NCBI GenBank assembly: GCA_944390125.1
Contig: CALXOX010000002.1
Location: 62,001-126,000 of the forward strand
DNA: 64,000 bases
DNA from: an uncultured Alphaproteobacteria bacterium
Lineage (GTDB): Bacteria > Pseudomonadota > Alphaproteobacteria > Rs-D84
Direction of reading: 5' to 3'
Shown piece after piece: positions 1-64,000 of this stretch. A program made the position numbers and the translations under genes. Each line of letters starts with the position of its first letter. Within the stretch, counting starts at the first letter, position 1. The notes under the pieces were generated by a model. The model searched no databases, was not told the origin of the DNA, and saw nothing but the letters and a program-made list of their open reading frames with translations.

Positions 1-728
1 TATTAGCGCAGGGCGGTGAATTTGGTTTGTTGATGTTGCAGACTATGAAAGTTTCTGGAATCGATGCTCTACCACAGGCACATCAAGAAATTTTAACTGC
101 GATAATTATAGTTTCTATTATGTTGACTCCAATCTTGTTGGCGGTCTTTGACTTGATGCGTAAAAAGGGTTGGATTTTATCTAAATACCCACTGCAATCT
201 GTTGAAGACAAAAACAAGAGCATAAAGCCAGCAGTTGTGATTTGTGGGTTTGGTCGCGTAGGACAAATTGTTGCAGAAATGTTGACCGCAGAGAACGTGC
301 CATATATAGCAATTGATTTAGACGTAAATGCCGTGATGATGGGGCGTGCACAAGGCTTTAATGTTGTATATGGTAATACTAGCAGTGACGCGGTATTGCG
401 TGATTTTGGACTGCAGCCAAGGCGTACAAAGGCCGTGGTTGTTGCATTGGACAATGTTGCAACAGCGCGTGATACTATACTAACAGTTCGCAATATTGCG
501 CCGAAAGTAAAAATATTTGCACGTGCACGTAATTTAGCAGATACCAAAGAGTTGTTAAAAGAAGGTGTTACTGAGGCATTACCTGAAACGATAGAGTCAT
601 CATTTATGTTGGGGTCTGGGGTGTTGTCACATTTAGGTATATCAGAAAAGCGTATAGATAATTTACTAAACGACTTTCGGGCTGATAATTATGCAAATGT
701 TGGCAAGACTATTGCTGATAGAAGTTAG
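1..728 (+). CDS. Monovalent cation:proton antiporter (KefB/CPA2 type), C-terminal part
   Basis: The reading frame is open from the left edge, so the 5' end is missing. The first residues read LAQGGEFG, the motif typical of CPA2/KefB antiporters. One further membrane helix follows (about IIIVSIMLTPILLAVFDL). After it comes a cytoplasmic Rossmann RCK/TrkA-N domain with the nucleotide-binding motif GFGRVG and an acidic residue after the second strand (AIDLD). Proteins of this family exchange K+ or Na+ for H+ across the inner membrane, and the RCK domain gates them through bound nucleotide or glutathione. No TrkA-C domain is evident after the N domain. A terminator follows 20 bases after the stop. 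The substrate ion cannot be decided from this fragment. Confidence 0.88.
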   Translation, partial: LAQGGEFGLLMLQTMKVSGIDALPQAHQEILTAIIIVSIMLTPILLAVFDLMRKKGWILSKYPLQSVEDKNKSIKPAVVICGFGRVGQIVAEMLTAENVPYIAIDLDVNAVMMGRAQGFNVVYGNTSSDAVLRDFGLQPRRTKAVVVALDNVATARDTILTVRNIAPKVKIFARARNLADTKELLKEGVTEALPETIESSFMLGSGVLSHLGISEKRIDNLLNDFRADNYANVGKTIADRS

Positions 729-747
729 AATATAAAACCTAAAACAT

Positions 748-775
748 AAAAGTCCCAATTTTGGGACTTTTATAT
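748..775 (+). terminator. Rho-independent terminator after the antiporter gene
   Basis: A perfect 11-bp stem (AAAAGTCCCAA / TTGGGACTTTT) with a TT loop follows the antiporter stop codon. Confidence 0.85.
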
Positions 776-824
776 TTGATTTTGTAGGTTTGTGTTGTTA
801 TATTTTCTGAAACGGGGAAGAAAG

Positions 825-1361
825 ATGAAACGTACAATTTGGAAATATATTGGAATAATTCTGGCGGCTGTTTTGGCAGACCAGTTTACTAAAAGTATAT
901 TGCTGTATCTGATAACTGGCACGGTGCCTTTATATGGACCTGCGTGGGACGTTGTTGGGGTGCCATATTTAATGACTCAGGTATGTAATTTCTTTAATAT
1001 AGTGTTTACTTGGAATCCTGGTGCGTCATTTTCAATGTTGCGTGCTGTCGGTGAAGCGGCACCAATGATTATAATAATAGGTACAGGCTTTATAATTGGC
1101 TTTATAGGTTATTATTTGTTTGCGCGTGCACCGAAATATGAAAAGGCACCTTTGGCTTTGATAGTTGGTGGTGCACTTGGTAATTTAATTGATCGTGTCA
1201 GATTTGGCGCGGTAATTGACTTTTTAGACTTCCATATTGGTGGATGGCATTATCCGGCATTTAATGTTGCCGATATGTGTATCGTATTGGGCGTATGCTG
1301 GCTGATATTAAACTTTATATTGGCGCGTCGTCGTTGTATAAATTCTGTTGAATCAAAATAA
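825..1361 (+). CDS. lspA: Lipoprotein signal peptidase (signal peptidase II)
   Basis: This is the inner-membrane aspartyl protease that cleaves prolipoproteins at the lipobox after Lgt has added diacylglycerol. lgt lies at 58190 in this window. The 178-residue protein has four predicted helices and the family blocks NPGASFS, GNLIDR and FNVAD. The aspartates in the last two blocks are the catalytic pair. An in-frame GTG at 792 would add 11 residues, but the ATG at 825 has a GGGGAAGAAAG ribosome-binding site just upstream and gives the expected N-terminus. yidC follows 14 bases downstream and is probably cotranscribed. Confidence 0.95.
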   Translation: MKRTIWKYIGIILAAVLADQFTKSILLYLITGTVPLYGPAWDVVGVPYLMTQVCNFFNIVFTWNPGASFSMLRAVGEAAPMIIIIGTGFIIGFIGYYLFARAPKYEKAPLALIVGGALGNLIDRVRFGAVIDFLDFHIGGWHYPAFNVADMCIVLGVCWLILNFILARRRCINSVESK

Positions 1362-1375
1362 GGTGAAAAATAATC

Positions 1376-2947
1376 ATGGTAAAATATATGAATAATAATT
1401 CAGGCTTCCAGCAGTGGAATGCTGCGAAAGATGCTGCACAAAAAAAATCTCCATGGATGGGTTTTTTGTGGTGGGTAATATTATTTGTTGCAGCATGGTG
1501 GTTGATGACTTGGTGGATGGGACCGAAACCTACGCAGACGGATGCAGAAAACGCTGTTGCTGTTGAGGCGGTAGATTTATCCGCTGTCCCTGTAACCGAA
1601 ATTTCGTCGGATAATTTGACAGCTGACGTTCAGGGATTGCGTATATCTAACGTAGAATTGCTAAAGTATGCGTCAAATGCATCAGAAGATAATAGTGCAC
1701 CGGTAACGCTATTGGGCACAGAAGGTGCTTTTGCAGAAATTGGTTTATTATCTACTGGTACCACGGCTCCGACTGCGACGACCGTATGGAAGAATTCAGA
1801 TGGTGTTTCGACTTGGCGTAATTCGGATGGTGTTTCTTTTTCCAGAACTATTACTATCAATGATTATGTAATATCTGTTACAGATACTGTAAAGAATGCG
1901 TCCAAGAAAGAGATTTCTGTGGCGCCGTATGCAAGAATAGTTCGTGTAAATGATATGAAATCTTCAGCAGGAGTTTATACTGGTTCGGTTGCGTTTGTGA
2001 ACAGTGATTTAGAACACGAAGATTGGCCACGTATAGCGAAAAAGTCTTTTGCATATTCTACGACAAACGGTTTTATTGGTTTTGTTGATCAATATTGGGA
2101 AACGGTATTATCAATAAATAGTCCAGATCAAACAATGCGGGTTAAAGCACTGGGTGATATGTATCAGGCAGATGCTGCGGCCAATGTTGTGGTTGTTGCA
2201 CCCGGCGCGGAACAAACGATAACAACGAATTTATATGTTGGACCACGCGACAGAAACACATTGATGAATGCGGATAGTTTTATTTCAGGTATAGATCAAA
2301 CTGTTGATTATGGTTGGTTCTGGTTCTTCGTTCGTCCGATACTATGGTTATTAAACGTATTGAATTCATTCGTTATGAATTATGGTGTTGCGATAATAAT
2401 AATGACATTGCTATTGCGTTTGGCAATGTGGCCTTTGACTCGCAAATCTTATGTTTCAATGATGGCGATGCAGAAAATGCAGCCAGAAATGGCACGCATT
2501 CAGAAACTGTATGCTAATGACAAGGCTCGTATGCAGATGGAAATGATGCGTTTGTATCAAACGCATAAGACTTCACCGATGTCAGGTTGCTTGCCTATGC
2601 TGATTCAGATACCAATCTTCTTTGCACTGTATAAGGCGTTATTGATATCTGTGCAGATGCGCAGCGCACACTTCTTGTGGATATCTGATTTGGCGGCTAT
2701 GGATCCATATTTTATCTTACCAGTATTGATGGGGTTGACGATGTGGTTTCAACAAAAGTTACAGACTGCATCTAACGGTGCGCAAACGAATGATGCAATT
2801 GCGCAAACACAAAAGATGATGAAATGGATGCCATTATTGTTTACTGTCATGTTTGCATGGATGCCAGCTGGCTTAGTACTTTACTGGACTGTATCTAATA
2901 TCTTTGGAATAGGGCAGATGTATTACATAAAACGCTTAGGTAAATAA
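1376..2947 (+). CDS. yidC: Membrane protein insertase YidC
   Basis: YidC inserts and folds inner-membrane proteins, alone or with SecYEG. The 523-residue protein has an N-terminal helix near residues 25-45, a large beta-rich periplasmic domain of about residues 80-310, and the conserved C-terminal five-helix insertase core of about residues 320-520. The core carries LLRLAMWPLT, then KMQPEMARIQ, then SPMSGCLPMLIQIPIFFALY. A second in-frame ATG at 1388 would remove four residues, so the exact start is uncertain. It lies immediately downstream of lspA. The usual neighbours rnpA and rpmH are not here. Confidence 0.96.
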   Translation: MVKYMNNNSGFQQWNAAKDAAQKKSPWMGFLWWVILFVAAWWLMTWWMGPKPTQTDAENAVAVEAVDLSAVPVTEISSDNLTADVQGLRISNVELLKYASNASEDNSAPVTLLGTEGAFAEIGLLSTGTTAPTATTVWKNSDGVSTWRNSDGVSFSRTITINDYVISVTDTVKNASKKEISVAPYARIVRVNDMKSSAGVYTGSVAFVNSDLEHEDWPRIAKKSFAYSTTNGFIGFVDQYWETVLSINSPDQTMRVKALGDMYQADAAANVVVVAPGAEQTITTNLYVGPRDRNTLMNADSFISGIDQTVDYGWFWFFVRPILWLLNVLNSFVMNYGVAIIIMTLLLRLAMWPLTRKSYVSMMAMQKMQPEMARIQKLYANDKARMQMEMMRLYQTHKTSPMSGCLPMLIQIPIFFALYKALLISVQMRSAHFLWISDLAAMDPYFILPVLMGLTMWFQQKLQTASNGAQTNDAIAQTQKMMKWMPLLFTVMFAWMPAGLVLYWTVSNIFGIGQMYYIKRLGK

Positions 2948-2956
2948 GCAGTTTAA

Positions 2957-2985
2957 AGGCGCCCTTATGGGCGCTTTATTTTTTT
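2957..2985. terminator. Terminator shared by yidC and the convergent small gene
   Basis: A GCGCCC/GGGCGC stem with a TTAT loop is followed by a T-rich tract on the plus strand. The stop codon of the minus-strand gene lies inside it. Confidence 0.8.
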
Positions 2986-3312
2986 ATATAATGCACGAGG
3001 CGTTTGAATAAAGGGTGCATGCATACCAATACTTCGTTTACATAAATCAACGCAACTTTTTGCGTTATATATATGTTCTGATATATTGACACGGTAACTA
3101 TCTCCAACGTCTATGAATATCCAGCCATAAGCTTTTAGCAAAGACATCTGTCGTTTGTTTAAAGCAATTTGCGCAATATTACCACGACGTACAAACTGAA
3201 ACATTATGTAATAGTTTTTGCGTGTGCGTACTATAGGTGCGCAATGTCTTGGCGCTTTACATAGAAATCTAGGTAATAATTTAGATGTATTTTCAGAAAA
3301 ACCAATAATCAT
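2965..3312 (-). CDS. Hypothetical basic protein, 115 aa
   Basis: I do not recognise this protein. It is basic and Cys-containing, rich in Arg and Lys, with no signal peptide or membrane helix. The start ATG at 3312 has a textbook AAAAGGAG ribosome-binding site 8 bases upstream, and the stop falls in the terminator shared with yidC, so it is probably a real gene. It starts 22 bases after the stop of the 119-residue gene upstream, which suggests a two-gene operon. One motif-like stretch is LNKRQMSLLKAYGWIFIDVG. A nucleic-acid-binding role would fit the charge but is a guess. Confidence 0.6.
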   Translation of the reverse strand: MIIGFSENTSKLLPRFLCKAPRHCAPIVRTRKNYYIMFQFVRRGNIAQIALNKRQMSLLKAYGWIFIDVGDSYRVNISEHIYNAKSCVDLCKRSIGMHAPFIQTPRALYKKIKRP

Positions 3313-3334
3313 GATATATTTCTCCTTTTAGCAT

Positions 3335-3694
3335 TTATTCAATCCAGCCGTGTTGTTTTGCTGCTGTTGTTATAGTTTCCATGGCACGTCTCCACAAATC
3401 TGCGGCTTTATTTTCTTCCCAAATATATTGATGTGGAGCGCGTCGCCTATCACCAAACTTTTTCATTATGTGTAATTGTTCATCCGTCAATTGTCCAGAT
3501 AGGTATAGTTTTGTAATCATTGTTTCTACATCTAATAACTCGCAAACTTTTCTGCTGGAAACGTTGCGGTTTCGTGTAAAACCATTTTGAACAGACTTAG
3601 AATATAAAAACCAAAACCATAATTGTTCAGCGCTTTGAAATTTTTCAGCATATGCGTTGTATGATGCATTGTTAGATGTTTTTGTATTTTTCAT
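3335..3694 (-). CDS. Conserved hypothetical protein, 119 aa
   Basis: The frame is open back to 3847, but the ATG at 3694 is preceded by AAAGGAGGAGAG and is the likely start. The mature sequence has an aromatic N-terminal segment (SAEQLWFWFLYSK), a middle segment resembling a helix-turn-helix (VCELLDVETMITKLYLSGQL), and an Arg/Trp-rich end (WRRAMETI). From memory it resembles small conserved alphaproteobacterial proteins of unknown function, but I cannot name a family. The upstream region carries several perfect inverted repeats, so self-regulation is possible. Confidence 0.6.
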   Translation of the reverse strand: MKNTKTSNNASYNAYAEKFQSAEQLWFWFLYSKSVQNGFTRNRNVSSRKVCELLDVETMITKLYLSGQLTDEQLHIMKKFGDRRRAPHQYIWEENKAADLWRRAMETITTAAKQHGWIE

Positions 3695-3736
3695 TTTCTC
3701 TCCTCCTTTTATTTGTTGTATGAAAAAGATATATAA

Positions 3737-3836
3737 AGCAATAATTGTAATCTGTAAAAGATTACAACCATTGGTTGAACGTTGAATCGGAAAATCGATT
3801 CGTTTTAGGATTTTTTTCTTTTGGTTGCGAATCGAT
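3737..3836 (-). promoter_or_regulatory. Promoter region with clustered inverted repeats
   Basis: Upstream of the 119-residue gene there are three perfect inverted repeats. The first is TTGTAATC (3745-3752) with GATTACAA (3760-3767). The second is GAATCG (3784-3789) with CGATTC (3796-3801). The third is ATCGATTCG (3794-3802) with CGAATCGAT (3828-3836). On the minus strand a plausible promoter TTACAG-N16-TATATA overlaps the first repeat. Such dyads are typical of operators, but no regulator is identified. Confidence 0.4.
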
Positions 3837-3867
3837 AAAACACGCAAGTTTCATAAATTTATGAAAA

Positions 3868-3892
3868 TAAAAAAGCGCCTGTATGGCGCATT
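3868..3892 (-). terminator. Terminator, minus strand
   Basis: A GCGCC/GGCGC stem with a 5-base loop is followed on the minus strand by TTTTTTATTTT. It lies about 75 bases beyond the virB10 terminator in the same direction. Confidence 0.65.
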
Positions 3893-3960
3893 TGTGAAAT
3901 ATTGTTTAGTTTTTTCTTGTGTTATTATATAAATTCCTCCAATTTTAATTTCAATATGTA

Positions 3961-3991
3961 AAAAAATAACCCGCCGAAAGGCGGGATATTT
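3961..3991 (-). terminator. Terminator of the virB8-9-10 operon
   Basis: A CCCGCC/GGCGGG stem with a GAAA-type tetraloop is followed on the minus strand by a T-rich tract. It begins directly after the virB10 stop codon. Confidence 0.85.
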
Positions 3992-6451
3992 TTATAAGAT
4001 TGGCGGGAAACAATCGGTACCAGTTTCTGGGCAGCAATTGAAACCTTGTTCACCCATATCTGTATAGATTTCACCAGGGCAACAACCATATTCATCTGGT
4101 AACGCGCCACCTTCACAAGTTATAATAGTTTCGACTGTTTCGGATGTATCCGTAGATGCATCAGCAAACGGATTCTGAATTGTCCCGTCATCATTGTAAT
4201 TCAACCCTAAGACATTCTCATTATACGACTGACTGCCTTGAATACCAGTTAAACCGGTACCTGTATTGAATGAAGAACCAGAACTAGTTCCGTAGTTAGT
4301 TTCGAAACTCTGCTGTTGACTTTGGTAATATGCATCTTGTTTAGCATTATTGATAGCCTGATAGTTCAATGACTGGCAATAAGCTAAAACAGTTCTGTAA
4401 TCATAACCAGATTGTGCAATTTCACTAACTTTTGCATTATTGATGTCCCAAAGACCGTCAGAGTCTGTCATGCAATATTGCTCCAGATTGAAAGAACGTA
4501 CCTGACCCGTCCATGAAGAATCACCGTAATTCACAGATGGGAAGTTCTGGCGCCACGCGTCATTTCTTATGTTTCTGGATTTTGGAGCCAAACCAGAAGA
4601 AGACTGCACTTTATTGACAGAGCATTCTTTGCTATCATCGTTACCGCATGTGATAACCAAATCAGATGGGGAATATACAGTTATACGGGTTCCAGCCGCG
4701 ATTGAAAATGGTGGAATTGTATTATCCATTGCGTCGACAATCAATTTCTGTGCGACTTGATTCCACGCAGTAATGATTTCGTTCTTTGCGAGTTCTGATG
4801 AACGAATTGTGCCGGATTGAACAACCGTATTATTATCCAAATCAATCTGATTGATAAACGCGTCTGAAATAGGTGCGATCATATTCACTGCCGCTGGCAC
4901 AATCGCAGTCAACATTGGCATGACCAATTGTTCAACATAATCCGTACTTCCATGCCCTGGAACGCCCTGACGTCCCTGAGAATCGCCAGAGAAAGGCATT
5001 GAACTATTATCGTTAAAGTTGAATTCAACCCCACTTGGTAATATGAATTGATACCATTTTATGTCCATACGGCCGATGGATTTATATGGACCTGGCAATT
5101 CACCAGTTACATAACCCAACATCAACGTACCTGTTGGAATAACTATAGTTCTGCCATCATCTGCATAAACGTTTCTATCTACTGTCGCACGAACAGGCAA
5201 AGTCTGTGAGATGCACGAACCATCTGCTTTACAACCGTAAAGAGAAGGGTCAGCACGAACTTCAGATACGATTGTTGCAGGAATAGGTTTATATTGGCGT
5301 AAAACGAACTTTCTATCATATGGCTCAGATGAAAAGACAGCTTCTCCACTTGTACCGACAATAACATCTGTGGCTGGTGCTTCACCTAACTGTACGCGTT
5401 TAAAACCGGCACCCGCTGCCGCTGTAGCGCCCTGGCCAACTAGCTCAGCTGTTGTCAATTGAGTTGCCTTATTTACAACTTTATTTGTTGCAGGATTAGA
5501 CAGTTGTGGCAATGCACCATTTTGAATAGTTGTATAACCAATATGTTCAGCGTCTGTACCTATTTTTTGTGCATTGTTATCTATGTCTGTTATTATACCG
5601 TTATCTGGATTATAGACACCTGTTGGATTTTCACAGTTTTTATCCGAAAATGGGTAATAATAATATGTGCCACCAAGTGGGCGAATCCAACCACTTTGTA
5701 CCCCAGATAAATTATACCCAGGCATTGCGAAATCCGAACAAGCCTCAGATGGTCTTACATATTCTGGCCCAGCTTCTACAAAAGTTTCTTGTTTCTTGGG
5801 TTCTTCAAAAACAAATGAAGGTGTCTGTGCAATTGTTTCCAAATCCTTTTTTATTTCCTGCTTAAAACTTGGTTGTTCAACAACTTCTTGCACAGGTTTT
5901 ATTTCTTCAAAGACAGGTGCCGGTTCTGACACGGGTTCCGGTTCAGGCAACTGAATCTTTTTTGCGCCCAAAACAATTACAACCTTTTCGGTTTTTTTCA
6001 TATTATCCGTTTCTGTTGCCCCACGCCAGTCAATGAACAATGCGGCGGCGTGTGCATCTGCAGACAAAGTTGGCTTATACGTCAATTCTATTGTGCAAGA
6101 CGTATTAGAATCGATTTGCCCCAGACTTGTGCAAGTATTCTTCTCTGATAAACCTGTGGCGTTTTCAGATGTACGTACTGCCATTATTTTAACGGGGGCA
6201 TCAGTAGATATTTTTATTGTTTCGGACTCAGTTTCACCGACCGTAACATTTGCCCAATCTACCGTATCAGGGAAAATAGAAAGGTTTATTGCGACTTCTT
6301 CGGCATTTTCTAATTTTTCTTCTTCTTTATGCGTCAATAGAAGCGTCAGTAAAATCAGTACAACGACAAAAGCTGCCGCCAGCAACAACCATTGTATATG
6401 CTTTGGCGTGTTTTTACGCAAATCAGAAAATTGTTGTTTTAAATTAGTCAT
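3992..6451 (-). CDS. virB10: VirB10/TrbI-type (DotG-like) type IV secretion protein with extra domains
   Basis: VirB10 spans the inner membrane, periplasm and outer membrane and links ATPase energy to the channel. This 819-residue version has a short cytoplasmic start and one helix at about residues 20-42. A beta-rich Ig-like region at about 55-165 has the pattern of ASPM/HYDIN-type domains (VTVGETESETIKI, NTSCTIELTYKP). A Pro/Glu-rich linker follows at about 170-240. The TrbI domain lies near 400-590 (TVDRNVYADDGRTIVIPTG and RMDIKWYQFILPSG). A Gln/Ser/Asn-rich stretch and a Cys-rich tail with two CC pairs end the protein. Family members usually end soon after TrbI, so the roughly 230-residue tail is unusual. 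A TTG at 6463 could add four residues. It is third in the operon after virB8 and virB9. Confidence 0.85.
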   Translation of the reverse strand: MTNLKQQFSDLRKNTPKHIQWLLLAAAFVVVLILLTLLLTHKEEEKLENAEEVAINLSIFPDTVDWANVTVGETESETIKISTDAPVKIMAVRTSENATGLSEKNTCTSLGQIDSNTSCTIELTYKPTLSADAHAAALFIDWRGATETDNMKKTEKVVIVLGAKKIQLPEPEPVSEPAPVFEEIKPVQEVVEQPSFKQEIKKDLETIAQTPSFVFEEPKKQETFVEAGPEYVRPSEACSDFAMPGYNLSGVQSGWIRPLGGTYYYYPFSDKNCENPTGVYNPDNGIITDIDNNAQKIGTDAEHIGYTTIQNGALPQLSNPATNKVVNKATQLTTAELVGQGATAAAGAGFKRVQLGEAPATDVIVGTSGEAVFSSEPYDRKFVLRQYKPIPATIVSEVRADPSLYGCKADGSCISQTLPVRATVDRNVYADDGRTIVIPTGTLMLGYVTGELPGPYKSIGRMDIKWYQFILPSGVEFNFNDNSSMPFSGDSQGRQGVPGHGSTDYVEQLVMPMLTAIVPAAVNMIAPISDAFINQIDLDNNTVVQSGTIRSSELAKNEIITAWNQVAQKLIVDAMDNTIPPFSIAAGTRITVYSPSDLVITCGNDDSKECSVNKVQSSSGLAPKSRNIRNDAWRQNFPSVNYGDSSWTGQVRSFNLEQYCMTDSDGLWDINNAKVSEIAQSGYDYRTVLAYCQSLNYQAINNAKQDAYYQSQQQSFETNYGTSSGSSFNTGTGLTGIQGSQSYNENVLGLNYNDDGTIQNPFADASTDTSETVETIITCEGGALPDEYGCCPGEIYTDMGEQGFNCCPETGTDCFPPIL

Positions 6452-6475
6452 CTTTTCCCGCAACCATAAAGAGTT

Positions 6476-8014
6476 TTATTGTACACGCACAACACTGCAA
6501 CTTGTTCCGCTGAATTCCAGCAGTTTATTACATAATTGTTGTGCAGTATTTACGTCTGATAATGGGCCAATGCGCAGGCGGTACAAACGTGCCGCAGAAG
6601 AATCAGAACCTAAATCACCGACACCTTGCTCGTCAACCGCAAAGAACACCATGTCTTTATACGGGGTCAGGATACCTTGACCGTTTTCACCGCTGAACTT
6701 AGCTAATAAGTTTGCCCAATAATCATCCAAGGCCTTTACTGATGTATCCGATTTCAATTCAACCGCAACACCCGTCTGATTGCTTGTAATTAAAGGTATA
6801 TTTGACTGTGGTAGGAAAGAACCCGCGGTTAAACGTTCTGTTGGAATCATTGACAAACCGCTTGTTGAGCCGCCTGACGTTCCATAAGTAGCTGCTGGCA
6901 GGGCATAGCCTGCTGGTGCATAATAACCGCTTGTTGTGCCTGTTGGTAAATTACCTATCATCATAGGTGTTGTCGTGTACCCATTTGCCGAAGCGTTGAT
7001 TGCGTTCACATCTGCCGTGTATGCTATATTGTTCAACGATTGCCCAGACATTATGCTCTGTGCAACGTTGGCTTCTGCTAACGCCATTACAGATGCTGTG
7101 TCAGCAATCAAGAACGGTTTTTCACGCTTCTTTATGCAAACAATTCTTTGACCACTACGCAGTACCATATCACCGACTGCTTCTACAATCAGCAGACGAC
7201 CGTCTTCACCGTCTGTACGGAAACTTACAGGTGATTCACCACCTTCAATCAACAGTGATACAACCGGACGTTGTGTCATAGAAATAACTTTGTCGCCAAA
7301 ATCGATGTATGTAAATATTTGGTCGCGCCATACACGCTCTGGCGCAATTACGTAGTCATCTGGATTTGGTACATAAATGTCCAAATCAAAACGGAATTCA
7401 GACGGGTCAATTTTCATTGACTTTATCCAACCATAATCTTCGCCGTCCGTGCCAATTGTGTTTGCTGCATTTGATACTTTCTTGAATATGGATGAAGAAC
7501 CGCCTGCTGCATTTGTTGCACCGCTTGCATTTGGTAACGCTGCCGCGCCATCCAAACTAACATCTACCTGAGAATATGTAATTTCACTGGAGTTAGATGG
7601 TTCGCTGCGTAGATAAAATATGTATTGATTTCCAGATTCACCTGTCACAATTAAATTAGTGTCAGACCCTTGATTAGCAGAAACTGGGGTAATATACATT
7701 GTGCTGCCACCCTGTGTCGCATCAATCGAGAACAAACCATCGTTTCCAATTACTGCATCTGCAATTTTTTCACCATTTGGCAGTGTTATCAGAGTAGTCA
7801 TTCCGTTACGAAGTTTAACAGGTAATACACTTCCTTTTGACCAAGTAAGCTGAGCATAACCTGGCTTTACGCTGCCGGCCGCCATGTTTGCAGTCGGGTT
7901 ATCCCATGCACTTTGTACGCCGTAATTCACACCTGCTGCAGACGCAGCACCAGAACACAGTATCGCCAAGCATAACACGGATACATTTAACTTTATCGCC
8001 TTTGAAAATGTCAT
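6476..8014 (-). CDS. virB9: VirB9/TrbG-like (DotH-like) secretion protein with C-terminal SPOR domain
   Basis: The ATG at 8014 follows GGAAGGAATAGG and begins a clear signal peptide (MTFSKAIKLNVSVLCLAI, cleavage near ASA-AG). The longer frame from 8053 lacks that logic. The N-terminal part has the VirB9-like pattern LRNGMTTLITLPNGEKI and TNLIVTGESGNQYIFYL. The middle matches a VirB9/TrbG C-terminal domain (ERVWRDQIFTYIDFGDKV, then PVSFRTDGEDGRLLIVEA). After a Gly/Ala/Thr-rich linker the last 40 residues read as a SPOR domain (LYRLRIGPLSDVNTAQQLC), the family that binds denuded peptidoglycan glycan. VirB9 proteins normally lack SPOR. At 512 residues it is longer than typical VirB9. It probably forms the outer-membrane ring with the downstream VirB10. 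Confidence 0.82.
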   Translation of the reverse strand: MTFSKAIKLNVSVLCLAILCSGAASAAGVNYGVQSAWDNPTANMAAGSVKPGYAQLTWSKGSVLPVKLRNGMTTLITLPNGEKIADAVIGNDGLFSIDATQGGSTMYITPVSANQGSDTNLIVTGESGNQYIFYLRSEPSNSSEITYSQVDVSLDGAAALPNASGATNAAGGSSSIFKKVSNAANTIGTDGEDYGWIKSMKIDPSEFRFDLDIYVPNPDDYVIAPERVWRDQIFTYIDFGDKVISMTQRPVVSLLIEGGESPVSFRTDGEDGRLLIVEAVGDMVLRSGQRIVCIKKREKPFLIADTASVMALAEANVAQSIMSGQSLNNIAYTADVNAINASANGYTTTPMMIGNLPTGTTSGYYAPAGYALPAATYGTSGGSTSGLSMIPTERLTAGSFLPQSNIPLITSNQTGVAVELKSDTSVKALDDYWANLLAKFSGENGQGILTPYKDMVFFAVDEQGVGDLGSDSSAARLYRLRIGPLSDVNTAQQLCNKLLEFSGTSCSVVRVQ

Positions 8015-8042
8015 ACCTATTCCTTCCGTTTCGTGTTTTGGT

Positions 8043-8729
8043 TTATTCGGCATCTGGTGCCAAATAACCCGTATCCAAAGGATCGCCGTTTCCAGATTCT
8101 ATTTCATATTCGGAAACGCGTATTCCTAATGGGTTGTTCAGACGGTCAGACCATTTGATTTCGGTCCCATCATCCATATCTAATTTTATTCTTATTTTAT
8201 AATCTTTTTTGTCCATCTGTCTATCACTATCTTCACAGAAATAGCGAAAACTTATAGCGTACTCATTATTTTCTACATTTCTCGGTTCTATGGCGCCCGT
8301 ATCAAACTCTACGGAACAAGAAAACTCGAAATCTGGCAAACCGCTCATCCAAGCATTCCACATATTTGTCTGTGTAAAGGTGTTATATACCTCTGGAGTT
8401 GACCAAATAGACACCACGCCATCGTCACCATTGCTCCATTTTGTACGCATTTCGCGTGCGTCGGGTACAACTTCGTTTCTGGCACGAATGTATTCGCGTA
8501 TAAATGAACGTTTGTATATTTCTAGATTTTCGTCCTTTGGCACCATTTCGCGCAACACAACGCGTAAATCATTTTTTTGCGCCGACATCAGAAAGAACAC
8601 TTGTGGACGATCTAGCGGATACATATTGTAAAGCGTAACACCTAATACCCCCAATACAACCAGCATTGCGGCAAATACAAATGTTAGCAACCTAGACAGT
8701 AAAATTGGCGGTTCTACGCGTTCTTGCAA
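8043..8729 (-). CDS. virB8: VirB8/TrbF-like (DotI-like) inner-membrane secretion protein
   Basis: This is a bitopic inner-membrane assembly factor of type IV secretion systems. One helix lies at about residues 12-33. It is followed by an NTF2-like periplasmic domain with the VirB8 pattern IREYIRARNEVVP, GVVSIWSTPEVYNTF and the strongly typical end NPLGIRVSEYEI. The 228-residue length fits the family. The start is a TTG at 8729, 9 bases after GGGAGAG, with no in-frame ATG nearby. The order virB8-virB9-virB10 is the same as in VirB and Dot/Icm (dotI-dotH-dotG) systems. No ATPase, VirB6 or coupling protein is in this window. Confidence 0.8.
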   Translation of the reverse strand: MQERVEPPILLSRLLTFVFAAMLVVLGVLGVTLYNMYPLDRPQVFFLMSAQKNDLRVVLREMVPKDENLEIYKRSFIREYIRARNEVVPDAREMRTKWSNGDDGVVSIWSTPEVYNTFTQTNMWNAWMSGLPDFEFSCSVEFDTGAIEPRNVENNEYAISFRYFCEDSDRQMDKKDYKIRIKLDMDDGTEIKWSDRLNNPLGIRVSEYEIESGNGDPLDTGYLAPDAE

Positions 8730-8756
8730 TGTATATCTCTCCCTTGATTACAAAAG

Positions 8757-8786
8757 ATTGTAGAAAAAAATGCGCCGTATACGCAA
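8757..8786 (-). promoter_or_regulatory. Candidate promoter of the virB8-9-10 operon
   Basis: On the minus strand TTGCGT (8786-8781), an 18-base spacer and TACAAT (8762-8757) lie about 30 bases upstream of the virB8 start. Confidence 0.5.
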
Positions 8787-8838
8787 GTAAAAAGTACACT
8801 AAAAACATAATTTTCTTTAAAGAAGTTTAAGTTTTTAC

Positions 8839-8904
8839 TTGCAGTAAGTTTTCTAAAAAAGTATAATAATTTCCGCTTGATTTTCTGTTTATGTGTGCTA
8901 TCTT
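8839..8904 (+). promoter_or_regulatory. Tandem promoters of the tRNA-Trp/secE/ribosomal/RNA polymerase cluster
   Basis: Two sigma70-like promoters lie in series. P1 is TTGCAG (8839-8844), 17 bases, TATAAT (8862-8867). P2 is TTGATT (8877-8882), 16 bases, TATCTT (8899-8904). Both point toward tRNA-Trp and secE. Confidence 0.6.
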
Positions 8905-8958
8905 TACCCGGACTGCGGGGTCAGACGGTGTACAGGACAGGTAGTTTACAGTTAAAAT

Positions 8959-9032
8959 AGGGGCATAGTTCAACGGTAGAATATCGGTCTCCAAAACCGC
9001 GGATGAGGGTTCGATTCCTTCTGCCCCTGCCA
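8959..9032 (+). tRNA. tRNA-Trp (anticodon CCA)
   Basis: The cloverleaf has an acceptor stem AGGGGCA/TGCCCCT, an anticodon loop CTCCAAA, a T-arm containing GGTTCGATTCC and an encoded CCA end. The placement just before secE-nusG is a common bacterial arrangement. A hairpin, AGAATAC/GTATTCT (9045-9062), separates it from secE and may guide 3' processing. Confidence 0.96.
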
Positions 9033-9097
9033 AAGATTTTCCTTAGAATACTGCGGTATTCTGCGGAAGTTTTAGTTGAAATATAGGTAATTTTTTT

Positions 9098-9277
9098 ATG
9101 AAAAAAATACTGGATTATATCAAATCTGTTAGAAGTGAATGGTTCAAAATTGTATGGCCGTCGCGTGATACGGTTGTTCGTGCAACTATTATGATTTTGA
9201 TATTCTCTGGGTTGGCGGCGCTTTTCTTTTTTGTGGTTGATAGTTTATTGAATGCGCTGGTTGGTTGGATTTTCTAA
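9098..9277 (+). CDS. secE: Preprotein translocase subunit SecE
   Basis: This short gene encodes 59 residues. The protein has the SecE pattern: an amphipathic N-terminal helix (LDYIKSVRSEWFKIVWPS), the conserved WPS region, and one membrane helix to the end. SecE clamps the two halves of SecY in the inner-membrane translocon. It lies between tRNA-Trp and nusG, its classic position. The stop is 19 bases before nusG. Confidence 0.95.
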   Translation: MKKILDYIKSVRSEWFKIVWPSRDTVVRATIMILIFSGLAALFFFVVDSLLNALVGWIF

Positions 9278-9296
9278 ACGGGCAAAGGAAGTTATT

Positions 9297-9830
9297 ATGG
9301 AAGATAAAATGCAATGGTTCGTTGTGAACGTTCATACCGGGTGTGAGGACAAGGTTGCGCGCGGTCTGCGTGAGCAGATTGATAAGCGTCGTTTGAATGC
9401 GTGTTTTGGCGAAATTCTTGTTCCGACGCGTGAAATTACGGAAATCAAAGCTGGTAAACGTGTAAAAACCGAAAAGAAGTTTTTTCCTGGTTATATAGTT
9501 GTTCAAATGGTTATGAATAACGAAACGTTTTCTTTGGTAAAGTTGATGCCTCAAGTAGTTATGTTCTTGGGGGCTAAAAATAAACCTATTGCAGTAAGTG
9601 AAGAAGAAGCTCGTCGTTTGTTAAAGCAGGTCGAAGAAGGCAGTGTTGTTACAGAAGATGTTACGTATGAAGTTGGTCAAGAAGTTCATGTTATTGATGG
9701 ACCTTTCTCTGGTTTCAACGGCGTTGTTGCAGAAGTAGACAATGTAAAACAAAAGATGACTGCGACAATATTGGTATTCGGTCGTGAAACTAGTGTAGAG
9801 TTAGACTTTACGCAGGTAGAAAGGGTATAA
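9297..9830 (+). CDS. nusG: Transcription termination/antitermination factor NusG
   Basis: NusG binds RNA polymerase and couples it to Rho or to the leading ribosome. The ATG at 9297 follows AAAGGAAG and gives 177 residues starting MEDKMQWFVVNVHTG, which matches the family N-terminus. An upstream in-frame start at 9252 lies inside secE and is unlikely. The NGN domain covers about residues 5-115 and includes FFPGYIVVQM. The KOW domain at the end contains VIDGPFSGFNGVVAEVD. It is translated from the secE operon. Confidence 0.96.
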   Translation: MEDKMQWFVVNVHTGCEDKVARGLREQIDKRRLNACFGEILVPTREITEIKAGKRVKTEKKFFPGYIVVQMVMNNETFSLVKLMPQVVMFLGAKNKPIAVSEEEARRLLKQVEEGSVVTEDVTYEVGQEVHVIDGPFSGFNGVVAEVDNVKQKMTATILVFGRETSVELDFTQVERV

Positions 9831-9952
9831 GTTTTATGAAAGGTGATGCAATCGCCGAGTAAGAGTTTTGACGGTTTTATTAAAAATCGTAAACCGCGTG
9901 GTAGATGCGCCACATCGAACCACGGACACTAACCAAAAAATGGAGTGATAAA

Positions 9953-10387
9953 ATGGCAGCAAAGAAAGAAGTCAAGGGAGTGGTCAAACTGGTCGTTCCC
10001 GCGAAACAGGCCAATCCTGCGCCACCAATTGGACCGGCGTTGGGTGCAGCTGGTGTGAACATCGCAGAATTCTGCAAACAGTTTAACGATAAGACGGCTG
10101 ACAAAGAACCAGGTATGCCGATCCCGTGCATAATCACGGTTTATACGGATCGTAGTTTTGAGTTCATTATGAAACTGCCGCCGGTATCGTATTACATTAA
10201 AAAGGCGTTAAAGCTGAAAATTGGTTCTCATAAACCAGGTCGTGATTTTGTTGGTACAATTACCAAGGCACAAATTCGCGAAATTGCTGAAAATAAAATG
10301 CCGGACTTGAATTGCTCTACCATTGAATCCGCTATGAATATCGTTGCGGGTCAATGCCGTTCAATGGGCGTAAAGGTGGAGGAATAA
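9953..10387 (+). CDS. rplK: 50S ribosomal protein L11
   Basis: This 144-residue protein is of normal length for L11, which binds 23S rRNA at the GTPase centre. The N-terminal domain has KQANPAPPIGPALG and the C-terminal RNA-binding domain follows. The ATG at 9953 is preceded by TGGAGTG. The frame open from 9905 is not conserved in character. rplA follows after 3 bases. Confidence 0.97.
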   Translation: MAAKKEVKGVVKLVVPAKQANPAPPIGPALGAAGVNIAEFCKQFNDKTADKEPGMPIPCIITVYTDRSFEFIMKLPPVSYYIKKALKLKIGSHKPGRDFVGTITKAQIREIAENKMPDLNCSTIESAMNIVAGQCRSMGVKVEE

Positions 10388-10390
10388 GAT

Positions 10391-11065
10391 ATGAAAGTTA
10401 CGAAAAGACAGCAGACTTGGGGGAAATTGGACCAAGACAAAGTTTATTCTTTGGCCGAAGCAATTGACGCTTTACGTGAATATACTTCTAAAAAATTTGA
10501 TGAAAGTTTAGAAGTGGCTATTCGTTTAGGTGTTGATGTTACAAAAGCAGACCAAAACATTCGTGGTATGGTATCGTTACCGAACGGTACCGGTAAAACG
10601 GTTCGTGTTGCAGTATTTACAGTAAACAGCGTAGATGAAGCCAAAAAGGCGGGTGCTGACGTTGTTGGCGGTGAAGATTTGATTGAAAAGGTTGCGGCCG
10701 GTGAAATCAATTTTGACCGTGTTATTGCGACTCCGGATATGATGCCGAAGATGTCAAAAGTTGCACGTGTTTTGGGACCTAAAGGTTTAATGCCTAACCC
10801 GAAATTAGGTACGGTTACGAACAACGTTGCAGAAGCGGTTGCAACTGCAAAGGCTGGTCAGATAGAATATCGTGCTGAAAAGAAAGGTATCATTCACGCA
10901 GGTGTTGGTAAGATGTCATTTACGACCGATAAATTAGTTGAAAACGTAAATGCGTTGGTTGAACAGCTGAAGAAGGTAAAACCTGCATCCGTAAAAGGTC
11001 AATACATTTTGGGTGCCGCCGTTGCGACAACTCAGGGACCTGGATTAAAGGTTGATATAAAATAA
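10391..11065 (+). CDS. rplA: 50S ribosomal protein L1
   Basis: L1 forms the mobile stalk near the E site and in many bacteria represses its own operon. The 224-residue protein has the conserved blocks LGVDVTKADQNIRG, LGPKGLMPNPK and PASVKGQYI. It is translationally linked to rplK, with a 3-base gap and GAGG at the rplK end acting as ribosome-binding site. Confidence 0.97.
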   Translation: MKVTKRQQTWGKLDQDKVYSLAEAIDALREYTSKKFDESLEVAIRLGVDVTKADQNIRGMVSLPNGTGKTVRVAVFTVNSVDEAKKAGADVVGGEDLIEKVAAGEINFDRVIATPDMMPKMSKVARVLGPKGLMPNPKLGTVTNNVAEAVATAKAGQIEYRAEKKGIIHAGVGKMSFTTDKLVENVNALVEQLKKVKPASVKGQYILGAAVATTQGPGLKVDIK

Positions 11066-11070
11066 TAAAT

Positions 11071-11278
11071 CGCGGTAGGGAAAAATTTTTCTCTGCCGCG
11101 TAAAGATTTCTGTCCGAGACTGATGGTGCCCAGAAAATGGACTTAATTGCCATCATAGACAAAGAAAAGATTCTTTGGGGCAGAAGCAAGCCCCACCCAA
11201 CGGCAACGTTGGATGGAAAGTTTAACAAAACAGGGATTTTGAATTTAGATTCAGAATCTTGCAGATAAGGGTAAAGAT
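11071..11278 (+). promoter_or_regulatory. Structured leader of rplJ-rplL (candidate L10 autoregulatory element)
   Basis: The 213-base rplA-rplJ gap has no gene. It starts with a near-loopless hairpin, 15 bp including two wobbles (11071-11100). Downstream are a GGGG...CCCC stem near 11177-11194 and a perfect hairpin CCAACG-GCAA-CGTTGG with a GNRA tetraloop (11197-11212). L10 or the L10-L12 complex is known to bind structured leaders before rplJ and repress translation. Assignment to that class rests on position and fold only. Confidence 0.5.
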
Positions 11279-11755
11279 ATGAGACGCGAAGAAAAATCAG
11301 ATTTGATTTCAGCGTTGCAATCGTCCTTGAAAGAAGCAAACGGTGTTTTCGTAATTGAGAACCATGGTTTGACTGTTAAAGAAATGGAAACGTTACGTAA
11401 TGAGTTACGTCCGTTGGTTTCTGTTTTCAAAGTTGTGAAGAACCGTTTGATGAAATTGGCGTTAAAAGACACCAATTTTGAACCTGTATCTGATATGATG
11501 AAACGCCCGACGGCTGTTGCGGTTGCAACGGATGGTTTGGCGGTTACCAAAGTATTGGCAAAGTTTGCGGATGAACATCCAAACTTGACAATTGTCGGTG
11601 GTAAAATGGATGCAGACGTTCTAAGCAAAGACGATATTTTGCAATTATCCAAACTGCCGTCCCTGTTGGAAGTTCGCGGTACTATTGCGCGTATATTGGT
11701 TGAACCAGCATCGCGTTTGGCTCGCGTTTCCGCAGAGTATGGAAAAAAGAATTAA
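11279..11755 (+). CDS. rplJ: 50S ribosomal protein L10
   Basis: L10 anchors the L7/L12 dimers to the ribosome. The 158-residue protein begins RREEKSDLISALQSSL and has the conserved KNRLMKLALKDT segment for rRNA binding and a C-terminal helix for L12 binding. The ribosome-binding site is AGATAAGGG. rplL starts 49 bases after its stop. Confidence 0.97.
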   Translation: MRREEKSDLISALQSSLKEANGVFVIENHGLTVKEMETLRNELRPLVSVFKVVKNRLMKLALKDTNFEPVSDMMKRPTAVAVATDGLAVTKVLAKFADEHPNLTIVGGKMDADVLSKDDILQLSKLPSLLEVRGTIARILVEPASRLARVSAEYGKKN

Positions 11756-11804
11756 AAAACGTCGGAACGTAAGTGTTCTGATTTACTGAATAGGAGCTAA
11801 AAAA

Positions 11805-12173
11805 ATGGCAGACATTCAAAAATTAGTTGACGAATTGTCAAAATTGACCGTTTTGGAAGCAGTTGAACTGTCCAAAGCGTTGGAAGAAACATGGGGCGTT
11901 AGTGCCGCTGCAGCAGTTGCAGTTGCTGCTGGTCCGGCTGCTGGTGCCGCTGCTGAAGAAAAGAGCGAATTTGACGTTGTATTGGCAGAAGCCGGTGCAA
12001 ACAAATTAGCTGTTATCAAAGCAGTTAAAGACATCACAGGTTTAGGTTTGGGTGAAGCGAAAGCTTTGGTTGAATCTGCACCAAAGGCAGTTAAAGAAGC
12101 CGTTGCAAAAGATGAAGCCGAAAAAATGAAGGCTACATTAGAAGCGGCTGGTGCCAAGGTTGAATTGAAATAA
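11805..12173 (+). CDS. rplL: 50S ribosomal protein L7/L12
   Basis: This 122-residue stalk protein recruits translation GTPases. It has the dimerising N-terminal helices ([20 protein letters not shown]), an Ala/Gly-rich hinge, and the C-terminal domain with [20 protein letters not shown]. The start has AATAGGAGC upstream. The codon choice looks like that of a highly expressed gene. Confidence 0.97.
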
Positions 12174-12180
12174 TTCAATC

Positions 12181-12272
12181 GGAACCATATGGTTCCAAAT
12201 GCTAAGTCGTAACGATTTCGTTACGCAAACGCCGCCCATCTGGGGAAAAACCTCAGGTGGGCACAAAGGCGT
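12181..12272 (+). promoter_or_regulatory. Three consecutive hairpins between rplL and rpoB
   Basis: The first is the perfect palindrome GGAACCATATGGTTCC (12181-12196). The second is CGTAACGA-TT-TCGTTACG (12208-12225). The third is a 12-bp stem GCCCATCTGGGG/CCTCAGGTGGGC (12234-12262) clasped by ACGCC/GGCGT (12229-12233 and 12268-12272). None has a strong T tract. In Escherichia coli the same gap carries an attenuator and an RNase III site, so partial attenuation or processing is likely here. Confidence 0.6.
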
Positions 12273-12328
12273 ATAAAACAGATAAATAGTTTCGTTTGCA
12301 AAACGCACAAAAAAAAGGATTGATACCA

Positions 12329-15300
12329 ATGGCAGTTATCCAGAAATTCAGAAAATCTTTTGGAAAAAGTTTTTTGCAAACTCCGCTTCCTGATTTAGTT
12401 GAAATTCAATATAATTCTTACAAAGATTTCTTACAGGCAGATGTAGAACCGCAGAACAGAAAGAATATTGGCCTGCAGAATGTATTTTCATCTATGTTTC
12501 CAATCAAAGACTATGCGGGTATCGCAGATTTGGAATTCGTTGAATATACATTAGACAAACCTGTCTATAACGAAAAAGAATGTATGCTGCGCAACTTGAA
12601 CTATTCCAGCAAGTTGAAGCTGAAGCTGAGATTGATTTTGTGGGATATCGCAGAAGACGGCAAGAAGACGCTGCGCGATATTAAAGAACAAGAAATTTTC
12701 ATGGGCGAAGTGCCTTTGATGACAGATCGTGGTAGTTTTATTGCTGCGGGTGTTGAACGTGTCATCGTTTCACAGATGCATCGTGCCCAAGGTGTAGTGT
12801 TCGCCACAACGAAGGAAGCTAAAATCGCTGGTAATCCGATTACATATACTGCGCGTATTATCCCAGAACATGGCAGCTGGATTGACTTTGAAGAATCTAA
12901 GGGCGTTATTTATGTTCGTATCGACCGTCGCCGTAAGATTCCAGCAACTGTTCTGTTGCGTTGCTTACCATGCGCCGAAGATGAAAAGAAATGGCAGGCA
13001 GATCCACGCAAACCGACAATTCGCGGTATGGACGATGCGGAAATTTTGAGTGTGTTCTACAAGAAGATTCCTTTGAAGTTTGACGGTAATATGTGGATTG
13101 GTCAGACGGCGTCTTTTGAAGGTTTGGATAAGTATCGTTTGAATTATGATTTAATCAATCCGAAAGACAAGAAACCGTTAGCGTCCAAGGGTGACCGTAT
13201 GAACGCAAAGCGTTTGTCTAAGGTTATGAGCGCTTCAAAAGAATTCGGTATCGTTCCAGATTCTTTGATTGGTGAATATTTGTTCGATCCAATTTTGGAT
13301 GCAGAAGGCAACGTATTGTATCGTGCGGGTACAGAAATTACACCTGATGTTATCGCTGATTTGGAAAAGTTGAACGTAAAAGAAATTTCTTTGATTTCTA
13401 TCGATAACACTACGATTTCTGCACATATGCGCAATACTTTGATTGCAGATAAGACAGTAAATCGTGAAGAAGCATTGATTGAAATCTATAACATCATCCG
13501 TCCAGGTGAACGTCCAACATTAGAAGCGGCAATCAACTTGTTTATGCGTCAAGGTTTTGATGCAGCGTATTATGATTTGTCTGCTGTCGGTCGTTTCAAG
13601 TTGAATAAGCGTTTGAAAATTGATTCTGGTAAAAAACCAGAAGACGAACGTTTGTTGACTAAGTCTGATTTCTTGGCGGTGTTGAAGACTTTGACAAACA
13701 TCATTGACCACAAAGATACAATTGATGATATTGATAACTTGTCAAATCGTCGTATTCGCACAGTTGGTGAATTGCTAGAACAGACATTCCGTACGGGTAT
13801 GGTTCGTATTGAACGTTTGGTTCGTGAAAGCTTGTCTTCACCAAACATTGCAAATATGCAACCACAAGACGTTATCAATGTAAAACCATTGATGTCTTTG
13901 GTATCTGAATTCTTGGGAACATCTCAGTTATCCCAGTTTATGGATGCGTATAATCCATTGGCTGAATTGGAACACAAACGTCGTATTTCTGCTTTGGGGC
14001 CTGGTGGTTTGAATCGTGACCGTGCAGGTATCGACGTTCGAGACGTTCATCCAACTCACTATGGAAGATTATGCCCAATTAATACACCAGAAGGTGCGAA
14101 CATTGGTTTGATAAACCACTTGGCGACGTATGCGCGCGTAAACCCATATGGATTTGTTGAAACGCCATACTATGTTGTAGAAAACAGCAAAATTACAGAC
14201 AAGATGGTATATCTGACTGCTGACGAAGAATTAGGACACAAGATTGCACAGGGTAATACACCTACGACAGCAAGTGGTGTTCTGGCGGAAGACGTTGTAA
14301 CGGCACGTGTAGACGGCGAATTTACAATGGTCCCAAAAGAAGAAATTGACCTTATCGACGTTGAACCACGTCAGGTGGTATCTATTGCAACTGGTTTGAT
14401 ACCGTTCGTAGAAAACGATGACGCGAACCGTGCATTGATGGGATCTAACATGCAACGTCAGGCGATTCCTTTGATGCGCGTACAGGCTCCATTAGTTGGT
14501 ACAGGTATTGAACGTGAAGTTGCACGCGATTCTAGAACAGGTGTTGCTGCAAAGCACAGTGGTGTTGTTGAATCCGTTGATGCAAATCGTATCGTTGTAA
14601 AATGTATGAACAGCCGCAACGTTGTGACGGGTGTAGATATTTACAATCTGGAAAAGTTTGAACGTAGTAATAGTGAAACATTGATTCACCAGAAACCATT
14701 GGTAAAAGTTGGTGACCGTATTTCTGCGGGTGACATCATCGCTGATGGTTCTTCTATGAACTATGGTGAATTGGCATTGGGACGCAATGTATTAGTAGCA
14801 TTCGTTCCATGGCGTGGATATAACTATGAAGACTCTATCGTTATATCTGAACGTATTTCACGTGATGACGTATTCACATCTATCAAGATTGTTGAAAAAG
14901 AATTTAAGGTTCGTGATACTCAATTAGGGCCAGAAAGTTTGACACGCGATATTCCAAACGTCAGTGAAGAAGCGTTAAAGAACTTGGACGAATCTGGTAT
15001 TATTTACGTTGGTGCACGTGTAAAACAGGGTGATATTTTGGTAGGTCGTGTATCTCCAAAATCTGAAACTTTGTTGACACCAGAAGAAGCGTTGTTGCGT
15101 AACATCTTTGGTGAAAAAGCGCTGAATGTAAAAGATACATCTTTGCGCGTAGGTCCGAACGAAGAAGGTACTGTAATTGGTGTAAACGTCTTGACACGTC
15201 ATGGTGTAAAGAAAGACGAACGTACACAGATGATTGAACTGCAAAAGATAGAGAAAATAAACAAAGATCGCGAAGAAGAAACTTCTATTATAGAGCGCGG

Positions 15301-16468
15301 CTTTGCGGATCAGATTTTCCAAATTGCAGAAGGTCAGGTTATTGACAACGGTACCGGCAGCTTAAAGCCATTTATAGGCAAGAAACTTACACAGGAAGTC
15401 TTTGAAGGTATCAAACCTGCTGATGTGAAAAAGATTGTTGTTCGCAACAAAGAAGCACAGGCAAAGATTGATGAATTGCGTGAACAGCACGTGGCTAAAT
15501 TGAAAGCTCTGAACGAAAAAGCAGATGCTGAAATTGCCAAGGCGACAGAAACGAATTCTTTGGGTGCTGGTGTATTGAAAGAAGTAAAAGTATACATTGC
15601 TCACAAGATGAAACTGCAGCCTGGTGATAAGATGGCTGGTCGTCACGGTAACAAGGGTATTGTATCCAAAGTTGTTCCAATTGAAGATATGCCGTATATG
15701 GAAGATGGAACACCAGTTGACTTGGTATTGAACCCATTAGGTGTGCCAAGCCGTATGAACTTGGGTCAGATTTTGGAAACTCACCTTGGTATGGCGGCGC
15801 GTACATTAGGGCAACAGATTGGTGCAGTTCTGGAAGAGGTAAAGCAGAAACGTGCTGTAACGGATGATTTGCGCGCGGTTATGGGTAAAGTTTACGGCAA
15901 AGAAATGGCTGAAAAACTGGAAAAGATGACCGACACAGACGTACGTGCAGAAGCAGCATTGTTGAAAGACGGTGTACCTATGGCGACACCAACATTTGAT
16001 GGTGCGACATCTGAAGACATCAAGCGTATGCTGAAATTGGCAAAGTTACCAGAAACAGGGCAATTTACGTTGTACGATGGTATGACTGGTGAAAAGTTTG
16101 CTCGTCCGGTAACGGTTGGTATCATGTACATGCTGAAACTGCATCACTTGGTTGATGAAAAGATTCACGCACGTTCAATTGGAAATTACTCTTTGGTAAC
16201 GCAACAGCCGTTGTCTGGTAAGGCCCATATGGGTGGTCAGCGTTTAGGTGAAATGGAAGTGTGGGCATTGGAAGCACACGGTGCGGCACATTTACTGCGC
16301 GAAATGTTGACTGTAAAGTCAGACGATATTGTTGGTCGTACCAAAATGTACGAAGCAATTATATCCGGCAGCAACGATTTCCAGACCGGTACACCAGAAG
16401 CGTTTAACGTATTCGTACGTGAATTGCGTGGTTTAGGTTTGGCGTTGACACCAAAGAAAGTAGATTAA
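12329..16468 (+). CDS. rpoB: DNA-directed RNA polymerase subunit beta
   Basis: The 1379-residue beta subunit includes the rifampicin region near STSQLSQFMD-like positions (here GTSQLSQFMDAYNPLAELEH), NTPEGANIGLINHLA, and the C-terminal GDKMAGRHGNKG block. The ATG at 12329 is preceded by AAAAAAGGATTG. The upstream in-frame ATG at 12296 is less likely. The length is close to that of other proteobacterial beta subunits. Lineage inserts were not examined in detail. Confidence 0.98.
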   Translation: MAVIQKFRKSFGKSFLQTPLPDLVEIQYNSYKDFLQADVEPQNRKNIGLQNVFSSMFPIKDYAGIADLEFVEYTLDKPVYNEKECMLRNLNYSSKLKLKLRLILWDIAEDGKKTLRDIKEQEIFMGEVPLMTDRGSFIAAGVERVIVSQMHRAQGVVFATTKEAKIAGNPITYTARIIPEHGSWIDFEESKGVIYVRIDRRRKIPATVLLRCLPCAEDEKKWQADPRKPTIRGMDDAEILSVFYKKIPLKFDGNMWIGQTASFEGLDKYRLNYDLINPKDKKPLASKGDRMNAKRLSKVMSASKEFGIVPDSLIGEYLFDPILDAEGNVLYRAGTEITPDVIADLEKLNVKEISLISIDNTTISAHMRNTLIADKTVNREEALIEIYNIIRPGERPTLEAAINLFMRQGFDAAYYDLSAVGRFKLNKRLKIDSGKKPEDERLLTKSDFLAVLKTLTNIIDHKDTIDDIDNLSNRRIRTVGELLEQTFRTGMVRIERLVRESLSSPNIANMQPQDVINVKPLMSLVSEFLGTSQLSQFMDAYNPLAELEHKRRISALGPGGLNRDRAGIDVRDVHPTHYGRLCPINTPEGANIGLINHLATYARVNPYGFVETPYYVVENSKITDKMVYLTADEELGHKIAQGNTPTTASGVLAEDVVTARVDGEFTMVPKEEIDLIDVEPRQVVSIATGLIPFVENDDANRALMGSNMQRQAIPLMRVQAPLVGTGIEREVARDSRTGVAAKHSGVVESVDANRIVVKCMNSRNVVTGVDIYNLEKFERSNSETLIHQKPLVKVGDRISAGDIIADGSSMNYGELALGRNVLVAFVPWRGYNYEDSIVISERISRDDVFTSIKIVEKEFKVRDTQLGPESLTRDIPNVSEEALKNLDESGIIYVGARVKQGDILVGRVSPKSETLLTPEEALLRNIFGEKALNVKDTSLRVGPNEEGTVIGVNVLTRHGVKKDERTQMIELQKIEKINKDREEETSIIERGFADQIFQIAEGQVIDNGTGSLKPFIGKKLTQEVFEGIKPADVKKIVVRNKEAQAKIDELREQHVAKLKALNEKADAEIAKATETNSLGAGVLKEVKVYIAHKMKLQPGDKMAGRHGNKGIVSKVVPIEDMPYMEDGTPVDLVLNPLGVPSRMNLGQILETHLGMAARTLGQQIGAVLEEVKQKRAVTDDLRAVMGKVYGKEMAEKLEKMTDTDVRAEAALLKDGVPMATPTFDGATSEDIKRMLKLAKLPETGQFTLYDGMTGEKFARPVTVGIMYMLKLHHLVDEKIHARSIGNYSLVTQQPLSGKAHMGGQRLGEMEVWALEAHGAAHLLREMLTVKSDDIVGRTKMYEAIISGSNDFQTGTPEAFNVFVRELRGLGLALTPKKVD

Positions 16469-16477
16469 GTTGGTTTT

Positions 16478-16505
16478 GACTGGTGCTGCGGGTGCTGCAC
16501 CAGTC
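16478..16505 (+). other. Hairpin in the rpoB-rpoC gap
   Basis: A perfect 9-bp stem GACTGGTGC/GCACCAGTC with a 10-base loop lies in the 74-base gap. It has no T tract, so it probably affects RNA processing or stability rather than termination. Confidence 0.5.
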
Positions 16506-16542
16506 GAACTGACGCTTTTAGCGACTGAAAGGAGCAAAATAT

Positions 16543-19500
16543 ATGACCAATATGTTGCAGAAGATATTTGGACAGATTGAAACCAAGGAACAGTTTGACG
16601 CATTGCGCATCACCATCGCGTCACCAGAAGAAATTCTTTCTTGGTCTCATGGTGAAGTAAAAAAACCAGAAACAATCAACTATCACTCTTTGAAACCAGA
16701 GCCAGAGGGATTGTTCTGCCAGCAAATTTTCGGTCCAGTAAAGGATTACGAATGTGCTTGCGGTAAGTATAAAAGAATAAAGTTCCGTGGCGTTGTTTGC
16801 GAACGTTGCGGCGTTGAAGTTGGACCATCTACTGTTCGTCGTGAACGTATGGGCCACATCAAATTGGCTATGCCTGTTGCGCATACATGGTTCTTGCGTG
16901 AAGGTAAAATTGCAACACTGTTGAACAACTTGCCACAGAAGAAGTTGGAACAGGTTATTTCTTATGATGCATATATTGTTATCGAACCAGGTTTGACTAG
17001 TTTGAAACAGTATGATGTTATCAGCGAAGATGAATATCAGAAAGCCGTTGAAGAATTCGGCGCTGATGCGTTCCACGTTGGTATTGGTGCGGAAGGTATT
17101 CGCAGCATTATTGCTAACTTGGATATGGGGGATGAACGCACACGTTTGCGTGCAGAATTGGCAGAAACGAAATCTGACGCAAAGCGCAAAGGTTTGATCA
17201 AGCAATTGAAGTTGGTTGAAGCGTTCTTGGATTCTAAGACTGAACCAGCTTGGATGTTGCCGGATGTTATTCCTGTAATTCCACCGGATATGCGTCCATT
17301 GGTAACATTGGATGCAGGACACGTTGCAGCATCTGACTTGAACGATTTGTATCGTCGTGTAATTATTCGTAACAATCGTTTGAAAAGATTTATTGAGATG
17401 CACGCGCCAGAAATCATTGTTCGCAATGAAAAGCGTATGTTGCAGGAAGCGGTAGATTCATTGTTCGATAATGGACACAAAGCACGTCCAATGGTTTCTC
17501 AGAACCGTCGTCCGTTGAAGTCTTTGTCTGATTCATTACGCGGTAAGTCAGGTCGTTTCCGTATGAACATGTTGGGTAAGCGTGTGGATTATTCCGGCCG
17601 TTCTGTTATTGTGTCTGGACCATCTTTGAAATTGCATCAGGTTGGTCTGCCAAAGACAATGGCATTGGAATTGTTTAAGCCGTTTGTTTATGCACGTTTA
17701 ATGGCGGGTGATTATGCAAACACGCTGAAGACAGCGCGTAAGATGGTTGAAAACGGTGAAGATGTTGTATGGGAAATTTTGGAAAAAGTTATCCACGAAC
17801 ATCCTGTATTGTTGAACCGTCAGCCGACTTTGCACAGATTATCTATGTTGGCATTTGAACCGGTTTTGATTGAAGGTAAAGCTATCCGCTTGCATCCATT
17901 GGTATGTAAGGGCTTTAACGCTGACTTCGACGGTGACCAGATGGCGGTACACGTTCCAATTTCATTAGAAGCGCAATTGGAAGCACGTACTTTGATGCTG
18001 TCTTCTAACAACATTTTGTCACCTGCGAACGGTGAACCTATGATTGTTCCATCTCAAGACATGGTTTTGGGTGTTTACTATATCTCTTTGATAAACGGTG
18101 AACACACAGATAAATCACCACGTTTTGCGAATATGGACGAAGTCAAAATGGCATTGGAAAACAAGTCTATCACGTTGCACACGCCAATTGTTGCGCGTAT
18201 CAACGGTAAGATTTACAAGACAACAGCCGGACGTATGATTTTGGGTCAGTTGTTGCCAAAGTCCGAAAATATGCCGTTTGATTTAGTAAATAAAGTTATG
18301 CCGGTTGGTGAAATCAAATCTTTGTTGGCAACGACATATGAACGCTGCGGTGATAAGGCGACTATTCTGTTAGCTGACGCGTTGAAAGATACTGGTTTTG
18401 AGCAGGCAGCACGTAGTGGTATTTCTATTGGATACGAAGACATTGTAATTCCAGAAGAAAAGAAGACCATTATTGAAGAAACAGAAAAAGCAGCTGAAGA
18501 AATCAATGAACAATACCAGAACGGTTTGTTATCAGGTGGTGAAAAGCACAACAAGTTGATTGACTTGTGGCAGAACACAACCGATAAGATTGGTGACTTG
18601 GCATACGCTGCGCTGGGTAAGACAACAGGTGATCATTGGAATTCTGTTTTGATGATGGCGTTGTCTGGTGCGCGTGGTTCAAAGCGTCAGATTCAGCAGG
18701 TTGCTGGTATGCGTGGTATGATGCAGAAGCCGGACGGTTCTATTATTGAAGTTCCTATTATTTCGAACTTTAAGGAAGGTCTGACCATGGCAGAATACTT
18801 TACGTCAACCCACGGTGCACGTAAGGGTATGTCGGATACGGCTTTGAAGACTGCTGACGCTGGTTACTTGACACGTCGTTTGGTTGAATTGGCGCAGAAT
18901 ACAGTTATTACAGAACATGATTGTGGTACGACAGAATACATCACAGCGAAACCTGTATATCAGGGCAGCACATTGGCTGTTCCATTGGGCGACGTTGTTT
19001 TGGGCCGTACAGCAGCACATGATATCGTACACCCAATTACCAAGGAAGTAATTGTTCCAGCAGGTGAATTGGTAACGAAAGTTGCAGCACGTAAAATCAA
19101 TGAATCTGGTTTGCCAAGCGTTGATGTACGTAGTGTATTGACTTGCTGCAGTGACGGCTTGTGTGCGAAGTGCTATGGTATGGATTTGTCTCGTCAAGCA
19201 TTAGTTCACGTTGGTGAAGCAGTTGGTGTTATTGCTGGTCAGTCCATTGGTGAACCTGGTACTCAGTTGACGTTGCGTACCTTCCACATTGGTGGTGTTG
19301 CGTCTGGTGGGGCAGAAAGTCATTATATCGAAGTCCCTGTTGCAGGTACGGTCAAACTGTCTGGTGTGAACACAATTAAAAACTCTGCTGGACGTATTGT
19401 AGTATTGTCTCGTAACGGAGAATTGTCCGTTGTTGATGACAAGGGCGAAAAATTGTTTACAACTAAATTACCATATGCAGCAATGATGATTGTAAACGAT

Positions 19501-20652
19501 GGTGATAAGGTTGAAAAGGGTGCAAAGGTTGCAGAGTGGGACCCATATGCCAACACAATCATCGCCGAAAAAGATGGTATTGTTCAGTTCCAGGATTTGA
19601 TTGAAAACGTTTCCTATCAGGAAGAAGTTGATTCCACAACGGGTATCGTTTCACGCAAAGTTATAAACTGGAAGGCGAATACAAAGAAGGCCCTGAACCC
19701 AGCAATCACATTGGTTGATGAAAAGGGACAGGTAATATCTTTGGGTGGCAAGAAGATTGCCGAGTACTTGTTGCCGATGTATTCAATTCTGAATGTATCG
19801 AATGGTGCAACGGTTGCGGCAGGTGACGTTTTGGCACGTATTCCAGTACAGACAAAGCGTACAGGCGATATTACCGGTGGTTTGCCACGAGTAAACGAAT
19901 TGTTGGAAGTTCGTCGTCCGTCTAACCCAGCATTGTTGGCTGAAATTGATGGTACGATTGAATTGGAAGACGCGAAGTCAAAAATCATCATCCGTATCAT
20001 GCCTGATGATGGAACTGCGCCTGTTGAATATGCGGTGCCAAAGGGAACAAACTTGTTGGTACGCAGCGGTGATGTTGTAAGAAAGGCAGATAAACTGGTT
20101 GATGGTGATCCAGTACCACAAGATATTTTGCGTATTTTGGGTCAAAAAGCATTGGCAACGTTTATGGTTGAACAGATTCAGCAAGTTTATCGCTTGCAGG
20201 GTGTGTCAATCAACGACAAGCACATTGAAATTCTGATACGTGAAATGACTCGTCGTGTTGAAATCACGAATCCAGGTGATACAGGGTTCTTGATGGGACA
20301 AGTCGTTGACCGTGTTGATTTCGAAGAAGAAAATGCTCGCGTTGTACATGATGGTGGAAAACCAGCAGAAGCGTCTCAGGTTTTGGTTGGTTTGACACGT
20401 GCATCTTTGACAAGTCGTTCATTTATCTCTAATGCGTCGTTCCAACAGACGACAAAGGTATTGGTTGATGCAGCTATCAGCGGTTCAACCGATAAATTGG
20501 TGGGTATAAACGAAAACTTGATTGTTGGTCGTTTGATACCGGTTGGAACAGGTGCGTATGTACGTCGCGTACGTGAAATCGCAAAAGAAGAAGAAAAAGC
20601 CGAAAAACTGGCACGCGAAGGAAACGGACAACAGCAATTGTTGGATATATAA
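16543..20652 (+). CDS. rpoC: DNA-directed RNA polymerase subunit beta'
   Basis: The 1369-residue catalytic subunit has the N-terminal zinc site (CACGKYKRIKFRGVVCERCG), the active-site Mg loop NADFDGDQ, the trigger-loop region, and a second Cys cluster (CCSDGLCAKCYG). The start ATG follows AAAGGAGC. It is the last gene of the large cluster, and a GC-rich hairpin without a T tract follows. Confidence 0.98.
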   Translation: MTNMLQKIFGQIETKEQFDALRITIASPEEILSWSHGEVKKPETINYHSLKPEPEGLFCQQIFGPVKDYECACGKYKRIKFRGVVCERCGVEVGPSTVRRERMGHIKLAMPVAHTWFLREGKIATLLNNLPQKKLEQVISYDAYIVIEPGLTSLKQYDVISEDEYQKAVEEFGADAFHVGIGAEGIRSIIANLDMGDERTRLRAELAETKSDAKRKGLIKQLKLVEAFLDSKTEPAWMLPDVIPVIPPDMRPLVTLDAGHVAASDLNDLYRRVIIRNNRLKRFIEMHAPEIIVRNEKRMLQEAVDSLFDNGHKARPMVSQNRRPLKSLSDSLRGKSGRFRMNMLGKRVDYSGRSVIVSGPSLKLHQVGLPKTMALELFKPFVYARLMAGDYANTLKTARKMVENGEDVVWEILEKVIHEHPVLLNRQPTLHRLSMLAFEPVLIEGKAIRLHPLVCKGFNADFDGDQMAVHVPISLEAQLEARTLMLSSNNILSPANGEPMIVPSQDMVLGVYYISLINGEHTDKSPRFANMDEVKMALENKSITLHTPIVARINGKIYKTTAGRMILGQLLPKSENMPFDLVNKVMPVGEIKSLLATTYERCGDKATILLADALKDTGFEQAARSGISIGYEDIVIPEEKKTIIEETEKAAEEINEQYQNGLLSGGEKHNKLIDLWQNTTDKIGDLAYAALGKTTGDHWNSVLMMALSGARGSKRQIQQVAGMRGMMQKPDGSIIEVPIISNFKEGLTMAEYFTSTHGARKGMSDTALKTADAGYLTRRLVELAQNTVITEHDCGTTEYITAKPVYQGSTLAVPLGDVVLGRTAAHDIVHPITKEVIVPAGELVTKVAARKINESGLPSVDVRSVLTCCSDGLCAKCYGMDLSRQALVHVGEAVGVIAGQSIGEPGTQLTLRTFHIGGVASGGAESHYIEVPVAGTVKLSGVNTIKNSAGRIVVLSRNGELSVVDDKGEKLFTTKLPYAAMMIVNDGDKVEKGAKVAEWDPYANTIIAEKDGIVQFQDLIENVSYQEEVDSTTGIVSRKVINWKANTKKALNPAITLVDEKGQVISLGGKKIAEYLLPMYSILNVSNGATVAAGDVLARIPVQTKRTGDITGGLPRVNELLEVRRPSNPALLAEIDGTIELEDAKSKIIIRIMPDDGTAPVEYAVPKGTNLLVRSGDVVRKADKLVDGDPVPQDILRILGQKALATFMVEQIQQVYRLQGVSINDKHIEILIREMTRRVEITNPGDTGFLMGQVVDRVDFEEENARVVHDGGKPAEASQVLVGLTRASLTSRSFISNASFQQTTKVLVDAAISGSTDKLVGINENLIVGRLIPVGTGAYVRRVREIAKEEEKAEKLAREGNGQQQLLDI

Positions 20653-20670
20653 TCTTTGCGTAATAACGGG

Positions 20671-20703
20671 CGCCCGGGGACACGTAATAAGTGGCCTCGG
20701 GCG
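20671..20703 (+). terminator. GC-rich hairpin after rpoC
   Basis: The stem is CGCCCGGGG/CCTCGGGCG with an inner CAC/GTG. No T tract follows, so it is a weak or Rho-assisted terminator, or a 3'-end stabiliser, just before the next gene. Confidence 0.45.
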
Positions 20704-20714
20704 TAGGTGTGTAA

Positions 20715-21113
20715 ATGACAGAAGTACCAGCAATTTTTTGTGATATAGACGGTGTTGTAAACAAGAAGTTCGCAATTGCGAACTATGACCGCTTTGGCGA
20801 ACCGAACGATAATATGATAAGAGTTTTGGAGACGCTAGGTCGTGATTTTACAATTGTATTTATCACAGGTCGTTGGGCTATCGGTCAAGAAAAGGTAGAA
20901 CAGCATATTCATAGCATGTTGCCAGATATTAAAAAGCGTGTATTTTGCAAACCGCATGATTATCCGGGTACTACAGCAGAATACAAATTGGCAACGGTCA
21001 AGGAATTAGAAAAGCAGGGATATAAGTTTTATATGGGCTTAGACGACCATAGTGCGGTTATAGGTTTATTGCACAATCATGGTATGTTTGTGGCCAGAGT
21101 AATATCAGAATAA
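20715..21113 (+). CDS. HAD-superfamily-like protein, 132 aa
   Basis: The N-terminus IFCDIDGVV matches HAD motif I (DxDG), with the nucleophilic and acid/base aspartates present. ITGR later fits motif II, and GLDDHSAV near the end fits motif IV with its paired aspartates. The protein is short and has no cap domain, like small polynucleotide-kinase-3'-phosphatase-type or capless HAD enzymes. The substrate is unknown. It starts 11 bases after the rpoC hairpin with GTAGGTG as a modest ribosome-binding site, so it may be read through from rpoC. Confidence 0.75.
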   Translation: MTEVPAIFCDIDGVVNKKFAIANYDRFGEPNDNMIRVLETLGRDFTIVFITGRWAIGQEKVEQHIHSMLPDIKKRVFCKPHDYPGTTAEYKLATVKELEKQGYKFYMGLDDHSAVIGLLHNHGMFVARVISE

Positions 21114-21121
21114 ACTTTTCC

Positions 21122-21149
21122 TTGCAAATGCGTAAGATTTTAATAAAAT
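21122..21149 (+). promoter_or_regulatory. Candidate promoter of rpmF
   Basis: TTGCAA (21122-21127), a 16-base spacer and TAAAAT (21144-21149) lie about 30 bases before the rpmF start. Confidence 0.5.
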
Positions 21150-21177
21150 GTCTAACTGTAAATAAAAGGATAACAAA

Positions 21178-21327
21178 ATGGCTACGCCAAAAAGTAAAAC
21201 AAGTAAAGCACGTTCCGCACAGCGTCGTTCACACGATGCATTGTCTGTAATGCCTTGCACAGTATGCAAGACATGCGGTGAAAAGAAACGCCCGCATCAT
21301 GTATGTCCGGCGTGTGGTGCGAAATAA
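21178..21327 (+). CDS. rpmF: 50S ribosomal protein L32
   Basis: The gene encodes 49 residues starting MATPKSKTSKARSAQRRSH, the L32 signature. A four-cysteine zinc site follows (CTVCKTCG and CPACG). The ribosome-binding site is AAAGGATAAC. In proteobacteria rpmF is typically followed by plsX and the fatty-acid genes. Here plsX follows, but a terminator stands between them. Confidence 0.95.
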   Translation: MATPKSKTSKARSAQRRSHDALSVMPCTVCKTCGEKKRPHHVCPACGAK

Positions 21328-21346
21328 TATACGCAAAGGATTAAAG

Positions 21347-21389
21347 GCAGAACAGGGCGCATGTTTACATAGTGCCGTTCTGCTTTTTT
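21347..21389 (+). terminator. Terminator between rpmF and plsX
   Basis: A GCAGAAC/GTTCTGC stem, extended inward by GGC/GCC past a bulge, is followed immediately by TTTTTT (21384-21389). It ends only 10 bases before the plsX ATG. Confidence 0.75.
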
Positions 21390-21398
21390 AATATCATC

Positions 21399-22463
21399 AT
21401 GTCAGCAGAAAAGAAAATCATAGCAATTGATGCAATGGGTGGGGACAAAGGTCCGAACGCAGTTTTGGGCGGTATGAACCAGTTCTTGTATCAAAATGGT
21501 GAAGATAAAGTATTTTTTCGCCTGTTTGGTCAAACGAAAGTCTTGAATCAGTTGTTGGCGAAATATCCACGTGTTGCGCGAAATTGCGAGGTAATTGATG
21601 CACCCGGTGTTATAAAGGGCACGGACAAGGTACGTGATGTTATACGTCATGCACAAGATACTTCTATGTATATGGCGATTAAAGACGTACGTGAAGGTAA
21701 TTCAGCAGCTGTTGTTAGTGCCGGTAATACTGGTATTTTAATGTCATTGTCGAAATTAGCATTGAAGACAATTGACGGTATTTCAAGACCTGCAATTACA
21801 ACAATGTTGCCATCCGGGGGTGGCGATTCTCGTGTAGTTGTATTGGACTTGGGGGCAAACGTGCAGTGCGGTGAACGTGAACTGTTCGACTTTGCTATTC
21901 TTGGCAGTGTTTATGCAGAAGTTATCGGTAAAATGCCGCGACCAAAGGTTGGGGTATTGAATATCGGTGAAGAAGAAACGAAGGGTAATGAAACTCTGCA
22001 AAAATTGAATAAATTGCTGTCTGAACACAAGGATGAATTACCATATGAATACATTGGCTTTGTTGAAGGTAATGATATTGGTGGTGGTAATGTTCAGGTT
22101 GTTGTGACCGATGGGTTTACCGGCAACATAGTTTTAAAGACTGTGGAAGGTACCGCGAAATTGATAAAGCGCGTGTTGGTTGATAACTTAAAGAAATCAA
22201 TATTGGCGATTATTGGTGCGTTCTTCTTGGTGCACGTATTTAAACGCTTAAAGAACAAGATAGACCCGCGTTCGTATGCTGGTGCAACGTTCTTGGGATT
22301 AAAGGGGTTTGCTGTAAAAACGCATGGTAATAGTGATGCGTTAGCGTTTGCAAATTCCATTAAATATGCATCTGATTTGACGGGCGCTAACTTGAACGAT
22401 GTGATTGCTGCGCGTGCAGCGGCCGTTGCAAAAATTCGTGACGAAATTGTTGTTCAAGAGTAA
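21399..22463 (+). CDS. plsX: Phosphate acyltransferase PlsX
   Basis: PlsX converts acyl-ACP to acyl-phosphate, the acyl donor for glycerol-3-phosphate acylation. The protein (354 residues from ATG 21399) has IAIDAMGGDKGP at the N-terminus, SAGNTGILMS, and VVTDGFTGNIVLKTVEG, all family blocks. No Shine-Dalgarno sequence is visible before the ATG, because the rpmF terminator T tract is directly upstream. An in-frame GTG at 21372 would start inside the terminator stem and is unlikely. The usual partner fabH is about 10 kb away at 32081, on the opposite strand. Confidence 0.94.
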   Translation: MSAEKKIIAIDAMGGDKGPNAVLGGMNQFLYQNGEDKVFFRLFGQTKVLNQLLAKYPRVARNCEVIDAPGVIKGTDKVRDVIRHAQDTSMYMAIKDVREGNSAAVVSAGNTGILMSLSKLALKTIDGISRPAITTMLPSGGGDSRVVVLDLGANVQCGERELFDFAILGSVYAEVIGKMPRPKVGVLNIGEEETKGNETLQKLNKLLSEHKDELPYEYIGFVEGNDIGGGNVQVVVTDGFTGNIVLKTVEGTAKLIKRVLVDNLKKSILAIIGAFFLVHVFKRLKNKIDPRSYAGATFLGLKGFAVKTHGNSDALAFANSIKYASDLTGANLNDVIAARAAAVAKIRDEIVVQE

Positions 22464-22488
22464 TTTTTGTATTAAACAGATTATACTT

Positions 22489-22511
22489 ATCCCGCGTTTG
22501 CGGGATTTTTT
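22489..22511 (+). terminator. Terminator after plsX
   Basis: A CCCGC/GCGGG stem with a GTTT loop is followed by ATTTTTT. Confidence 0.85.
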
Positions 22512-22586
22512 ATTGGGAATACGTCCGTATTGATATAACACGCATTTTTGATGACCCTGTATGTATAAAGCAGGGGAGATTAAAGA

Positions 22587-25295
22587 ATGCGAACAAAAAC
22601 ATCTATTTTAGTAATTGTAAGTTTATGTTGTGTGACATCTGCTTTTGGAGCAGATGCGCCAGACTTTTCGACTTTTTATAGTTTGTATAAAAACTATGCC
22701 AGTCAAAACGACATAACTATTACTGGTGATTTGACTTCAACAAGATTATTGAGTGGGCCGGGAGCTAATACAACAATAATTGATGGTGGTGGATTTGCTT
22801 TTAACGGGGACAGGCAAAACGGGTTTACTATACAAAGCGGCTACACAATTTCGTTGTCTAATGGTGGTGCTTTTTCTGCATCCAGTGATAGTGCAACAAT
22901 AGATAAATCTTATAATAATTTTGTAAATACCCAAGGTGCAGTGTTTTCTAATTTAGGCGGTAATTTAACAATAGAAAATTCTGCTTTTTCAAGTAACACG
23001 GCAAGCAGCAGGGGTGGGGTGATATATCAAACAAGTAGCGGAAATTTGGAAGTTACAAATTCTGTATTTAGTAATAATAGTGTCAGTCGTGGCAGCGGAG
23101 GCGTTCTATATACTCAGTATCAAACAAATGCATCTTTTGATAATGTTGTTTTTCAGAATAATTCGGCCAGTAGCTATGGCGGGGTTATGTTTAATGACGG
23201 GACGTTGAATGTTTCTAATAGTGCGTTTGTGTCCAATACTGCGTCAAGTGGTGCAGCAATTTACAATTCGAACGATGTAACATTAAACGATGTTAAATTT
23301 ATAGGTAATACAGGTACGTCTGATGCTGGTGCCATTTATACTACAGGAGATATGAATTTAACAAATGGGATATTTGAAAATAATTCTGGTGCGACAGGTG
23401 GGGCAATTGGGAATTATGGAATTATAGGAGATGGTTTGTACGCTGTTATATCTGATTCACAGTTTACAGGTAACAGCGCTACTTATGGCGGTGCAATTTA
23501 CAATTGGGATGATATATACGTTATAGACAGCAGTTTTCAAAATAATACGGCAGTCGAAGGTGGTGGGGCGATATTCAATTTAGAAGAATTAGATTTAATT
23601 GCAAATAATAATGATATCACATTCAGTGGTAATACGTCTGGTGGTGAATCTAATGCGATTTATTCAACAGGAAAAATGAATATGAATGCTGCAAGTGATA
23701 GAAGTATATTATTTAACGATGCAATAACAGGCAGCGGGGAAATAAATATAAATTCCATTTATACTTTTGAAGGCTCGGAAGTTCCGAACGCTGGCAGCAT
23801 TATTTTGAATGCAGATATGAGCGGTTTTAATGGCAATGTGAATATCTATAATGGTACAGTTCAGATTGCAGGAAACGGTAAGTTTTTCTCTACTGATGTA
23901 TTGAATGTATCAGGAGGAACGTTAGATATAGGGACTGCGTCAATCAACACTAATAGTGCGACGTTTGGTTCTGGTTCTACGTTGAAGTTATCAATAAATG
24001 ATGCTGATACGTATGGCTTTGTATCGGCAAATACTTTTTCTATTTCAGAAGAAGCTAATTTAAGTGTTGTTTTAGCACCAGATGCGATGGGGGATAACAG
24101 AACTCTGCGAGTTCATATATTACAGGGAGATGGTGCGCTGGTAGACAATTTTATACCTCAAATAAACAATAACATTTATATGTTTACTCAAATTGGGGAT
24201 GGGTGGTATGAAGTTGCTCAGCAAAATGACTTTAGTGATGTGATGCGCGCGGCAGGTGGTACACAAAATAATTTAAATACAGCTTTTGCGTGGCAGGATG
24301 AGCCGTCTGAAGCTAATTTCTTAGAACATGAAGTTTATGTTCGTATGGATGAATTGTTGCAAACAAATGCGATAGAATATTTACATGCTTTGACTGCGTT
24401 GGCACCAACATCCGCACCACTGTTGCAGATAATGTCTTCTTCGTACACTTCTCGTTTTGCGTCTTTGATAGGTAATGACAATACAGACAAATATTATATT
24501 GCCAACGGAAAATTGTGGGCGTCTGGTTTCGGTACAGCGGGGCACTTAAAGGGTAATCGACAGTATGCTGATTTTGATATGTATGGCTTTGGTGGTGCGG
24601 TTGGTGCAGAATATTCTTTTAACGATTTAACGTTGGGCGCGTCCTATATGTATCAATATGACAGAATAAAAAGTTGGGCGCGTACGATACACGCCCCAAC
24701 CAATGGCGGTGGACTGTATGCGATGTATTCGCCGTCCAATGTAGTTTTGCGTACAGGGGTGAATATGTTTTATACAGACTTTAACGAAACAAAAAATGTT
24801 GCAGGTTTACAGGTATTAAACAATCCGTCTATTTATACATATGCAGGTTGGGCAGATATGGGATATAAATTTGCTTCAATGAATTGGCGGGTAACACCAC
24901 GTGCAGGGGTAAGATATACGTTGATGCATCGTGGCAGCGCTACAGATGGAGCGGATCAGACGGTGGCGTCAAAAGATTTACACTTTTTAACGACGTATGG
25001 AGATATGACAATAGCACGTGAAAATATGTTTGTTGGCTCAGTAAATCTTGTGCCGGAAATAAGCCTTGGTACATCATATGACGCTCGTGCAGATATAGAT
25101 GATTCAAAGGTTTATATAAATGGGCAAACGTATTCTATATCAGGAGAAAAATTGCCGCGCTGGGCATTTAATGGTGAATTAAAATTGCGTGCAATATTCA
25201 ACCCAATTGCAGAAATGGAGTTGGGGGGCAGTGTAGAAATGCGTAATGATTATAATAATTACATGGTAAATATACGCGGTGTTTTGCGCTTTTAA
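22587..25295 (+). CDS. Autotransporter with Pmp-like passenger repeats
   Basis: This 902-residue type V secretion protein starts with a signal peptide (MRTKTSILVIVSLCCVTSAFG). The passenger of about residues 100-360 carries at least eight alternating FxxN and GGA-I/V/L-type motifs (for example FSSN with GGVIY, FQNN with GGVMF, FTGN with GGAIYN). This is the pattern of chlamydial polymorphic membrane proteins, and it predicts a right-handed beta helix. A linker leads to a C-terminal beta-barrel of about residues 630-902 that ends in Phe (RGVLRF). The ribosome-binding site is AGGGGAG. It is likely a surface adhesin. A shared terminator follows the stop. Confidence 0.88.
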   Translation: MRTKTSILVIVSLCCVTSAFGADAPDFSTFYSLYKNYASQNDITITGDLTSTRLLSGPGANTTIIDGGGFAFNGDRQNGFTIQSGYTISLSNGGAFSASSDSATIDKSYNNFVNTQGAVFSNLGGNLTIENSAFSSNTASSRGGVIYQTSSGNLEVTNSVFSNNSVSRGSGGVLYTQYQTNASFDNVVFQNNSASSYGGVMFNDGTLNVSNSAFVSNTASSGAAIYNSNDVTLNDVKFIGNTGTSDAGAIYTTGDMNLTNGIFENNSGATGGAIGNYGIIGDGLYAVISDSQFTGNSATYGGAIYNWDDIYVIDSSFQNNTAVEGGGAIFNLEELDLIANNNDITFSGNTSGGESNAIYSTGKMNMNAASDRSILFNDAITGSGEININSIYTFEGSEVPNAGSIILNADMSGFNGNVNIYNGTVQIAGNGKFFSTDVLNVSGGTLDIGTASINTNSATFGSGSTLKLSINDADTYGFVSANTFSISEEANLSVVLAPDAMGDNRTLRVHILQGDGALVDNFIPQINNNIYMFTQIGDGWYEVAQQNDFSDVMRAAGGTQNNLNTAFAWQDEPSEANFLEHEVYVRMDELLQTNAIEYLHALTALAPTSAPLLQIMSSSYTSRFASLIGNDNTDKYYIANGKLWASGFGTAGHLKGNRQYADFDMYGFGGAVGAEYSFNDLTLGASYMYQYDRIKSWARTIHAPTNGGGLYAMYSPSNVVLRTGVNMFYTDFNETKNVAGLQVLNNPSIYTYAGWADMGYKFASMNWRVTPRAGVRYTLMHRGSATDGADQTVASKDLHFLTTYGDMTIARENMFVGSVNLVPEISLGTSYDARADIDDSKVYINGQTYSISGEKLPRWAFNGELKLRAIFNPIAEMELGGSVEMRNDYNNYMVNIRGVLRF

Positions 25296-25314
25296 TTGTA
25301 TAGTTCAAGAAAAT

Positions 25315-25344
25315 AAATCACCGGCAATTACTTGCCGGTGATTT
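25315..25344. terminator. Bidirectional terminator after the autotransporter
   Basis: A perfect 13-bp stem AAATCACCGGCAA/TTGCCGGTGATTT with a TTAC loop serves both convergent genes. A second stem, GTCCAAT/ATTGGAC near 25378-25401, lies in the 3' region of the minus-strand gene. Confidence 0.75.
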
Positions 25345-25408
25345 CTCCCCTCCTTCTGGTTACCCAGAAACTGTATTGTCCAATGGACCGCATATTGGAC
25401 TGCAGATA

Positions 25409-25744
25409 TTATGCAGCGCGTGCGACCTTTGTGGACACAGATGCATCAGCAGCATCCATAATCTTTTTGGCTTCTGCAAAAACCATTTCTTTTACACGTA
25501 AAGCCAAATCTTTTGTTTCCAATGATTCTGCTGCAACATCAAAATTATCTGTACGAATTTGTAATGATACATATGCACCAACCAAAGAAGTGCGTGGTAA
25601 ATCTTCGATAGAACGAGGCGCGTTGTTGTGACCGATTTGCAATTCATCAGCCAAAGATATAATTTGACGATCTTCGTTTACCCAAACAGTTGTTGTTAAA
25701 ACTTGGTTTAATGCAATCATGATTTCTTTTATAGATTTTGACAT
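25409..25744 (-). CDS. Hypothetical protein, 111 aa
   Basis: I do not recognise this family. The protein is soluble and Ala/Val-rich, with no signal peptide or helix long enough to span a membrane. It is predicted mostly helical at the end (AEAKKIMDAADA). The start ATG at 25744 has GAAAGGAGGGA upstream, a strong ribosome-binding site. A promoter lies about 170 bases upstream, giving a long AT-rich leader. The gene stands alone between two convergent or divergent neighbours. Confidence 0.65.
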   Translation of the reverse strand: MSKSIKEIMIALNQVLTTTVWVNEDRQIISLADELQIGHNNAPRSIEDLPRTSLVGAYVSLQIRTDNFDVAAESLETKDLALRVKEMVFAEAKKIMDAADASVSTKVARAA

Positions 25745-25916
25745 AGCGCGGTCCCTCCTTTCGGGTTGTTGATGAAAAATAATCTTTTTTTTGTATTTAC
25801 ACAGGTATTTACAAAAATCAGATTTAATTTTTCGTTATCTTTTTTGTTTTTGCCTGAAAACCGGTTTTTGGCTGATTTCTAAGGCTTTTAACTCTTTTCT
25901 CCTTGTCTATACAAAT

Positions 25917-25946
25917 ATCTTAGAACAAAAACGAATCGCAGGTCAA
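25917..25946 (-). promoter_or_regulatory. Candidate promoter of the 111-residue protein gene
   Basis: On the minus strand TTGACC (25946-25941), an 18-base spacer and TAAGAT (25922-25917) point to the gene starting at 25744. The rest of 25745-26000 is AT-rich, with no gene seen. Confidence 0.4.
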
Positions 25947-26005
25947 GCATAAAATGTAAATATTTTTATAATATTTTAAATTTATTTGATTTTACTTATA
26001 AAACC

Positions 26006-26066
26006 ATAATATCCCATAAAATAACAATAAAATGTCATTGACAACCATAAAATGACGTGCTACATT
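26006..26066 (+). promoter_or_regulatory. mraZ promoter with helically phased repeats
   Basis: A near-consensus promoter TTGACA (26038-26043), 17 bases, TACATT (26061-26066) precedes mraZ. Copies of ATAAAAT start at 26016, 26027 and 26047, and a variant ATAATAT starts at 26006. The spacings are 10, 11 and 20 bases, so all copies face the same side of the helix. The last copy lies in the promoter spacer. MraZ proteins are known to bind direct repeats spaced about 10 bp at their own promoters, so these are candidate MraZ boxes. Confidence 0.6.
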
Positions 26067-26120
26067 TCCGATGAAGTCAAGGAAAGGAACGGGGCAGGTG
26101 CCCAAAACAAAGACCGAAAA

Positions 26121-26567
26121 ATGTCATTGTTTCTCTCATCTTATGAAAATCGTTTGGATACCAAGGGGCGTATATCTGTACCCGCTTCCTTTCGGGCTTC
26201 AGTTTCATCTGAAAAGTTTCCGGGCGTTGTTTTGTATCGTTCTTTCACCCATAATTGTATTGAAGGTTTAAGTATGTCGCGTATGGAGCAATTGGCGTCA
26301 GCTACTGATAAAATGGGTGTTTTCGACAGTGAATTGGATGACTTGTCTGCAATGTTATTTGCAGATGCTCGTCCATTGACCTTTGATGTGACTGGCCGTA
26401 TTGTTATACCGGAAGATTTGTTAAAGCATGCTGGAATAAAGGACAAGGCAATTTTTGTTGGTCGTGGTAACAGTTTTCAGATATGGAATCCAGATGCGTT
26501 CAAAGAGGCGCAACAAAAGTCATTAAATAATTTACGTTCTGCCCGCCCAAATCTAACGATAATTTAA
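26121..26567 (+). CDS. mraZ: Transcriptional regulator MraZ
   Basis: The 148-residue protein from ATG 26121 has two AbrB-like MraZ motifs: DTKGRISVPASFR near residue 13 and DVTGRIVIPEDLL near residue 95. In most bacteria mraZ heads the division and cell-wall cluster and represses it. Here rsmH, ftsL and ftsI do not follow, and a terminator comes directly after. The in-frame ATG at 26052 lies upstream of the predicted transcription start, so it is rejected. Confidence 0.93.
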   Translation: MSLFLSSYENRLDTKGRISVPASFRASVSSEKFPGVVLYRSFTHNCIEGLSMSRMEQLASATDKMGVFDSELDDLSAMLFADARPLTFDVTGRIVIPEDLLKHAGIKDKAIFVGRGNSFQIWNPDAFKEAQQKSLNNLRSARPNLTII

Positions 26568-26580
26568 GTAATAATAAATT

Positions 26581-26606
26581 AAAAAAAGCCCTCTATTGAG
26601 GGCTTT
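26581..26606. terminator. Terminator between mraZ and the convergent exported-protein gene
   Basis: The stem is AAAGCCCTC/GAGGGCTTT with a TATT loop. Confidence 0.8.
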
Positions 26607-26623
26607 AGTTTATTTGGTGGCCG

Positions 26624-28792
26624 CTAATCCATTATTTGCATAATCCATTCATCTGCTGTTAAATCTGCAGTTGATGCTTCACCGTCAATGTCGTTGACGC
26701 TCATGCAAGTCGTAATAATTGGGTTGCAAGCTTTAATGGCCAACTTGTTACCCTTTGACAATTCGCCGCCTTCGTTATCGTCAGCATCGTAGTTGTTCTG
26801 GGCCAAGCAAGAAGCAACATCTGTTATGCAATTTTCAGCATAATCTGCCAAGATTGTATCTTGCGCTGATTTTATCTGCACCAATGTACGATTCAAGAAT
26901 TCCTTGATAACATTGTTTTGTGGATTGTATTCAGCATTCTGACCTGTGCCATCATATGTTACGGCCTGGCATTTATTCAATATTGACATGCACATACCAT
27001 AATTCTTTCCGTCAGAATCGTCGTGATAACCAATTTTGTTCTGTAAGAATTCAGACATGCTGGTTGATGGTAATTCTGCCGAGGTATCCGTTACGGTTGT
27101 TGTTATATATTCGCTCAAAGAACCTTCGCCTTCTGAAGTGCCCCATGCAAATTTTGAATCACTATATTTCCAAGTTTCATAAATTGGAGCGTCTGCATAT
27201 CCAGGTGCACCAGGTTTGCTGCCAACGACAACTTCTCCATTTACAATGTATTTGCCAGTTGGGTCTAAGCAATTTTCGTAATCATCACCGCATACAAAGT
27301 CATCTTGCATGCAAGAATCCAATGCGTTTACACAACCGCGCAGGTCATAAGAGTTCTTTTGTTGTGCGACTAACAAACGTGCGCGCTGCAAAACACTTTT
27401 TGCGTTTCTGACTGTTGCGGTCATTTGGTCGTTTGATTCTGTCAAAGAACGTTCATACGCGATACATGCTTTGTCTATTTCCAAATCATAAGAATTTGTT
27501 ATAACGTTGATGTCTACACCCTGTGCTGCACAGCTGTTCAATACAGCAGATTTACAACGTGCTGTTGCTGTATCGTACAGTTGCTCGCCACGTTGATTGC
27601 TTATACTGTCTGTGTTGTTAGACATACCCAAGAAAGAACTTAAATCAAAACCGGTGCTGTCAATTGAGAAGTCTAGCAATCCAGACAAATCAAAGCTCAT
27701 GCTGCTTGAAGATGTTGATGAAGCAGAACCTGAATCAACAGCGATAATCATGTCTTTAATCTTATCTAATGAATTCTTTAATTGACTGTTATCAGTACTT
27801 GTTTGCATTTCTAATTCAGCTTCAGTTTGAGTAAATAAAGACTCAACTTCATCAGCTGTTAAACCGATATATTGAATTTGCATTGCGACGTCTTGCAAGC
27901 TTTCTGTCGCTTTCTTTAATGCTTCTTCCGTTTCCGCATAATTTGCTAAGTTAGCGCTACAGCTGCAACGGCCCTGGTTGTCGTCCAAAACATTACAGAA
28001 GTTATCCATACATGCAACATATTGTGCTTTGCAATAATCTGTTAGTTGTGCCAATTCGTCAATAGACGCCGTGGTTGATGTAGATTCTGAAGATGTCGTT
28101 GCTGTTGCTGTAGAAGCAGACCCAACACGAATTGTTGGGACTCGTGTTGTTACATTTGCATTGCTGCTAACACCAACACGGCTGGACGTGCCGCCACTGA
28201 TGTACAGAGGCGTGTTTACAGTATCTGTCTGGACAATGGACGCACGTGTTGTGTTTGCGTTGTTAGAATTAGAAGAACTGCGTGTCGTCAATCCGGGCTG
28301 TGAAGCATTCATGCTTGCCGCGCTGCCTGTCGAGCGAACCGTTGTAGAAGGACGACTTGTTATAGTATTTGCTGCCGTTGCACGAGAATTTACTGTCGTG
28401 CCAGTTGCACGCGCCGTAGCACTACGAGAAACCGTTGTTGACGCAGTTGTCGCTGTCGGACGAGATGTGACTGTGCGTGCCGTTGTAGCGTTAGAAACGT
28501 TTCTTGTTGCAACGCTGCGGTTAGAGGTATTCGTTGCAGAAGTTATTGCGCGGGACGTTGCCGAACGGCCTGTTGTATTACGTGGGCTAACCGCTGCAGG
28601 AACGACAGGAACGACAGCTTCTTCTGTGTTCTGTTCTGCCTCTTCAACGACAACTTCGTCATTGACGTATTCTGCATTAGGCATCTCATCAGCATATTGC
28701 GCCATCAATTCTTCGTAGTAGTACGCGGGCGCAATCTCTGCAAAAGCCGGTAAAACAAGCAATCCACTAAGTACGGCAATCAATCTTTTCAT
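26624..28792 (-). CDS. Large exported Cys-rich protein with Thr/Ser/Arg-rich N-terminal region
   Basis: I do not recognise a named family. A signal peptide is present (MKRLIAVLSGLLVLPAFA). Residues of about 70-230 are low-complexity, built from Thr, Ser, Ala, Arg and Asn with recurring SRAT/TARxVTSR-like units, and are probably extended. The rest is helical, with many cysteines often paired or at the ends of helices (CMDNFCNVL, RCSCSANL, CVNALDSCMQDDFVCG, CITDVASC). This implies disulfides in the periplasm or on the surface. The start at 28792 has AGAAGGGAAG upstream. A CPHC thioredoxin-like exported protein at 46500 could help fold it, but that is inference. Confidence 0.75.
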   Translation of the reverse strand: MKRLIAVLSGLLVLPAFAEIAPAYYYEELMAQYADEMPNAEYVNDEVVVEEAEQNTEEAVVPVVPAAVSPRNTTGRSATSRAITSATNTSNRSVATRNVSNATTARTVTSRPTATTASTTVSRSATARATGTTVNSRATAANTITSRPSTTVRSTGSAASMNASQPGLTTRSSSNSNNANTTRASIVQTDTVNTPLYISGGTSSRVGVSSNANVTTRVPTIRVGSASTATATTSSESTSTTASIDELAQLTDYCKAQYVACMDNFCNVLDDNQGRCSCSANLANYAETEEALKKATESLQDVAMQIQYIGLTADEVESLFTQTEAELEMQTSTDNSQLKNSLDKIKDMIIAVDSGSASSTSSSSMSFDLSGLLDFSIDSTGFDLSSFLGMSNNTDSISNQRGEQLYDTATARCKSAVLNSCAAQGVDINVITNSYDLEIDKACIAYERSLTESNDQMTATVRNAKSVLQRARLLVAQQKNSYDLRGCVNALDSCMQDDFVCGDDYENCLDPTGKYIVNGEVVVGSKPGAPGYADAPIYETWKYSDSKFAWGTSEGEGSLSEYITTTVTDTSAELPSTSMSEFLQNKIGYHDDSDGKNYGMCMSILNKCQAVTYDGTGQNAEYNPQNNVIKEFLNRTLVQIKSAQDTILADYAENCITDVASCLAQNNYDADDNEGGELSKGNKLAIKACNPIITTCMSVNDIDGEASTADLTADEWIMQIMD

Positions 28793-28928
28793 TCGAAAAC
28801 TTCCCTTCTATTACATATGATTTTATCATAATACTAAAAATCGCGCAAACAAAAAATAGAAAAATCAGATACCTTTTTAACATACTTTTTGCAGGTATTT
28901 TTTCGGATTGTTAAATTTTTTAATGAAT

Positions 28929-28958
28929 TTGACATTCTTGTCAAGTATGGTATATATT
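28929..28958 (+). promoter_or_regulatory. Candidate promoter of the cardiolipin synthase-like gene
   Basis: TTGACA (28929-28934) is followed by TATATATT (28951-28958) at a 16-18 base spacing, just upstream of the ribosome-binding site AAGGGGGCAGG. Confidence 0.6.
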
Positions 28959-28986
28959 ATGTTCTGCGAAAAGGGGGCAGGTTTAA

Positions 28987-30573
28987 TTGTCAATTTTAAA
29001 GAAAGTTTCGTTGTTCATATTCACATTGCCGTTCATGGGGTGCACAACAGTTCCAACTACGACTGCTGATGAAAGATTGGCTAATTATGCTCCAAAGATA
29101 ACAAGCGCTGATTTTAATTATAATCCGATGGAAACGCCTATTGCTCAGTGTTATGCAAAAGAGTTAGAGGCTGACCCAGAAATTAGTGGTGCCACGCTGA
29201 TAGAAGATGGACTGTCGGCGTTTGTAATTCGTGCTGCGTTTGCCCGCATGGCAACAAAAACAATAGATTTACAGACTTATATTTACAGTAATGACTTTTC
29301 TTCACGCGTTTTAATAGGCGAATTGCGTCGTGCTGCAGATCGTGGCGTAAAGATTAGAATATTGTTGGATGACTACGGTACCAAATCAGATATTGTGGAT
29401 GTCATGCTGTTGAATCAGCATCCGAACATAGAAGTAAAGGTATTTAATCCGGTTGCTAATCGTTCAAGATTGCTGTATTACCCTCAGTTTTTATTAGATT
29501 TTAATCGTCTGAATTCTCGTATGCACAACAAGTTATTTATTGTAGATAACGTTGCATACATAACTGGTGGACGTAATGTAGGAAGTAACTATTTTTACCC
29601 AGAAACGGCATCGAATTTTTCTGATACGGACGTTTTGTTTATTGGTGATATGACGAAATACGCAACGGCAAGTTTTGATGAGTATTGGAATTATCATTTA
29701 GCTATACCTGCATCGGTTTTTCCGAAGGCCAAGTCAAAACGGGCAATGCGTAAGTTAGAGAAAAAGTTTGATGAGATAGAGGAAAAAAGTGCAGAGGCGA
29801 TAAGGGAATATAATAAAATAATTTCGCTTGCCCAGAATGAATATAAGAAAAAGCAGTTTGACTTCAGTTGGGGGCATGGGAAATTCTTGGCAGATCCTCC
29901 TTCTAAGGTAGATATGTCTATGGGGGAAAAGGAAGAGTATCGCGGTGATATTATTCAGGCGTTGCAGCATCTGTGGGCCAAAACAGATGAATCTGTTTAT
30001 TTATCAGCTGCTTATTTTGTTCCTGGTCAGGGCGGTTTAGATCATATGCTGCATGAAGAAAATTCAGGTGTTCATATGACGATAGTGACGAATTCGTTGG
30101 CGTCAACTAATGCGCCTACCGTATATGCAAAGTGGGAAAAATACAGAAAAGAATTGATAGAATCTGGGGCGGACGTTTACGAGTTTATGTTGTCGGCGGA
30201 AAATTTACGTGGTAAGGAACATGATCGCGAGCGTAAACAGTCAAGTTTTTCCGTCTTACACAGTAAGACAATTGTATTTGATGATGATATTTCTTGGATT
30301 GGCAGTTTTAATCTTGATCCACGTAGTGCGTACTACAACACTGAAAACGTTGCTATTTTTGAGAGCAAGGAATTCGCGGATAAGTTGCGTGATATGATTT
30401 TGCAGGATGCGAAAACGTCTTGGCGTGTAACATTGGAGGACGGTGAGCCTGTGTGGACGGGAATGCGCCCTGGGGACAAGAAACCGCGTGTGTATCATCA
30501 TAGTCCAGATACGTCTATTTTTCGCCGTGCGTTTAAAATAATTACGAATCTTGTTCCAGAAAAGTTTGTATAA
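28987..30573 (+). CDS. Phospholipase D-family lipoprotein, cardiolipin synthase C-like
   Basis: The 528-residue protein has two HKD sites: MHNKLFIVDNVAYITGGRN at about residue 180 and LHSKTIVFDDDISWIGSFN at about residue 425. Each has His, Lys and Asp in the phospholipase D arrangement. The N-terminus is a lipoprotein signal ending in FMGC, so Lgt and LspA should process it. Proteins of this type (ClsC-like) transfer phosphatidyl groups to make cardiolipin. The start is a TTG at 28987, after a strong AAGGGGGCAGG. The donor lipid cannot be told from sequence. Confidence 0.85.
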   Translation: MSILKKVSLFIFTLPFMGCTTVPTTTADERLANYAPKITSADFNYNPMETPIAQCYAKELEADPEISGATLIEDGLSAFVIRAAFARMATKTIDLQTYIYSNDFSSRVLIGELRRAADRGVKIRILLDDYGTKSDIVDVMLLNQHPNIEVKVFNPVANRSRLLYYPQFLLDFNRLNSRMHNKLFIVDNVAYITGGRNVGSNYFYPETASNFSDTDVLFIGDMTKYATASFDEYWNYHLAIPASVFPKAKSKRAMRKLEKKFDEIEEKSAEAIREYNKIISLAQNEYKKKQFDFSWGHGKFLADPPSKVDMSMGEKEEYRGDIIQALQHLWAKTDESVYLSAAYFVPGQGGLDHMLHEENSGVHMTIVTNSLASTNAPTVYAKWEKYRKELIESGADVYEFMLSAENLRGKEHDRERKQSSFSVLHSKTIVFDDDISWIGSFNLDPRSAYYNTENVAIFESKEFADKLRDMILQDAKTSWRVTLEDGEPVWTGMRPGDKKPRVYHHSPDTSIFRRAFKIITNLVPEKFV

Positions 30574-30600
30574 AAACAGCCCCTGCACGGGGCTGTTTTT
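30572..30600. terminator. Bidirectional terminator
   Basis: A perfect 12-bp stem AAAAACAGCCCC/GGGGCTGTTTTT with a TGCAC loop lies between convergent genes. The guaC stop codon touches it. Confidence 0.9.
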
Positions 30601-31684
30601 AATCACCAAATACGGTATTCAATTGTGTGTTCACTCGATAAAAAGTTGTGCATTTTGAAACGTCTTTCAGGCGTCGTGCACCGATATATGTCATATAAGA
30701 CCTAAGCCCTCCCAGAATGTCTTGATTCATTTTATCAATAGGGCCTTTTAGCGGGACTTCTACTACACGTCCTTCGCTGGCGCGGTATTTAGGCATGCCG
30801 TGATAGTGCTTGTTTTGAGCGTACTCAGAAGACATTCCGTAAAATACTTTGAATTGTTTTACAGTCGTCATTCGATTTCCTGTTTCCGGGTCTATTTGGT
30901 CCGTCAGGTATGTGCGTTCAATTATATCGCCTGCTGCTTCGTTACAGCCTGCATAAAATCCGCCCATCATCACAAAATCAGCACCGGCACCAAATGCTTT
31001 ACATATGTCGCCAATATAAACAACGCCACCGTCACTGCAAATCATACCTCCTATGCCATGTGCTGTGTCTGCACATTCAAATATTGTGGAAAGTTGTGGA
31101 CGGCCAACCCCTGTTATTCTGCGCGTAATACATGCACTGCCACTGCCAATGCCGCACTTTACGATATCCGCACCAGACAAAATCAAATCTTCCACTAGTT
31201 CTGCTGTAACGGCATTGCCAACCATTAAAAGAATGTCCGGAAATTTTTCGCGCATTTTTATGACTAATTCTTTAACACGTGGAATGTACGCATTAGGAAC
31301 GTCAATGCAAATGTTGCGACACTTGTCTGGATATTCCGTCAGAATTTTTTCTATTTTTGCATAGTCTTCATCGCGCAATCCCATAGACAAGAAAACGTAA
31401 TCTCGACAATCATTTTCTGTTATGAACTTTATTAAATCTTCAACCGGATAGTGTTTATGCAGACAACAAAACATTTTGTTTTGCATCATATGTTTTGCAA
31501 CTTCAAAAGTGCCTACGGTCGCCATGTTTGCTGAAATTATACCTGTGCCAACAATCTTACGAGGACACCATTTAAATTTGTATTCGCGGGTAATTTCTAC
31601 TTCTGAACGAGAATTTATAAAAGAACGTTTGGGTTTTACCAATACATCTTTAAAGTCTAATTCTGTTTGTTCGTATATTTTCAT
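30599..31684 (-). CDS. guaC: GMP reductase
   Basis: GMP reductase converts GMP to IMP with NADPH and returns guanine nucleotides to the purine pool. The protein (361 residues from ATG 31684, after AAGGGGTGTG) is an IMPDH/GMPR barrel. The catalytic Cys loop is GIGSGSACITRRITGVG, and SDGGVVYIGDICKAFGAGAD and MMGG form the phosphate site. It lacks the CBS domains of IMPDH and matches the GuaC pattern of short, CBS-free enzymes. Ten more residues would be added from 31714. A promoter lies upstream. Confidence 0.9.
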   Translation of the reverse strand: MKIYEQTELDFKDVLVKPKRSFINSRSEVEITREYKFKWCPRKIVGTGIISANMATVGTFEVAKHMMQNKMFCCLHKHYPVEDLIKFITENDCRDYVFLSMGLRDEDYAKIEKILTEYPDKCRNICIDVPNAYIPRVKELVIKMREKFPDILLMVGNAVTAELVEDLILSGADIVKCGIGSGSACITRRITGVGRPQLSTIFECADTAHGIGGMICSDGGVVYIGDICKAFGAGADFVMMGGFYAGCNEAAGDIIERTYLTDQIDPETGNRMTTVKQFKVFYGMSSEYAQNKHYHGMPKYRASEGRVVEVPLKGPIDKMNQDILGGLRSYMTYIGARRLKDVSKCTTFYRVNTQLNTVFGD

Positions 31685-31719
31685 TACACACCCCTTTATT
31701 AAAAACATTTTCATATGTC

Positions 31720-31748
31720 ATAATATATGTATATGTCTGTTTTATCAA
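31720..31748 (-). promoter_or_regulatory. Candidate promoter of guaC
   Basis: On the minus strand TTGATA (31748-31743), 17 bases, then TATTAT (31725-31720). Confidence 0.55.
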
Positions 31749-31753
31749 TATAT

Positions 31754-31781
31754 AAAAAAGCCGGTTTTTACCGGCTTTTTT
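31754..31781. terminator. Terminator after ihfA
   Basis: A perfect 12-bp stem AAAAAAGCCGGT/ACCGGCTTTTTT with a TTTT loop overlaps the ihfA stop. Confidence 0.9.
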
Positions 31782-32070
31782 ATGATTGTTTTGCAACGCG
31801 TTTTCTAAAATCGTTGCTTGGTCTAAATGACGCTACACGACGTGCAGAAATTATTGCAGGGGCACCAGTTTTAGGGTTGCGTCCCATGCGCTGTGGTTTG
31901 GTAAGTATTTTAAAACTGCCGAACCCAGCAAATTTAACCTCTTCGCCATGAATCAACGATTCGCTAATTTCTTCAAATACAATATCAACTAACTTAAAAG
32001 CATCGGCCGTCGTAAGTCCGAACTTTTCTCGTAATCTATTTGCAAAATCGCTTCTGGTTATTGTTGCCAT
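31780..32070 (-). CDS. ihfA: Integration host factor subunit alpha
   Basis: The 96-residue HU/IHF-family protein contains VKFAGFGSFKI and then the beta-arm tip GRNPKTGAP, with the Pro that wedges into bent DNA. The N-terminal TRSDFANRL fits the alpha subunit better than HU. It sits 10 bases downstream of fabH, the position seen in many proteobacterial plsX-fabH-ihfA clusters. The assignment of IHF-alpha over HU leans on that context. Confidence 0.85.
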   Translation of the reverse strand: MATITRSDFANRLREKFGLTTADAFKLVDIVFEEISESLIHGEEVKFAGFGSFKILTKPQRMGRNPKTGAPAIISARRVASFRPSNDFRKRVAKQS

Positions 32071-32080
32071 TTTTTCTACC

Positions 32081-33019
32081 TTATACTCTAATCAATGCTG
32101 CACCCCATGTAAGACCGCTGCCGAAAGCAGGGTACAACACAAGTTGACCTTTTTTAATTATATTATTATCAAACGCATATGATAATGCAAGAACACCAGA
32201 TGCACCACTTGTGTTTGCGTGCTTATCAACCGTTACTAATATTTTTTCTAATGGGAAACCCAAACGTTGCGCACCACTTTGAATAATACGTAAATTCGCC
32301 TGATGTGGAACAATCCAATCAACGTTATCTGCAGTAATTCCAGCATGTTCCATGATGTAATTTGCGGCCTCTGGCATTAAAGTTACTGCTTTCTTATAAG
32401 TTTCGGGCCCATTCATCATTATATGGTGATCAGGAGTTCCATATAACATTCCCATTTCTTTACCGTCAGACATGACGACTGTGTCTATGATGCCGGAATA
32501 ACTGGATGTAGAATGTTCAAAGATAAGAGCACCAGCACCATCGCCGAACAAAACGGCGGTACTGCGGTCATTCCAATCAATGAAGCGAGTCATCTTTTCA
32601 GCACCAATAATCATGATACGCTTATGAATGCCTGCGGTAAAGAAAGCCCGTGCACAATGTAAAGCGTAAATATAACCCGTACATGCGCCGCGAACATCAA
32701 AAGCCGGTGCGTTATTTGTTGCGCCCAACCGTCCCAATACCTGAACACCAACGGACGGAAAATCTAATTCAGGGGATGTTGTTGCGACAATTGTCATATC
32801 AATATCATTGATAGAAAGCCCTGCCTTTTCCAATGCGCGTTGTGCGGCAATTGTAGCCATGTCGACCACTGTTTCATTGTCTGCAGCAAAATGACGTTCG
32901 CGCATACCAGTACGTTGAACAATCCATTCATCGGAAGTGTCGACGATTTTTTCTAAGTCTTGGTTTGTTACAATTTTCTCGGGTAAATAAGACCCATAAC
33001 CAATTAATCTGCTTCCCAT
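32081..33019 (-). CDS. fabH: 3-oxoacyl-[ACP] synthase III
   Basis: FabH starts fatty-acid synthesis by condensing acetyl-CoA with malonyl-ACP. The 312-residue protein has the catalytic Cys in DVRGACTGYIYAL, the His in VPHQANLRII and the Asn in HANTSGASGVLAL. The ribosome-binding site is AAAGGAAAGG. It forms a pair with ihfA, but its usual upstream partner plsX is elsewhere in this window (21399). Confidence 0.96.
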   Translation of the reverse strand: MGSRLIGYGSYLPEKIVTNQDLEKIVDTSDEWIVQRTGMRERHFAADNETVVDMATIAAQRALEKAGLSINDIDMTIVATTSPELDFPSVGVQVLGRLGATNNAPAFDVRGACTGYIYALHCARAFFTAGIHKRIMIIGAEKMTRFIDWNDRSTAVLFGDGAGALIFEHSTSSYSGIIDTVVMSDGKEMGMLYGTPDHHIMMNGPETYKKAVTLMPEAANYIMEHAGITADNVDWIVPHQANLRIIQSGAQRLGFPLEKILVTVDKHANTSGASGVLALSYAFDNNIIKKGQLVLYPAFGSGLTWGAALIRV

Positions 33020-33110
33020 TTATCCCTTTCCTTTATTTTAATCCGGGGTATTATACAAGCCGAGAATACAACTTGCAATATTAAAATCTGTGAATAAAAT
33101 ATAGTTCGTT

Positions 33111-33186
33111 GTCCCCATAGTTCAACTGGATAGAATAGAGGTTTCCTAAACCTTTGATACAGGTTCGATTCCTGTTGGGGATACCA
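33111..33186 (+). tRNA. tRNA-Arg (anticodon CCU)
   Basis: The acceptor stem GTCCCCA/TGGGGAT closes with one G-T pair, the anticodon loop is TTCCTAA and the T-arm is CAGGTTCGATTCCTG. CCA is encoded. The last 19 bases of the tRNA are the beginning of the tandem repeat that follows. Confidence 0.94.
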
Positions 33187-33477
33187 GAGGCGTCGAGCCT
33201 GTGTGGAAGGTTCGAACCGCAGCAAAAAGGCGGAATTACGCCGGTCACCGTTAGGTGATTTTGCAAGGTGACGAAGTATTCCTGTTGGGGATACCAGAGG
33301 CGTCGAGCCTGTGTGGAAGGTTCGAACCGCAGCAAAAAGGCGGAATTACGCCGGTCACCGTTAGGTGATTTTGCAAGGTGACGAAGTATTCCTGTTGGGG
33401 ATACCAGAGGCGTCGAACATGTGTGGAAGGTTTGACGCAGATTAAAAAGGCGGACGGCAGTGCGCCAATTTATTTTG
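33168..33477 (+). repeat. 110-bp tandem repeats seeded by the tRNA-Arg 3' end
   Basis: Two identical 110-bp units (33168-33277 and 33278-33387) are followed by a diverged partial third from 33388. Each unit begins with ATTCCTGTTGGGGATACCA, the T-loop to CCA end of tRNA-Arg(CCU). Each then continues through GAGGCGTCGA, the palindrome GGTTCGAACC, a GGCG/CGCC stem and a TCACC-GTTA-GGTGA hairpin. The third copy keeps the first 29 bases and then shares only scattered blocks. The repeats lack a 5' tRNA half, so they are not tRNA genes. No ORF is supported in this 300-base gap. Confidence 0.9.
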
Positions 33478-33492
33478 TGAAGGTTTTAAATT

Positions 33493-33819
33493 ATGAAAAA
33501 TAAAGCAGTAAAAATAGGAATTATCGCAAGTATATTGCCTCATTTATTTTGTTGTGTGTTGCCGATAGTTTTATCAATAGTCAGTTTGTTTACACCTGAA
33601 GTGGCTCATGCAGAATTTATACCTCATTGGTTTGAGCCGTGGTTATTTGTATTTTCTGGTTTAATGTTGTGTCTTTCTTGGTTTTTAGTTGCACGAGATT
33701 GTCATTGTGAGTGTGAACATTGTCATGGTGAACATCATCATACGCAAAAGATTATACTGGCAGTTATCACAATCATATTTATTGTAAGTATAATCTTACA
33801 TTTTATTGCTCATCATTAA
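33493..33819 (+). CDS. Small His/Cys-rich membrane protein (MerC/MerT-like character)
   Basis: The 108-residue protein has three predicted membrane helices. A CC pair lies in the first helix region (HLFCCVLPIVL). A cytoplasmic or periplasmic loop is dense in Cys and His (CHCECEHCHGEHHH). Such features occur in MerC/MerT-type mercury or other heavy-metal transport proteins, but no family can be fixed by eye. The ATG at 33493 follows GTGAAGG. The gene stands alone after the tRNA-derived repeats and ends in its own terminator. Confidence 0.7.
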   Translation: MKNKAVKIGIIASILPHLFCCVLPIVLSIVSLFTPEVAHAEFIPHWFEPWLFVFSGLMLCLSWFLVARDCHCECEHCHGEHHHTQKIILAVITIIFIVSIILHFIAHH

Positions 33820-33826
33820 ATTATAT

Positions 33827-33854
33827 AAAAAAGCCGGCATTTGCCGGCTTTTTT
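33827..33854. terminator. Bidirectional terminator
   Basis: A 13-bp stem AAAAAAGCCGGCA/TGCCGGCTTTTTT lies between the small membrane protein gene and the convergent M13 peptidase gene. Confidence 0.9.
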
Positions 33855-33855
33855 A

Positions 33856-35850
33856 TTACCATATTTTAACACGTTTCTCTGGTGCCAGATACATCTTGTC
33901 TGTCGGTGTGATATTGAATGCATCGTACCATGCATCAATATGCGGCAGTATGCCGTTCACGCGCCATTCCCCAAGAGAGTGTTCGTCCATTTTTGTCAGG
34001 CGGATTGCTTCTGCATCACGAATGTTTTGTGCCCAAACACCGGCATAAGCAATAAAGAATCTTTGCTCTGATGTTAGGCCATTGATTGTGTCACTTGGTG
34101 TTGCAAAGTTTTTATATGCGGTATATGAAACTGTTACACCACCATAGTCCGCTAAGTTTTCGCCCAACGTAAATTCTCCGTTGGCATTCACGCCTGGGGC
34201 GATTTCTATTTTATTAAAGAAATCTTTCATTACGTTGGCACGTTTTGTGAAAGCTTCTGCATCTGTCTCTGTCCACCAGTCACGCAAGTTTCCATTCTTA
34301 TCAAACTGACGGCCAGAATCATCAAACCCGTGTGTCATTTCGTGGCCAATTACGCTGCCAATTGCTGCGTAATTAAATGCATCATCTGCTGCCATATCAA
34401 AGAATGGGTATTGTAATATTCCTGCTGGGAAACATACTTCATTAGTTGAAGGGTCGTAATATGCATTTACTTCATGTGCGTTCATGTACCAAATAGTTGG
34501 GTCTTGTTTTTGGCCAATTTTATTCAGCCAAAATGCGTCTTCAAATTCAGAAACACGAACTACGTTTTCCCACAATGATGCCTCTGCACTGATATTCAAG
34601 TCTGAATAGTCGCACCATTTGTCTGGGTAACCAATTTTTGCTTTAAACGTATTCAGTTTTTCCAGCGCTTGCGTTTTTGTTTCATCGGACATCCAGACCA
34701 GATTTTCTATGCGCATACCTAATGCACGCTGTAAGTTTTTTACTAGGTGTTGCATGCGTTCTTTTGCTGCGGCAGAAAAATATTTTTCAACATACAACCG
34801 ACCTATTTCTTCGCCTAAAGAACCGTCTAATAGAGCAACTGCACGTTTCCAACGTGGTTTTTGCTCTTTTTGACCAGCCATAGTGCGGTTATAGAAATCA
34901 AACGAAATTTCATAAGTTTTATCATCTAAAACGGTATCTGCAGCACTAATAATACGATATTTTAGATAATCTTTAATTAAATCTAAATCTGTATCGTTCA
35001 TAATGGCGATGGATTCAGCAATTGCTTCTGGCTGATTTATATTTATTTCTTTCGCTGTTATTGCGCCGCGTGCTGTCAAATACGCATCCCAATCAAAGTT
35101 CGTAAATTTCTCTTTTACTTCGCTGATTGGCATTTTGTGATAATTAGCGTTCGGGTCACGTAATTTTTCTTTCGGATAGAAAGATTTTGCCATGCGTTCT
35201 TCTAATGCATATAATTTTTCGGCATCAATAGAAAGTCCAAAATTTTGTGTTTGTTTTGTTATAAATTCAAGATATTTTTTTCGAATTTCGACAGACTTTT
35301 CGTCCTGGTCAAAATAATAGTCTCTTGATAAACCCAGCCCGCCTTGTCCAATGTTGTATAAATAGTACTCGCTATTTTTTTCATCTAATGCCACGCCATC
35401 GCCCCAGAAAGCCGATGAAAAATGGTGCATTTTTCCGAGGTATGTTGGTAATTCAGATTTTGTCTTTATTTCATCTATTTCATCTAGATACTTTTTAATG
35501 GGCGCGATTTTATCAGAATTTAATTTTTCTTCATTCATTGCAATGGAATATAGTGTTCCGATTTTACCTGTGTCTGTTTCTGCAATTTCACGTACACGTT
35601 GCAAATTCGTATCGTGTAATATTTCGAAAGAACCGTATCTAGAATAATCATCTGGAATAGGATTTGCTTTTTGCCATCCCAAAGTTGCGTAATCATAAAA
35701 ATTATCACCTGGACGAATTGAAGAGTCCATGTTTTCTGCTTTGATTCCAGTTGTCATAACTACCTCCTTTGGTCTGGTAATAAAGTATGCCGTAATAACT
35801 GCGAATACAACTGCAATTATTCCAATGACATTTAAAAATTTATGTTGCAT
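33856..35850 (-). CDS. M13-family (neprilysin/PepO-type) zinc metallopeptidase
   Basis: The 664-residue protein has an N-terminal membrane anchor (about residues 7-26), an M13 N-domain, and the catalytic domain. The zinc site is VIGHEMTHGFDDSGRQFD, and the third ligand is in GENLADYGG. The end (DKMYLAPEKRVKIW) is typical of complete M13 enzymes. The protease likely faces the periplasm and cuts peptides. It starts 5 bases after hemW ends, with its GAGG ribosome-binding site inside the hemW end, so the two are cotranscribed. Confidence 0.93.
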   Translation of the reverse strand: MQHKFLNVIGIIAVVFAVITAYFITRPKEVVMTTGIKAENMDSSIRPGDNFYDYATLGWQKANPIPDDYSRYGSFEILHDTNLQRVREIAETDTGKIGTLYSIAMNEEKLNSDKIAPIKKYLDEIDEIKTKSELPTYLGKMHHFSSAFWGDGVALDEKNSEYYLYNIGQGGLGLSRDYYFDQDEKSVEIRKKYLEFITKQTQNFGLSIDAEKLYALEERMAKSFYPKEKLRDPNANYHKMPISEVKEKFTNFDWDAYLTARGAITAKEININQPEAIAESIAIMNDTDLDLIKDYLKYRIISAADTVLDDKTYEISFDFYNRTMAGQKEQKPRWKRAVALLDGSLGEEIGRLYVEKYFSAAAKERMQHLVKNLQRALGMRIENLVWMSDETKTQALEKLNTFKAKIGYPDKWCDYSDLNISAEASLWENVVRVSEFEDAFWLNKIGQKQDPTIWYMNAHEVNAYYDPSTNEVCFPAGILQYPFFDMAADDAFNYAAIGSVIGHEMTHGFDDSGRQFDKNGNLRDWWTETDAEAFTKRANVMKDFFNKIEIAPGVNANGEFTLGENLADYGGVTVSYTAYKNFATPSDTINGLTSEQRFFIAYAGVWAQNIRDAEAIRLTKMDEHSLGEWRVNGILPHIDAWYDAFNITPTDKMYLAPEKRVKIW

Positions 35851-35855
35851 TTAAA

Positions 35856-36914
35856 TTACCTCATTAAATTTAGTATTAAATCGTCTAAAATCAACATGCC
35901 TTTTTCTGTTGCAGAAATTCTGTTGTCGAGCGTTTTTTGTAACAGTTCAGGGTTGTCAATAACGTATTGCATATTTATTATTTTTTCTACGTCGCTGTCA
36001 AGGTAAACGCCACGTGTTTGACGAAGCCCTGTTATTACGCGTTCTTCAGCGCGTGCTGTATTGGACAGTTTTTCAAATTTTTCATTGTTTCCCAGTTGTT
36101 CGTACCATTGGTTGTCTATGAATATTCTGCCAGCAGCTCCTTGGCCAATGCCAATATAAGGTGCGCCGTCCCATATGTTTAAATTGTGTTTACATTCTTC
36201 TCCAATCACCGCATAGTTAGATACTTCATAACGCGGTAATTTTAAGTATTCTGAGATTGCGGAATACATATCAGCCATTTCTTCGTTAGAAGGCATTTTC
36301 AGATTCATTCTTCCAAATGGCGTATCTGGTTCTATGGTTAGTTCATACATTGAACAGTGTTTTAGATTCAAAGAATTTATATCTTTGCAAGTTTGTATAA
36401 CGTCTTCGACTGTTTCGTTTGGTAATCCATAGATAAAATCAGCAGATAATCTAATATTTTTCTTTTGGGCAATGCTTATTATGTTTAGTGCGGTTTTGGT
36501 ATCGTGTCGCCGTCCTAAGAACTTTAACTTTTCATCATTTAAAGATTGTACACCAATTGATAATCTGTTGGCACCGGCATTGATAAATTCTGATAATTTG
36601 TCTTCGTTTATAGTGCCAGGATTAGCTTCCAAAGTGATTTCGCAATCATTATTGATTGATAATGCTGAATTTATGATTGATATAATTTTATCAAATGTTT
36701 TGGTTGGCATTAGTGACGGCGTGCCGCCACCAAAAAATATGGTTGGTACAGAAATTTTGCCCAGTTTTTGTGCCCAGTATTTTATTTCTTCTATTATATT
36801 ATTTTCATAAAGTTCCCAATTTGGCATAGCGCAAGCACGAGAAAAGAAAGCGCAATAGTTGCATTTGGATATGCAGTAAGGAACATGAATATATATGTTA
36901 TGAGGTACGACCAT
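35856..36914 (-). CDS. hemW: Radical SAM protein HemW
   Basis: HemW is a coproporphyrinogen-oxidase-like radical SAM protein now viewed as a heme chaperone. The protein (352 residues) has the CISKCNYCAFFS cluster, with Cys at positions 1, 5 and 8 of the motif plus the downstream aromatic HemW-type residues. It also has FFGGGTPSL, EANPGT and RLSIGVQSLN. True HemN has one more Cys (CxxxCxxCxC), which is absent here, so HemW is preferred. The N-terminus VPHNIYIHVPYC fits the family. No strong ribosome-binding site is seen at 36914. Confidence 0.9.
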   Translation of the reverse strand: MVVPHNIYIHVPYCISKCNYCAFFSRACAMPNWELYENNIIEEIKYWAQKLGKISVPTIFFGGGTPSLMPTKTFDKIISIINSALSINNDCEITLEANPGTINEDKLSEFINAGANRLSIGVQSLNDEKLKFLGRRHDTKTALNIISIAQKKNIRLSADFIYGLPNETVEDVIQTCKDINSLNLKHCSMYELTIEPDTPFGRMNLKMPSNEEMADMYSAISEYLKLPRYEVSNYAVIGEECKHNLNIWDGAPYIGIGQGAAGRIFIDNQWYEQLGNNEKFEKLSNTARAEERVITGLRQTRGVYLDSDVEKIINMQYVIDNPELLQKTLDNRISATEKGMLILDDLILNLMR

Positions 36915-37025
36915 GCCGATATTCTATACAAAATAGTTTAGAAATCCAGTTTTTGATTATTTATGCAAAAAAAGTGCTTTCAATAGAAATAATTTTTATG
37001 TTAGAATACTTTTAACAATGTAGGT

Positions 37026-38498
37026 ATGAATACAGGAAGGCTATCATTTTTATGCGGAATTCTGGCGCCCTTGACGGCATTTGCGTCGAACGAGGGTGTT
37101 CCGTCTTATTATCAAACAGAGACAACGACTGCTAATCAGGCAGCGTATGGTCAATATGCAAGTCAGGGTTATACAAAGTATGTTGGTCAATCTGGAAATA
37201 AGCAGATTGTGGGCAGTCAATCGTATTCTTATCAGGTTCCGCGTCCGACTGTAAGTACTAATGTTGGTGCAATGACTGCTAATGGTATTGCATTACCGAC
37301 GGAAGATAAAACTAATGTTTACGCGACTTATACTCGTCGTTTTGCAGATTTTGAATTCAAAACAGGTGTAAATTCTGTTTTGGAATGGGATGATATGGTG
37401 TTTAATGAAATTGGTGTTGGCGTGCAACACAATTTCAGCGTACGTAATTTTGATATGTTCGCGTATGGTGAATATAGTATGGGCTTTATGTCGCATGGTG
37501 GCATGTCCATGGACTATGACTTAGAACCATATGATAATTCTAAACCAAACGAAGGTATTTTTACGATATCTGTTGGTGATCAAACGGGACGTACGAATCA
37601 TTTCAAAGTTGGAATTGGTGCTCACCATATTTGGGATATAGGTGGTTGGAAGTTATCACCGTCTTTTGGTTATGAAATCTTTAATCATAATTTAGAGATG
37701 TCAGACCATTATTATCCGAATCCAGGTATATTCTTACCATTGATGACCAATAATGGTGATTACGTATACGGCGATTTGGAGGGTAATTATTATTCTGTGC
37801 CAATCAATATGGAGGCTCCAGATGATTGGTATCAGGTATGTATGTCGCCAGAGGATATCAAGTTAGTTCAAACATCTAATTCAGGTGGTATTTTTGGTCT
37901 AGGCACAAGTTTGATTACTGGTGATTACAATCCAGATATGGGATATATTCCTTGGGGTGTAGATTCTGGCGAGTGCGTAATTATTGGTGGTGATGGCCCT
38001 GTTATTGTTGAGGGTACGACGCATATTTATAACACAACCTGGTCTGGTTTTTATGTAGGGTTGGAAATAGAAAAGCAGATGACGTTGGCTGATAAATTGC
38101 GTTTTTATTTCCAGGTAGGTTTGCCGAATTATTCGTCTGAAGGGACTTGGCCGAACCGTACTGATTGGCAACAAAATCCGAGCTTTATTGACGAAGGCAG
38201 CAACGGTGCATATTCATATGCGGCAGAGATGGAATATAATTATAGAATTTCTGATCGTATGCAGTTAGCGATAAAGGTTGATACTAATTTATTCTATGTT
38301 GGTAATATAGGTGGTGAACTGTATTTAGCAGAGTACTCACAATGGTTGGTTGACGAAAACGGTTATTATGTTACCGATGATAATGGTTTGCCAATTTTGG
38401 AAACTGTTCCGGCGCAAACTGTTTATATTAGCGATCAATTAGAGCATGCTACTTGGCAGTCTTTCGGTTTGCATGTTGGTTTAAAATACTCATTTTAA
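37026..38498 (+). CDS. Predicted outer-membrane beta-barrel protein, 490 aa
   Basis: A signal peptide (MNTGRLSFLCGILAPLTAFA) is followed by a Tyr/Gln/Ser-rich linker. After about residue 95 there are regularly alternating amphipathic strands rich in Tyr, Gly and Asn, ending in the barrel signature LHVGLKYSF with a C-terminal Phe. No named family is recognised. The lytic transglycosylase gene starts 12 bases downstream, so the two may be cotranscribed. Confidence 0.75.
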   Translation: MNTGRLSFLCGILAPLTAFASNEGVPSYYQTETTTANQAAYGQYASQGYTKYVGQSGNKQIVGSQSYSYQVPRPTVSTNVGAMTANGIALPTEDKTNVYATYTRRFADFEFKTGVNSVLEWDDMVFNEIGVGVQHNFSVRNFDMFAYGEYSMGFMSHGGMSMDYDLEPYDNSKPNEGIFTISVGDQTGRTNHFKVGIGAHHIWDIGGWKLSPSFGYEIFNHNLEMSDHYYPNPGIFLPLMTNNGDYVYGDLEGNYYSVPINMEAPDDWYQVCMSPEDIKLVQTSNSGGIFGLGTSLITGDYNPDMGYIPWGVDSGECVIIGGDGPVIVEGTTHIYNTTWSGFYVGLEIEKQMTLADKLRFYFQVGLPNYSSEGTWPNRTDWQQNPSFIDEGSNGAYSYAAEMEYNYRISDRMQLAIKVDTNLFYVGNIGGELYLAEYSQWLVDENGYYVTDDNGLPILETVPAQTVYISDQLEHATWQSFGLHVGLKYSF

Positions 38499-38510
38499 GG
38501 GGTGCGTAAT

Positions 38511-39602
38511 ATGAAGAAAAGTTCTTTAATCGCACGCCTAGTGGGCGTTGCGATGGTGTTTTTTTTGCCACTATCTGCGCATGCTGATGTGGGGGCGTTT
38601 GATGTAGATCGTTGGTATGAAATATTGGGAGATATTCGTACACGCGCAATCGCACAAAATATTTCGAAAGATACTATAGATGCAACGTTAAAATACCCTG
38701 CGTTTATTCCCGCAATTGTAAAAAGTGATAGAAATCAGGCTGAATTTAAATTGACTTTGGATGGTTATTTGGCCCGTACTGTAAATCAACGTCGGATAGA
38801 GCAGGGGCGTAAAATGGCCAAAACGTACCCAACAATGCTGTCTCGTGTAGAAAATAAGTATGGTGTACAACCACATGTGATATTGGCTTTTTGGGGATTG
38901 GAATCTAATTATGGGGAATATCGCGCAGCGCATAAGTTGACGGACGCTTTTTTAACCTTGATTTACGAGGGGCGCAGGGAAACTTTTTTTGGGAATCAAT
39001 TATTAGCACTTATGAAAATTGCTGATGATAATGGTTTGGATATAAACGATATTCATGGCAGTTGGGCTGGTGCAATGGGGCATTTTCAGTTTATACCAAC
39101 GACATTGCAGCAGTATGGCGCGGATGGCAATGGTGACGGGAAAATAGATATTATACATAGTGTTGGAGACGCTATGTTTAGTGCTGGTAATTATCTGCAT
39201 AAGCTAGGTTGGAATCCGAATGAAAAAATTGTTCGCAAGGTTATATTGCCTGGAAACTTTGATATTTCTTTGTTAGATGGGAAGACTAAAAAGTCTTTAA
39301 CTGAATGGGCATATATGGGGGTAATGAATCCGGATGGGACAACTATACCGACGGCAGATATGGTTGCTGGTTTAGTTGCGGATGTAAATCAAATCCAAGA
39401 GCAACGTGCAGCGGCAATTGCTGCAGCTGCGGCGAATGTTGCAACTGGGGTTGTTGATCCAAATGCAATTGATACAGACGTTGCGCCGCAACCAGTTATA
39501 TATGCGTATTTGACGTATCCGAATTTTTATAGAATCAAGAAGTGGAACAGCTCGAATTGGTATGCAATAGCAGTGGCCACCTTGGCGGATGAGTTGAGAT
39601 AA
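38511..39602 (+). CDS. Lytic murein transglycosylase, MltB family
   Basis: This exported enzyme cuts peptidoglycan glycan to 1,6-anhydro ends. The ATG at 38511 follows AAGGGGTG and gives a signal peptide ending in SAHA. The catalytic Glu is in FWGLESNYG. The block GSWAGAMGHFQFIPTT and YGADGNGDGKID are diagnostic of SLT_2/MltB proteins. No lipobox Cys is present, so it is soluble in the periplasm rather than lipid-anchored like Escherichia coli MltB. An Ala-rich segment interrupts the C-terminal half near residues 290-310. Confidence 0.92.
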   Translation: MKKSSLIARLVGVAMVFFLPLSAHADVGAFDVDRWYEILGDIRTRAIAQNISKDTIDATLKYPAFIPAIVKSDRNQAEFKLTLDGYLARTVNQRRIEQGRKMAKTYPTMLSRVENKYGVQPHVILAFWGLESNYGEYRAAHKLTDAFLTLIYEGRRETFFGNQLLALMKIADDNGLDINDIHGSWAGAMGHFQFIPTTLQQYGADGNGDGKIDIIHSVGDAMFSAGNYLHKLGWNPNEKIVRKVILPGNFDISLLDGKTKKSLTEWAYMGVMNPDGTTIPTADMVAGLVADVNQIQEQRAAAIAAAAANVATGVVDPNAIDTDVAPQPVIYAYLTYPNFYRIKKWNSSNWYAIAVATLADELR

Positions 39603-39672
39603 TAAAATAATTGAAAAAGGCGGATTTCTTTGCTATTCTTGATAGGGTATAAGTATTAAAAGGGACTATCTT

Positions 39673-40632
39673 ATGGCTATCAAGGTTCGTGATTACGAAG
39701 TTCGTTTGACACGTAATAAAGAAGAACGTCGTCAAGTTCGTCAGTTGCGTTATGAAGTGTTCGTTGAAGAAGAGGGGGCTTCTGCCACAGAAGAACAAAA
39801 AAATCTTCGCGAAGAATATGATTCTTTCGATCGTTATGCAGAGTATATGGCTGTATTTCATAATGGTAAGATTGTTGGAACGTATCGCATAATTGACCGT
39901 AATGCGGCCGAAAAAATGGGTAGTTTCTATACTGAATCTGAATTTAATATTTCCAAGATAAAAAAAGTAGACGGAAATATCGCAGAAATGTCTCGTGCTT
40001 GCGTCAATCGTGAATATCGTGATAATGCGTTGGTTATGCGAATGTTGTGGGCGGGTCTTGGCGAATATGTTGTTCGTCGTAAAATAGCAATTTTGTTTGG
40101 TGTTGCCTCTTGGGTTGGTACAAAGACAGTAGAATCTGCGCAGGCAATATCTTATTTGTATTACAATCATTTAACACCTTTGGGATTGCGTGCAACAGTA
40201 TTGTCGGAAAATTTTGCAGAAGGTGTAAATCCAAAGTTATCACGTATGAATATTTTACCACGTGAATTTGTTGATGAGACGGACGCTCGTCGTCAAATGA
40301 CACCTCTTATCAAGGGGTATTTGCGTTTGGGCGCAACGTTTGGGAAGGGTGTGTTTATTGATAAACCATTTAATTCTTATGATGTGTTTGTGATGGTTCA
40401 GACCAAGAATATTGACGCGGCTTATCAAAAACATTTCTTGGGACGTGAAAATGCGTTAGAGCATCTGGATGTAAAAGATGGCACTTTAAAGACAGTTGGA
40501 AAGATAATGTTATTCCCTGTAACAGGTTCATTTAAAGTTGTTCGTGCATTGTTTGAATTTTTGCTACGAGAAGATGCGGCTGACGCTGAATTGATTGATG
40601 ACCCAAAAGAAGACGACGAGGAACACGAGTAA
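39673..40632 (+). CDS. olsB: Ornithine acyltransferase-like GNAT protein (OlsB type)
   Basis: OlsB transfers a 3-hydroxyacyl chain from ACP to ornithine, the first step of ornithine-lipid synthesis. The 319-residue protein matches the autoinducer-synthase-like acetyltransferase fold. It begins VRLTRNKEERRQVRQLRYEVFVEE and has the conserved VGTYRII and EMSRACVN blocks. The next gene is an OlsA/PlsC-like acyltransferase 1 base downstream, which supports the pathway. The last 50 residues are an acidic extension. Confidence 0.85.
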   Translation: MAIKVRDYEVRLTRNKEERRQVRQLRYEVFVEEEGASATEEQKNLREEYDSFDRYAEYMAVFHNGKIVGTYRIIDRNAAEKMGSFYTESEFNISKIKKVDGNIAEMSRACVNREYRDNALVMRMLWAGLGEYVVRRKIAILFGVASWVGTKTVESAQAISYLYYNHLTPLGLRATVLSENFAEGVNPKLSRMNILPREFVDETDARRQMTPLIKGYLRLGATFGKGVFIDKPFNSYDVFVMVQTKNIDAAYQKHFLGRENALEHLDVKDGTLKTVGKIMLFPVTGSFKVVRALFEFLLREDAADAELIDDPKEDDEEHE

Positions 40633-40633
40633 A

Positions 40634-41464
40634 ATGGGACGCGTTAGACGGCAGAATATTTTTAACACGACAAGCGCGGCAATAAAATTTGCTGCATTTT
40701 GGGTTATGGTCGTTATTCAACTGCCAATAATATTACTGTTGCCAAAAGGTAAAGTTTCTGTTTGGTATATGGGCGTCTTTATGCGTGTTTTGTTGGTATT
40801 GTCTGGCATAAAGATTCGTGTACATGGGGAGATATCAAATCACAGACCACTATTGGTAATAGCAAACCACATTTCTATATTTGAAATTGCAACTTTCCCT
40901 GTCGCATTTGGTGGCAGTTTTGTTGCGAAAAAAGACATAGAATCGTGGCCATTGGTTGGCTGGGTTGCTCGTAAATTTGGTGTTGTTTTTGTAGATCGCA
41001 GACCGTCACATGCGATAGAGGCGTTGAAGCAGGTTCAAGAAACATTGGCCAAAGTATCGTATCCTGTTTTTTTGTTTCCAGAGGGAACTACGACAAATGG
41101 CGCATATGTAAAACAATTTAAGAGTACTCTGTTCAACTTTGTTGAAAATTCTAATGTATTGGTGCAACCGCTTGTGATGAATTATCGTTATCGTGACGGT
41201 GGTGTAATTAGTGATGAAGATTTGGCGGAACACTTTGGTTATTTTGCGAATGAAAAGCAAGATATGGGACCGTTGTGTTCTAAAGAGCGTAGCGCATTTG
41301 GTCAAGTTTTTCATATAATGATGTTGGGTGGATTTTTAGTAGAGTTGACTGTTTTACCGCCTCCGCCCCTGGCGGGTATGGATAGAAAGCAGATTGCGGA
41401 AAGTTTGCAGAAAATAGTTTCCGACAAATATATGGAATTAAAAGATAAAGAAGCGACAAAATAA
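40634..41464 (+). CDS. olsA: 1-acylglycerol-3-phosphate/lyso-ornithine-lipid acyltransferase (OlsA/PlsC type)
   Basis: This protein of the PlsC family has the acyltransferase motifs NHISIFE (the usual NHxxxxD with Glu in place of Asp), GVVFVDRR and FPEGTTTNG. Two hydrophobic helices near the N-terminus place it in the inner membrane. The start ATG at 40634 is one base after the olsB stop, with GAGGA upstream. The frame from 40595 overlaps olsB and is not preferred. Next to olsB it probably adds the second acyl chain of ornithine lipids, although a PlsC role cannot be excluded. Confidence 0.8.
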   Translation: MGRVRRQNIFNTTSAAIKFAAFWVMVVIQLPIILLLPKGKVSVWYMGVFMRVLLVLSGIKIRVHGEISNHRPLLVIANHISIFEIATFPVAFGGSFVAKKDIESWPLVGWVARKFGVVFVDRRPSHAIEALKQVQETLAKVSYPVFLFPEGTTTNGAYVKQFKSTLFNFVENSNVLVQPLVMNYRYRDGGVISDEDLAEHFGYFANEKQDMGPLCSKERSAFGQVFHIMMLGGFLVELTVLPPPPLAGMDRKQIAESLQKIVSDKYMELKDKEATK

Positions 41465-41477
41465 AAGAGATTTGATT

Positions 41478-42914
41478 ATGAAGACAGCGATTACTCCGAC
41501 GCGTGCGGAAAATTTTAGCGAGTGGTACCAGAATTTAATTACAGCGGCAGATTTGGCAGAAAATGCTCCTGTTCGTGGGTGCATGACGATTAAACCATAT
41601 GGTTGGGCAATATGGGAGTTGATGCGCGATGAAATGGATAAACGTATCAAGGCTCAAGGAGTACAAAATGCTCAATTCCCGTTGTTGATACCTATCAACT
41701 TTTTCAATAAGGAAGCAGAACATGTTGCAGGTTTTGCAAAAGAAGCTGCGGTCGTAACGCATTATCGCTTAAAAGCAATTGATGGTGTTTTACAGCCAGA
41801 CCCAGATTCTAAATTGACAGAACCATATATTATTCGTCCGACATCTGAAACTATTATTGGTGATGCGATGTCGCGTTGGGTTCAGTCTTATCGTGATTTG
41901 CCGTTGAAGTTAAACCAATGGGTAAATGTTATGCGTTGGGAAATGCGTCCTCGTTTATTCTTGCGTACGTCAGAATTTTATTGGCAAGAAGGTCATAATG
42001 CGTTTGCGACTCATGAAGAGGCAAATGCAGATGCGCGTAGAATGCATAAGATGTACGGTGATTACATGCGTGAAGTATTGGCGATACCTTCTATTATGGG
42101 TGAAAAAACACCAGAAGAACGTTTTGCTGGTGCTGACCACACATATACATTGGAACATATCATGCAAGATGGTAAGGCTTTGCAGGCTGGAACTTCACAT
42201 GATTTGGGACAGCATTTTTCAAAATCTTTTGGCATTCAATATTTGGGGACAGATGGTCAATTAAAGCATGCGTGGACAACGTCTTGGGGTGTTTCCACAC
42301 GTATGATGGGCAGTTTGTTTATGACGCACTCTGACGATGATGGTTTGGTATTACCACCGGCAGTTGCCCCATATCAAGTTGTAATAATTCCAATTACGCG
42401 TGATGAAAATGTTGAAATTTTGAACGCGTATTCTGAAAAGTTAGGCGAACAATTACGTGCAGCGGGTGTTCGTGTTTTGGTAGATACGTCTGATATGCGT
42501 GCGCCAGATAAGATGTGGAAATGGATTAAACGTGGTGTTCCATTGCGTGTAGAAATAGGTGCGCGTGAAATGGAAGAAAACACTGTTACCATTACGCGTC
42601 GTGATTTGGGCAAGGCATCTAAACGTACAATCAGTGATGCAGAATTGTTGCGTGATGTAAAAGACATATTGAATCAGATGCAGCACGATATGTACGATGC
42701 GGTTGTTGAACGTAATAAGACAATGATACATGAAATTGCAGATTTGGCTGCGCTGGAAAGCGCATTGGCTGAAGGCAAGGTTGGATTTTTCCGCATTAAA
42801 AATGAACAGACACAAAATTCAGAGTTTGAAGGTCTGATGGAAAAATACAAGATATCACGTCGATGCTTGGATGATAATAATCCAGAATACGTATATGTTG
42901 CAAAATCATATTAA
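41478..42914 (+). CDS. proS: Prolyl-tRNA synthetase, archaeal/eukaryal-type
   Basis: The 478-residue protein follows the archaeal/eukaryal class (ProS type 3), not the long bacterial class with an editing insert. It begins FSEWYQNLI and has SPVRG-like APVRGCMTIKPYG, RPTSETIIG, NVMRWEMRPRLFLRTSEF and the GTSHDLGQHFSK segment. The start ATG at 41478 is 8 bases after AGAGA. It lacks the INS editing domain. Proteobacteria usually carry the bacterial form, so this gene may have been acquired. It is followed by a strong terminator. Confidence 0.92.
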   Translation: MKTAITPTRAENFSEWYQNLITAADLAENAPVRGCMTIKPYGWAIWELMRDEMDKRIKAQGVQNAQFPLLIPINFFNKEAEHVAGFAKEAAVVTHYRLKAIDGVLQPDPDSKLTEPYIIRPTSETIIGDAMSRWVQSYRDLPLKLNQWVNVMRWEMRPRLFLRTSEFYWQEGHNAFATHEEANADARRMHKMYGDYMREVLAIPSIMGEKTPEERFAGADHTYTLEHIMQDGKALQAGTSHDLGQHFSKSFGIQYLGTDGQLKHAWTTSWGVSTRMMGSLFMTHSDDDGLVLPPAVAPYQVVIIPITRDENVEILNAYSEKLGEQLRAAGVRVLVDTSDMRAPDKMWKWIKRGVPLRVEIGAREMEENTVTITRRDLGKASKRTISDAELLRDVKDILNQMQHDMYDAVVERNKTMIHEIADLAALESALAEGKVGFFRIKNEQTQNSEFEGLMEKYKISRRCLDDNNPEYVYVAKSY

Positions 42915-42940
42915 AAAATCGCCCGTATGGGCGATTTTTT
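42913..42940 (+). terminator. Terminator after proS
   Basis: A perfect 12-bp stem AAAAAATCGCCC/GGGCGATTTTTT with a GTAT loop. A TATAAT at 42945-42950, just beyond, may belong to the lactate dehydrogenase promoter. Confidence 0.9.
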
Positions 42941-42980
42941 ATGATATAATTATAGACGAATAATAAAAGGAAGAGAGAAT

Positions 42981-43913
42981 ATGAAAATTGCAATAATTGG
43001 AATTGGTACGGTTGGCTCTGCCGTTGCAACGGCGGTAAAAAATACGGGTTTTGTGCATGAAATAGTTTTATTTGATAGGGATGGTGTACGTGCACGTGCA
43101 GCTGCAGAAGATTTAGGACATGCAGCAAGTTTTGGTTTTGATGTAAAGATTAGCGCAGTAAGTAATTATCGCGGCATTCGTGGCAGCGATATTGTAATTA
43201 TTGCGGCTGGCGCAAACCAAAAGCCTGGTGAAACGCGTATGGATTTATTGAATAAGAACGCAGAAGTTATAAAAGATATTATTCCACGTGTAATGTCAAA
43301 TGTTGATGCCAAGAAAGTAAAAATTATAATTTTGACTAATCCGTTGGATGTTATGGTTATGTTGGCAACTAAGTTGTCTAAGTTGCCGTCTGGTCGAGTA
43401 ATTGGGACAGGTACAATGCTGGATACTGCACGCCTGCGTACGATTTTGGCTCGCCAGTTAGATGTTTCTACACAATCTATAAACGCATACGTCTTGGGCG
43501 AACATGGTGATAGTAGCGTGGTGGATTGGACGTCTGCGACGGTTGGCGCAGTTGCGTTGGATGATTTTTGTAAACAGATGAAAATCTCATTACCTGCAAC
43601 GACAAGAAATACGATTGAGCACCGTGTAAGAAATGCGGCATATGAAATTATTCGTGGTCGTGGAGCAACTTGGGATGGTATCGGTGCGGCAGCAGCAGAT
43701 TTATTGCGTTGCTTGATAAATGATGAACACAGAATTTTGACTGTCAGCTCCGTCTCTGGGGCTGGAAATGAGATGGTTGCCATGTCGTTGCCACGTATTG
43801 TCGGAGCAAATGGTGTTGTCGCAACGCTTAAACCAAAATTATCAGCAACGGAATCTGCAGGATTACGTCGTAGTGGAAAGGTTATTCGCAAGAATTATGA
43901 TACAATTTCGTAG
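42981..43913 (+). CDS. ldh: L-lactate dehydrogenase
   Basis: This NAD-dependent enzyme of the LDH/MDH family reduces pyruvate to lactate. The 310-residue protein has the nucleotide loop GIGTVGSA, the catalytic His in GEHGDSS, and Arg in the substrate loop NQKPGETRMDLL. The Gln at the specificity position (ANQKPG) favours pyruvate over oxaloacetate, because malate dehydrogenases have Arg there. The presence of LDH suggests lactate-forming fermentation. No allosteric site can be judged. Confidence 0.9.
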   Translation: MKIAIIGIGTVGSAVATAVKNTGFVHEIVLFDRDGVRARAAAEDLGHAASFGFDVKISAVSNYRGIRGSDIVIIAAGANQKPGETRMDLLNKNAEVIKDIIPRVMSNVDAKKVKIIILTNPLDVMVMLATKLSKLPSGRVIGTGTMLDTARLRTILARQLDVSTQSINAYVLGEHGDSSVVDWTSATVGAVALDDFCKQMKISLPATTRNTIEHRVRNAAYEIIRGRGATWDGIGAAAADLLRCLINDEHRILTVSSVSGAGNEMVAMSLPRIVGANGVVATLKPKLSATESAGLRRSGKVIRKNYDTIS

Positions 43914-43944
43914 TTCGGATAACAATCCGATTTATAAGATAGTG

Positions 43945-43972
43945 CCCTCGTGTTATAGTTTTAATACGGGGG
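43945..43972 (+). promoter_or_regulatory. Hairpin that encloses the Shine-Dalgarno sequence of the next gene
   Basis: An 11-bp stem CCCTCGTGTTA/TAATACGGGGG, with two wobbles, closes a TAGTTT loop. The 3' arm ends in GGGGG (43968-43972), the likely ribosome-binding site 9 bases before the ATG at 43982. It could control translation of the small GNAT gene or act as a weak end signal for ldh. No T tract follows. Confidence 0.5.
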
Positions 43973-43981
43973 TATTCTAAT

Positions 43982-44284
43982 ATGGCGGACGAAAAAATAA
44001 CTTATGATATCTTTCCGAACGGTCAGGGTTTTTATGCGAATTGTGATGGGCATCATATTGGTGAAATTACCTTCGTTCGTGTTGGTGGTAATAAAATAAT
44101 TATAGATCATACAAGGGTTTCTGAAAAATATAGAAACGGACAAATAGGCTTAAATTTGGTTCGTTGTGCTGCTGATTTCGCAAGAAAGAAAAATTGCAAG
44201 GTTATTCCGATGTGTCCTTTTGCAACTGCAATGTTTAGTAGATATCCTGAATTTGATGATGTACGCTTTTTGCATACGCGCTAA
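43982..44284 (+). CDS. Short GNAT-like acetyltransferase (YjdJ/NATD1 type)
   Basis: The 100-residue protein matches the minimal GCN5-like fold. The strands are GEITFVRVGGNKIIIDHTRV, then the acetyl-CoA-binding segment SEKYRNGQIGLNLVR with the helix after it, then CKVIPMCPFA, a typical YjdJ-family end. The substrate is unknown. Its ribosome-binding site lies in a hairpin. It sits between ldh and a membrane spermidine-synthase-like gene. Confidence 0.82.
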   Translation: MADEKITYDIFPNGQGFYANCDGHHIGEITFVRVGGNKIIIDHTRVSEKYRNGQIGLNLVRCAADFARKKNCKVIPMCPFATAMFSRYPEFDDVRFLHTR

Positions 44285-44349
44285 AGTTTTTTCCTGCTTG
44301 AATGAAAAAAATTTTTTTACTAGCATTTGCCTTATAGCAGGGGGAAAGG

Positions 44350-45741
44350 ATGTCCAAAAAATTACGTATTTGGTTGATATTTTTAATTTTCTTGAACGGT
44401 TATGTAAGTTTATCTTTTGAATTGGTTGTGTTGCGTCAACTATCGTTTTGGGTTGGTTCCAATGCGGTAATTACTAGTATAATAATGGGAACGTTCTTAG
44501 GTTTTATGTCTCTTGGATATTTTCTTGGTTCTTCAGAAAAAATTCATCATAAAAACATAAGAAATATTTTGGGAATTAGTTTTATTATAATTGCACTATT
44601 TGCATGTTTGGCTTCCAGCTTCCCGCTGGTTACAGATTATTTTGTACAACTGTATCGCTGGGGAATTACATCAAGTGTCTTGCAAACATTTATTTTTTCT
44701 TTCGTGTTGTTGTCTATTGGGCCATTTCTATTTGGCTTTAATACCACATTGCTATCAAGATGCTTGCACAAGTATAACACGAATTATACGGGAAATATTA
44801 TGGCGTGGGATACAATTGGTTCAGTATTAGGGTCGTTATTGACAACGTTGTTTTTAATGCCTTTTATTGGTGTGAATTATACCGTTATTTTGATTGTTTG
44901 TTTGTCGATATTTGCAGCAATAATAACTAGGCCAAAATGGTGGGTTGCTTTATTATGCTTGTGCATAATTATCCCAACCATTTGGTTGAACAGTAATTAT
45001 ATGCAAAAAAGTCGTTTTGGTATCATAGTGAATAATGCGAATTCAACGATATCTGTTTCTAAATATCCCGATAACACGCGGATATTGAATATGAACGGAT
45101 TGCCAATGTCTGTATATAATCCATCCAGTGGTGAAACAGCAGAGTATATAACTTATTTTAATGACCATTTTATCTATACTTTGCCGCGAGATAAAACGTA
45201 TAAAATTTTGGTCTTGGGTGCAGGTGGATTTACCGCAGGATTGAATGATTATCATAACGAATATACGTTTGTTGATATAGAACACACCTTAAAAGATATA
45301 TCAGAGAAATATTTTCTTGGACATACACTGACATCAAATAAGAAATTCGTTGTTCAAGATGCCAGTCAGTATCTGAAAAATAGTACTGAAAAGTATGATA
45401 TAATTTTACTAGACGTGTACTCAAATTCTTTTCAAATACCAGAAGGTTTTATCACAGCTGAGTTTATGCAGCGTGTAAAATCGCGCGTTGCAGAAAATGG
45501 CGTATTAGTAATGAATATTATCGCCAGTCAGACATTTAATGACAATTATTCGCAGGTATTTGATAATACATTCCATACTGTATTTACCAATAATACCCAG
45601 CGTCAGGTTATTGGTAATTTAAGTCCATGGTCAGAGAATGACGTTTCAAATATTTTGTACGTGTGGTATAACCGTGATAATGACGGCAGAATTTATACAA
45701 TAAATAAAACACCCGTAATTTATGATAGATATGTAAAATAA
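44350..45741 (+). CDS. Membrane protein with spermidine synthase-like C-terminal domain
   Basis: The 463-residue protein has about seven or eight N-terminal helices (residues 5-225) and a cytoplasmic methyltransferase-like/polyamine-synthase domain. That domain includes ILVLGAGGFTAGL and the acidic VDIEH, then DASQYLKN and DIILLDVYSN. This is the fused integral-membrane spermidine-synthase-like family, often of uncertain substrate. No speD or other polyamine gene is seen near it. The ribosome-binding site is GGGGGAAAGG. Confidence 0.8.
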   Translation: MSKKLRIWLIFLIFLNGYVSLSFELVVLRQLSFWVGSNAVITSIIMGTFLGFMSLGYFLGSSEKIHHKNIRNILGISFIIIALFACLASSFPLVTDYFVQLYRWGITSSVLQTFIFSFVLLSIGPFLFGFNTTLLSRCLHKYNTNYTGNIMAWDTIGSVLGSLLTTLFLMPFIGVNYTVILIVCLSIFAAIITRPKWWVALLCLCIIIPTIWLNSNYMQKSRFGIIVNNANSTISVSKYPDNTRILNMNGLPMSVYNPSSGETAEYITYFNDHFIYTLPRDKTYKILVLGAGGFTAGLNDYHNEYTFVDIEHTLKDISEKYFLGHTLTSNKKFVVQDASQYLKNSTEKYDIILLDVYSNSFQIPEGFITAEFMQRVKSRVAENGVLVMNIIASQTFNDNYSQVFDNTFHTVFTNNTQRQVIGNLSPWSENDVSNILYVWYNRDNDGRIYTINKTPVIYDRYVK

Positions 45742-45767
45742 AAACGGGGATTTTCCCCGTTTTTTTA
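45738..45767. terminator. Bidirectional terminator
   Basis: The stem AAAACGGGGA/TCCCCGTTTT with a short T loop is flanked by A and T tracts between convergent genes. Confidence 0.85.
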
Positions 45768-46352
45768 TTTGTTTAGATTAGATAATACGAAATCCCAATT
45801 TACCAAATGTGTTAAAAAAGCATCCACAAAATCTGCGCGACGATTTTGATAGTCCAGATAATAAGCGTGTTCCCATACATCTATTGCAAGTAAAGGGATT
45901 AAATCGTGCGCAATAGGAGTATCTGCATTTGCAGTAGTTGTTATTTTTATAACGTCCCCATCTTGAACCAGCCAAGCCCAACCGCTGCCGAATACTCCTG
46001 TTGCAGCATTTTTTATTTCTGATATAAAATTGTCTGCGCCGCCAAAATATTTTGTAATTTCATCTGGGGCTTTACCTCCGCCGTTTTGTTTCATTCCCTT
46101 GAAAAAGAAGTCATGATTAAATACTTGTGCAGCATTATTAAAAATTTTTTTTGCATTTGGGTCTGTTACTGATTTTTTAATTATTTCATATAAAGGCATA
46201 GCTTCATATTCAGTACCAACCGTTAAGTCATTCAGATTTTTTATATATGTTGCCAAATGTTTCCCATGATGGCATTGTAATGTTTCAGCGGACATATATG
46301 GCAACAAATCGTTTTCTGAAAATTGTAGTGGAAATTGTGTAAGAGAAAACAT
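45765..46352 (-). CDS. sodB: Superoxide dismutase, Fe/Mn family
   Basis: The enzyme removes superoxide. The metal ligands are visible: His in CHHGKHLATYI, His in VFNHDFFF, and Asp and His in DVWEHAYYLDYQN. The protein (195 residues) is of the expected length. The second of two ATGs (46352) has AAGGAG at proper spacing, while the first (46358) touches it. FNHDFFF is a variation on the common WNHTFYW. Fe seems more likely than Mn, but the metal is not fixed by these residues. Confidence 0.93.
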   Translation of the reverse strand: MFSLTQFPLQFSENDLLPYMSAETLQCHHGKHLATYIKNLNDLTVGTEYEAMPLYEIIKKSVTDPNAKKIFNNAAQVFNHDFFFKGMKQNGGGKAPDEITKYFGGADNFISEIKNAATGVFGSGWAWLVQDGDVIKITTTANADTPIAHDLIPLLAIDVWEHAYYLDYQNRRADFVDAFLTHLVNWDFVLSNLNK

Positions 46353-46446
46353 TTTCATCTCCTTTGCTTTTTATTTCTTAAGAATTTTGCACCATAAGAC
46401 GAAAAAAACAACAGAAAAAAATTCCATTTGTTTTGATAAAAATGGC

Positions 46447-46475
46447 TTGCGCCATAGCGAACAGATTTTTATAAT
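46447..46475 (+). promoter_or_regulatory. Promoter of the CPHC protein gene
   Basis: TTGCGC (46447-46452), exactly 17 bases, then TATAAT (46470-46475). The start codon is 25 bases downstream, after AAAGGAG. Confidence 0.65.
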
Positions 46476-46499
46476 CCAAATCAAGATAAAGGAGAAAAT

Positions 46500-47093
46500 A
46501 TGAAAAAATTGTCAGTTCTTTCCGCTTTGTTCGGATTTTTGTTTTTGGGTACTGCAAGTGCGGCGGACATTACTATGTACTATTCACCAACCTGCCCGCA
46601 CTGTCACCATGCGCGCGAATTTTTTGTGAATAATATGGTATACGAATACCCAAATTTGCGTATTGTTCAGATAAATGTTATGGACCAGTCTAATTTACCT
46701 GCGTTCCAAGAAGCATTGAAAAAGTGCGAATACGATAATGGTGGTGTACCTGTAATTGTAGTTGGAGACAAGTGTTTCCAGGGCTATGCAGATTTTATGC
46801 AACAAGATTTGCGTGATGCTGTGGAAATTGACTTATCAGATGCGGATAAAAAGACAGCAGCAGAGAATAAGAAGGCGTTAGAAGCTAATCCAGAAGATTT
46901 TCGTGCCAAGCATGCTGAACGTCAAAAGGCAATAACTGAATATAACGCTGCTGCTGAAGCCGCAGCCAAAAAAATTGCTGCTGAAAAAAAAAGTAACGAA
47001 AGTTCTTCTTCAATATATTTTTATGTATTGCTGATAGTTTTAGTAGCGGCTTTAGGTTTCGTTTTGGTTAAAAAAGATAAAAGTAAGAAGTAA
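46500..47093 (+). CDS. Exported thioredoxin-like protein with CPHC motif and C-terminal anchor
   Basis: A signal peptide ending in ASA is followed by a glutaredoxin/thioredoxin-like domain, ITMYYSPTCPHCHHARE. The CPHC active site is that of DsbA-type oxidases. The cis-Pro appears in GGVPVIVVGD. A charged Lys/Ala/Glu-rich helical linker leads to a C-terminal helix at about residues 170-190, so the redox domain is tethered in the periplasm. A role in disulfide chemistry is likely. The cvpA-like gene follows after 31 bases. Confidence 0.8.
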   Translation: MKKLSVLSALFGFLFLGTASAADITMYYSPTCPHCHHAREFFVNNMVYEYPNLRIVQINVMDQSNLPAFQEALKKCEYDNGGVPVIVVGDKCFQGYADFMQQDLRDAVEIDLSDADKKTAAENKKALEANPEDFRAKHAERQKAITEYNAAAEAAAKKIAAEKKSNESSSSIYFYVLLIVLVAALGFVLVKKDKSKK

Positions 47094-47124
47094 ATTTTGA
47101 ATTTGAAAAACTTGGGATATGCTG

Positions 47125-47952
47125 ATGCTAGATTTAACTACTTTAGATTACATTTATGTGGGTGTCATAGTGGCATCCACTATCTGGGCCAGCATTCGGG
47201 GAGGAATATTTGAAACGGTTGCAACATTGTCGTGGGTAATCGCGGCATTTGCAGCCCGTTTTATTTCGCCTTGGCTGGATAAGTTATTACAAAGTTGGTT
47301 TGATTTATCAGCTTCAACTGTTGGAACTCTTGTTGCTTCGTATTTTATAGTATTCTTTGTAATATTGATGTTGGTCGGTTTTTTCAACCAGCGCTTACGT
47401 GAGAGAATACAAAACAGCATAATGAAGGTGACAGACCGTACGTTGGGAATTATCTTTGGCATAATTCGTGGTATTGTAGTTATGGGGTTAGTTTATTGGT
47501 GTGCGCTGTGGTATTATTCAGATGCGCCAAGGCCTGCACCATGGGTTGAAAATGCACGTACGCGCCCGATAATGCAGTTGACTGCGGTAAAACTGGACGA
47601 GTGGTTCTTTCCGGGGGACGGCAGCAAATTACTAGCGCGAGATATGACGGGAACTCAGGCATCGCAGGAAATATTCAATAATTTGATAAATCCTGCTGTA
47701 CTGGATAAAAAAACATCTACAGAAGAAACGGCAGAAACAGGTGATGAGACTGGTTATAAATCATCCGAGCGCTCTGCACTGGAAAAACAGTTGTTGCAAA
47801 TAGAAAATGCGGCACGTGCCGAAGAAGAACGTGCTGCAGCAGAGGCAGAAGCGGCGGCTACTGCTGCTCGGGAAAACACTGCTGACGATGTTCAACCGGA
47901 AACTATAATGCCTGAATATGGCAGTGAAGAAGCCCCCGTGACATCTGATTAA
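47125..47952 (+). CDS. CvpA family inner-membrane protein
   Basis: Four helices with conserved polar residues (TTLDYIYVGVIVASTIWASI and RTLGIIFGIIRGIVV) match the colicin V production/CvpA family, whose function is not well defined. After about residue 165 there is a hydrophilic acidic tail (Glu/Ala-rich, coiled-coil-like) absent from shorter members. ATG at 47119 or 47125 is possible. The second leaves 7 bases to GGGA. Confidence 0.85.
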   Translation: MLDLTTLDYIYVGVIVASTIWASIRGGIFETVATLSWVIAAFAARFISPWLDKLLQSWFDLSASTVGTLVASYFIVFFVILMLVGFFNQRLRERIQNSIMKVTDRTLGIIFGIIRGIVVMGLVYWCALWYYSDAPRPAPWVENARTRPIMQLTAVKLDEWFFPGDGSKLLARDMTGTQASQEIFNNLINPAVLDKKTSTEETAETGDETGYKSSERSALEKQLLQIENAARAEEERAAAEAEAAATAARENTADDVQPETIMPEYGSEEAPVTSD

Positions 47953-47973
47953 GATATATTTTAAACACATTGA

Positions 47974-48001
47974 AACCCGTTGCTTTTGCAGCGGGTTTTT
48001 G
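47974..48001 (+). terminator. Terminator after the CvpA-family gene
   Basis: The stem AACCCGTTGC/GCAGCGGGTT with a TTTT loop is followed by a T run. Confidence 0.85.
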
Positions 48002-48057
48002 TTCCTACTGACATTATTGCCTGTTTTATCAAGAATTGTATAAAACAGGAGGAAGGT

Positions 48058-48810
48058 ATGAAAAAATCATTTTTAATATTTGGAATTGGTTTAATGGTTC
48101 CATTTGCATCTTTTGCGGATAGTGCTGTAAAAGGTGTAAACCCAGCAGATAATGTTACTAAAATGGAGTTACTGCCTAGTTTAAACGTGATAGATGCAGA
48201 AGGCAGTCCATCAGTAACTACATTGGGTCTAAAGTATGACAAAGAATTGTATAAGATTTTTGGTATAAATTTAGAACTGCCGCTGAGTCATTTTTCTGGC
48301 TATGGGATTTCTGATACCGGAATAGGGGATTTACGTGTTCGTGGTCGTGCCCAATATAGATTTGGCAGGAATGTTATTATTGGGGCCACAGAATTTGTTT
48401 TTCCGACTGCAACATCAGACACTTTAGGAACACGTCAATATACATTTGACCCCACATTGGCGTATGTTTATGCGTTTAGTCCAAATTTCTTTACAGCGTT
48501 GGTTGGTAAACAATTTATATCTTTATACAACTTGGACGAAAAGAAATATCAAGACACCAATCAGACGCAGATACGTATGCTAGCTGGATATTTATCTAAT
48601 AATGGTTGGTGGGCGGCAATTGATCCACAGGTTTGGATAAATAATGAAGATGGCAGAACAGAGTACTTGCTTGAAGGGGAATTAGGTACAATGTTGAATC
48701 GAACGACTGGTGTATGGACTAGAATAGGCAAGCGTATTGGTGGTGATTGGCACAGAAACGATTGGACGGTTTTGCTTGGTATCAGATTTATACCTGGTCA
48801 GCGTGAATAA
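48058..48810 (+). CDS. Predicted outer-membrane barrel protein, 250 aa
   Basis: The ATG at 48058 is preceded by the strong AGGAGGAAGG and begins a signal peptide ending in SFA. The rest alternates hydrophobic and polar residues as short strands (IGDLRVRGRAQYRFG, VIIGATEFVFPT). It resembles small transporter-like or MetA-pathway barrels, but I cannot name the family. The upstream extension to 47980 is rejected because it crosses the terminator. Confidence 0.7.
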   Translation: MKKSFLIFGIGLMVPFASFADSAVKGVNPADNVTKMELLPSLNVIDAEGSPSVTTLGLKYDKELYKIFGINLELPLSHFSGYGISDTGIGDLRVRGRAQYRFGRNVIIGATEFVFPTATSDTLGTRQYTFDPTLAYVYAFSPNFFTALVGKQFISLYNLDEKKYQDTNQTQIRMLAGYLSNNGWWAAIDPQVWINNEDGRTEYLLEGELGTMLNRTTGVWTRIGKRIGGDWHRNDWTVLLGIRFIPGQRE

Positions 48811-48834
48811 TATAAAATAAAAAAGGAGAGAGAA

Positions 48835-49362
48835 ATGTTTTTAAAAGCGAAAATTTGTTTAACAGTTGCGGCATTATACGAGATATTGATTGTAAGTTTA
48901 TTGCAAAGCCAGCGTTTTTGTGACGCAATGTTTGGTGTGTCATTTTGTGATGCAACAGTGTTTAAATATTTCATAATGTGCTTTGCGGTACCTATGGTGG
49001 CGTATTTGATAGTGATGTGGATAATGGAAATTATTGATAGTGTTCGTCATCGTCATACATTATTTTACAAAGCGACACACGCGATGAAGAATATTGCCGA
49101 GAACGTAAAAGATAAAGTTTCTGAAAATGTGTCTGCCGGAGATTTAGAAAAATTGATAACTGCGGCATTGATGGTCGGGTTAAAAAGGTATGCAGACAAA
49201 AGTCCGCATGCACGTAAAGTTTTGGATGAAATGAATAAGGTAGATGTTGATTATGATGAATATGAAGATGAAGAAGACGATGGGGATGATTATGAAGAAG
49301 AAAGTCGTTCATATAAACCGCAAAATAAAATGAGCAAGAAAAACAATAAGAAGAGAAAGTAA
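48835..49362 (+). CDS. Hypothetical inner-membrane protein with acidic and basic tail, 175 aa
   Basis: Two helices (residues 5-25 and 43-66) are followed by an amphipathic helix region (AMKNIAENVKDKVSENV). The tail is strongly acidic (DYDEYEDEEDDGDDYEEE) and then Lys-rich. The ribosome-binding site is AAAGGAGAGAG. It starts 24 bases after the barrel protein gene and may share its transcript. I do not recognise a family. Confidence 0.65.
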   Translation: MFLKAKICLTVAALYEILIVSLLQSQRFCDAMFGVSFCDATVFKYFIMCFAVPMVAYLIVMWIMEIIDSVRHRHTLFYKATHAMKNIAENVKDKVSENVSAGDLEKLITAALMVGLKRYADKSPHARKVLDEMNKVDVDYDEYEDEEDDGDDYEEESRSYKPQNKMSKKNNKKRK

Positions 49363-49378
49363 TAGGAAGGAATAAAAA

Positions 49379-49405
49379 GAGCAGCCGAAAGGCTGCTTTT
49401 TTTAT
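49379..49405 (+). terminator. Terminator before tRNA-Thr
   Basis: The stem AGCAGCC/GGCTGCT with a GAAA loop is followed by a T7 run. Confidence 0.85.
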
Positions 49406-49408
49406 TTC

Positions 49409-49484
49409 TGGTGCCAGTTGTCGGACTTGAACCAACGACCCTCTGATTACAAATCAGATGCTCTACCAGCTGAGCTAAACTGGC
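49409..49484 (-). tRNA. tRNA-Thr (anticodon UGU)
   Basis: On the minus strand the acceptor stem is GCCAGTT/AACTGGC, the D-arm is AGCTCAGCTGGTAGAGC, the anticodon loop is TTTGTAA and the T-arm contains GGTTCAAGTCC. CCA is encoded. Confidence 0.96.
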
Positions 49485-49551
49485 AATGTGCTTTACTATA
49501 CATTGTCTGTTTAATAATTTCAAGTTAAAAAATTCATAAAATGCTTGCATT

Positions 49552-50826
49552 ATGAAAATAACTGTAAAAAATATAGATACTATGACTAAATTACCTGAAT
49601 TATTAGCACCAGCTGGAACGCTGGATGCCTTTAAAACCGCCATTTTATATGGTGCTGATGCTATTTATGCTGGATTACCTGGTTTTTCTATGCGGGCGCG
49701 GGCAAAAATTACGACCGAAGAAGTAAAGCAAGGTATTGAACTAGCGCATGCTGCCGGTAAAAAAGTTTACTTGGCCTTTAATTTGTTCGCACATGAAAGA
49801 GATTTCGCGAATATGGGACGTGTTAGCGAGACGATTGATTATTTAAAGCCGGATGCTTTAATTATATCTGACCCAGGTGTTATGATGTGGGTTCGTGAAC
49901 ATAATCCAGATATGCCGATACATGTTTCTACTCAGACAAATATTTGTTCTGCAGAATCTGTAAAGTTCTGGCAAAGGGCTGGTGCGAAATTGTGCGTGCT
50001 AGCACGTGAAGTTTCTCACGATGAATTTAAAATAATTCGTGAAAAGTGTCCAGACGTAGGGTTGGAAATTTTTGTACATGGGGCAATGTGCATGAGTTAT
50101 TCTGGACGTTGTTTGTTGTCTAACTTTATTACGGGGCGACCTGCGAATCGTGGTGCATGTGCACAGTTATGTCGTTGGAAGTATGATGTGATATTGCGCG
50201 AGTGCGAATCAGGTATAGAAATGCCAATTGAAGAAGATGAGCGCGGTGCATATATCATGAATTCTAAAGACCTTTGTTTGATGCCACGGTTAAAAGAGGT
50301 AATTGAATCTAAGCCAGATTCATTGAAAATAGAGGGACGCAACCGCAGTGAATACTATGTCGGCAGTGTAGTACATGCGTATCGTGGTGCCCTGGATGCG
50401 TATGCAAAAGATCCGAATAACTTTGACCCAGCCCCATTTATGGACGAGTTAAATAGACTGGAAACACGTGGTTATACGACGGCATTTTTTGATGGTAATT
50501 TAGGTCCAGATGCACATAACTATGAAACGACGCGTTCAACGTCAGAATATCATGCAGCGGGTGTTATAACTTCGGTAGACGAAGAGAAGATAACATTAGA
50601 ATTGCGAAATGAAATCAAAGCCGGCGATGAGATAACTTTCGTTTTGCCAGGGATAGAAAAAGGTGTGGCAGTTGTACTACCGCAGATAATAAATGCAAAG
50701 AATGGCGATACTTTGCCAAAGATGTCTGCAGGGCAGCATAATAGTTTAGTCATACCGCGTTCGTGGGTAAAGACTGACAGTCTGGATAAATTTGAACCAT
50801 ATGTGCTGGCGTATAAGCACAAATAA
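49552..50826 (+). CDS. U32-family protein, TrhP (YegQ)-like
   Basis: Members of this family hydroxylate uridine 34 of tRNA (TrhP) or act on 23S rRNA (RlhA). The protein starts with PELLAPAGTLDAFKTAI and has YAGLPGFSMRARA. The U32 Cys cluster and signature are in HGAMCMSYSGRCLLSNF, with more cysteines at ANRGACAQLCRW. Iron-sulfur binding by these cysteines is known for the family. TrhP is the better match by the C-terminal domain (SLKIEGRNRSEYYV). The start may be the second ATG at 49582, and neither has a clear ribosome-binding site. Confidence 0.82.
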   Translation: MKITVKNIDTMTKLPELLAPAGTLDAFKTAILYGADAIYAGLPGFSMRARAKITTEEVKQGIELAHAAGKKVYLAFNLFAHERDFANMGRVSETIDYLKPDALIISDPGVMMWVREHNPDMPIHVSTQTNICSAESVKFWQRAGAKLCVLAREVSHDEFKIIREKCPDVGLEIFVHGAMCMSYSGRCLLSNFITGRPANRGACAQLCRWKYDVILRECESGIEMPIEEDERGAYIMNSKDLCLMPRLKEVIESKPDSLKIEGRNRSEYYVGSVVHAYRGALDAYAKDPNNFDPAPFMDELNRLETRGYTTAFFDGNLGPDAHNYETTRSTSEYHAAGVITSVDEEKITLELRNEIKAGDEITFVLPGIEKGVAVVLPQIINAKNGDTLPKMSAGQHNSLVIPRSWVKTDSLDKFEPYVLAYKHK

Positions 50827-50851
50827 AAAATCCCCAAACGGGGGATTTTTT
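50825..50851. terminator. Bidirectional terminator
   Basis: The stem AAAAAATCCCC/GGGGATTTTTT with an AAACG loop lies between convergent genes. Confidence 0.88.
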
Positions 50852-51398
50852 ATGCGGCCATACCGCTTTGTTTTTGTTTCATCTGCAACATAATCAACAT
50901 TTGCATTTTTTGTGCAGCGATTTTGAAAGCGTCTTGTTGTGCAGTTTGAGATTTGTTGTTTTTTTGTTCGGACAAATCATATATTTTCAACGTGGTGTTC
51001 AAAGAGTTCATAGCCGCGGTTACGTTTTGCGCTGTCTGTTGATTCCATTTTTGCTTTTGCTCAGGCGTTGGTTGCAATACATCATCGCGATGTTTATTCG
51101 TCATCATGACGTGGGCCCATTTAGTTTTGTGAGCGGCAAATATTTGACGTAAATATAATGCTGCTTGGTTGTTGGCGTTTTTGTTTTTTACAAATTGTTC
51201 TAATTGAGACAGTGCGGTAAACCAAGATTCACCAAGTGTCTTACCGCGCAACCAGTTTGCATAGGTTAGATTAAAGAATAGTTTGAAATAAGATTCAGAT
51301 ATTACTTTTTTGTCGGCGTCAGAAAGTTGTTTGTCTTGCGTTTTTGAATTTTCAACGCCTGAAATTATTTGCATGTTTTTATCAAAAGCGTCTGTCAT
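50850..51398 (-). CDS. Hypothetical Gln/Lys-rich protein, 182 aa
   Basis: The protein is cytoplasmic, with no signal or membrane helix, mostly helical and rich in Gln, Lys, Asn and Met, with a Met/Gln-rich end (KMQMLIMLQMKQKQ). The start ATG at 51398 has AAAGGGGGCG upstream. A family cannot be named. Phasin-like or scaffold roles are possible for such compositions, but nothing specific supports them. Confidence 0.6.
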   Translation of the reverse strand: MTDAFDKNMQIISGVENSKTQDKQLSDADKKVISESYFKLFFNLTYANWLRGKTLGESWFTALSQLEQFVKNKNANNQAALYLRQIFAAHKTKWAHVMMTNKHRDDVLQPTPEQKQKWNQQTAQNVTAAMNSLNTTLKIYDLSEQKNNKSQTAQQDAFKIAAQKMQMLIMLQMKQKQSGMAA

Positions 51399-51504
51399 AT
51401 GCGCCCCCTTTGGTTAGTAAAAGCCCACCACTTATACTAGTGTAGTGCAAGGAATATACTTTTCAAGGTTTTGTCAACAAGCAAAAAAGTTTTGACTTTA
51501 TTCT

Positions 51505-51616
51505 TATAATGTAGCACCCTATACAGCGGTCGTGTCGTAAACAACGTGCTATTGCCAATAATGGGTGGCGCGGATACGATCCCCGGTCTTGCCAATAATG
51601 GGGGCCGTGGCATTTC
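51505..51616 (+). promoter_or_regulatory. Promoter -10 and leader with twin identical-loop hairpins
   Basis: A TATAAT at 51505-51510 starts a leader of about 118 bases before the outer-membrane protein gene. The sequence TTGCCAATAATGGG occurs twice (51552-51565 and 51589-51602). Each copy is closed by matching bases into a short hairpin (GCCA...TGGC and GCC...GGC) whose loop shows AATAATGG. No good -35 was found, so the promoter may use an extended -10 or another activator. Confidence 0.45.
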
Positions 51617-51636
51617 ATCGAAACACAAGGAGTTAA

Positions 51637-52653
51637 ATGATGAAAAAAAGTTTAAAATTAGCAGTTGCAGCGTCAGTTTTGGCTACACCTGCGATGGCTG
51701 CTAATTTGGAAAACCCGTTGTACTTGCCAGAATCTGGTGATTTTTATTCAAAAACGGGTGCAGGTGTTATGTACAAAGTTACAGATGACACAGATGCAAA
51801 TAAATTAAAGGATCACGCTGGGGCAACAGAATTCCCAATTTGGCGTGTTACAGAAGATTTGGGCTATGGTATCACAGATAGTTTGGCTATTCGTGGTTCC
51901 TTTGCATATACTCAGGCGGATGATATTGACCGCAAGGGTTTAAATCATGGTCGTTTGGGCTTGATTTGGCGTCCAATTGAAACAGCAGATAATATCGTAT
52001 TGGATATCTACGCAGATGCTCACTTGGGTGGCGTAAACAAAATGCGTGGTTCTTATACATTAGCATCTGGTTTCAAATATGATAACTATTCCAACGGTCG
52101 TTGGGGTGCAGACGTCGGTATGCGTTTTGGTAAAACTTGGTCAAAATTGACAACAAGCGCATTCGTTGAAGTTTTGAAGACATTCGGCAGCGATAATAAC
52201 GTTATCGATGTTTCTGGTTTGTATGCACCAGTACCGGGTATGGGGTTAGTTCCTGTTTCTAGGTTGGGTATTCCAGACGAAATTTCTGTTGATTTGAAAT
52301 CAACAACAGAAATCAACTTTGGTTTGAATGCTTTCTATCAGTTGAATGATCGCTGGTCTTTCGGTGGCGGTTTCAAATACAATCACCATGCTGATAACGG
52401 TGTGAAGAGCTTGGCAACTGGTGTTACAAATCCAGCAGGTCAGCAATTTGCGGGTACACTGATTTCTCAGTTATCTGACATGAACGATGGATTTGATGAA
52501 TACATCGTATCTTTGTCTGTTGCAAATCAATTGACAGATACAGTTCAGGTTGCGTTGTATGGTGAATATACATTTGATACAGCGCATGCGAATTCTCAGA
52601 ACGGTTCTGACGTAAAGGCAGAATTGGGCGTTCGTTTGAACTTGCAGTTCTAA
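51637..52653 (+). CDS. Predicted major outer-membrane barrel protein, 338 aa
   Basis: A signal peptide (MMKKSLKLAVAASVLATPAMA) is followed by alternating strands over the whole length (TEFPIWRVTEDLGYGITDSL, SLAIRGSFAYTQ), ending in LRLNLQF with C-terminal Phe. Codon choice resembles that of ribosomal genes here, suggesting high expression. ATGs at 51637 and 51640 both fit the AAGGAG site. It may be a porin, but no family is identified. It is preceded by a structured leader and followed by a strong terminator. Confidence 0.75.
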   Translation: MMKKSLKLAVAASVLATPAMAANLENPLYLPESGDFYSKTGAGVMYKVTDDTDANKLKDHAGATEFPIWRVTEDLGYGITDSLAIRGSFAYTQADDIDRKGLNHGRLGLIWRPIETADNIVLDIYADAHLGGVNKMRGSYTLASGFKYDNYSNGRWGADVGMRFGKTWSKLTTSAFVEVLKTFGSDNNVIDVSGLYAPVPGMGLVPVSRLGIPDEISVDLKSTTEINFGLNAFYQLNDRWSFGGGFKYNHHADNGVKSLATGVTNPAGQQFAGTLISQLSDMNDGFDEYIVSLSVANQLTDTVQVALYGEYTFDTAHANSQNGSDVKAELGVRLNLQF

Positions 52654-52690
52654 GCATAAAAAAAGTAAATTTAACATATATTGGACACAT

Positions 52691-52718
52691 ACCCCACCGA
52701 TTGGTGGGGTAATTTTTT
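52691..52718 (+). terminator. Terminator of the outer-membrane protein gene
   Basis: The stem ACCCCACC/GGTGGGGT with a GATT loop is followed by AATTTTTT. Confidence 0.9.
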
Positions 52719-52796
52719 GGTTGTGGCGATTTTACTAAATACTTTTATAAAAGCCTTTTTTGTGATATAATAACCAAAAAGGAAAATGGAAAGGCA

Positions 52797-53888
52797 ATGA
52801 GAAAAGTCGGCTTTCTTGCGGCATTGACGGGGTTTTTATTTGGTGCATCTGGTGTTGCCAGTGCGACTGTTTATCCTGTTTACAGCGGATATCAGGGCAC
52901 AAACGCCGCCGGTCAGGTGGTTTTATTACCGAATACCAGTGGTGCATTGATTCCGACAACTAACCCAAATGCTGCCAGCACAACACGTATAACGGGGGCT
53001 TTGCCTCAGGTTGGTTCAAATGTGACGCAGTCTTATACAACGGCTGCGGGGCGGCAATATTATCAACCGTCTGATTTTGACCGCTTGGCGGACAGTGGCT
53101 TATATGTTGGACTTGGGGTTGGCTATTCTGCAAGTGTTAGTGGCGCAATGCTGTCTGACTATATGAACGAAGAATATGGTCCTTTTGTTCCTGGTGCCTT
53201 CCAAGATGCTAATTTTGATACAGATACGGTAATTCCTTTGCAGTTATCTGTTGGCGCATCAATCAACAATGATTTGCGCATAGATTTCGGATATTTGCGT
53301 TATAGTGGCATTGCTTATCCAAGTATGGTGAAGTCTTCTGACGGTATTGGTGGTTATGTTGATGCAGTAGTTGATGGTGGTGCGATTACATCGAACGTTA
53401 CGATGTTGAATTTGTACTATAATATTGATTCTTATACCGGTTATTTGGCAGGTGGAATGTTGCGCCCATATGTTGGTGTAGGCGTTGGTCTTGCATTGAA
53501 TACTATTGCTGATTATGTGGTTTACGATGATACGTTTTATTCGGAAATGGAACCAGGTGCAGCAGGTCCGGGTGATTTAACTGGTATTTCTGATGTTTAT
53601 GCTTACCATAACGGTGGTACGGTCGAACAGTTGGCGTTTATGTTTGAAGGTGGTTTGACCACAGAAATGGATGGTGGCATAAAGATAGATTTCTTTGTCA
53701 GATACATGAATTTGGGCGAAGTAAAGACGTCTGGAAGTATTATTGTTTCTCAAACAGAATGGTTCGGTGACGGTGCGGGTCAAGAATATCCTGGAGCATA
53801 TGATAGTGTTTTGCACTACACCAATTGGTATGAAAGTGGTCGTTTGGGAACCATTGATTTAGGTATCAGATTGAGATTACAGTTCTGA
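52797..53888 (+). CDS. Predicted outer-membrane barrel protein, 363 aa
   Basis: A signal peptide ending in VASA is followed by a Ser/Thr/Asn-rich linker of about residues 25-90. The barrel domain follows (GLYVGLGVGYSASVSGAM, LSVGASINNDLRIDFGYLRY) and ends in LGIRLRLQF. The pattern is like that of OMP_b-brl or Msp4-type surface antigens of Alphaproteobacteria. The ribosome-binding site is AATGGAAAGG. A TATAAT at 52766-52771 may be its -10. It is followed by a glycine-zipper protein gene after 59 bases. Confidence 0.75.
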   Translation: MRKVGFLAALTGFLFGASGVASATVYPVYSGYQGTNAAGQVVLLPNTSGALIPTTNPNAASTTRITGALPQVGSNVTQSYTTAAGRQYYQPSDFDRLADSGLYVGLGVGYSASVSGAMLSDYMNEEYGPFVPGAFQDANFDTDTVIPLQLSVGASINNDLRIDFGYLRYSGIAYPSMVKSSDGIGGYVDAVVDGGAITSNVTMLNLYYNIDSYTGYLAGGMLRPYVGVGVGLALNTIADYVVYDDTFYSEMEPGAAGPGDLTGISDVYAYHNGGTVEQLAFMFEGGLTTEMDGGIKIDFFVRYMNLGEVKTSGSIIVSQTEWFGDGAGQEYPGAYDSVLHYTNWYESGRLGTIDLGIRLRLQF

Positions 53889-53947
53889 TATATTTAATTT
53901 ACGGGGGATTTTGCGCAGTACATGGCGCATAAGCGGGGTGAATGTCA

Positions 53948-55657
53948 ATGAAAGCAAATCGTGCAATTATTCACTATTCTTTGTTTGCGGCGTTGATAAG
54001 TGTGACGTCGCTGAATGCAGATGCCGCTATGCGTGTTGGTAACCAATCTCGCAGTTATGCCGAGGCGTATCAGCAGGTAAACGCTTTACGTAATTCTGCA
54101 GCCACAACAACGGCACAAAATATTATTACAACTCCTTCCACAGATACGGAAAATAACTTACCAGTTCGTGTGGCAGATGAAAGCTTGGCAAAAGAAATTG
54201 CCAATGGTTCTAATGATACATCTGTTGCATATAATCAGTTGGAACAGTGTTCCATGATTTATCCTAATGGTGAATTTGCATGGGATGGCCCAACGTTGGG
54301 TAATGGTGCAGGTGGTTCGGATACATGTGTTGCGGTTGTAGAATTGCGTGGTTATCAGGCGGGGCTTGATGGCTCTGATGTTGTTTTGGCTCGTGCGACA
54401 TTGGCTGCGGGTGATTCCGTGAAATGTAATATAGAGTCTTTCCCAGAAGCAACAATGAATGTTAGTGCTGTTGAAAACTTTACATTTCCTGCAGATGCAG
54501 CCCCGACAATGGATGATGTTGTCAAGCAGATGAATCAAGAGCAAAAACAAAATGCTGGTTTGAAGATTGCTGCTGGTGTTTTGATTGGCGGTATTGGTGG
54601 AAATATGGCTGGCGCGAACGACCGCGGTAATGACAGTTTGCTTGGCACAGATAAAGGCAAGGTTCAAGGTACGGTTATAGGTGCTTTGTCTGGTGGTGCT
54701 GTTATGGCCGGAAACGCGTATGCAGGGAAAGTTGCAGGGGATGTGATTTTATCAACTGGCGTAAACGCGGCGGCTGGTGGTTTGATTGGAAATATGTCTG
54801 GTACTGGTAATTCCGTTTTGCGCATAGAAGATTGTACAATTCCGGATGTTAGTGGTGGTGAAGGCAGAAAGACAACGTGCTTATGGGGTGCGTTGGTGAC
54901 ATCTACGCCATTGACTGACGAGGTTGCGTTTTACAATATAGATACAGATGAAACGTATGTATGTGATAAAAACGCCAGCAATTGTAAACGTGAAGATTTG
55001 GTTTCTATTAAATTAGAAGCTTATCCTAATACAGACATAGAAGAAGTGACAAGCGAGCAGTTTGAAAAGATTCTTTCTAATTCATCACAGCAGTATTATA
55101 TGTCGACCAATAATGGTGTGGTTAGCATTGTTTCTGCTAATAATGCTGGCGAAAATACAGATGCTAGCAGGGGTATTTTTGCAAAGATAGTAACTGCAGG
55201 ACGCGTTGATCGTCAAATACCTGCGTTGCTTGAAATGAGAGATAAATCTTTTGGAATGACTCAATCAGATTGGCGTGAATGGAAGCGTTCTAACAGTGGT
55301 GGTCAGACTATTTATGGGCGTTCAACCAGTGGTACAGCATATGCCTTGCCAGATACTACTGATGCAGATATTCAAAACTTCTATCCTATGATGGTAGACG
55401 CCGAGGACGGAAGTTTGATAGATTTAGGAAACAAAGCGCGTCTGAAAAGTACTTTGATAGGTGCGGGTGTTGGTGGTGCGCTTGGTGGTTTGGCGGGTTA
55501 CCAAGGTGCACAGTTGGATGTTCAAAACCGTTGGGTGACGGCCGTCCGTGAATATGAAGATTCTTTAAGCAAGGTATATTGTGCAACAGGTAACAGATAT
55601 TTAAGTTCATATAATGATACGGTTTTTATTCCGAAGATGACTGTGGTGTCCGAATAA
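53948..55657 (+). CDS. Exported protein with two glycine-zipper segments
   Basis: The 569-residue protein (from ATG 53948, 9 bases from GGGGTG) has a signal peptide ending in NADA-AM. Glycine-zipper segments occur at about residues 205-290 (AAGVLIGGIGGNMAG, then VIGALSGGAVMAG) and near residue 510 (LIGAGVGGALGGLAG). Such segments insert into membranes or oligomerise. Between them are Cys residues and Ser/Asn-rich soluble parts. No family is recognised. The operon with the preceding barrel suggests an envelope role. Confidence 0.7.
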   Translation: MKANRAIIHYSLFAALISVTSLNADAAMRVGNQSRSYAEAYQQVNALRNSAATTTAQNIITTPSTDTENNLPVRVADESLAKEIANGSNDTSVAYNQLEQCSMIYPNGEFAWDGPTLGNGAGGSDTCVAVVELRGYQAGLDGSDVVLARATLAAGDSVKCNIESFPEATMNVSAVENFTFPADAAPTMDDVVKQMNQEQKQNAGLKIAAGVLIGGIGGNMAGANDRGNDSLLGTDKGKVQGTVIGALSGGAVMAGNAYAGKVAGDVILSTGVNAAAGGLIGNMSGTGNSVLRIEDCTIPDVSGGEGRKTTCLWGALVTSTPLTDEVAFYNIDTDETYVCDKNASNCKREDLVSIKLEAYPNTDIEEVTSEQFEKILSNSSQQYYMSTNNGVVSIVSANNAGENTDASRGIFAKIVTAGRVDRQIPALLEMRDKSFGMTQSDWREWKRSNSGGQTIYGRSTSGTAYALPDTTDADIQNFYPMMVDAEDGSLIDLGNKARLKSTLIGAGVGGALGGLAGYQGAQLDVQNRWVTAVREYEDSLSKVYCATGNRYLSSYNDTVFIPKMTVVSE

Positions 55658-55680
55658 AAAACGCCCAAAAGGGCGTTTTT
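55656..55680. terminator. Bidirectional terminator
   Basis: The stem AAAAACGCCC/GGGCGTTTTT with an AAAA loop lies between convergent genes. Confidence 0.9.
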
Positions 55681-57050
55681 TATTTTTCATTTTTAATTAT
55701 TATTTCCATAATTTTGTGTGGTACATCAGAAACAGCGACGCGTTCTTGTGCCATAGAATCACGATAACGCAATGTCACTGTATTGTCTTCTAATGTTTGG
55801 TGGTCAACAGTGATGCAAACTGGTGTACCAATTTCATCATGGCGACGGTAATTCTTTCCGATATTACCAGAATTTTCTAGCTCAATGCGTCCTATATTCA
55901 ATTTACGTAAATCGTTTTCAATATTATTCGCAATTGTTACTAATTCTGGTACATTGCGTGCCAATGGAATAACAGCTGCTTTTACAGGTGCCAATGCAGG
56001 TTTCAGCTTTAATACCACGCGTGATTTACCGTCTGGTAATTCTTCTTCTGTGTATGCATCCAGCATAACTGCCAACATAGCACGGTTTACACCCATAGCA
56101 GTTTCAATTACAAAAGGAACAAAGCTTTCGCCTGTCTGTGGGTCGCTGTAAGCCAATTTTGTAGTACTGTCTTTATTTTCCATAACATTGGCCTGAATAT
56201 TGAATTCACTTTGACTCTTTGTATGAGAACCCAAATCAAAGTCTTGGCGGTTGTGAACGCCTTCAACTTCGTCAAAGCCATCTGGGAATTCATATTCAAT
56301 GTCACCCGCTGCTTTTGCATAGTGTGCCAACTTTTCATGTGGCGTGAAGCGTAATTTTTCGGCTGGTATTCCCAAAGTATCTACCCACCAAGCCATACGA
56401 ATTTGCTTCCACATTTCAAAGTACTTTTCATCATCTTTTGGATTGATGAAGTATTGCATTTCTGCCTGTTCGAATTCACGCATACGGAATACGAATCCAC
56501 GTGGAGAAATTTCATTACGGAACGCCTTACCAATCTGCGCAATACCAAAAGGTAATTTATGCGGGCAAGCGTCTAATACGTTTTTGAAGTTTACATACGT
56601 TGTAGTTGCCGTTTCAGGACGCAGATACGCATTGATAGCCCCATCTGCTGTTGCACCGATTGATAGCCCCATCATCAATTGATACGCACGTGGTTCTGTG
56701 ATTTCTGTACTGCCACAGTTATCGCATTTCGTAGGATCTTTCATTTTATCCTGACGCATACGTGCACCGCACTTTTTGCATTCTACCAATGGGTCAGAAA
56801 AACTGCCTTCATGACCAGAATATTTCCACATTAAACGGTTGCTGATAAGAGCAGCGTCTAAACCTTCAATATCATTACGAGAATATATCATTGCGTTCCA
56901 CCAAGCGTTCTTGATGTTTTTCATCAATTCAACACCATATGGACCATAGTCGTATGCACCGCCCAGACCACCATATATTTCAGAACCTGTGAAAATAAAA
57001 CCACGACGCTTACATAATGCGACAATATCATTTACTGTTTTTGCTGGCAT
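55680..57050 (-). CDS. glyQS: Glycyl-tRNA synthetase, single-chain alpha2 type
   Basis: The 456-residue enzyme is the homodimeric class found in Archaea, Eukarya and some bacteria, not the alpha2beta2 GlyQ/GlyS form typical of Proteobacteria. It starts with VNDIVALCKRRGFIF and GGLGGAYDYGPYG. A Cys4 knuckle (CKKCGARM, then CDNCG) follows. Motif 2 is in GKAFRNEISPRGFVFRMREF, and motif 3 lies near IETAMGVNRAMLAVM. The anticodon-binding domain is at the end. The start at 57050 lacks a strong ribosome-binding site. Confidence 0.94.
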   Translation of the reverse strand: MPAKTVNDIVALCKRRGFIFTGSEIYGGLGGAYDYGPYGVELMKNIKNAWWNAMIYSRNDIEGLDAALISNRLMWKYSGHEGSFSDPLVECKKCGARMRQDKMKDPTKCDNCGSTEITEPRAYQLMMGLSIGATADGAINAYLRPETATTTYVNFKNVLDACPHKLPFGIAQIGKAFRNEISPRGFVFRMREFEQAEMQYFINPKDDEKYFEMWKQIRMAWWVDTLGIPAEKLRFTPHEKLAHYAKAAGDIEYEFPDGFDEVEGVHNRQDFDLGSHTKSQSEFNIQANVMENKDSTTKLAYSDPQTGESFVPFVIETAMGVNRAMLAVMLDAYTEEELPDGKSRVVLKLKPALAPVKAAVIPLARNVPELVTIANNIENDLRKLNIGRIELENSGNIGKNYRRHDEIGTPVCITVDHQTLEDNTVTLRYRDSMAQERVAVSDVPHKIMEIIIKNEK

Positions 57051-57120
57051 TTTTCTACCCCTAATTTTTACCGAGTAATTGTTATACAGAAAATGTGTTT
57101 TTGCAACTGTTATTGCAAAG

Positions 57121-57150
57121 AAAAAACGAGGGCTTTGCCCCCGTTTTTAT
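57121..57150 (-). terminator. Terminator after the ferredoxin gene
   Basis: A short GGGC/GCCC stem with a TTT loop and partly matched flanks is followed on the minus strand by a T tract (CGTTTTTTC). Confidence 0.65.
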
Positions 57151-57164
57151 TCTACTAATTTTAT

Positions 57165-57347
57165 TTAGTGTGCATCTGGGGCAATTGCCGCTACAGGGCA
57201 TACCGCTGCACATGTACCACACGACATACATTTTGCCGGGTCAATAACACACTTACCGTCAGCACCTGTTGAAATTGCCATAACAGGACATGCGCCCATA
57301 CATGTATGACAACCAATGCATTTAGAAGGGTCTATTTTATAAGCCAT
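57165..57347 (-). CDS. Ferredoxin, 2[4Fe-4S] type
   Basis: The 60-residue protein has two CxxCxxCxxxCP motifs: CIGCHTCMGACP at the start and CMSCGTCAAVCP near the end. It is the small low-potential electron carrier typical of anaerobes. It may supply electrons to radical SAM activation (for example of NrdG) or to fermentation enzymes, but that link is inferred. The ribosome-binding site is AACGGAGAAA. It is 21 bases after the BI-1 family gene, so the two are likely cotranscribed. Confidence 0.95.
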   Translation of the reverse strand: MAYKIDPSKCIGCHTCMGACPVMAISTGADGKCVIDPAKCMSCGTCAAVCPVAAIAPDAH

Positions 57348-57368
57348 TTTTTTCTCCGTTTTTGTTTA

Positions 57369-58109
57369 TTAGTCTCTGTTTAGCAAACTCAACAGATATT
57401 GGAACATTGCGATAAAGGATATATATAGATGCAAAGCACCTAATACAGCCAATTGGTTTTTTTGATTACCGTCACTTAGCACTGCATACGCACGTTTCAA
57501 TGTTTGCATATCATATGCTGTGAACAAAGCAAATACCAATACACCGACCAAGCAGACGATTGTACCAAACGTTCCGCCAACGATTGCCGGCCATATGAAA
57601 GAAGCCAAACCAACCAGAACTAAACCAATCATTCCGATGAATAAGAATATACCCAAGAATGACAGGTCTTTGACTGTTTTGTATCCGAACAAGGCCATGC
57701 ATGCAAACATAACTGCAGCGATTACAAATGCCGACAGAATTGTATATGGATTACTTGTTACTGCAACCAACAGCAAAGGTGTTAAAACAATTCCTGTAAG
57801 AACCGCATAAAGCATCAATAGTAAAATACCTGTGGAGGGCTTAAAGCTAAACGCGCGAACTTGTGTCCAAATTGACAAAGCCAATCCGCCAAATAACAAT
57901 ATATAATAAAAAGCGGATAAGCCAGTTGCCGTGAATAGCAAAGACCATAAAGGCGTGGCCATTGTTATGAACGATGCCAACGCTGTGACACCAACTGCCG
58001 CAAACATCAGCGCGAAAATTCTTTTCAGGTAAAGTTCTAAACCACCGGACTTAGCACCTGCAGGTGCGTTTGGCGATTTAGTTTTTAAAGCAATATTTTT
58101 TACTGCCAT
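57369..58109 (-). CDS. Bax inhibitor-1/YccA family membrane protein
   Basis: The 246-residue protein has seven predicted helices. It has the family blocks LYLKRIFALMFAAVGVTALA, VLTGIVLTPLLL and, near the end, FALFTAYDMQTLKRAY, which contains the Asp proposed as pH sensor of the calcium leak. Homologues of this type (YbhL/BsYetJ) conduct Ca2+ or are linked to membrane stress. The ribosome-binding site is AAGGAGAA. It precedes the ferredoxin gene. Confidence 0.93.
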   Translation of the reverse strand: MAVKNIALKTKSPNAPAGAKSGGLELYLKRIFALMFAAVGVTALASFITMATPLWSLLFTATGLSAFYYILLFGGLALSIWTQVRAFSFKPSTGILLLMLYAVLTGIVLTPLLLVAVTSNPYTILSAFVIAAVMFACMALFGYKTVKDLSFLGIFLFIGMIGLVLVGLASFIWPAIVGGTFGTIVCLVGVLVFALFTAYDMQTLKRAYAVLSDGNQKNQLAVLGALHLYISFIAMFQYLLSLLNRD

Positions 58110-58135
58110 TTTTTTCTCCTTGTTAGTTATGCTAA

Positions 58136-58164
58136 TATATAATACAATCCCTAGCGCAATTCAA
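58136..58164 (-). promoter_or_regulatory. Promoter of the BI-1/ferredoxin genes
   Basis: On the minus strand TTGAAT (58164-58159), 17 bases, then TATATA (58141-58136), 26 bases upstream of the start codon. It abuts the divergent lgt start. Confidence 0.55.
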
Positions 58165-58189
58165 GTCATATCATTTTGTGGGGGTTATG

Positions 58190-59017
58190 ATGGCAATAAC
58201 TATAAATCCTATTTCTCCGGTAGCGTTTTCTATATTTGGGTTGGATATACGGTGGTATGCGCTGGCATACGTGGCCGCGTTTGTAATAGGTTATTTTTTA
58301 CTGCGTCATTTTACCCGCCAATCGGATAGTCAAATAAGACTTGATAAAAAGCAACTAGACGATTTGCTGACGGCAATTATCCTTGGTGTTATTATTGGTG
58401 GCAGATTAGGGTATGTGTTGTTTTATAACTTGCCTTTCTTTTTGGCGCATCCATTGGAAATATTTGCAGTATGGCATGGCGGAATGAGTTTTCATGGTGG
58501 CTTGATAGGCGTTATTGCGGCGACATTTTTATTTGCAAGGAATCAGAAAAAAGCTGGTGCATTCAGTGATAGCACTTATAACAGTGCGTTTAAATTGTTG
58601 GATATGCTTGCAGTAATTGCGCCTATTGGATTGTTTTTTGGGCGAATTGCTAATTTTATAAATATGGAGGTCATGGGTCGTGTGACGGATGTTCCTTGGG
58701 CAGTGGTTTTTGCGGGACACTCAGAATTGCCGCGTCATCCAAGTCCTTTGTACGAGGCGTCTTTAGAAGGTATAGCATTATTCATAATAATGTACAGCCT
58801 GTACAAGTTCACAAATCTTCGTAAATATCCTGGCGCATTGGGTGGAATATTGGGAATGCTGTATGCACTGTTTAGAATATTCTGCGAGCAGTTTAGAGCG
58901 CCCGACATACAGATTGGATTTTTGACCAGTTGGGGGTTGACAATGGGTCAACTTCTTTCTGGTTTAATGTTTTTAGCAGGGATGATGATATTTGGTATTG
59001 CAATTAGAAAAAAATAA
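58190..59017 (+). CDS. lgt: Prolipoprotein diacylglyceryl transferase
   Basis: Lgt transfers diacylglycerol to the lipobox Cys of prolipoproteins, the step before LspA (825-1361). The 275-residue protein has the characteristic HGGMSFHGGLIG segment, GRIANFINMEVMGRVT with the conserved Arg and Asn, and RHPSPLYEA near residue 185. Two ATGs (58187 and 58190) follow GGGGG, and the second has the better spacing. Seven helices are predicted. Confidence 0.95.
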   Translation: MAITINPISPVAFSIFGLDIRWYALAYVAAFVIGYFLLRHFTRQSDSQIRLDKKQLDDLLTAIILGVIIGGRLGYVLFYNLPFFLAHPLEIFAVWHGGMSFHGGLIGVIAATFLFARNQKKAGAFSDSTYNSAFKLLDMLAVIAPIGLFFGRIANFINMEVMGRVTDVPWAVVFAGHSELPRHPSPLYEASLEGIALFIIMYSLYKFTNLRKYPGALGGILGMLYALFRIFCEQFRAPDIQIGFLTSWGLTMGQLLSGLMFLAGMMIFGIAIRKK

Positions 59018-59046
59018 TATAGAATAGGCGGTACCAGAAAAGTTTC

Positions 59047-59136
59047 GGATGGGTGGCAGAGCGGTCGAATGCGACGGTCTTGAAAACCGCTGTGGGGGCA
59101 ACTCCACCGGGGGTTCGAATCCCTCCCCATCCGCCA
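59047..59136 (+). tRNA. tRNA-Ser (anticodon UGA)
   Basis: The 90-base tRNA has acceptor GGATGGG/CCCATCC, the anticodon loop CTTGAAA, a long variable arm (TGTGGGGGCAACTCCACC) as class II tRNAs require, and an encoded CCA. Confidence 0.96.
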
Positions 59137-59144
59137 GAAAAATA

Positions 59145-59176
59145 AAAAACGCCCCGTAGAGGGCGTTTGTTTTTTA
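59145..59176. terminator. Terminator after tRNA-Ser
   Basis: The stem ACGCCC/GGGCGT is followed by TTTGTTTTTT on the plus strand and AAAACGCC.../TTTTTT on the minus strand, so it works in both directions. Confidence 0.75.
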
Positions 59177-59181
59177 TTGTT

Positions 59182-59298
59182 TTAACGAGTTTTATTTCGG
59201 TAATCCATCATTATTCTGTATTCGCACCCATGCCATGTCGCCATGCATTCTCCAGTCATATAATTACGGTGGCGACAATCAATAAGACTACTACACAT
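59182..59298 (-). CDS. Possible small Cys-rich ORF, 38 aa (uncertain)
   Basis: On the minus strand after the HNH nuclease stop, a 38-codon frame begins MCSSLIDCRHRN and has four cysteines spaced C-x5-C-x9-C-x6-C. It ends at a stop just before a terminator. Sixteen more codons upstream are in frame without a start codon (ending HYDSYKIPHG...). No Shine-Dalgarno is seen before the ATG at 59298, though GGAGA precedes an internal ATG. It may be a remnant of a longer gene rather than a real small protein. Confidence 0.3.
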   Translation of the reverse strand: MCSSLIDCRHRNYMTGECMATWHGCEYRIMMDYRNKTR

Positions 59299-59347
59299 AT
59301 AGGTTTTAATACCGTGTGGAATTTTATAACTGTCATAATGTTGTACC

Positions 59348-60529
59348 CTATTTTGTTTTTTGATTTAAGAAATTTGTCAATCTGTTGAACTTTGACATTG
59401 TATATGAACGTAATGGCGTTTGGTCTTGCCGAAGTACGGTATTTATTGCATATGGATACGGTACAACATAACCCTGTACATCGGTCGTAATAGTTCTGAA
59501 ATTTTCTGTACGCAGTTTGTCGTTATCGTCAAAGTACAGACGCATTGAATGTGCAAATGGTAATAATTTTTTAGGGTCTTGCGCAATTCTTAAACTGTAA
59601 TCAATTGGCATTGCTGCCATTTTATCTGAAATTATGCTTTCTAAAGCCTTTTTCTGAGATTTTTTTGCAATTGCGTTTTTTATTCGTCTTGAAAACTCTG
59701 CCTTATCCAAGCACGGTTCTACACCATATTGTTGTGCGTATATCAAAATATCTTTTGGACGATATATATCTAGTTCTGGCTCGGTACGGTCTATCTTCTG
59801 CAATGTCTGAGCATAGTTATCATAAACGTTGATGCCTTGTGACAAATTATCTGACAGTAATACATAATATTGAAATGTATTAAATAAATCTATATAGCAC
59901 CACAGAGTGCTTTCTTGGCTAAACAGAATCATATTGTGATACAAATTAAAGTCTGTTTCTAACTCGATATAGTAATCTACCGGATTTAAAGGACAGAAAG
60001 GTATCATTGGATATGTAAAAGATATTTTTTGAATGTCATTAGCTGTCTTTTCAATATTTAAGCCGTGTTTTAGAGTGTCTAAATCTATGCCTTTATCCAG
60101 AGCGTAATTAAATGCAATTTTTGCCATACCTGTGTGGAAGATTTCATTATCAAGTTTAAAATCATATGCCACAATTTGTAATGGTAATTTAGATATATCT
60201 GTTTTTAATTCACGACTTAAATCTGGGCATCCTACAACTTTCCCGTTTTTGATAAACGCATTGTATATTTTATTATTGTATAAAACTTTACCAGTACAAG
60301 ACGGCATTGATTTTGGGTTGTTTGTTTTAGAAAAGTTATCTATCTTGCCAATAATTGGATTAAATATTTTTGTAAATGGGGCATCAATACAACGACTGAT
60401 ATAGTTATTACATTCTGGACAACAAATGTCTTCTGACTCATACAGACCACCCAGCGCGTTTTGTATCACGTGCTCGCTGCTGCGTGTTGTAATTTCTTTT
60501 CCGCAATAAACACAATTTTGCCTAGACAT
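59348..60529 (-). CDS. HNH endonuclease-type protein, 393 aa
   Basis: The N-terminus has the HNH_5-like core CVYCGKEITTRSSEHVIQNA with LGG after it, then CPECNNY. These give a zinc knuckle, the EHVI catalytic-type His and the paired CxxC/CxxCNN sites. The remaining roughly 330 residues are not recognised and may recognise a target or partner. Such genes are often found in variable, defence-like loci. It follows a broken HNH gene by 58 bases in the same direction. The start ATG at 60529 has no clear ribosome-binding site. Confidence 0.75.
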   Translation of the reverse strand: MSRQNCVYCGKEITTRSSEHVIQNALGGLYESEDICCPECNNYISRCIDAPFTKIFNPIIGKIDNFSKTNNPKSMPSCTGKVLYNNKIYNAFIKNGKVVGCPDLSRELKTDISKLPLQIVAYDFKLDNEIFHTGMAKIAFNYALDKGIDLDTLKHGLNIEKTANDIQKISFTYPMIPFCPLNPVDYYIELETDFNLYHNMILFSQESTLWCYIDLFNTFQYYVLLSDNLSQGINVYDNYAQTLQKIDRTEPELDIYRPKDILIYAQQYGVEPCLDKAEFSRRIKNAIAKKSQKKALESIISDKMAAMPIDYSLRIAQDPKKLLPFAHSMRLYFDDNDKLRTENFRTITTDVQGYVVPYPYAINTVLRQDQTPLRSYTMSKFNRLTNFLNQKTK

Positions 60530-60587
60530 AACGTGATTAGTTTAGTGCAAAAAGACATTTTGTCAATTATAGAAAGGAACTTTTTTA

Positions 60588-60911
60588 TTATCTCATGTGT
60601 TTTAAAGCTTTTTCTAGAATCAATCTATCTTTATACTTTATATGCCAGTGTTCCAAAGCATGTTGATATAAATTTTTTTTCACTTTTTCAAAATCTTCTG
60701 GCATCAAGTCATTTTTTATTGAGTTACATATCTTATGTGCCGGTAGCAGGTTAGAGGCATCATCTGAACCGCCGTGACTTTTAGGAATATGGTGATCAAG
60801 AGAAATTTGTTGGTTTGGCAGTATTGGCTGTCCACATATGCTGCAGCATAAGGGTTATATAGCGAATTCAATTTTAAGTCTGATTGTGATTCTATGAACT
60901 TCTTTATTCAT
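60588..60911 (-). pseudogene. HNH endonuclease gene, disrupted
   Basis: In one frame the sequence encodes a full HNH module, CSICGQPI then ISLDHHIPKSHGGSDD, NLLPAHKICNS and a helical tail ending LKHMR. Read from the only ATG (60911), an in-frame TAA occurs after 18 codons (60857-60855), four codons before the CxxC. The other frame over the same stretch reads FIESQSDLKLNSLYNPYAA and would join neatly to CSICG, which suggests a frameshift near 60845. It lies directly upstream of the intact HNH gene. Confidence 0.65.
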
Positions 60912-60936
60912 ACATTACGCCTTATTATATTTTGGC

Positions 60937-60963
60937 AAAATGAAACCCCGCCAAGCAGCGGGG
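60937..60963 (-). terminator. Terminator of the outer-membrane protein gene
   Basis: On the minus strand CCCCGC/GCGGGG with a 6-base loop is followed by TTTCATTTT. Confidence 0.7.
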
Positions 60964-60971
60964 TGTTTTTA

Positions 60972-61706
60972 TTAGAACGTATAACGTGCACCAACTTTGA
61001 TTTCATGTGCGTATACGAATTCTTCTTCAACTGTAGAAGAGTTAAATCTGTATCCGATATCAAACGCCCACGTGTCGTTAAAGCTATAGATTGCACCTAA
61101 ACCGACTTGCCATTCAAATTCAGTCAGTGTGTCATCTGCAACTGTTTGTTCACCAACAGGGATACCCATTGCCTGTGCGGCTTGTTTATACTGATCTGGT
61201 AAATCAATATCAACAGTTGCTTTTTGTTCGTATGTACCAAAACCAATACCGGCGCCTACGTATGGAGTCCATTTGGAACCAGATATTGCAAAATCATAAT
61301 AGAAATTTGCCATATATGAATTGTGCTGAACAGATGTGGATGTTTCTATTTCAGCAGGCACAACAATTGGACCCATTTCAAAAACTGTTCCGTTAAAAAG
61401 TTCATAATCATCTTCAGAAGCACTGCGGATTGCAACTTCTAATTCACCGCGGACATTACCGTATTTAACACCTGCAGTGATTTCGCCTGCAAATGCCATA
61501 TCAAAGTCCATATTATCACCAGCATTTGGTATAAATGCACCAGCAATATCAGCAGGTACTTTGCTTTGATCAAATTTTACACGCTTCGCTGTTGTGCCTG
61601 CCTTGTCAATTACAACGCCCAAACCAACGTATGGGGTGATTTCTGCTGCAAAGGCTGATGGTGCAAACATTGCTGCGGCCATAAATAACGCTAATGTCTT
61701 TTTCAT
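60972..61706 (-). CDS. Predicted outer-membrane barrel protein, 244 aa
   Basis: A clear signal peptide (MKKTLALFMAAAMFAPSAFA) is followed by the OMP_b-brl-like pattern: ITPYVGLGVVID, then WTPYVGAGIGFGTYEQKA, then FEWQVGLGAIYSFNDTWAFD, ending in VGARYTF. It probably forms an eight-stranded barrel. The ribosome-binding site is AAGGAG. A 7-bp hairpin TTTAGGT/ACCTAAA (61727-61746) lies in its leader. Confidence 0.8.
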   Translation of the reverse strand: MKKTLALFMAAAMFAPSAFAAEITPYVGLGVVIDKAGTTAKRVKFDQSKVPADIAGAFIPNAGDNMDFDMAFAGEITAGVKYGNVRGELEVAIRSASEDDYELFNGTVFEMGPIVVPAEIETSTSVQHNSYMANFYYDFAISGSKWTPYVGAGIGFGTYEQKATVDIDLPDQYKQAAQAMGIPVGEQTVADDTLTEFEWQVGLGAIYSFNDTWAFDIGYRFNSSTVEEEFVYAHEIKVGARYTF

Positions 61707-61794
61707 TGTTTCTCCTTACTGTATTCTTTAGGTAAAAAAACCTAAATAAGATATATGAAAACTAAAACATATTGGCTTTTAAGTCAATGAAAAA

Positions 61795-61820
61795 GATAAA
61801 AAACACCGGCAAATGCCGGT
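61795..61820 (-). terminator. Terminator of the nrdD-nrdG operon
   Basis: The stem ACCGGC/GCCGGT with an AAAT loop is followed on the minus strand by a T tract. Confidence 0.8.
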
Positions 61821-61826
61821 AAGTTT

Positions 61827-62534
61827 TTAATTTGATTCTCGCCACGTAACACATTCAAATAACGTGTTTATAGTATTTCGTAAATTATCGTCATCAAAAA
61901 ATTGATTGCGTTGTTCGGGCGTCGTGTTATGCGTCGAATCTTCAAAATGGGGTACATATTTTTGTACTGCAAACTTTCTTACACCACGATTATGCAAATC
62001 GTTTGCTATTTCTATTAAATCAAGTTTGGTAATAAATCTTGGATCACATGTTATACGGACTTCAAAATCCTTACCTGTTGCCAGCCATGTGTCCAAACTT
62101 CTTATCATATGGTCATGTGCAATATTTTGACCGACTAACTCTGGATATTTGCTTCTGGTTGCTTTGTAATCTAATCCAATCCAATCAACAATATCAGAAG
62201 CTTTTTGTAATGTTTCTGGATAAAAACCGTTGGTATGCAAGCCAATTAGGAAACCTAAATCTTTGACGCGTTTCATATAATCAAGCAGCGCATCGCCTTG
62301 CATCAAGGCTTCACCGCCAGAAAAAACGACGGCCTCTAATTTACCAACCCTAGATTTTAACCACTCAAATACTTTTTCTGGGTCGTATTCACCGTCGTGA
62401 ACAGTCAACAGATGGGGATTGGAACAATAAGCGCAACGCAATGGACAACCAACCAGAAATACAACTGCTGCCAGTTTACCGGGGTAGTCTATTGTTGTGA
62501 ATGAAACCAATCCACCAATCTGAATCTCTCTCAT
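61827..62534 (-). CDS. nrdG: Anaerobic ribonucleoside-triphosphate reductase-activating protein
   Basis: This radical SAM enzyme makes the glycyl radical of class III ribonucleotide reductase. The 235-residue protein has the cluster motif GCPLRCAYCSNPHLL (CxxxCxYC, with the SAM-cluster cysteines) and VVFSGGEALMQ. It starts 2 bases after the stop of the small glycyl-radical peptide gene. The operon order is main NrdD chain, radical peptide, NrdG. It belongs to the longer NrdG type (TIGR02495-like) rather than the short Escherichia coli form. Confidence 0.92.
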   Translation of the reverse strand: MREIQIGGLVSFTTIDYPGKLAAVVFLVGCPLRCAYCSNPHLLTVHDGEYDPEKVFEWLKSRVGKLEAVVFSGGEALMQGDALLDYMKRVKDLGFLIGLHTNGFYPETLQKASDIVDWIGLDYKATRSKYPELVGQNIAHDHMIRSLDTWLATGKDFEVRITCDPRFITKLDLIEIANDLHNRGVRKFAVQKYVPHFEDSTHNTTPEQRNQFFDDDNLRNTINTLFECVTWRESN

Positions 62535-62536
62535 AA

Positions 62537-62725
62537 TTATGCAGCTTTTTTCATCAATTCAGTATGTCTTTGACCTGCTGTCAAACTGTTTGCTTCTGTG
62601 AAAGTTTTTCTTTCGCAAAATTCAGAATATTTACCAATGTTAAAATTGGAAACTGGTCTGATGAAACCCATAGAACGTGAGAATACTTCACATGGTGTTC
62701 TTTGCGTGTTTTCTGTAGCTGTCAT
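62537..62725 (-). CDS. Separate glycyl-radical peptide of anaerobic ribonucleotide reductase
   Basis: The 62-residue protein from ATG 62725 has a strong AAAGGGAGG ribosome-binding site 8 bases upstream. Its sequence TPCEVFSRSMGFIRPV, then NIGKYSEFCERKTF, matches the extreme C-terminus of NrdD proteins, where the Gly in the RxxGY/F loop becomes the radical. The main chain ends 46 bases upstream at its own stop after the Zn-finger motif. No frameshift is needed to explain the split, because the gap is AT-rich and carries a proper start site. The peptide thus acts as a separate radical subunit. nrdG starts 2 bases after its stop. Confidence 0.8.
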   Translation of the reverse strand: MTATENTQRTPCEVFSRSMGFIRPVSNFNIGKYSEFCERKTFTEANSLTAGQRHTELMKKAA

Positions 62726-62771
62726 AATGTTTTTCCTCCCTTTCTTTTTTTTGTATTGTTTTGAAACTGTT

Positions 62772-64000
62772 TTATTCCTTATGTTCTGCGTTTTGGTTAG
62801 CTGCAATTTCTGCATCGCACTTTGGGCAGAACTCATGACGTCCCGGCAAATACCCGTGTTTCGGACATATAGAGAATGTCGGTGTTAACGTCATATATGG
62901 AATCTTGTAATTTTCAAATATTGTACGAACTATTTTCTGAGCGGCTTCACCAGAAGATACAGGTTCGCCCATGTACAGGTGCAACATCGTGCCGCCAGTA
63001 TACTTACGCTGTAACTCTTCTTGGTGTTCCAGCGCAACAAATGGATCGTCTGTATAGTTCACAGGCAACTGCGTAGAGTTCGTATAATAAGGCGCATCTT
63101 TTGTACCTGCAGTGATGATGTCAGGGAAGTTCTTTACGTCTGTTTTTGCAAAGCGGTAAGAACAGCCCTCTGCAGGTGTAGCTTCCAAGTTATATAAGTT
63201 TCCTGTCTGTTCTTGGAATGTGGCTAAATTCTCTCTGATAAAGTCCATCAAATCCAAGACTAGCTTTTTACCAAATGGTGTTGCTATATTTTCTTTACCA
63301 TTTGTGAAGTTCAAAACCATTTCATTTGCGCCATTTACACCAATTGTAGAGAAGTGGTGATTCCAATTGCCTAAATAGCGGCGAGTAAATGGATACAAAC
63401 CACGCTCCATATTCTTTGATATTATACGGCGTTTAATTTCCAGTGCATCACGCCCTAAATCTAATAAGCGTTTTAGTTCACGGAACAAACCTTCACGGTC
63501 ACCTTTGTGTGTATAACCAAGACGTGCCAAGTTTATAGTAACCACACCAATAGAACCTGTCTTTTCTGCGGAACCGAATAGACCACCGCCACGCTTTAGC
63601 AATTCGCGAACGTCCAAACGCAAGCGGCAGCACATAGAACGTACATCTGTTGGGTTCAAGTCAGAATTTAAGAAGTTCTGGAAGTTTGGAATTCCGTACT
63701 TTGCGGCCAAATCAAACAAAGGTTTAACATTTGGATGATCCCATGGGAAGTCATTCGTAATGTTGTATGTTGGGATTGGGAAAGTAAATGGACGTCCCTG
63801 TGCATCTCCTTCTGTCATAACCTCTAAGAAGGCTTTGTTGATAATATCCATTTCTTTCTGTAAATCACCATATGTGAAGTCAACTTGTTTTTTACCAACA
63901 AATGGACGCTGATTCTTCAAATCTTCTGGGCAAGTCCAGTCGAATGTAAAGTTTATAAATGGCGTTTGTGTGCCCCAACGACATGGTACAGCGCAGTTAA
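62772..64000 (-). CDS. nrdD: Anaerobic ribonucleoside-triphosphate reductase, main chain (5' end outside window)
   Basis: Class III ribonucleotide reductase makes dNTPs without oxygen. The frame runs from the right edge. Before the internal TTG at 63920 it reads CRWGTQTPFINFTFDWTCPE, the NrdD signature, so the true start is beyond the window. The catalytic-type Cys in RSMCCRLRLD, the NGANEMVLNF and GCSYRFAKTD blocks, and the Zn finger CPKHGYLPGRHEFCPKC follow. The chain then stops at 62772 without the glycyl-radical domain. That domain is made by the next gene. The N-terminal ATP-cone cannot be seen. Confidence 0.9.
   Translation of the reverse strand, partial: NCAVPCRWGTQTPFINFTFDWTCPEDLKNQRPFVGKKQVDFTYGDLQKEMDIINKAFLEVMTEGDAQGRPFTFPIPTYNITNDFPWDHPNVKPLFDLAAKYGIPNFQNFLNSDLNPTDVRSMCCRLRLDVRELLKRGGGLFGSAEKTGSIGVVTINLARLGYTHKGDREGLFRELKRLLDLGRDALEIKRRIISKNMERGLYPFTRRYLGNWNHHFSTIGVNGANEMVLNFTNGKENIATPFGKKLVLDLMDFIRENLATFQEQTGNLYNLEATPAEGCSYRFAKTDVKNFPDIITAGTKDAPYYTNSTQLPVNYTDDPFVALEHQEELQRKYTGGTMLHLYMGEPVSSGEAAQKIVRTIFENYKIPYMTLTPTFSICPKHGYLPGRHEFCPKCDAEIAANQNAEHKE

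Follow-up and report, generated by a model that had tools for sequence, protein, structure and literature searches.

Gene-less modules at the T-loop junction of tRNA genes in Candidatus Enterousia appear to be integrating elements of a new, miniature type that targets tRNAs

Here we describe a family of tiny modules that lie behind tRNA genes in the gut genus Candidatus Enterousia, and that seem to represent a new, miniature form of integrating element directed at tRNAs. The 3′ ends of tRNA genes are the classic landing sites of genomic islands, and to our knowledge the known elements of tRNA 3′ ends carry an integrase and use one tRNA or a few. Here, a genus with reduced genomes holds many gene-less modules at many tRNAs, each matched to its tRNA in both sense and antisense. 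In our judgement the chances are about even that these units are minimal gene-less integrative modules, or "solo att cassettes", targeting the tRNA T-loop between nucleotides 58 and 59. If the modules move, they would show to what extent an integrative element can be stripped down, with one core re-targeted between tRNA genes, and folded-DNA recombination could be tested in a natural system other than integrons and filamentous phages. Should they act as RNA, they would represent a new kind of tRNA 3′-end regulator.

The window, by which we mean the whole stretch of 64,000 nucleotides that was analysed, contains a tandem array of such units behind tRNA-Arg(CCU). Its features, all on the plus strand, are as follows, with the supporting evidence in brackets.

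33111..33186, plus strand: intact tRNA-Arg(CCU), host gene of the array (ARAGORN, Rfam)
33169-33186, plus strand: nt 59-76 of tRNA-Arg(CCU) (ARAGORN, Rfam)
33169..33278, plus strand: unit 1, from the 58|59 junction, comprising the tRNA 3′ half and the module up to the next 3′ half (repeat finder, TRF)
33187..33206, plus strand: antisense T-arm segment of unit 1, drifted here and clearer in relatives (comparison)
33207..33215, plus strand: T-arm 5′ half AAGGTTCGA, ending at the equivalent of A58 (sequence, comparison)
33216..33278, plus strand: folded core of unit 1 (P1-P4 covariation; fold z -3.2)
33216-33218/33267-33269, plus strand: core helix P1 (covariation)
33222-33226/33260-33264, plus strand: core helix P2 (covariation)
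33229-33232/33239-33242, plus strand: core helix P3 (covariation)
33245-33249/33254-33258, plus strand: core helix P4 (covariation)
33271-33272/33276-33277, plus strand: possible small hairpin of the core (by eye)
33279..33388, plus strand: unit 2, identical to unit 1 (repeat finder, TRF, model match)
33389..33509, plus strand: unit 3, a third copy of the 3′ half (33389-33406) and then a decayed module (identity, model match)

A preliminary description had claimed that tandem 110-bp units start from the 3′ end of tRNA-Arg(CCU), two of them identical and one diverged, and the sequence, ARAGORN, TRF and a repeat finder all bear this out. The period-110 units at 33168-33277 and 33278-33387 are 100% identical (TRF and repeat finder, with the copy number as assembled), the third copy is 60% identical over 110 nt and 88% over its first 67 nt, and with a TRF score of 516 this is the strongest tandem array in the 64 kb. 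The duplicated part of the tRNA, given earlier as 19 bases, is strictly the 18 nt of positions 59-76 (TTCCTGTTGGGGATACCA), and reaches 19 if A58 is counted. A family covariance model, built from 19 copies, matches unit 1 at 33203-33285 with 90.6 bits and still matches the third copy at about 33423-33509 (28.9 bits, E 1e-5), so the latter is a decayed unit and was wrongly taken for the original flank. The sequence GAGGCGTCGA, described before as a flank kept in the copies, is indeed kept, but it is no mere flank and belongs to the antisense T-arm copy, which reads AGGCGTCGAGCCTGT in the window against AGGAATCGAACCTGT for the T-arm complement. The palindrome and two hairpins reported for the unit are present as well, and both belong to a branched fold that is conserved. 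In Rfam at gathering score, nothing but the tRNA reaches the cut-off, and at E<=1 Rfam gives no ribozyme, intron or riboswitch. On the 3′ side of the units, with no terminator in between, lies a 108-aa hydrophobic ORF with a Cys/His-rich stretch (33493-33819, plus strand), which has no Pfam match, is conserved immediately after tRNA-Arg(CCU) in many relatives, and may form one transcript with the tRNA and the units. Elsewhere in the window, a short GAT/GAA-rich 24-bp tandem repeat at 49255-49301 is probably an acidic coding repeat.

The array is one of many. A search of the 0.9-Mb source genome for more copies, as the preliminary description had suggested, found the same core behind a tRNA-Met and behind tRNA-Arg(UCU), where two units stand in tandem and each has a terminator to itself; tRNA-Tyr and tRNA-Gly-UCC of this genome carry units with other cores. 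Using one genome per species, the covariance model found this core family, family A, in 83 of 115 genomes of Candidatus Enterousia (gut Alphaproteobacteria) and in 115 of 201 genomes of the order, almost exclusively in that one genus and with up to 10 copies per genome. Records with the core pattern likewise belong to Candidatus Enterousia or to uncultured (alpha)proteobacteria, chiefly from animal guts. The family had no match in phage or plasmid records, and the exact 19-base core pattern had none in 2.9 million viral contigs, on which grounds a phage or plasmid origin was dropped. Copies outside the order were rejected too: among the Firmicutes and Syntrophobacterales contigs with the pattern only one fits the model, and the others look like chance. 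This one is a weaker family-A match of 43 bits (L247, 1865-1956) on a contig that is binned as an uncultured Clostridia MAG and may be misbinned.

The anatomy of the units, their insertion position and their tRNA specificity are directly observed. Each unit is about 90-190 bp long and gene-less, with no integrase or recombinase gene inside it. It begins with the 3′ half of its host tRNA (nt 59 to CCA), followed by a spacer, usually a terminator hairpin, and an antisense T-arm that in many copies extends into the acceptor strand; then come a short A-rich loop, the 5′ half of the T-arm ending at A58, the folded core, and the 3′ half again. Among 116 distinct copies, 103 have a tRNA upstream on the same strand, with 12 isoacceptors represented, 73 begin at most 120 nt from the tRNA end, where chance would place about 0.3% of copies, and 70 precede the last 18 nt of their own tRNA with at most one mismatch. 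The units show two marks of a tRNA island: they lie at tRNA genes, and a 3′ fragment displaced from the tRNA stands at the far end. Thirteen copies have no upstream tRNA; among those viewed with longer flanks, several have been displaced by islands, from tRNA-Ser in L314 and from tRNA-Met in L316 and L318, and some of the others are found at the ends of contigs.

The antisense arm fits the cognate tRNA best in 85 of 103 copies. Its complementarity to the tRNA is 91-100% at nt 47-70 and 82% at nt 52, and it dips at nt 57 (34%) and nt 58 (68%), the positions that adjoin the 58|59 insertion point. Where tRNA-Arg has changed, in genomes G022, G103 and G169, the antisense arm or the 3′ copy has changed too. 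The arm matches the tRNA T-arm better than it matches the split halves of its own unit by 76 copies to 0, with 27 ties. Because near-identical cores carry different cognate arms within one genome (in G022, the Arg-CCU and His cores are 97% identical, and the Val and Pro cores 95%), cores appear to spread between tRNAs, re-matching each time.

Within the core, helix P1 (ACC/GGT) encloses P2 (GCAAA/TTTGC), which in turn carries the hairpins P3 and P4. Over 66 distinct rows, 97.8% of cells are paired against 83.2% after shuffling, both partners have changed in 139 cells, where shuffling gives 31 and slid controls no more than 12, and covariation is seen at 11 of the 17 pairs; this alignment was fitted to the covariance model, and its counts lean towards the model. 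A first MAFFT alignment gave identical helices, with 8 of the 17 pairs covarying. Two copies in G022 have the entire P2 stem swapped (GACACA/TGTGTC). G-T pairs occupy just 18 of about 1840 cells, or 1.0% with one conserved G-T position excluded, compared to 7.3% in the tRNA stems of the same genomes. Because they are so scarce, a purely RNA-level structure is disfavoured, and we infer that the helices pair as DNA or are needed on both strands.

Occupied and empty sites can be compared directly at tRNA-Arg(CCU), where the next gene is common to many genomes. Such a comparison among relatives had been proposed in the preliminary description, and it shows that unit number varies: genomes elsewhere have one unit, one and a part, or 2.6 as in the window, and in G020 (L058) the site is empty with the next gene unchanged. 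In G015, the same tRNA carries a different core family. A complete relative genome, G103, has tandem units at tRNA-Arg(UCU) that differ in sequence, and tandem arrays as such are therefore no assembly artefact; at least one unit is found at 9 of the 33 tRNA genes examined in this genome, with several core types. A second core family (GTAGATT...) shares the unit plan and has its own covarying stem, so at least one core family unrelated to family A follows the plan. Also in G103, tRNA-Gly-GCC (L277) is followed by very short tandem units of about 95 bp with an antisense T-arm and a core of about 20 nt, perhaps a minimal form.

The ordinary islands of the genus attach either at the anticodon loop of the tRNA, where the direct repeats are long, or at its 3′ end. 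Islands of a third kind are 7-8 kb long, have a tyrosine integrase of 504-522 aa, occur at tRNA-Gly, -Lys and -Val and insert at nt 58|59 or within one base of it, which is the junction used by the units. Three such T-loop islands are listed here.

L307, 6829-14068: T-loop island with tyrosine integrase
L308, 6791-13846: T-loop island with tyrosine integrase
L311, 6861-14667, minus strand: T-loop island with tyrosine integrase

The integrase scores 43.9 bits against Pfam in L307 and falls slightly under the cut-off in L311. L307 has a strong inverted copy of the right junction inside the left end of the island, L308 a weak one and L311 none; in L311 there is, by eye, a T-arm half and, ahead of the 3′ half, a foldable stretch that folds weakly (z -1.6). 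The L308 island also encodes a DUF927 protein, and the L311 island two small serine recombinase-like proteins. No autonomous element with both a family-A core and an integrase was found, and searching 47 integrase and RT loci with R1 brought up only weak matches. Displaced units sit beyond islands attached at the anticodon loop or the tRNA 3′ end, and for this reason we take such islands to have been inserted between tRNA and unit rather than to be carriers. A nested array is found at tRNA-Ser(GGA) (L314, 4852-19560, minus strand), where the tRNA is followed by an island of about 14 kb with a large serine recombinase-like gene, then by another core family with a Ser 3′ half and then by a family-A unit with a Ser 3′ half. 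A further type of tRNA-end insertion has inverted-repeat ends TCCG(C/T)(T/C)TTCGCT...; at about 1550-2030 of L156 it encloses a 79-aa GIY-YIG protein (Pfam 6.5e-15), a similar ORF is found in L095 after a unit, and in L062 and L121 the insertion is gene-less.

The source genome has only two tyrosine recombinases, both of XerC/XerD size, and with no third there is no integron-type integrase in it. Neither an R-box core site nor IntI with attI was found, the unit junction being nt 58|59 of the tRNA. None of 30 genomes, the source genome among them, has a Y1 (HUH) transposase, and a REP/RAYT or IS200/IS605 element was rejected on that basis. Reverse transcriptase is present in 9 of the 30 genomes searched and absent from the source genome, and a retroelement or group II intron derivative was rejected accordingly. 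A group I intron using the antisense arm as internal guide was also rejected, the family-A core being just about 65 nt long and without a family match.

How might such a module work as a solo att cassette? Since its left end carries the host tRNA 3′ half, the tRNA would be restored upon insertion, as happens with tRNA genomic islands. At its right end, the core would lie between the T-arm 5′ half and the duplicated 3′ half, and because the antisense arm spans the junction and complements both halves of the T-arm, one strand could fold up into a T-arm that is double-stranded, leaving the core as a loop at the crossover. A module folded in this manner would be analogous to integron attC or CTX phage attP, and the modules possibly recombine as folded DNA. 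Their movement would then have the folded single strand as substrate, with a tyrosine recombinase supplied in trans, for which XerC/D or an island integrase are the candidates. Tandem arrays would be built via insertion at the tRNA-proximal junction, along with repeated insertion or recombination between direct copies. Several points weigh against this model. The units encode no recombinase, and the source genome offers only its two enzymes of XerC/XerD size; among the genomes, which represent each species once, neither a circular form nor a recent insertion was seen; the antisense arm is a closer match to the T-arm of the tRNA than to the split halves of its own unit, which a self-folded site would not need; the island ends are only partly unit-like, as seen in the uneven inverted copies of L307, L308 and L311; and the model gives no account of how a core acquires a new cognate arm when it changes tRNA. 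We tentatively entertain, as a possibility on the lower side, a new, target-guided form of gene-less folded mobile module, in which the antisense arm would be the guide, mismatched at the insertion point, and the module would re-target tRNAs via a host recombinase, either as folded ssDNA or as a guide RNA.

The preliminary description had offered two interpretations, an attachment-type duplication and a transcribed tRNA trailer, and the first is the better half. The T-loop junction, the copy of the tRNA 3′ half at the unit end and the use of the same junction by integrase islands agree with it, but a plain excision scar leaves unexplained a core conserved in more than 100 copies and a cognate antisense T-arm. 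A transcribed trailer is possible in the window, where no terminator separates the tRNA, the units and the next gene, but at most other loci the tRNA's own terminator precedes the antisense arm and core. Transcription is nevertheless central to the main rival of the integrative-module reading, a regulatory RNA. The unit would be a cis-acting RNA within the tRNA transcript that switches or times tRNA maturation, which we find rather unlikely, as we do the detailed form, with pairing between the antisense arm and the pre-tRNA's T-arm and with the distal 3′ half as an alternative acceptor strand. The conserved core fold, the cognate complementarity maintained across species, the missing terminator in the window, and an RNA fold of tRNA plus unit (z -5.9) with two pairings, one between T-arm and antisense arm and one between the tRNA 5′ end and the distal 3′ copy, would all suit such an RNA; the terminators between tRNA and antisense arm at most loci, the near absence of G-T pairs, a unit plan common to unrelated cores, and orthologous tRNAs that function without a unit do not.

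Integrase-bearing islands at the very same junction, and the frequency of tandem and decayed copies, could also point to inert remnants, that is, the ends of larger T-loop islands left after internal deletion and multiplied by recombination between direct copies. We consider this unlikely: remnants should decay, yet the fold and the antisense complementarity are maintained over many species, a single core family is spread over 12 isoacceptors and has antisense arms to match, and no integrase island with a family-A core turned up. Template switching during replication, at the terminator palindrome and the shared T-arm sequence, could in principle make units with no dedicated enzyme. Such a by-product would fit a unit that is an inverted repeat centred on a terminator, a T-arm sequence common to all tRNAs and the core start, and a source genome lacking both RT and Y1 transposase, but it does not account for a branched core that is conserved, for the exactness of the 58|59 position or for the preserved mismatch at nt 57-58; we regard it as very unlikely, and equally so that switching copied cores between tRNA loci and created the inverted T-arm copy. 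Finally, about 18 nt of target-matching sequence stand just 5′ of a structured core, mismatched at the insertion point and closer to the tRNA than to the unit's own halves, much as if the arm were a guide and the core the scaffold of a protein directing the module to tRNA genes. With no candidate protein identified, and with the scarcity of G-T pairs speaking against RNA, this RNA-guided module seems to us highly improbable.

No such elements were found in the titles and abstracts of the open-access literature on tRNA-downstream repeats, folded att sites and Enterousia, and solo att cassettes are best placed by comparison with known systems. REP/RAYT and IS200/IS605 hairpin elements are small, non-coding, hairpin-forming and dispersed. 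The units resemble them in all of this and differ in their strict tRNA location, their long direct copies of tRNA and the lack of Y1 transposase in the 30 genomes. In the attP of CTX phage, a folded single strand rebuilds the double-stranded chromosomal target, and XerCD recombines it with no dedicated recombinase. By analogy, a folded single strand of a unit would rebuild its double-stranded target, again without a dedicated recombinase; however, the target is the tRNA T-arm and not dif, there are no phage genes, and XerCD is only a candidate. CIMEs are cis-mobilizable, have att sites without recombination genes, carry cargo, and descend from ICEs by deletion. Like CIMEs (for the term, see PMC5704250), the units are att-flanked, recombinase-less and able to form tandem arrays; unlike them, they consist of the att region only and carry no cargo. 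The attC site of integrons is a short, weakly conserved sequence acting as a folded single strand, with complementary boxes, an unpaired centre and a variable terminal structure (PMC2727003). Matching the parts by analogy, the units share the folded site, the complementary boxes, the unpaired centre and the keeping of structure over sequence, and they share tandem arrays with integron cassettes. In contrast to attC, they have no integron integrase or attI, their target is the tRNA T-arm, their boxes are tRNA sequence, and what they add in structure is a branched core at the junction, whereas that of attC is a loop where the stem ends. Closest at the target are tRNA and tmRNA genomic islands, with their T-loop attachment and tandem behaviour (Islander PMC4383910; PMC3146451), including the ssrA islands of Dehalococcoides, whose insertion point is midway along the tmRNA T-loop and whose direct repeat measures 20 bp (PMC3146451). 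The units have in common with these islands the T-loop insertion, the restored tRNA 3′ end, the direct copy at the far end and the tandem arrays, but they measure about 90-190 bp, have no gene or integrase, spread one core family over 12 isoacceptors, and possess a conserved fold with an antisense T-arm. The T-loop junction and the tandem behaviour are therefore already known from tRNA/tmRNA islands, and there is a real chance that the targeting mechanism is new.
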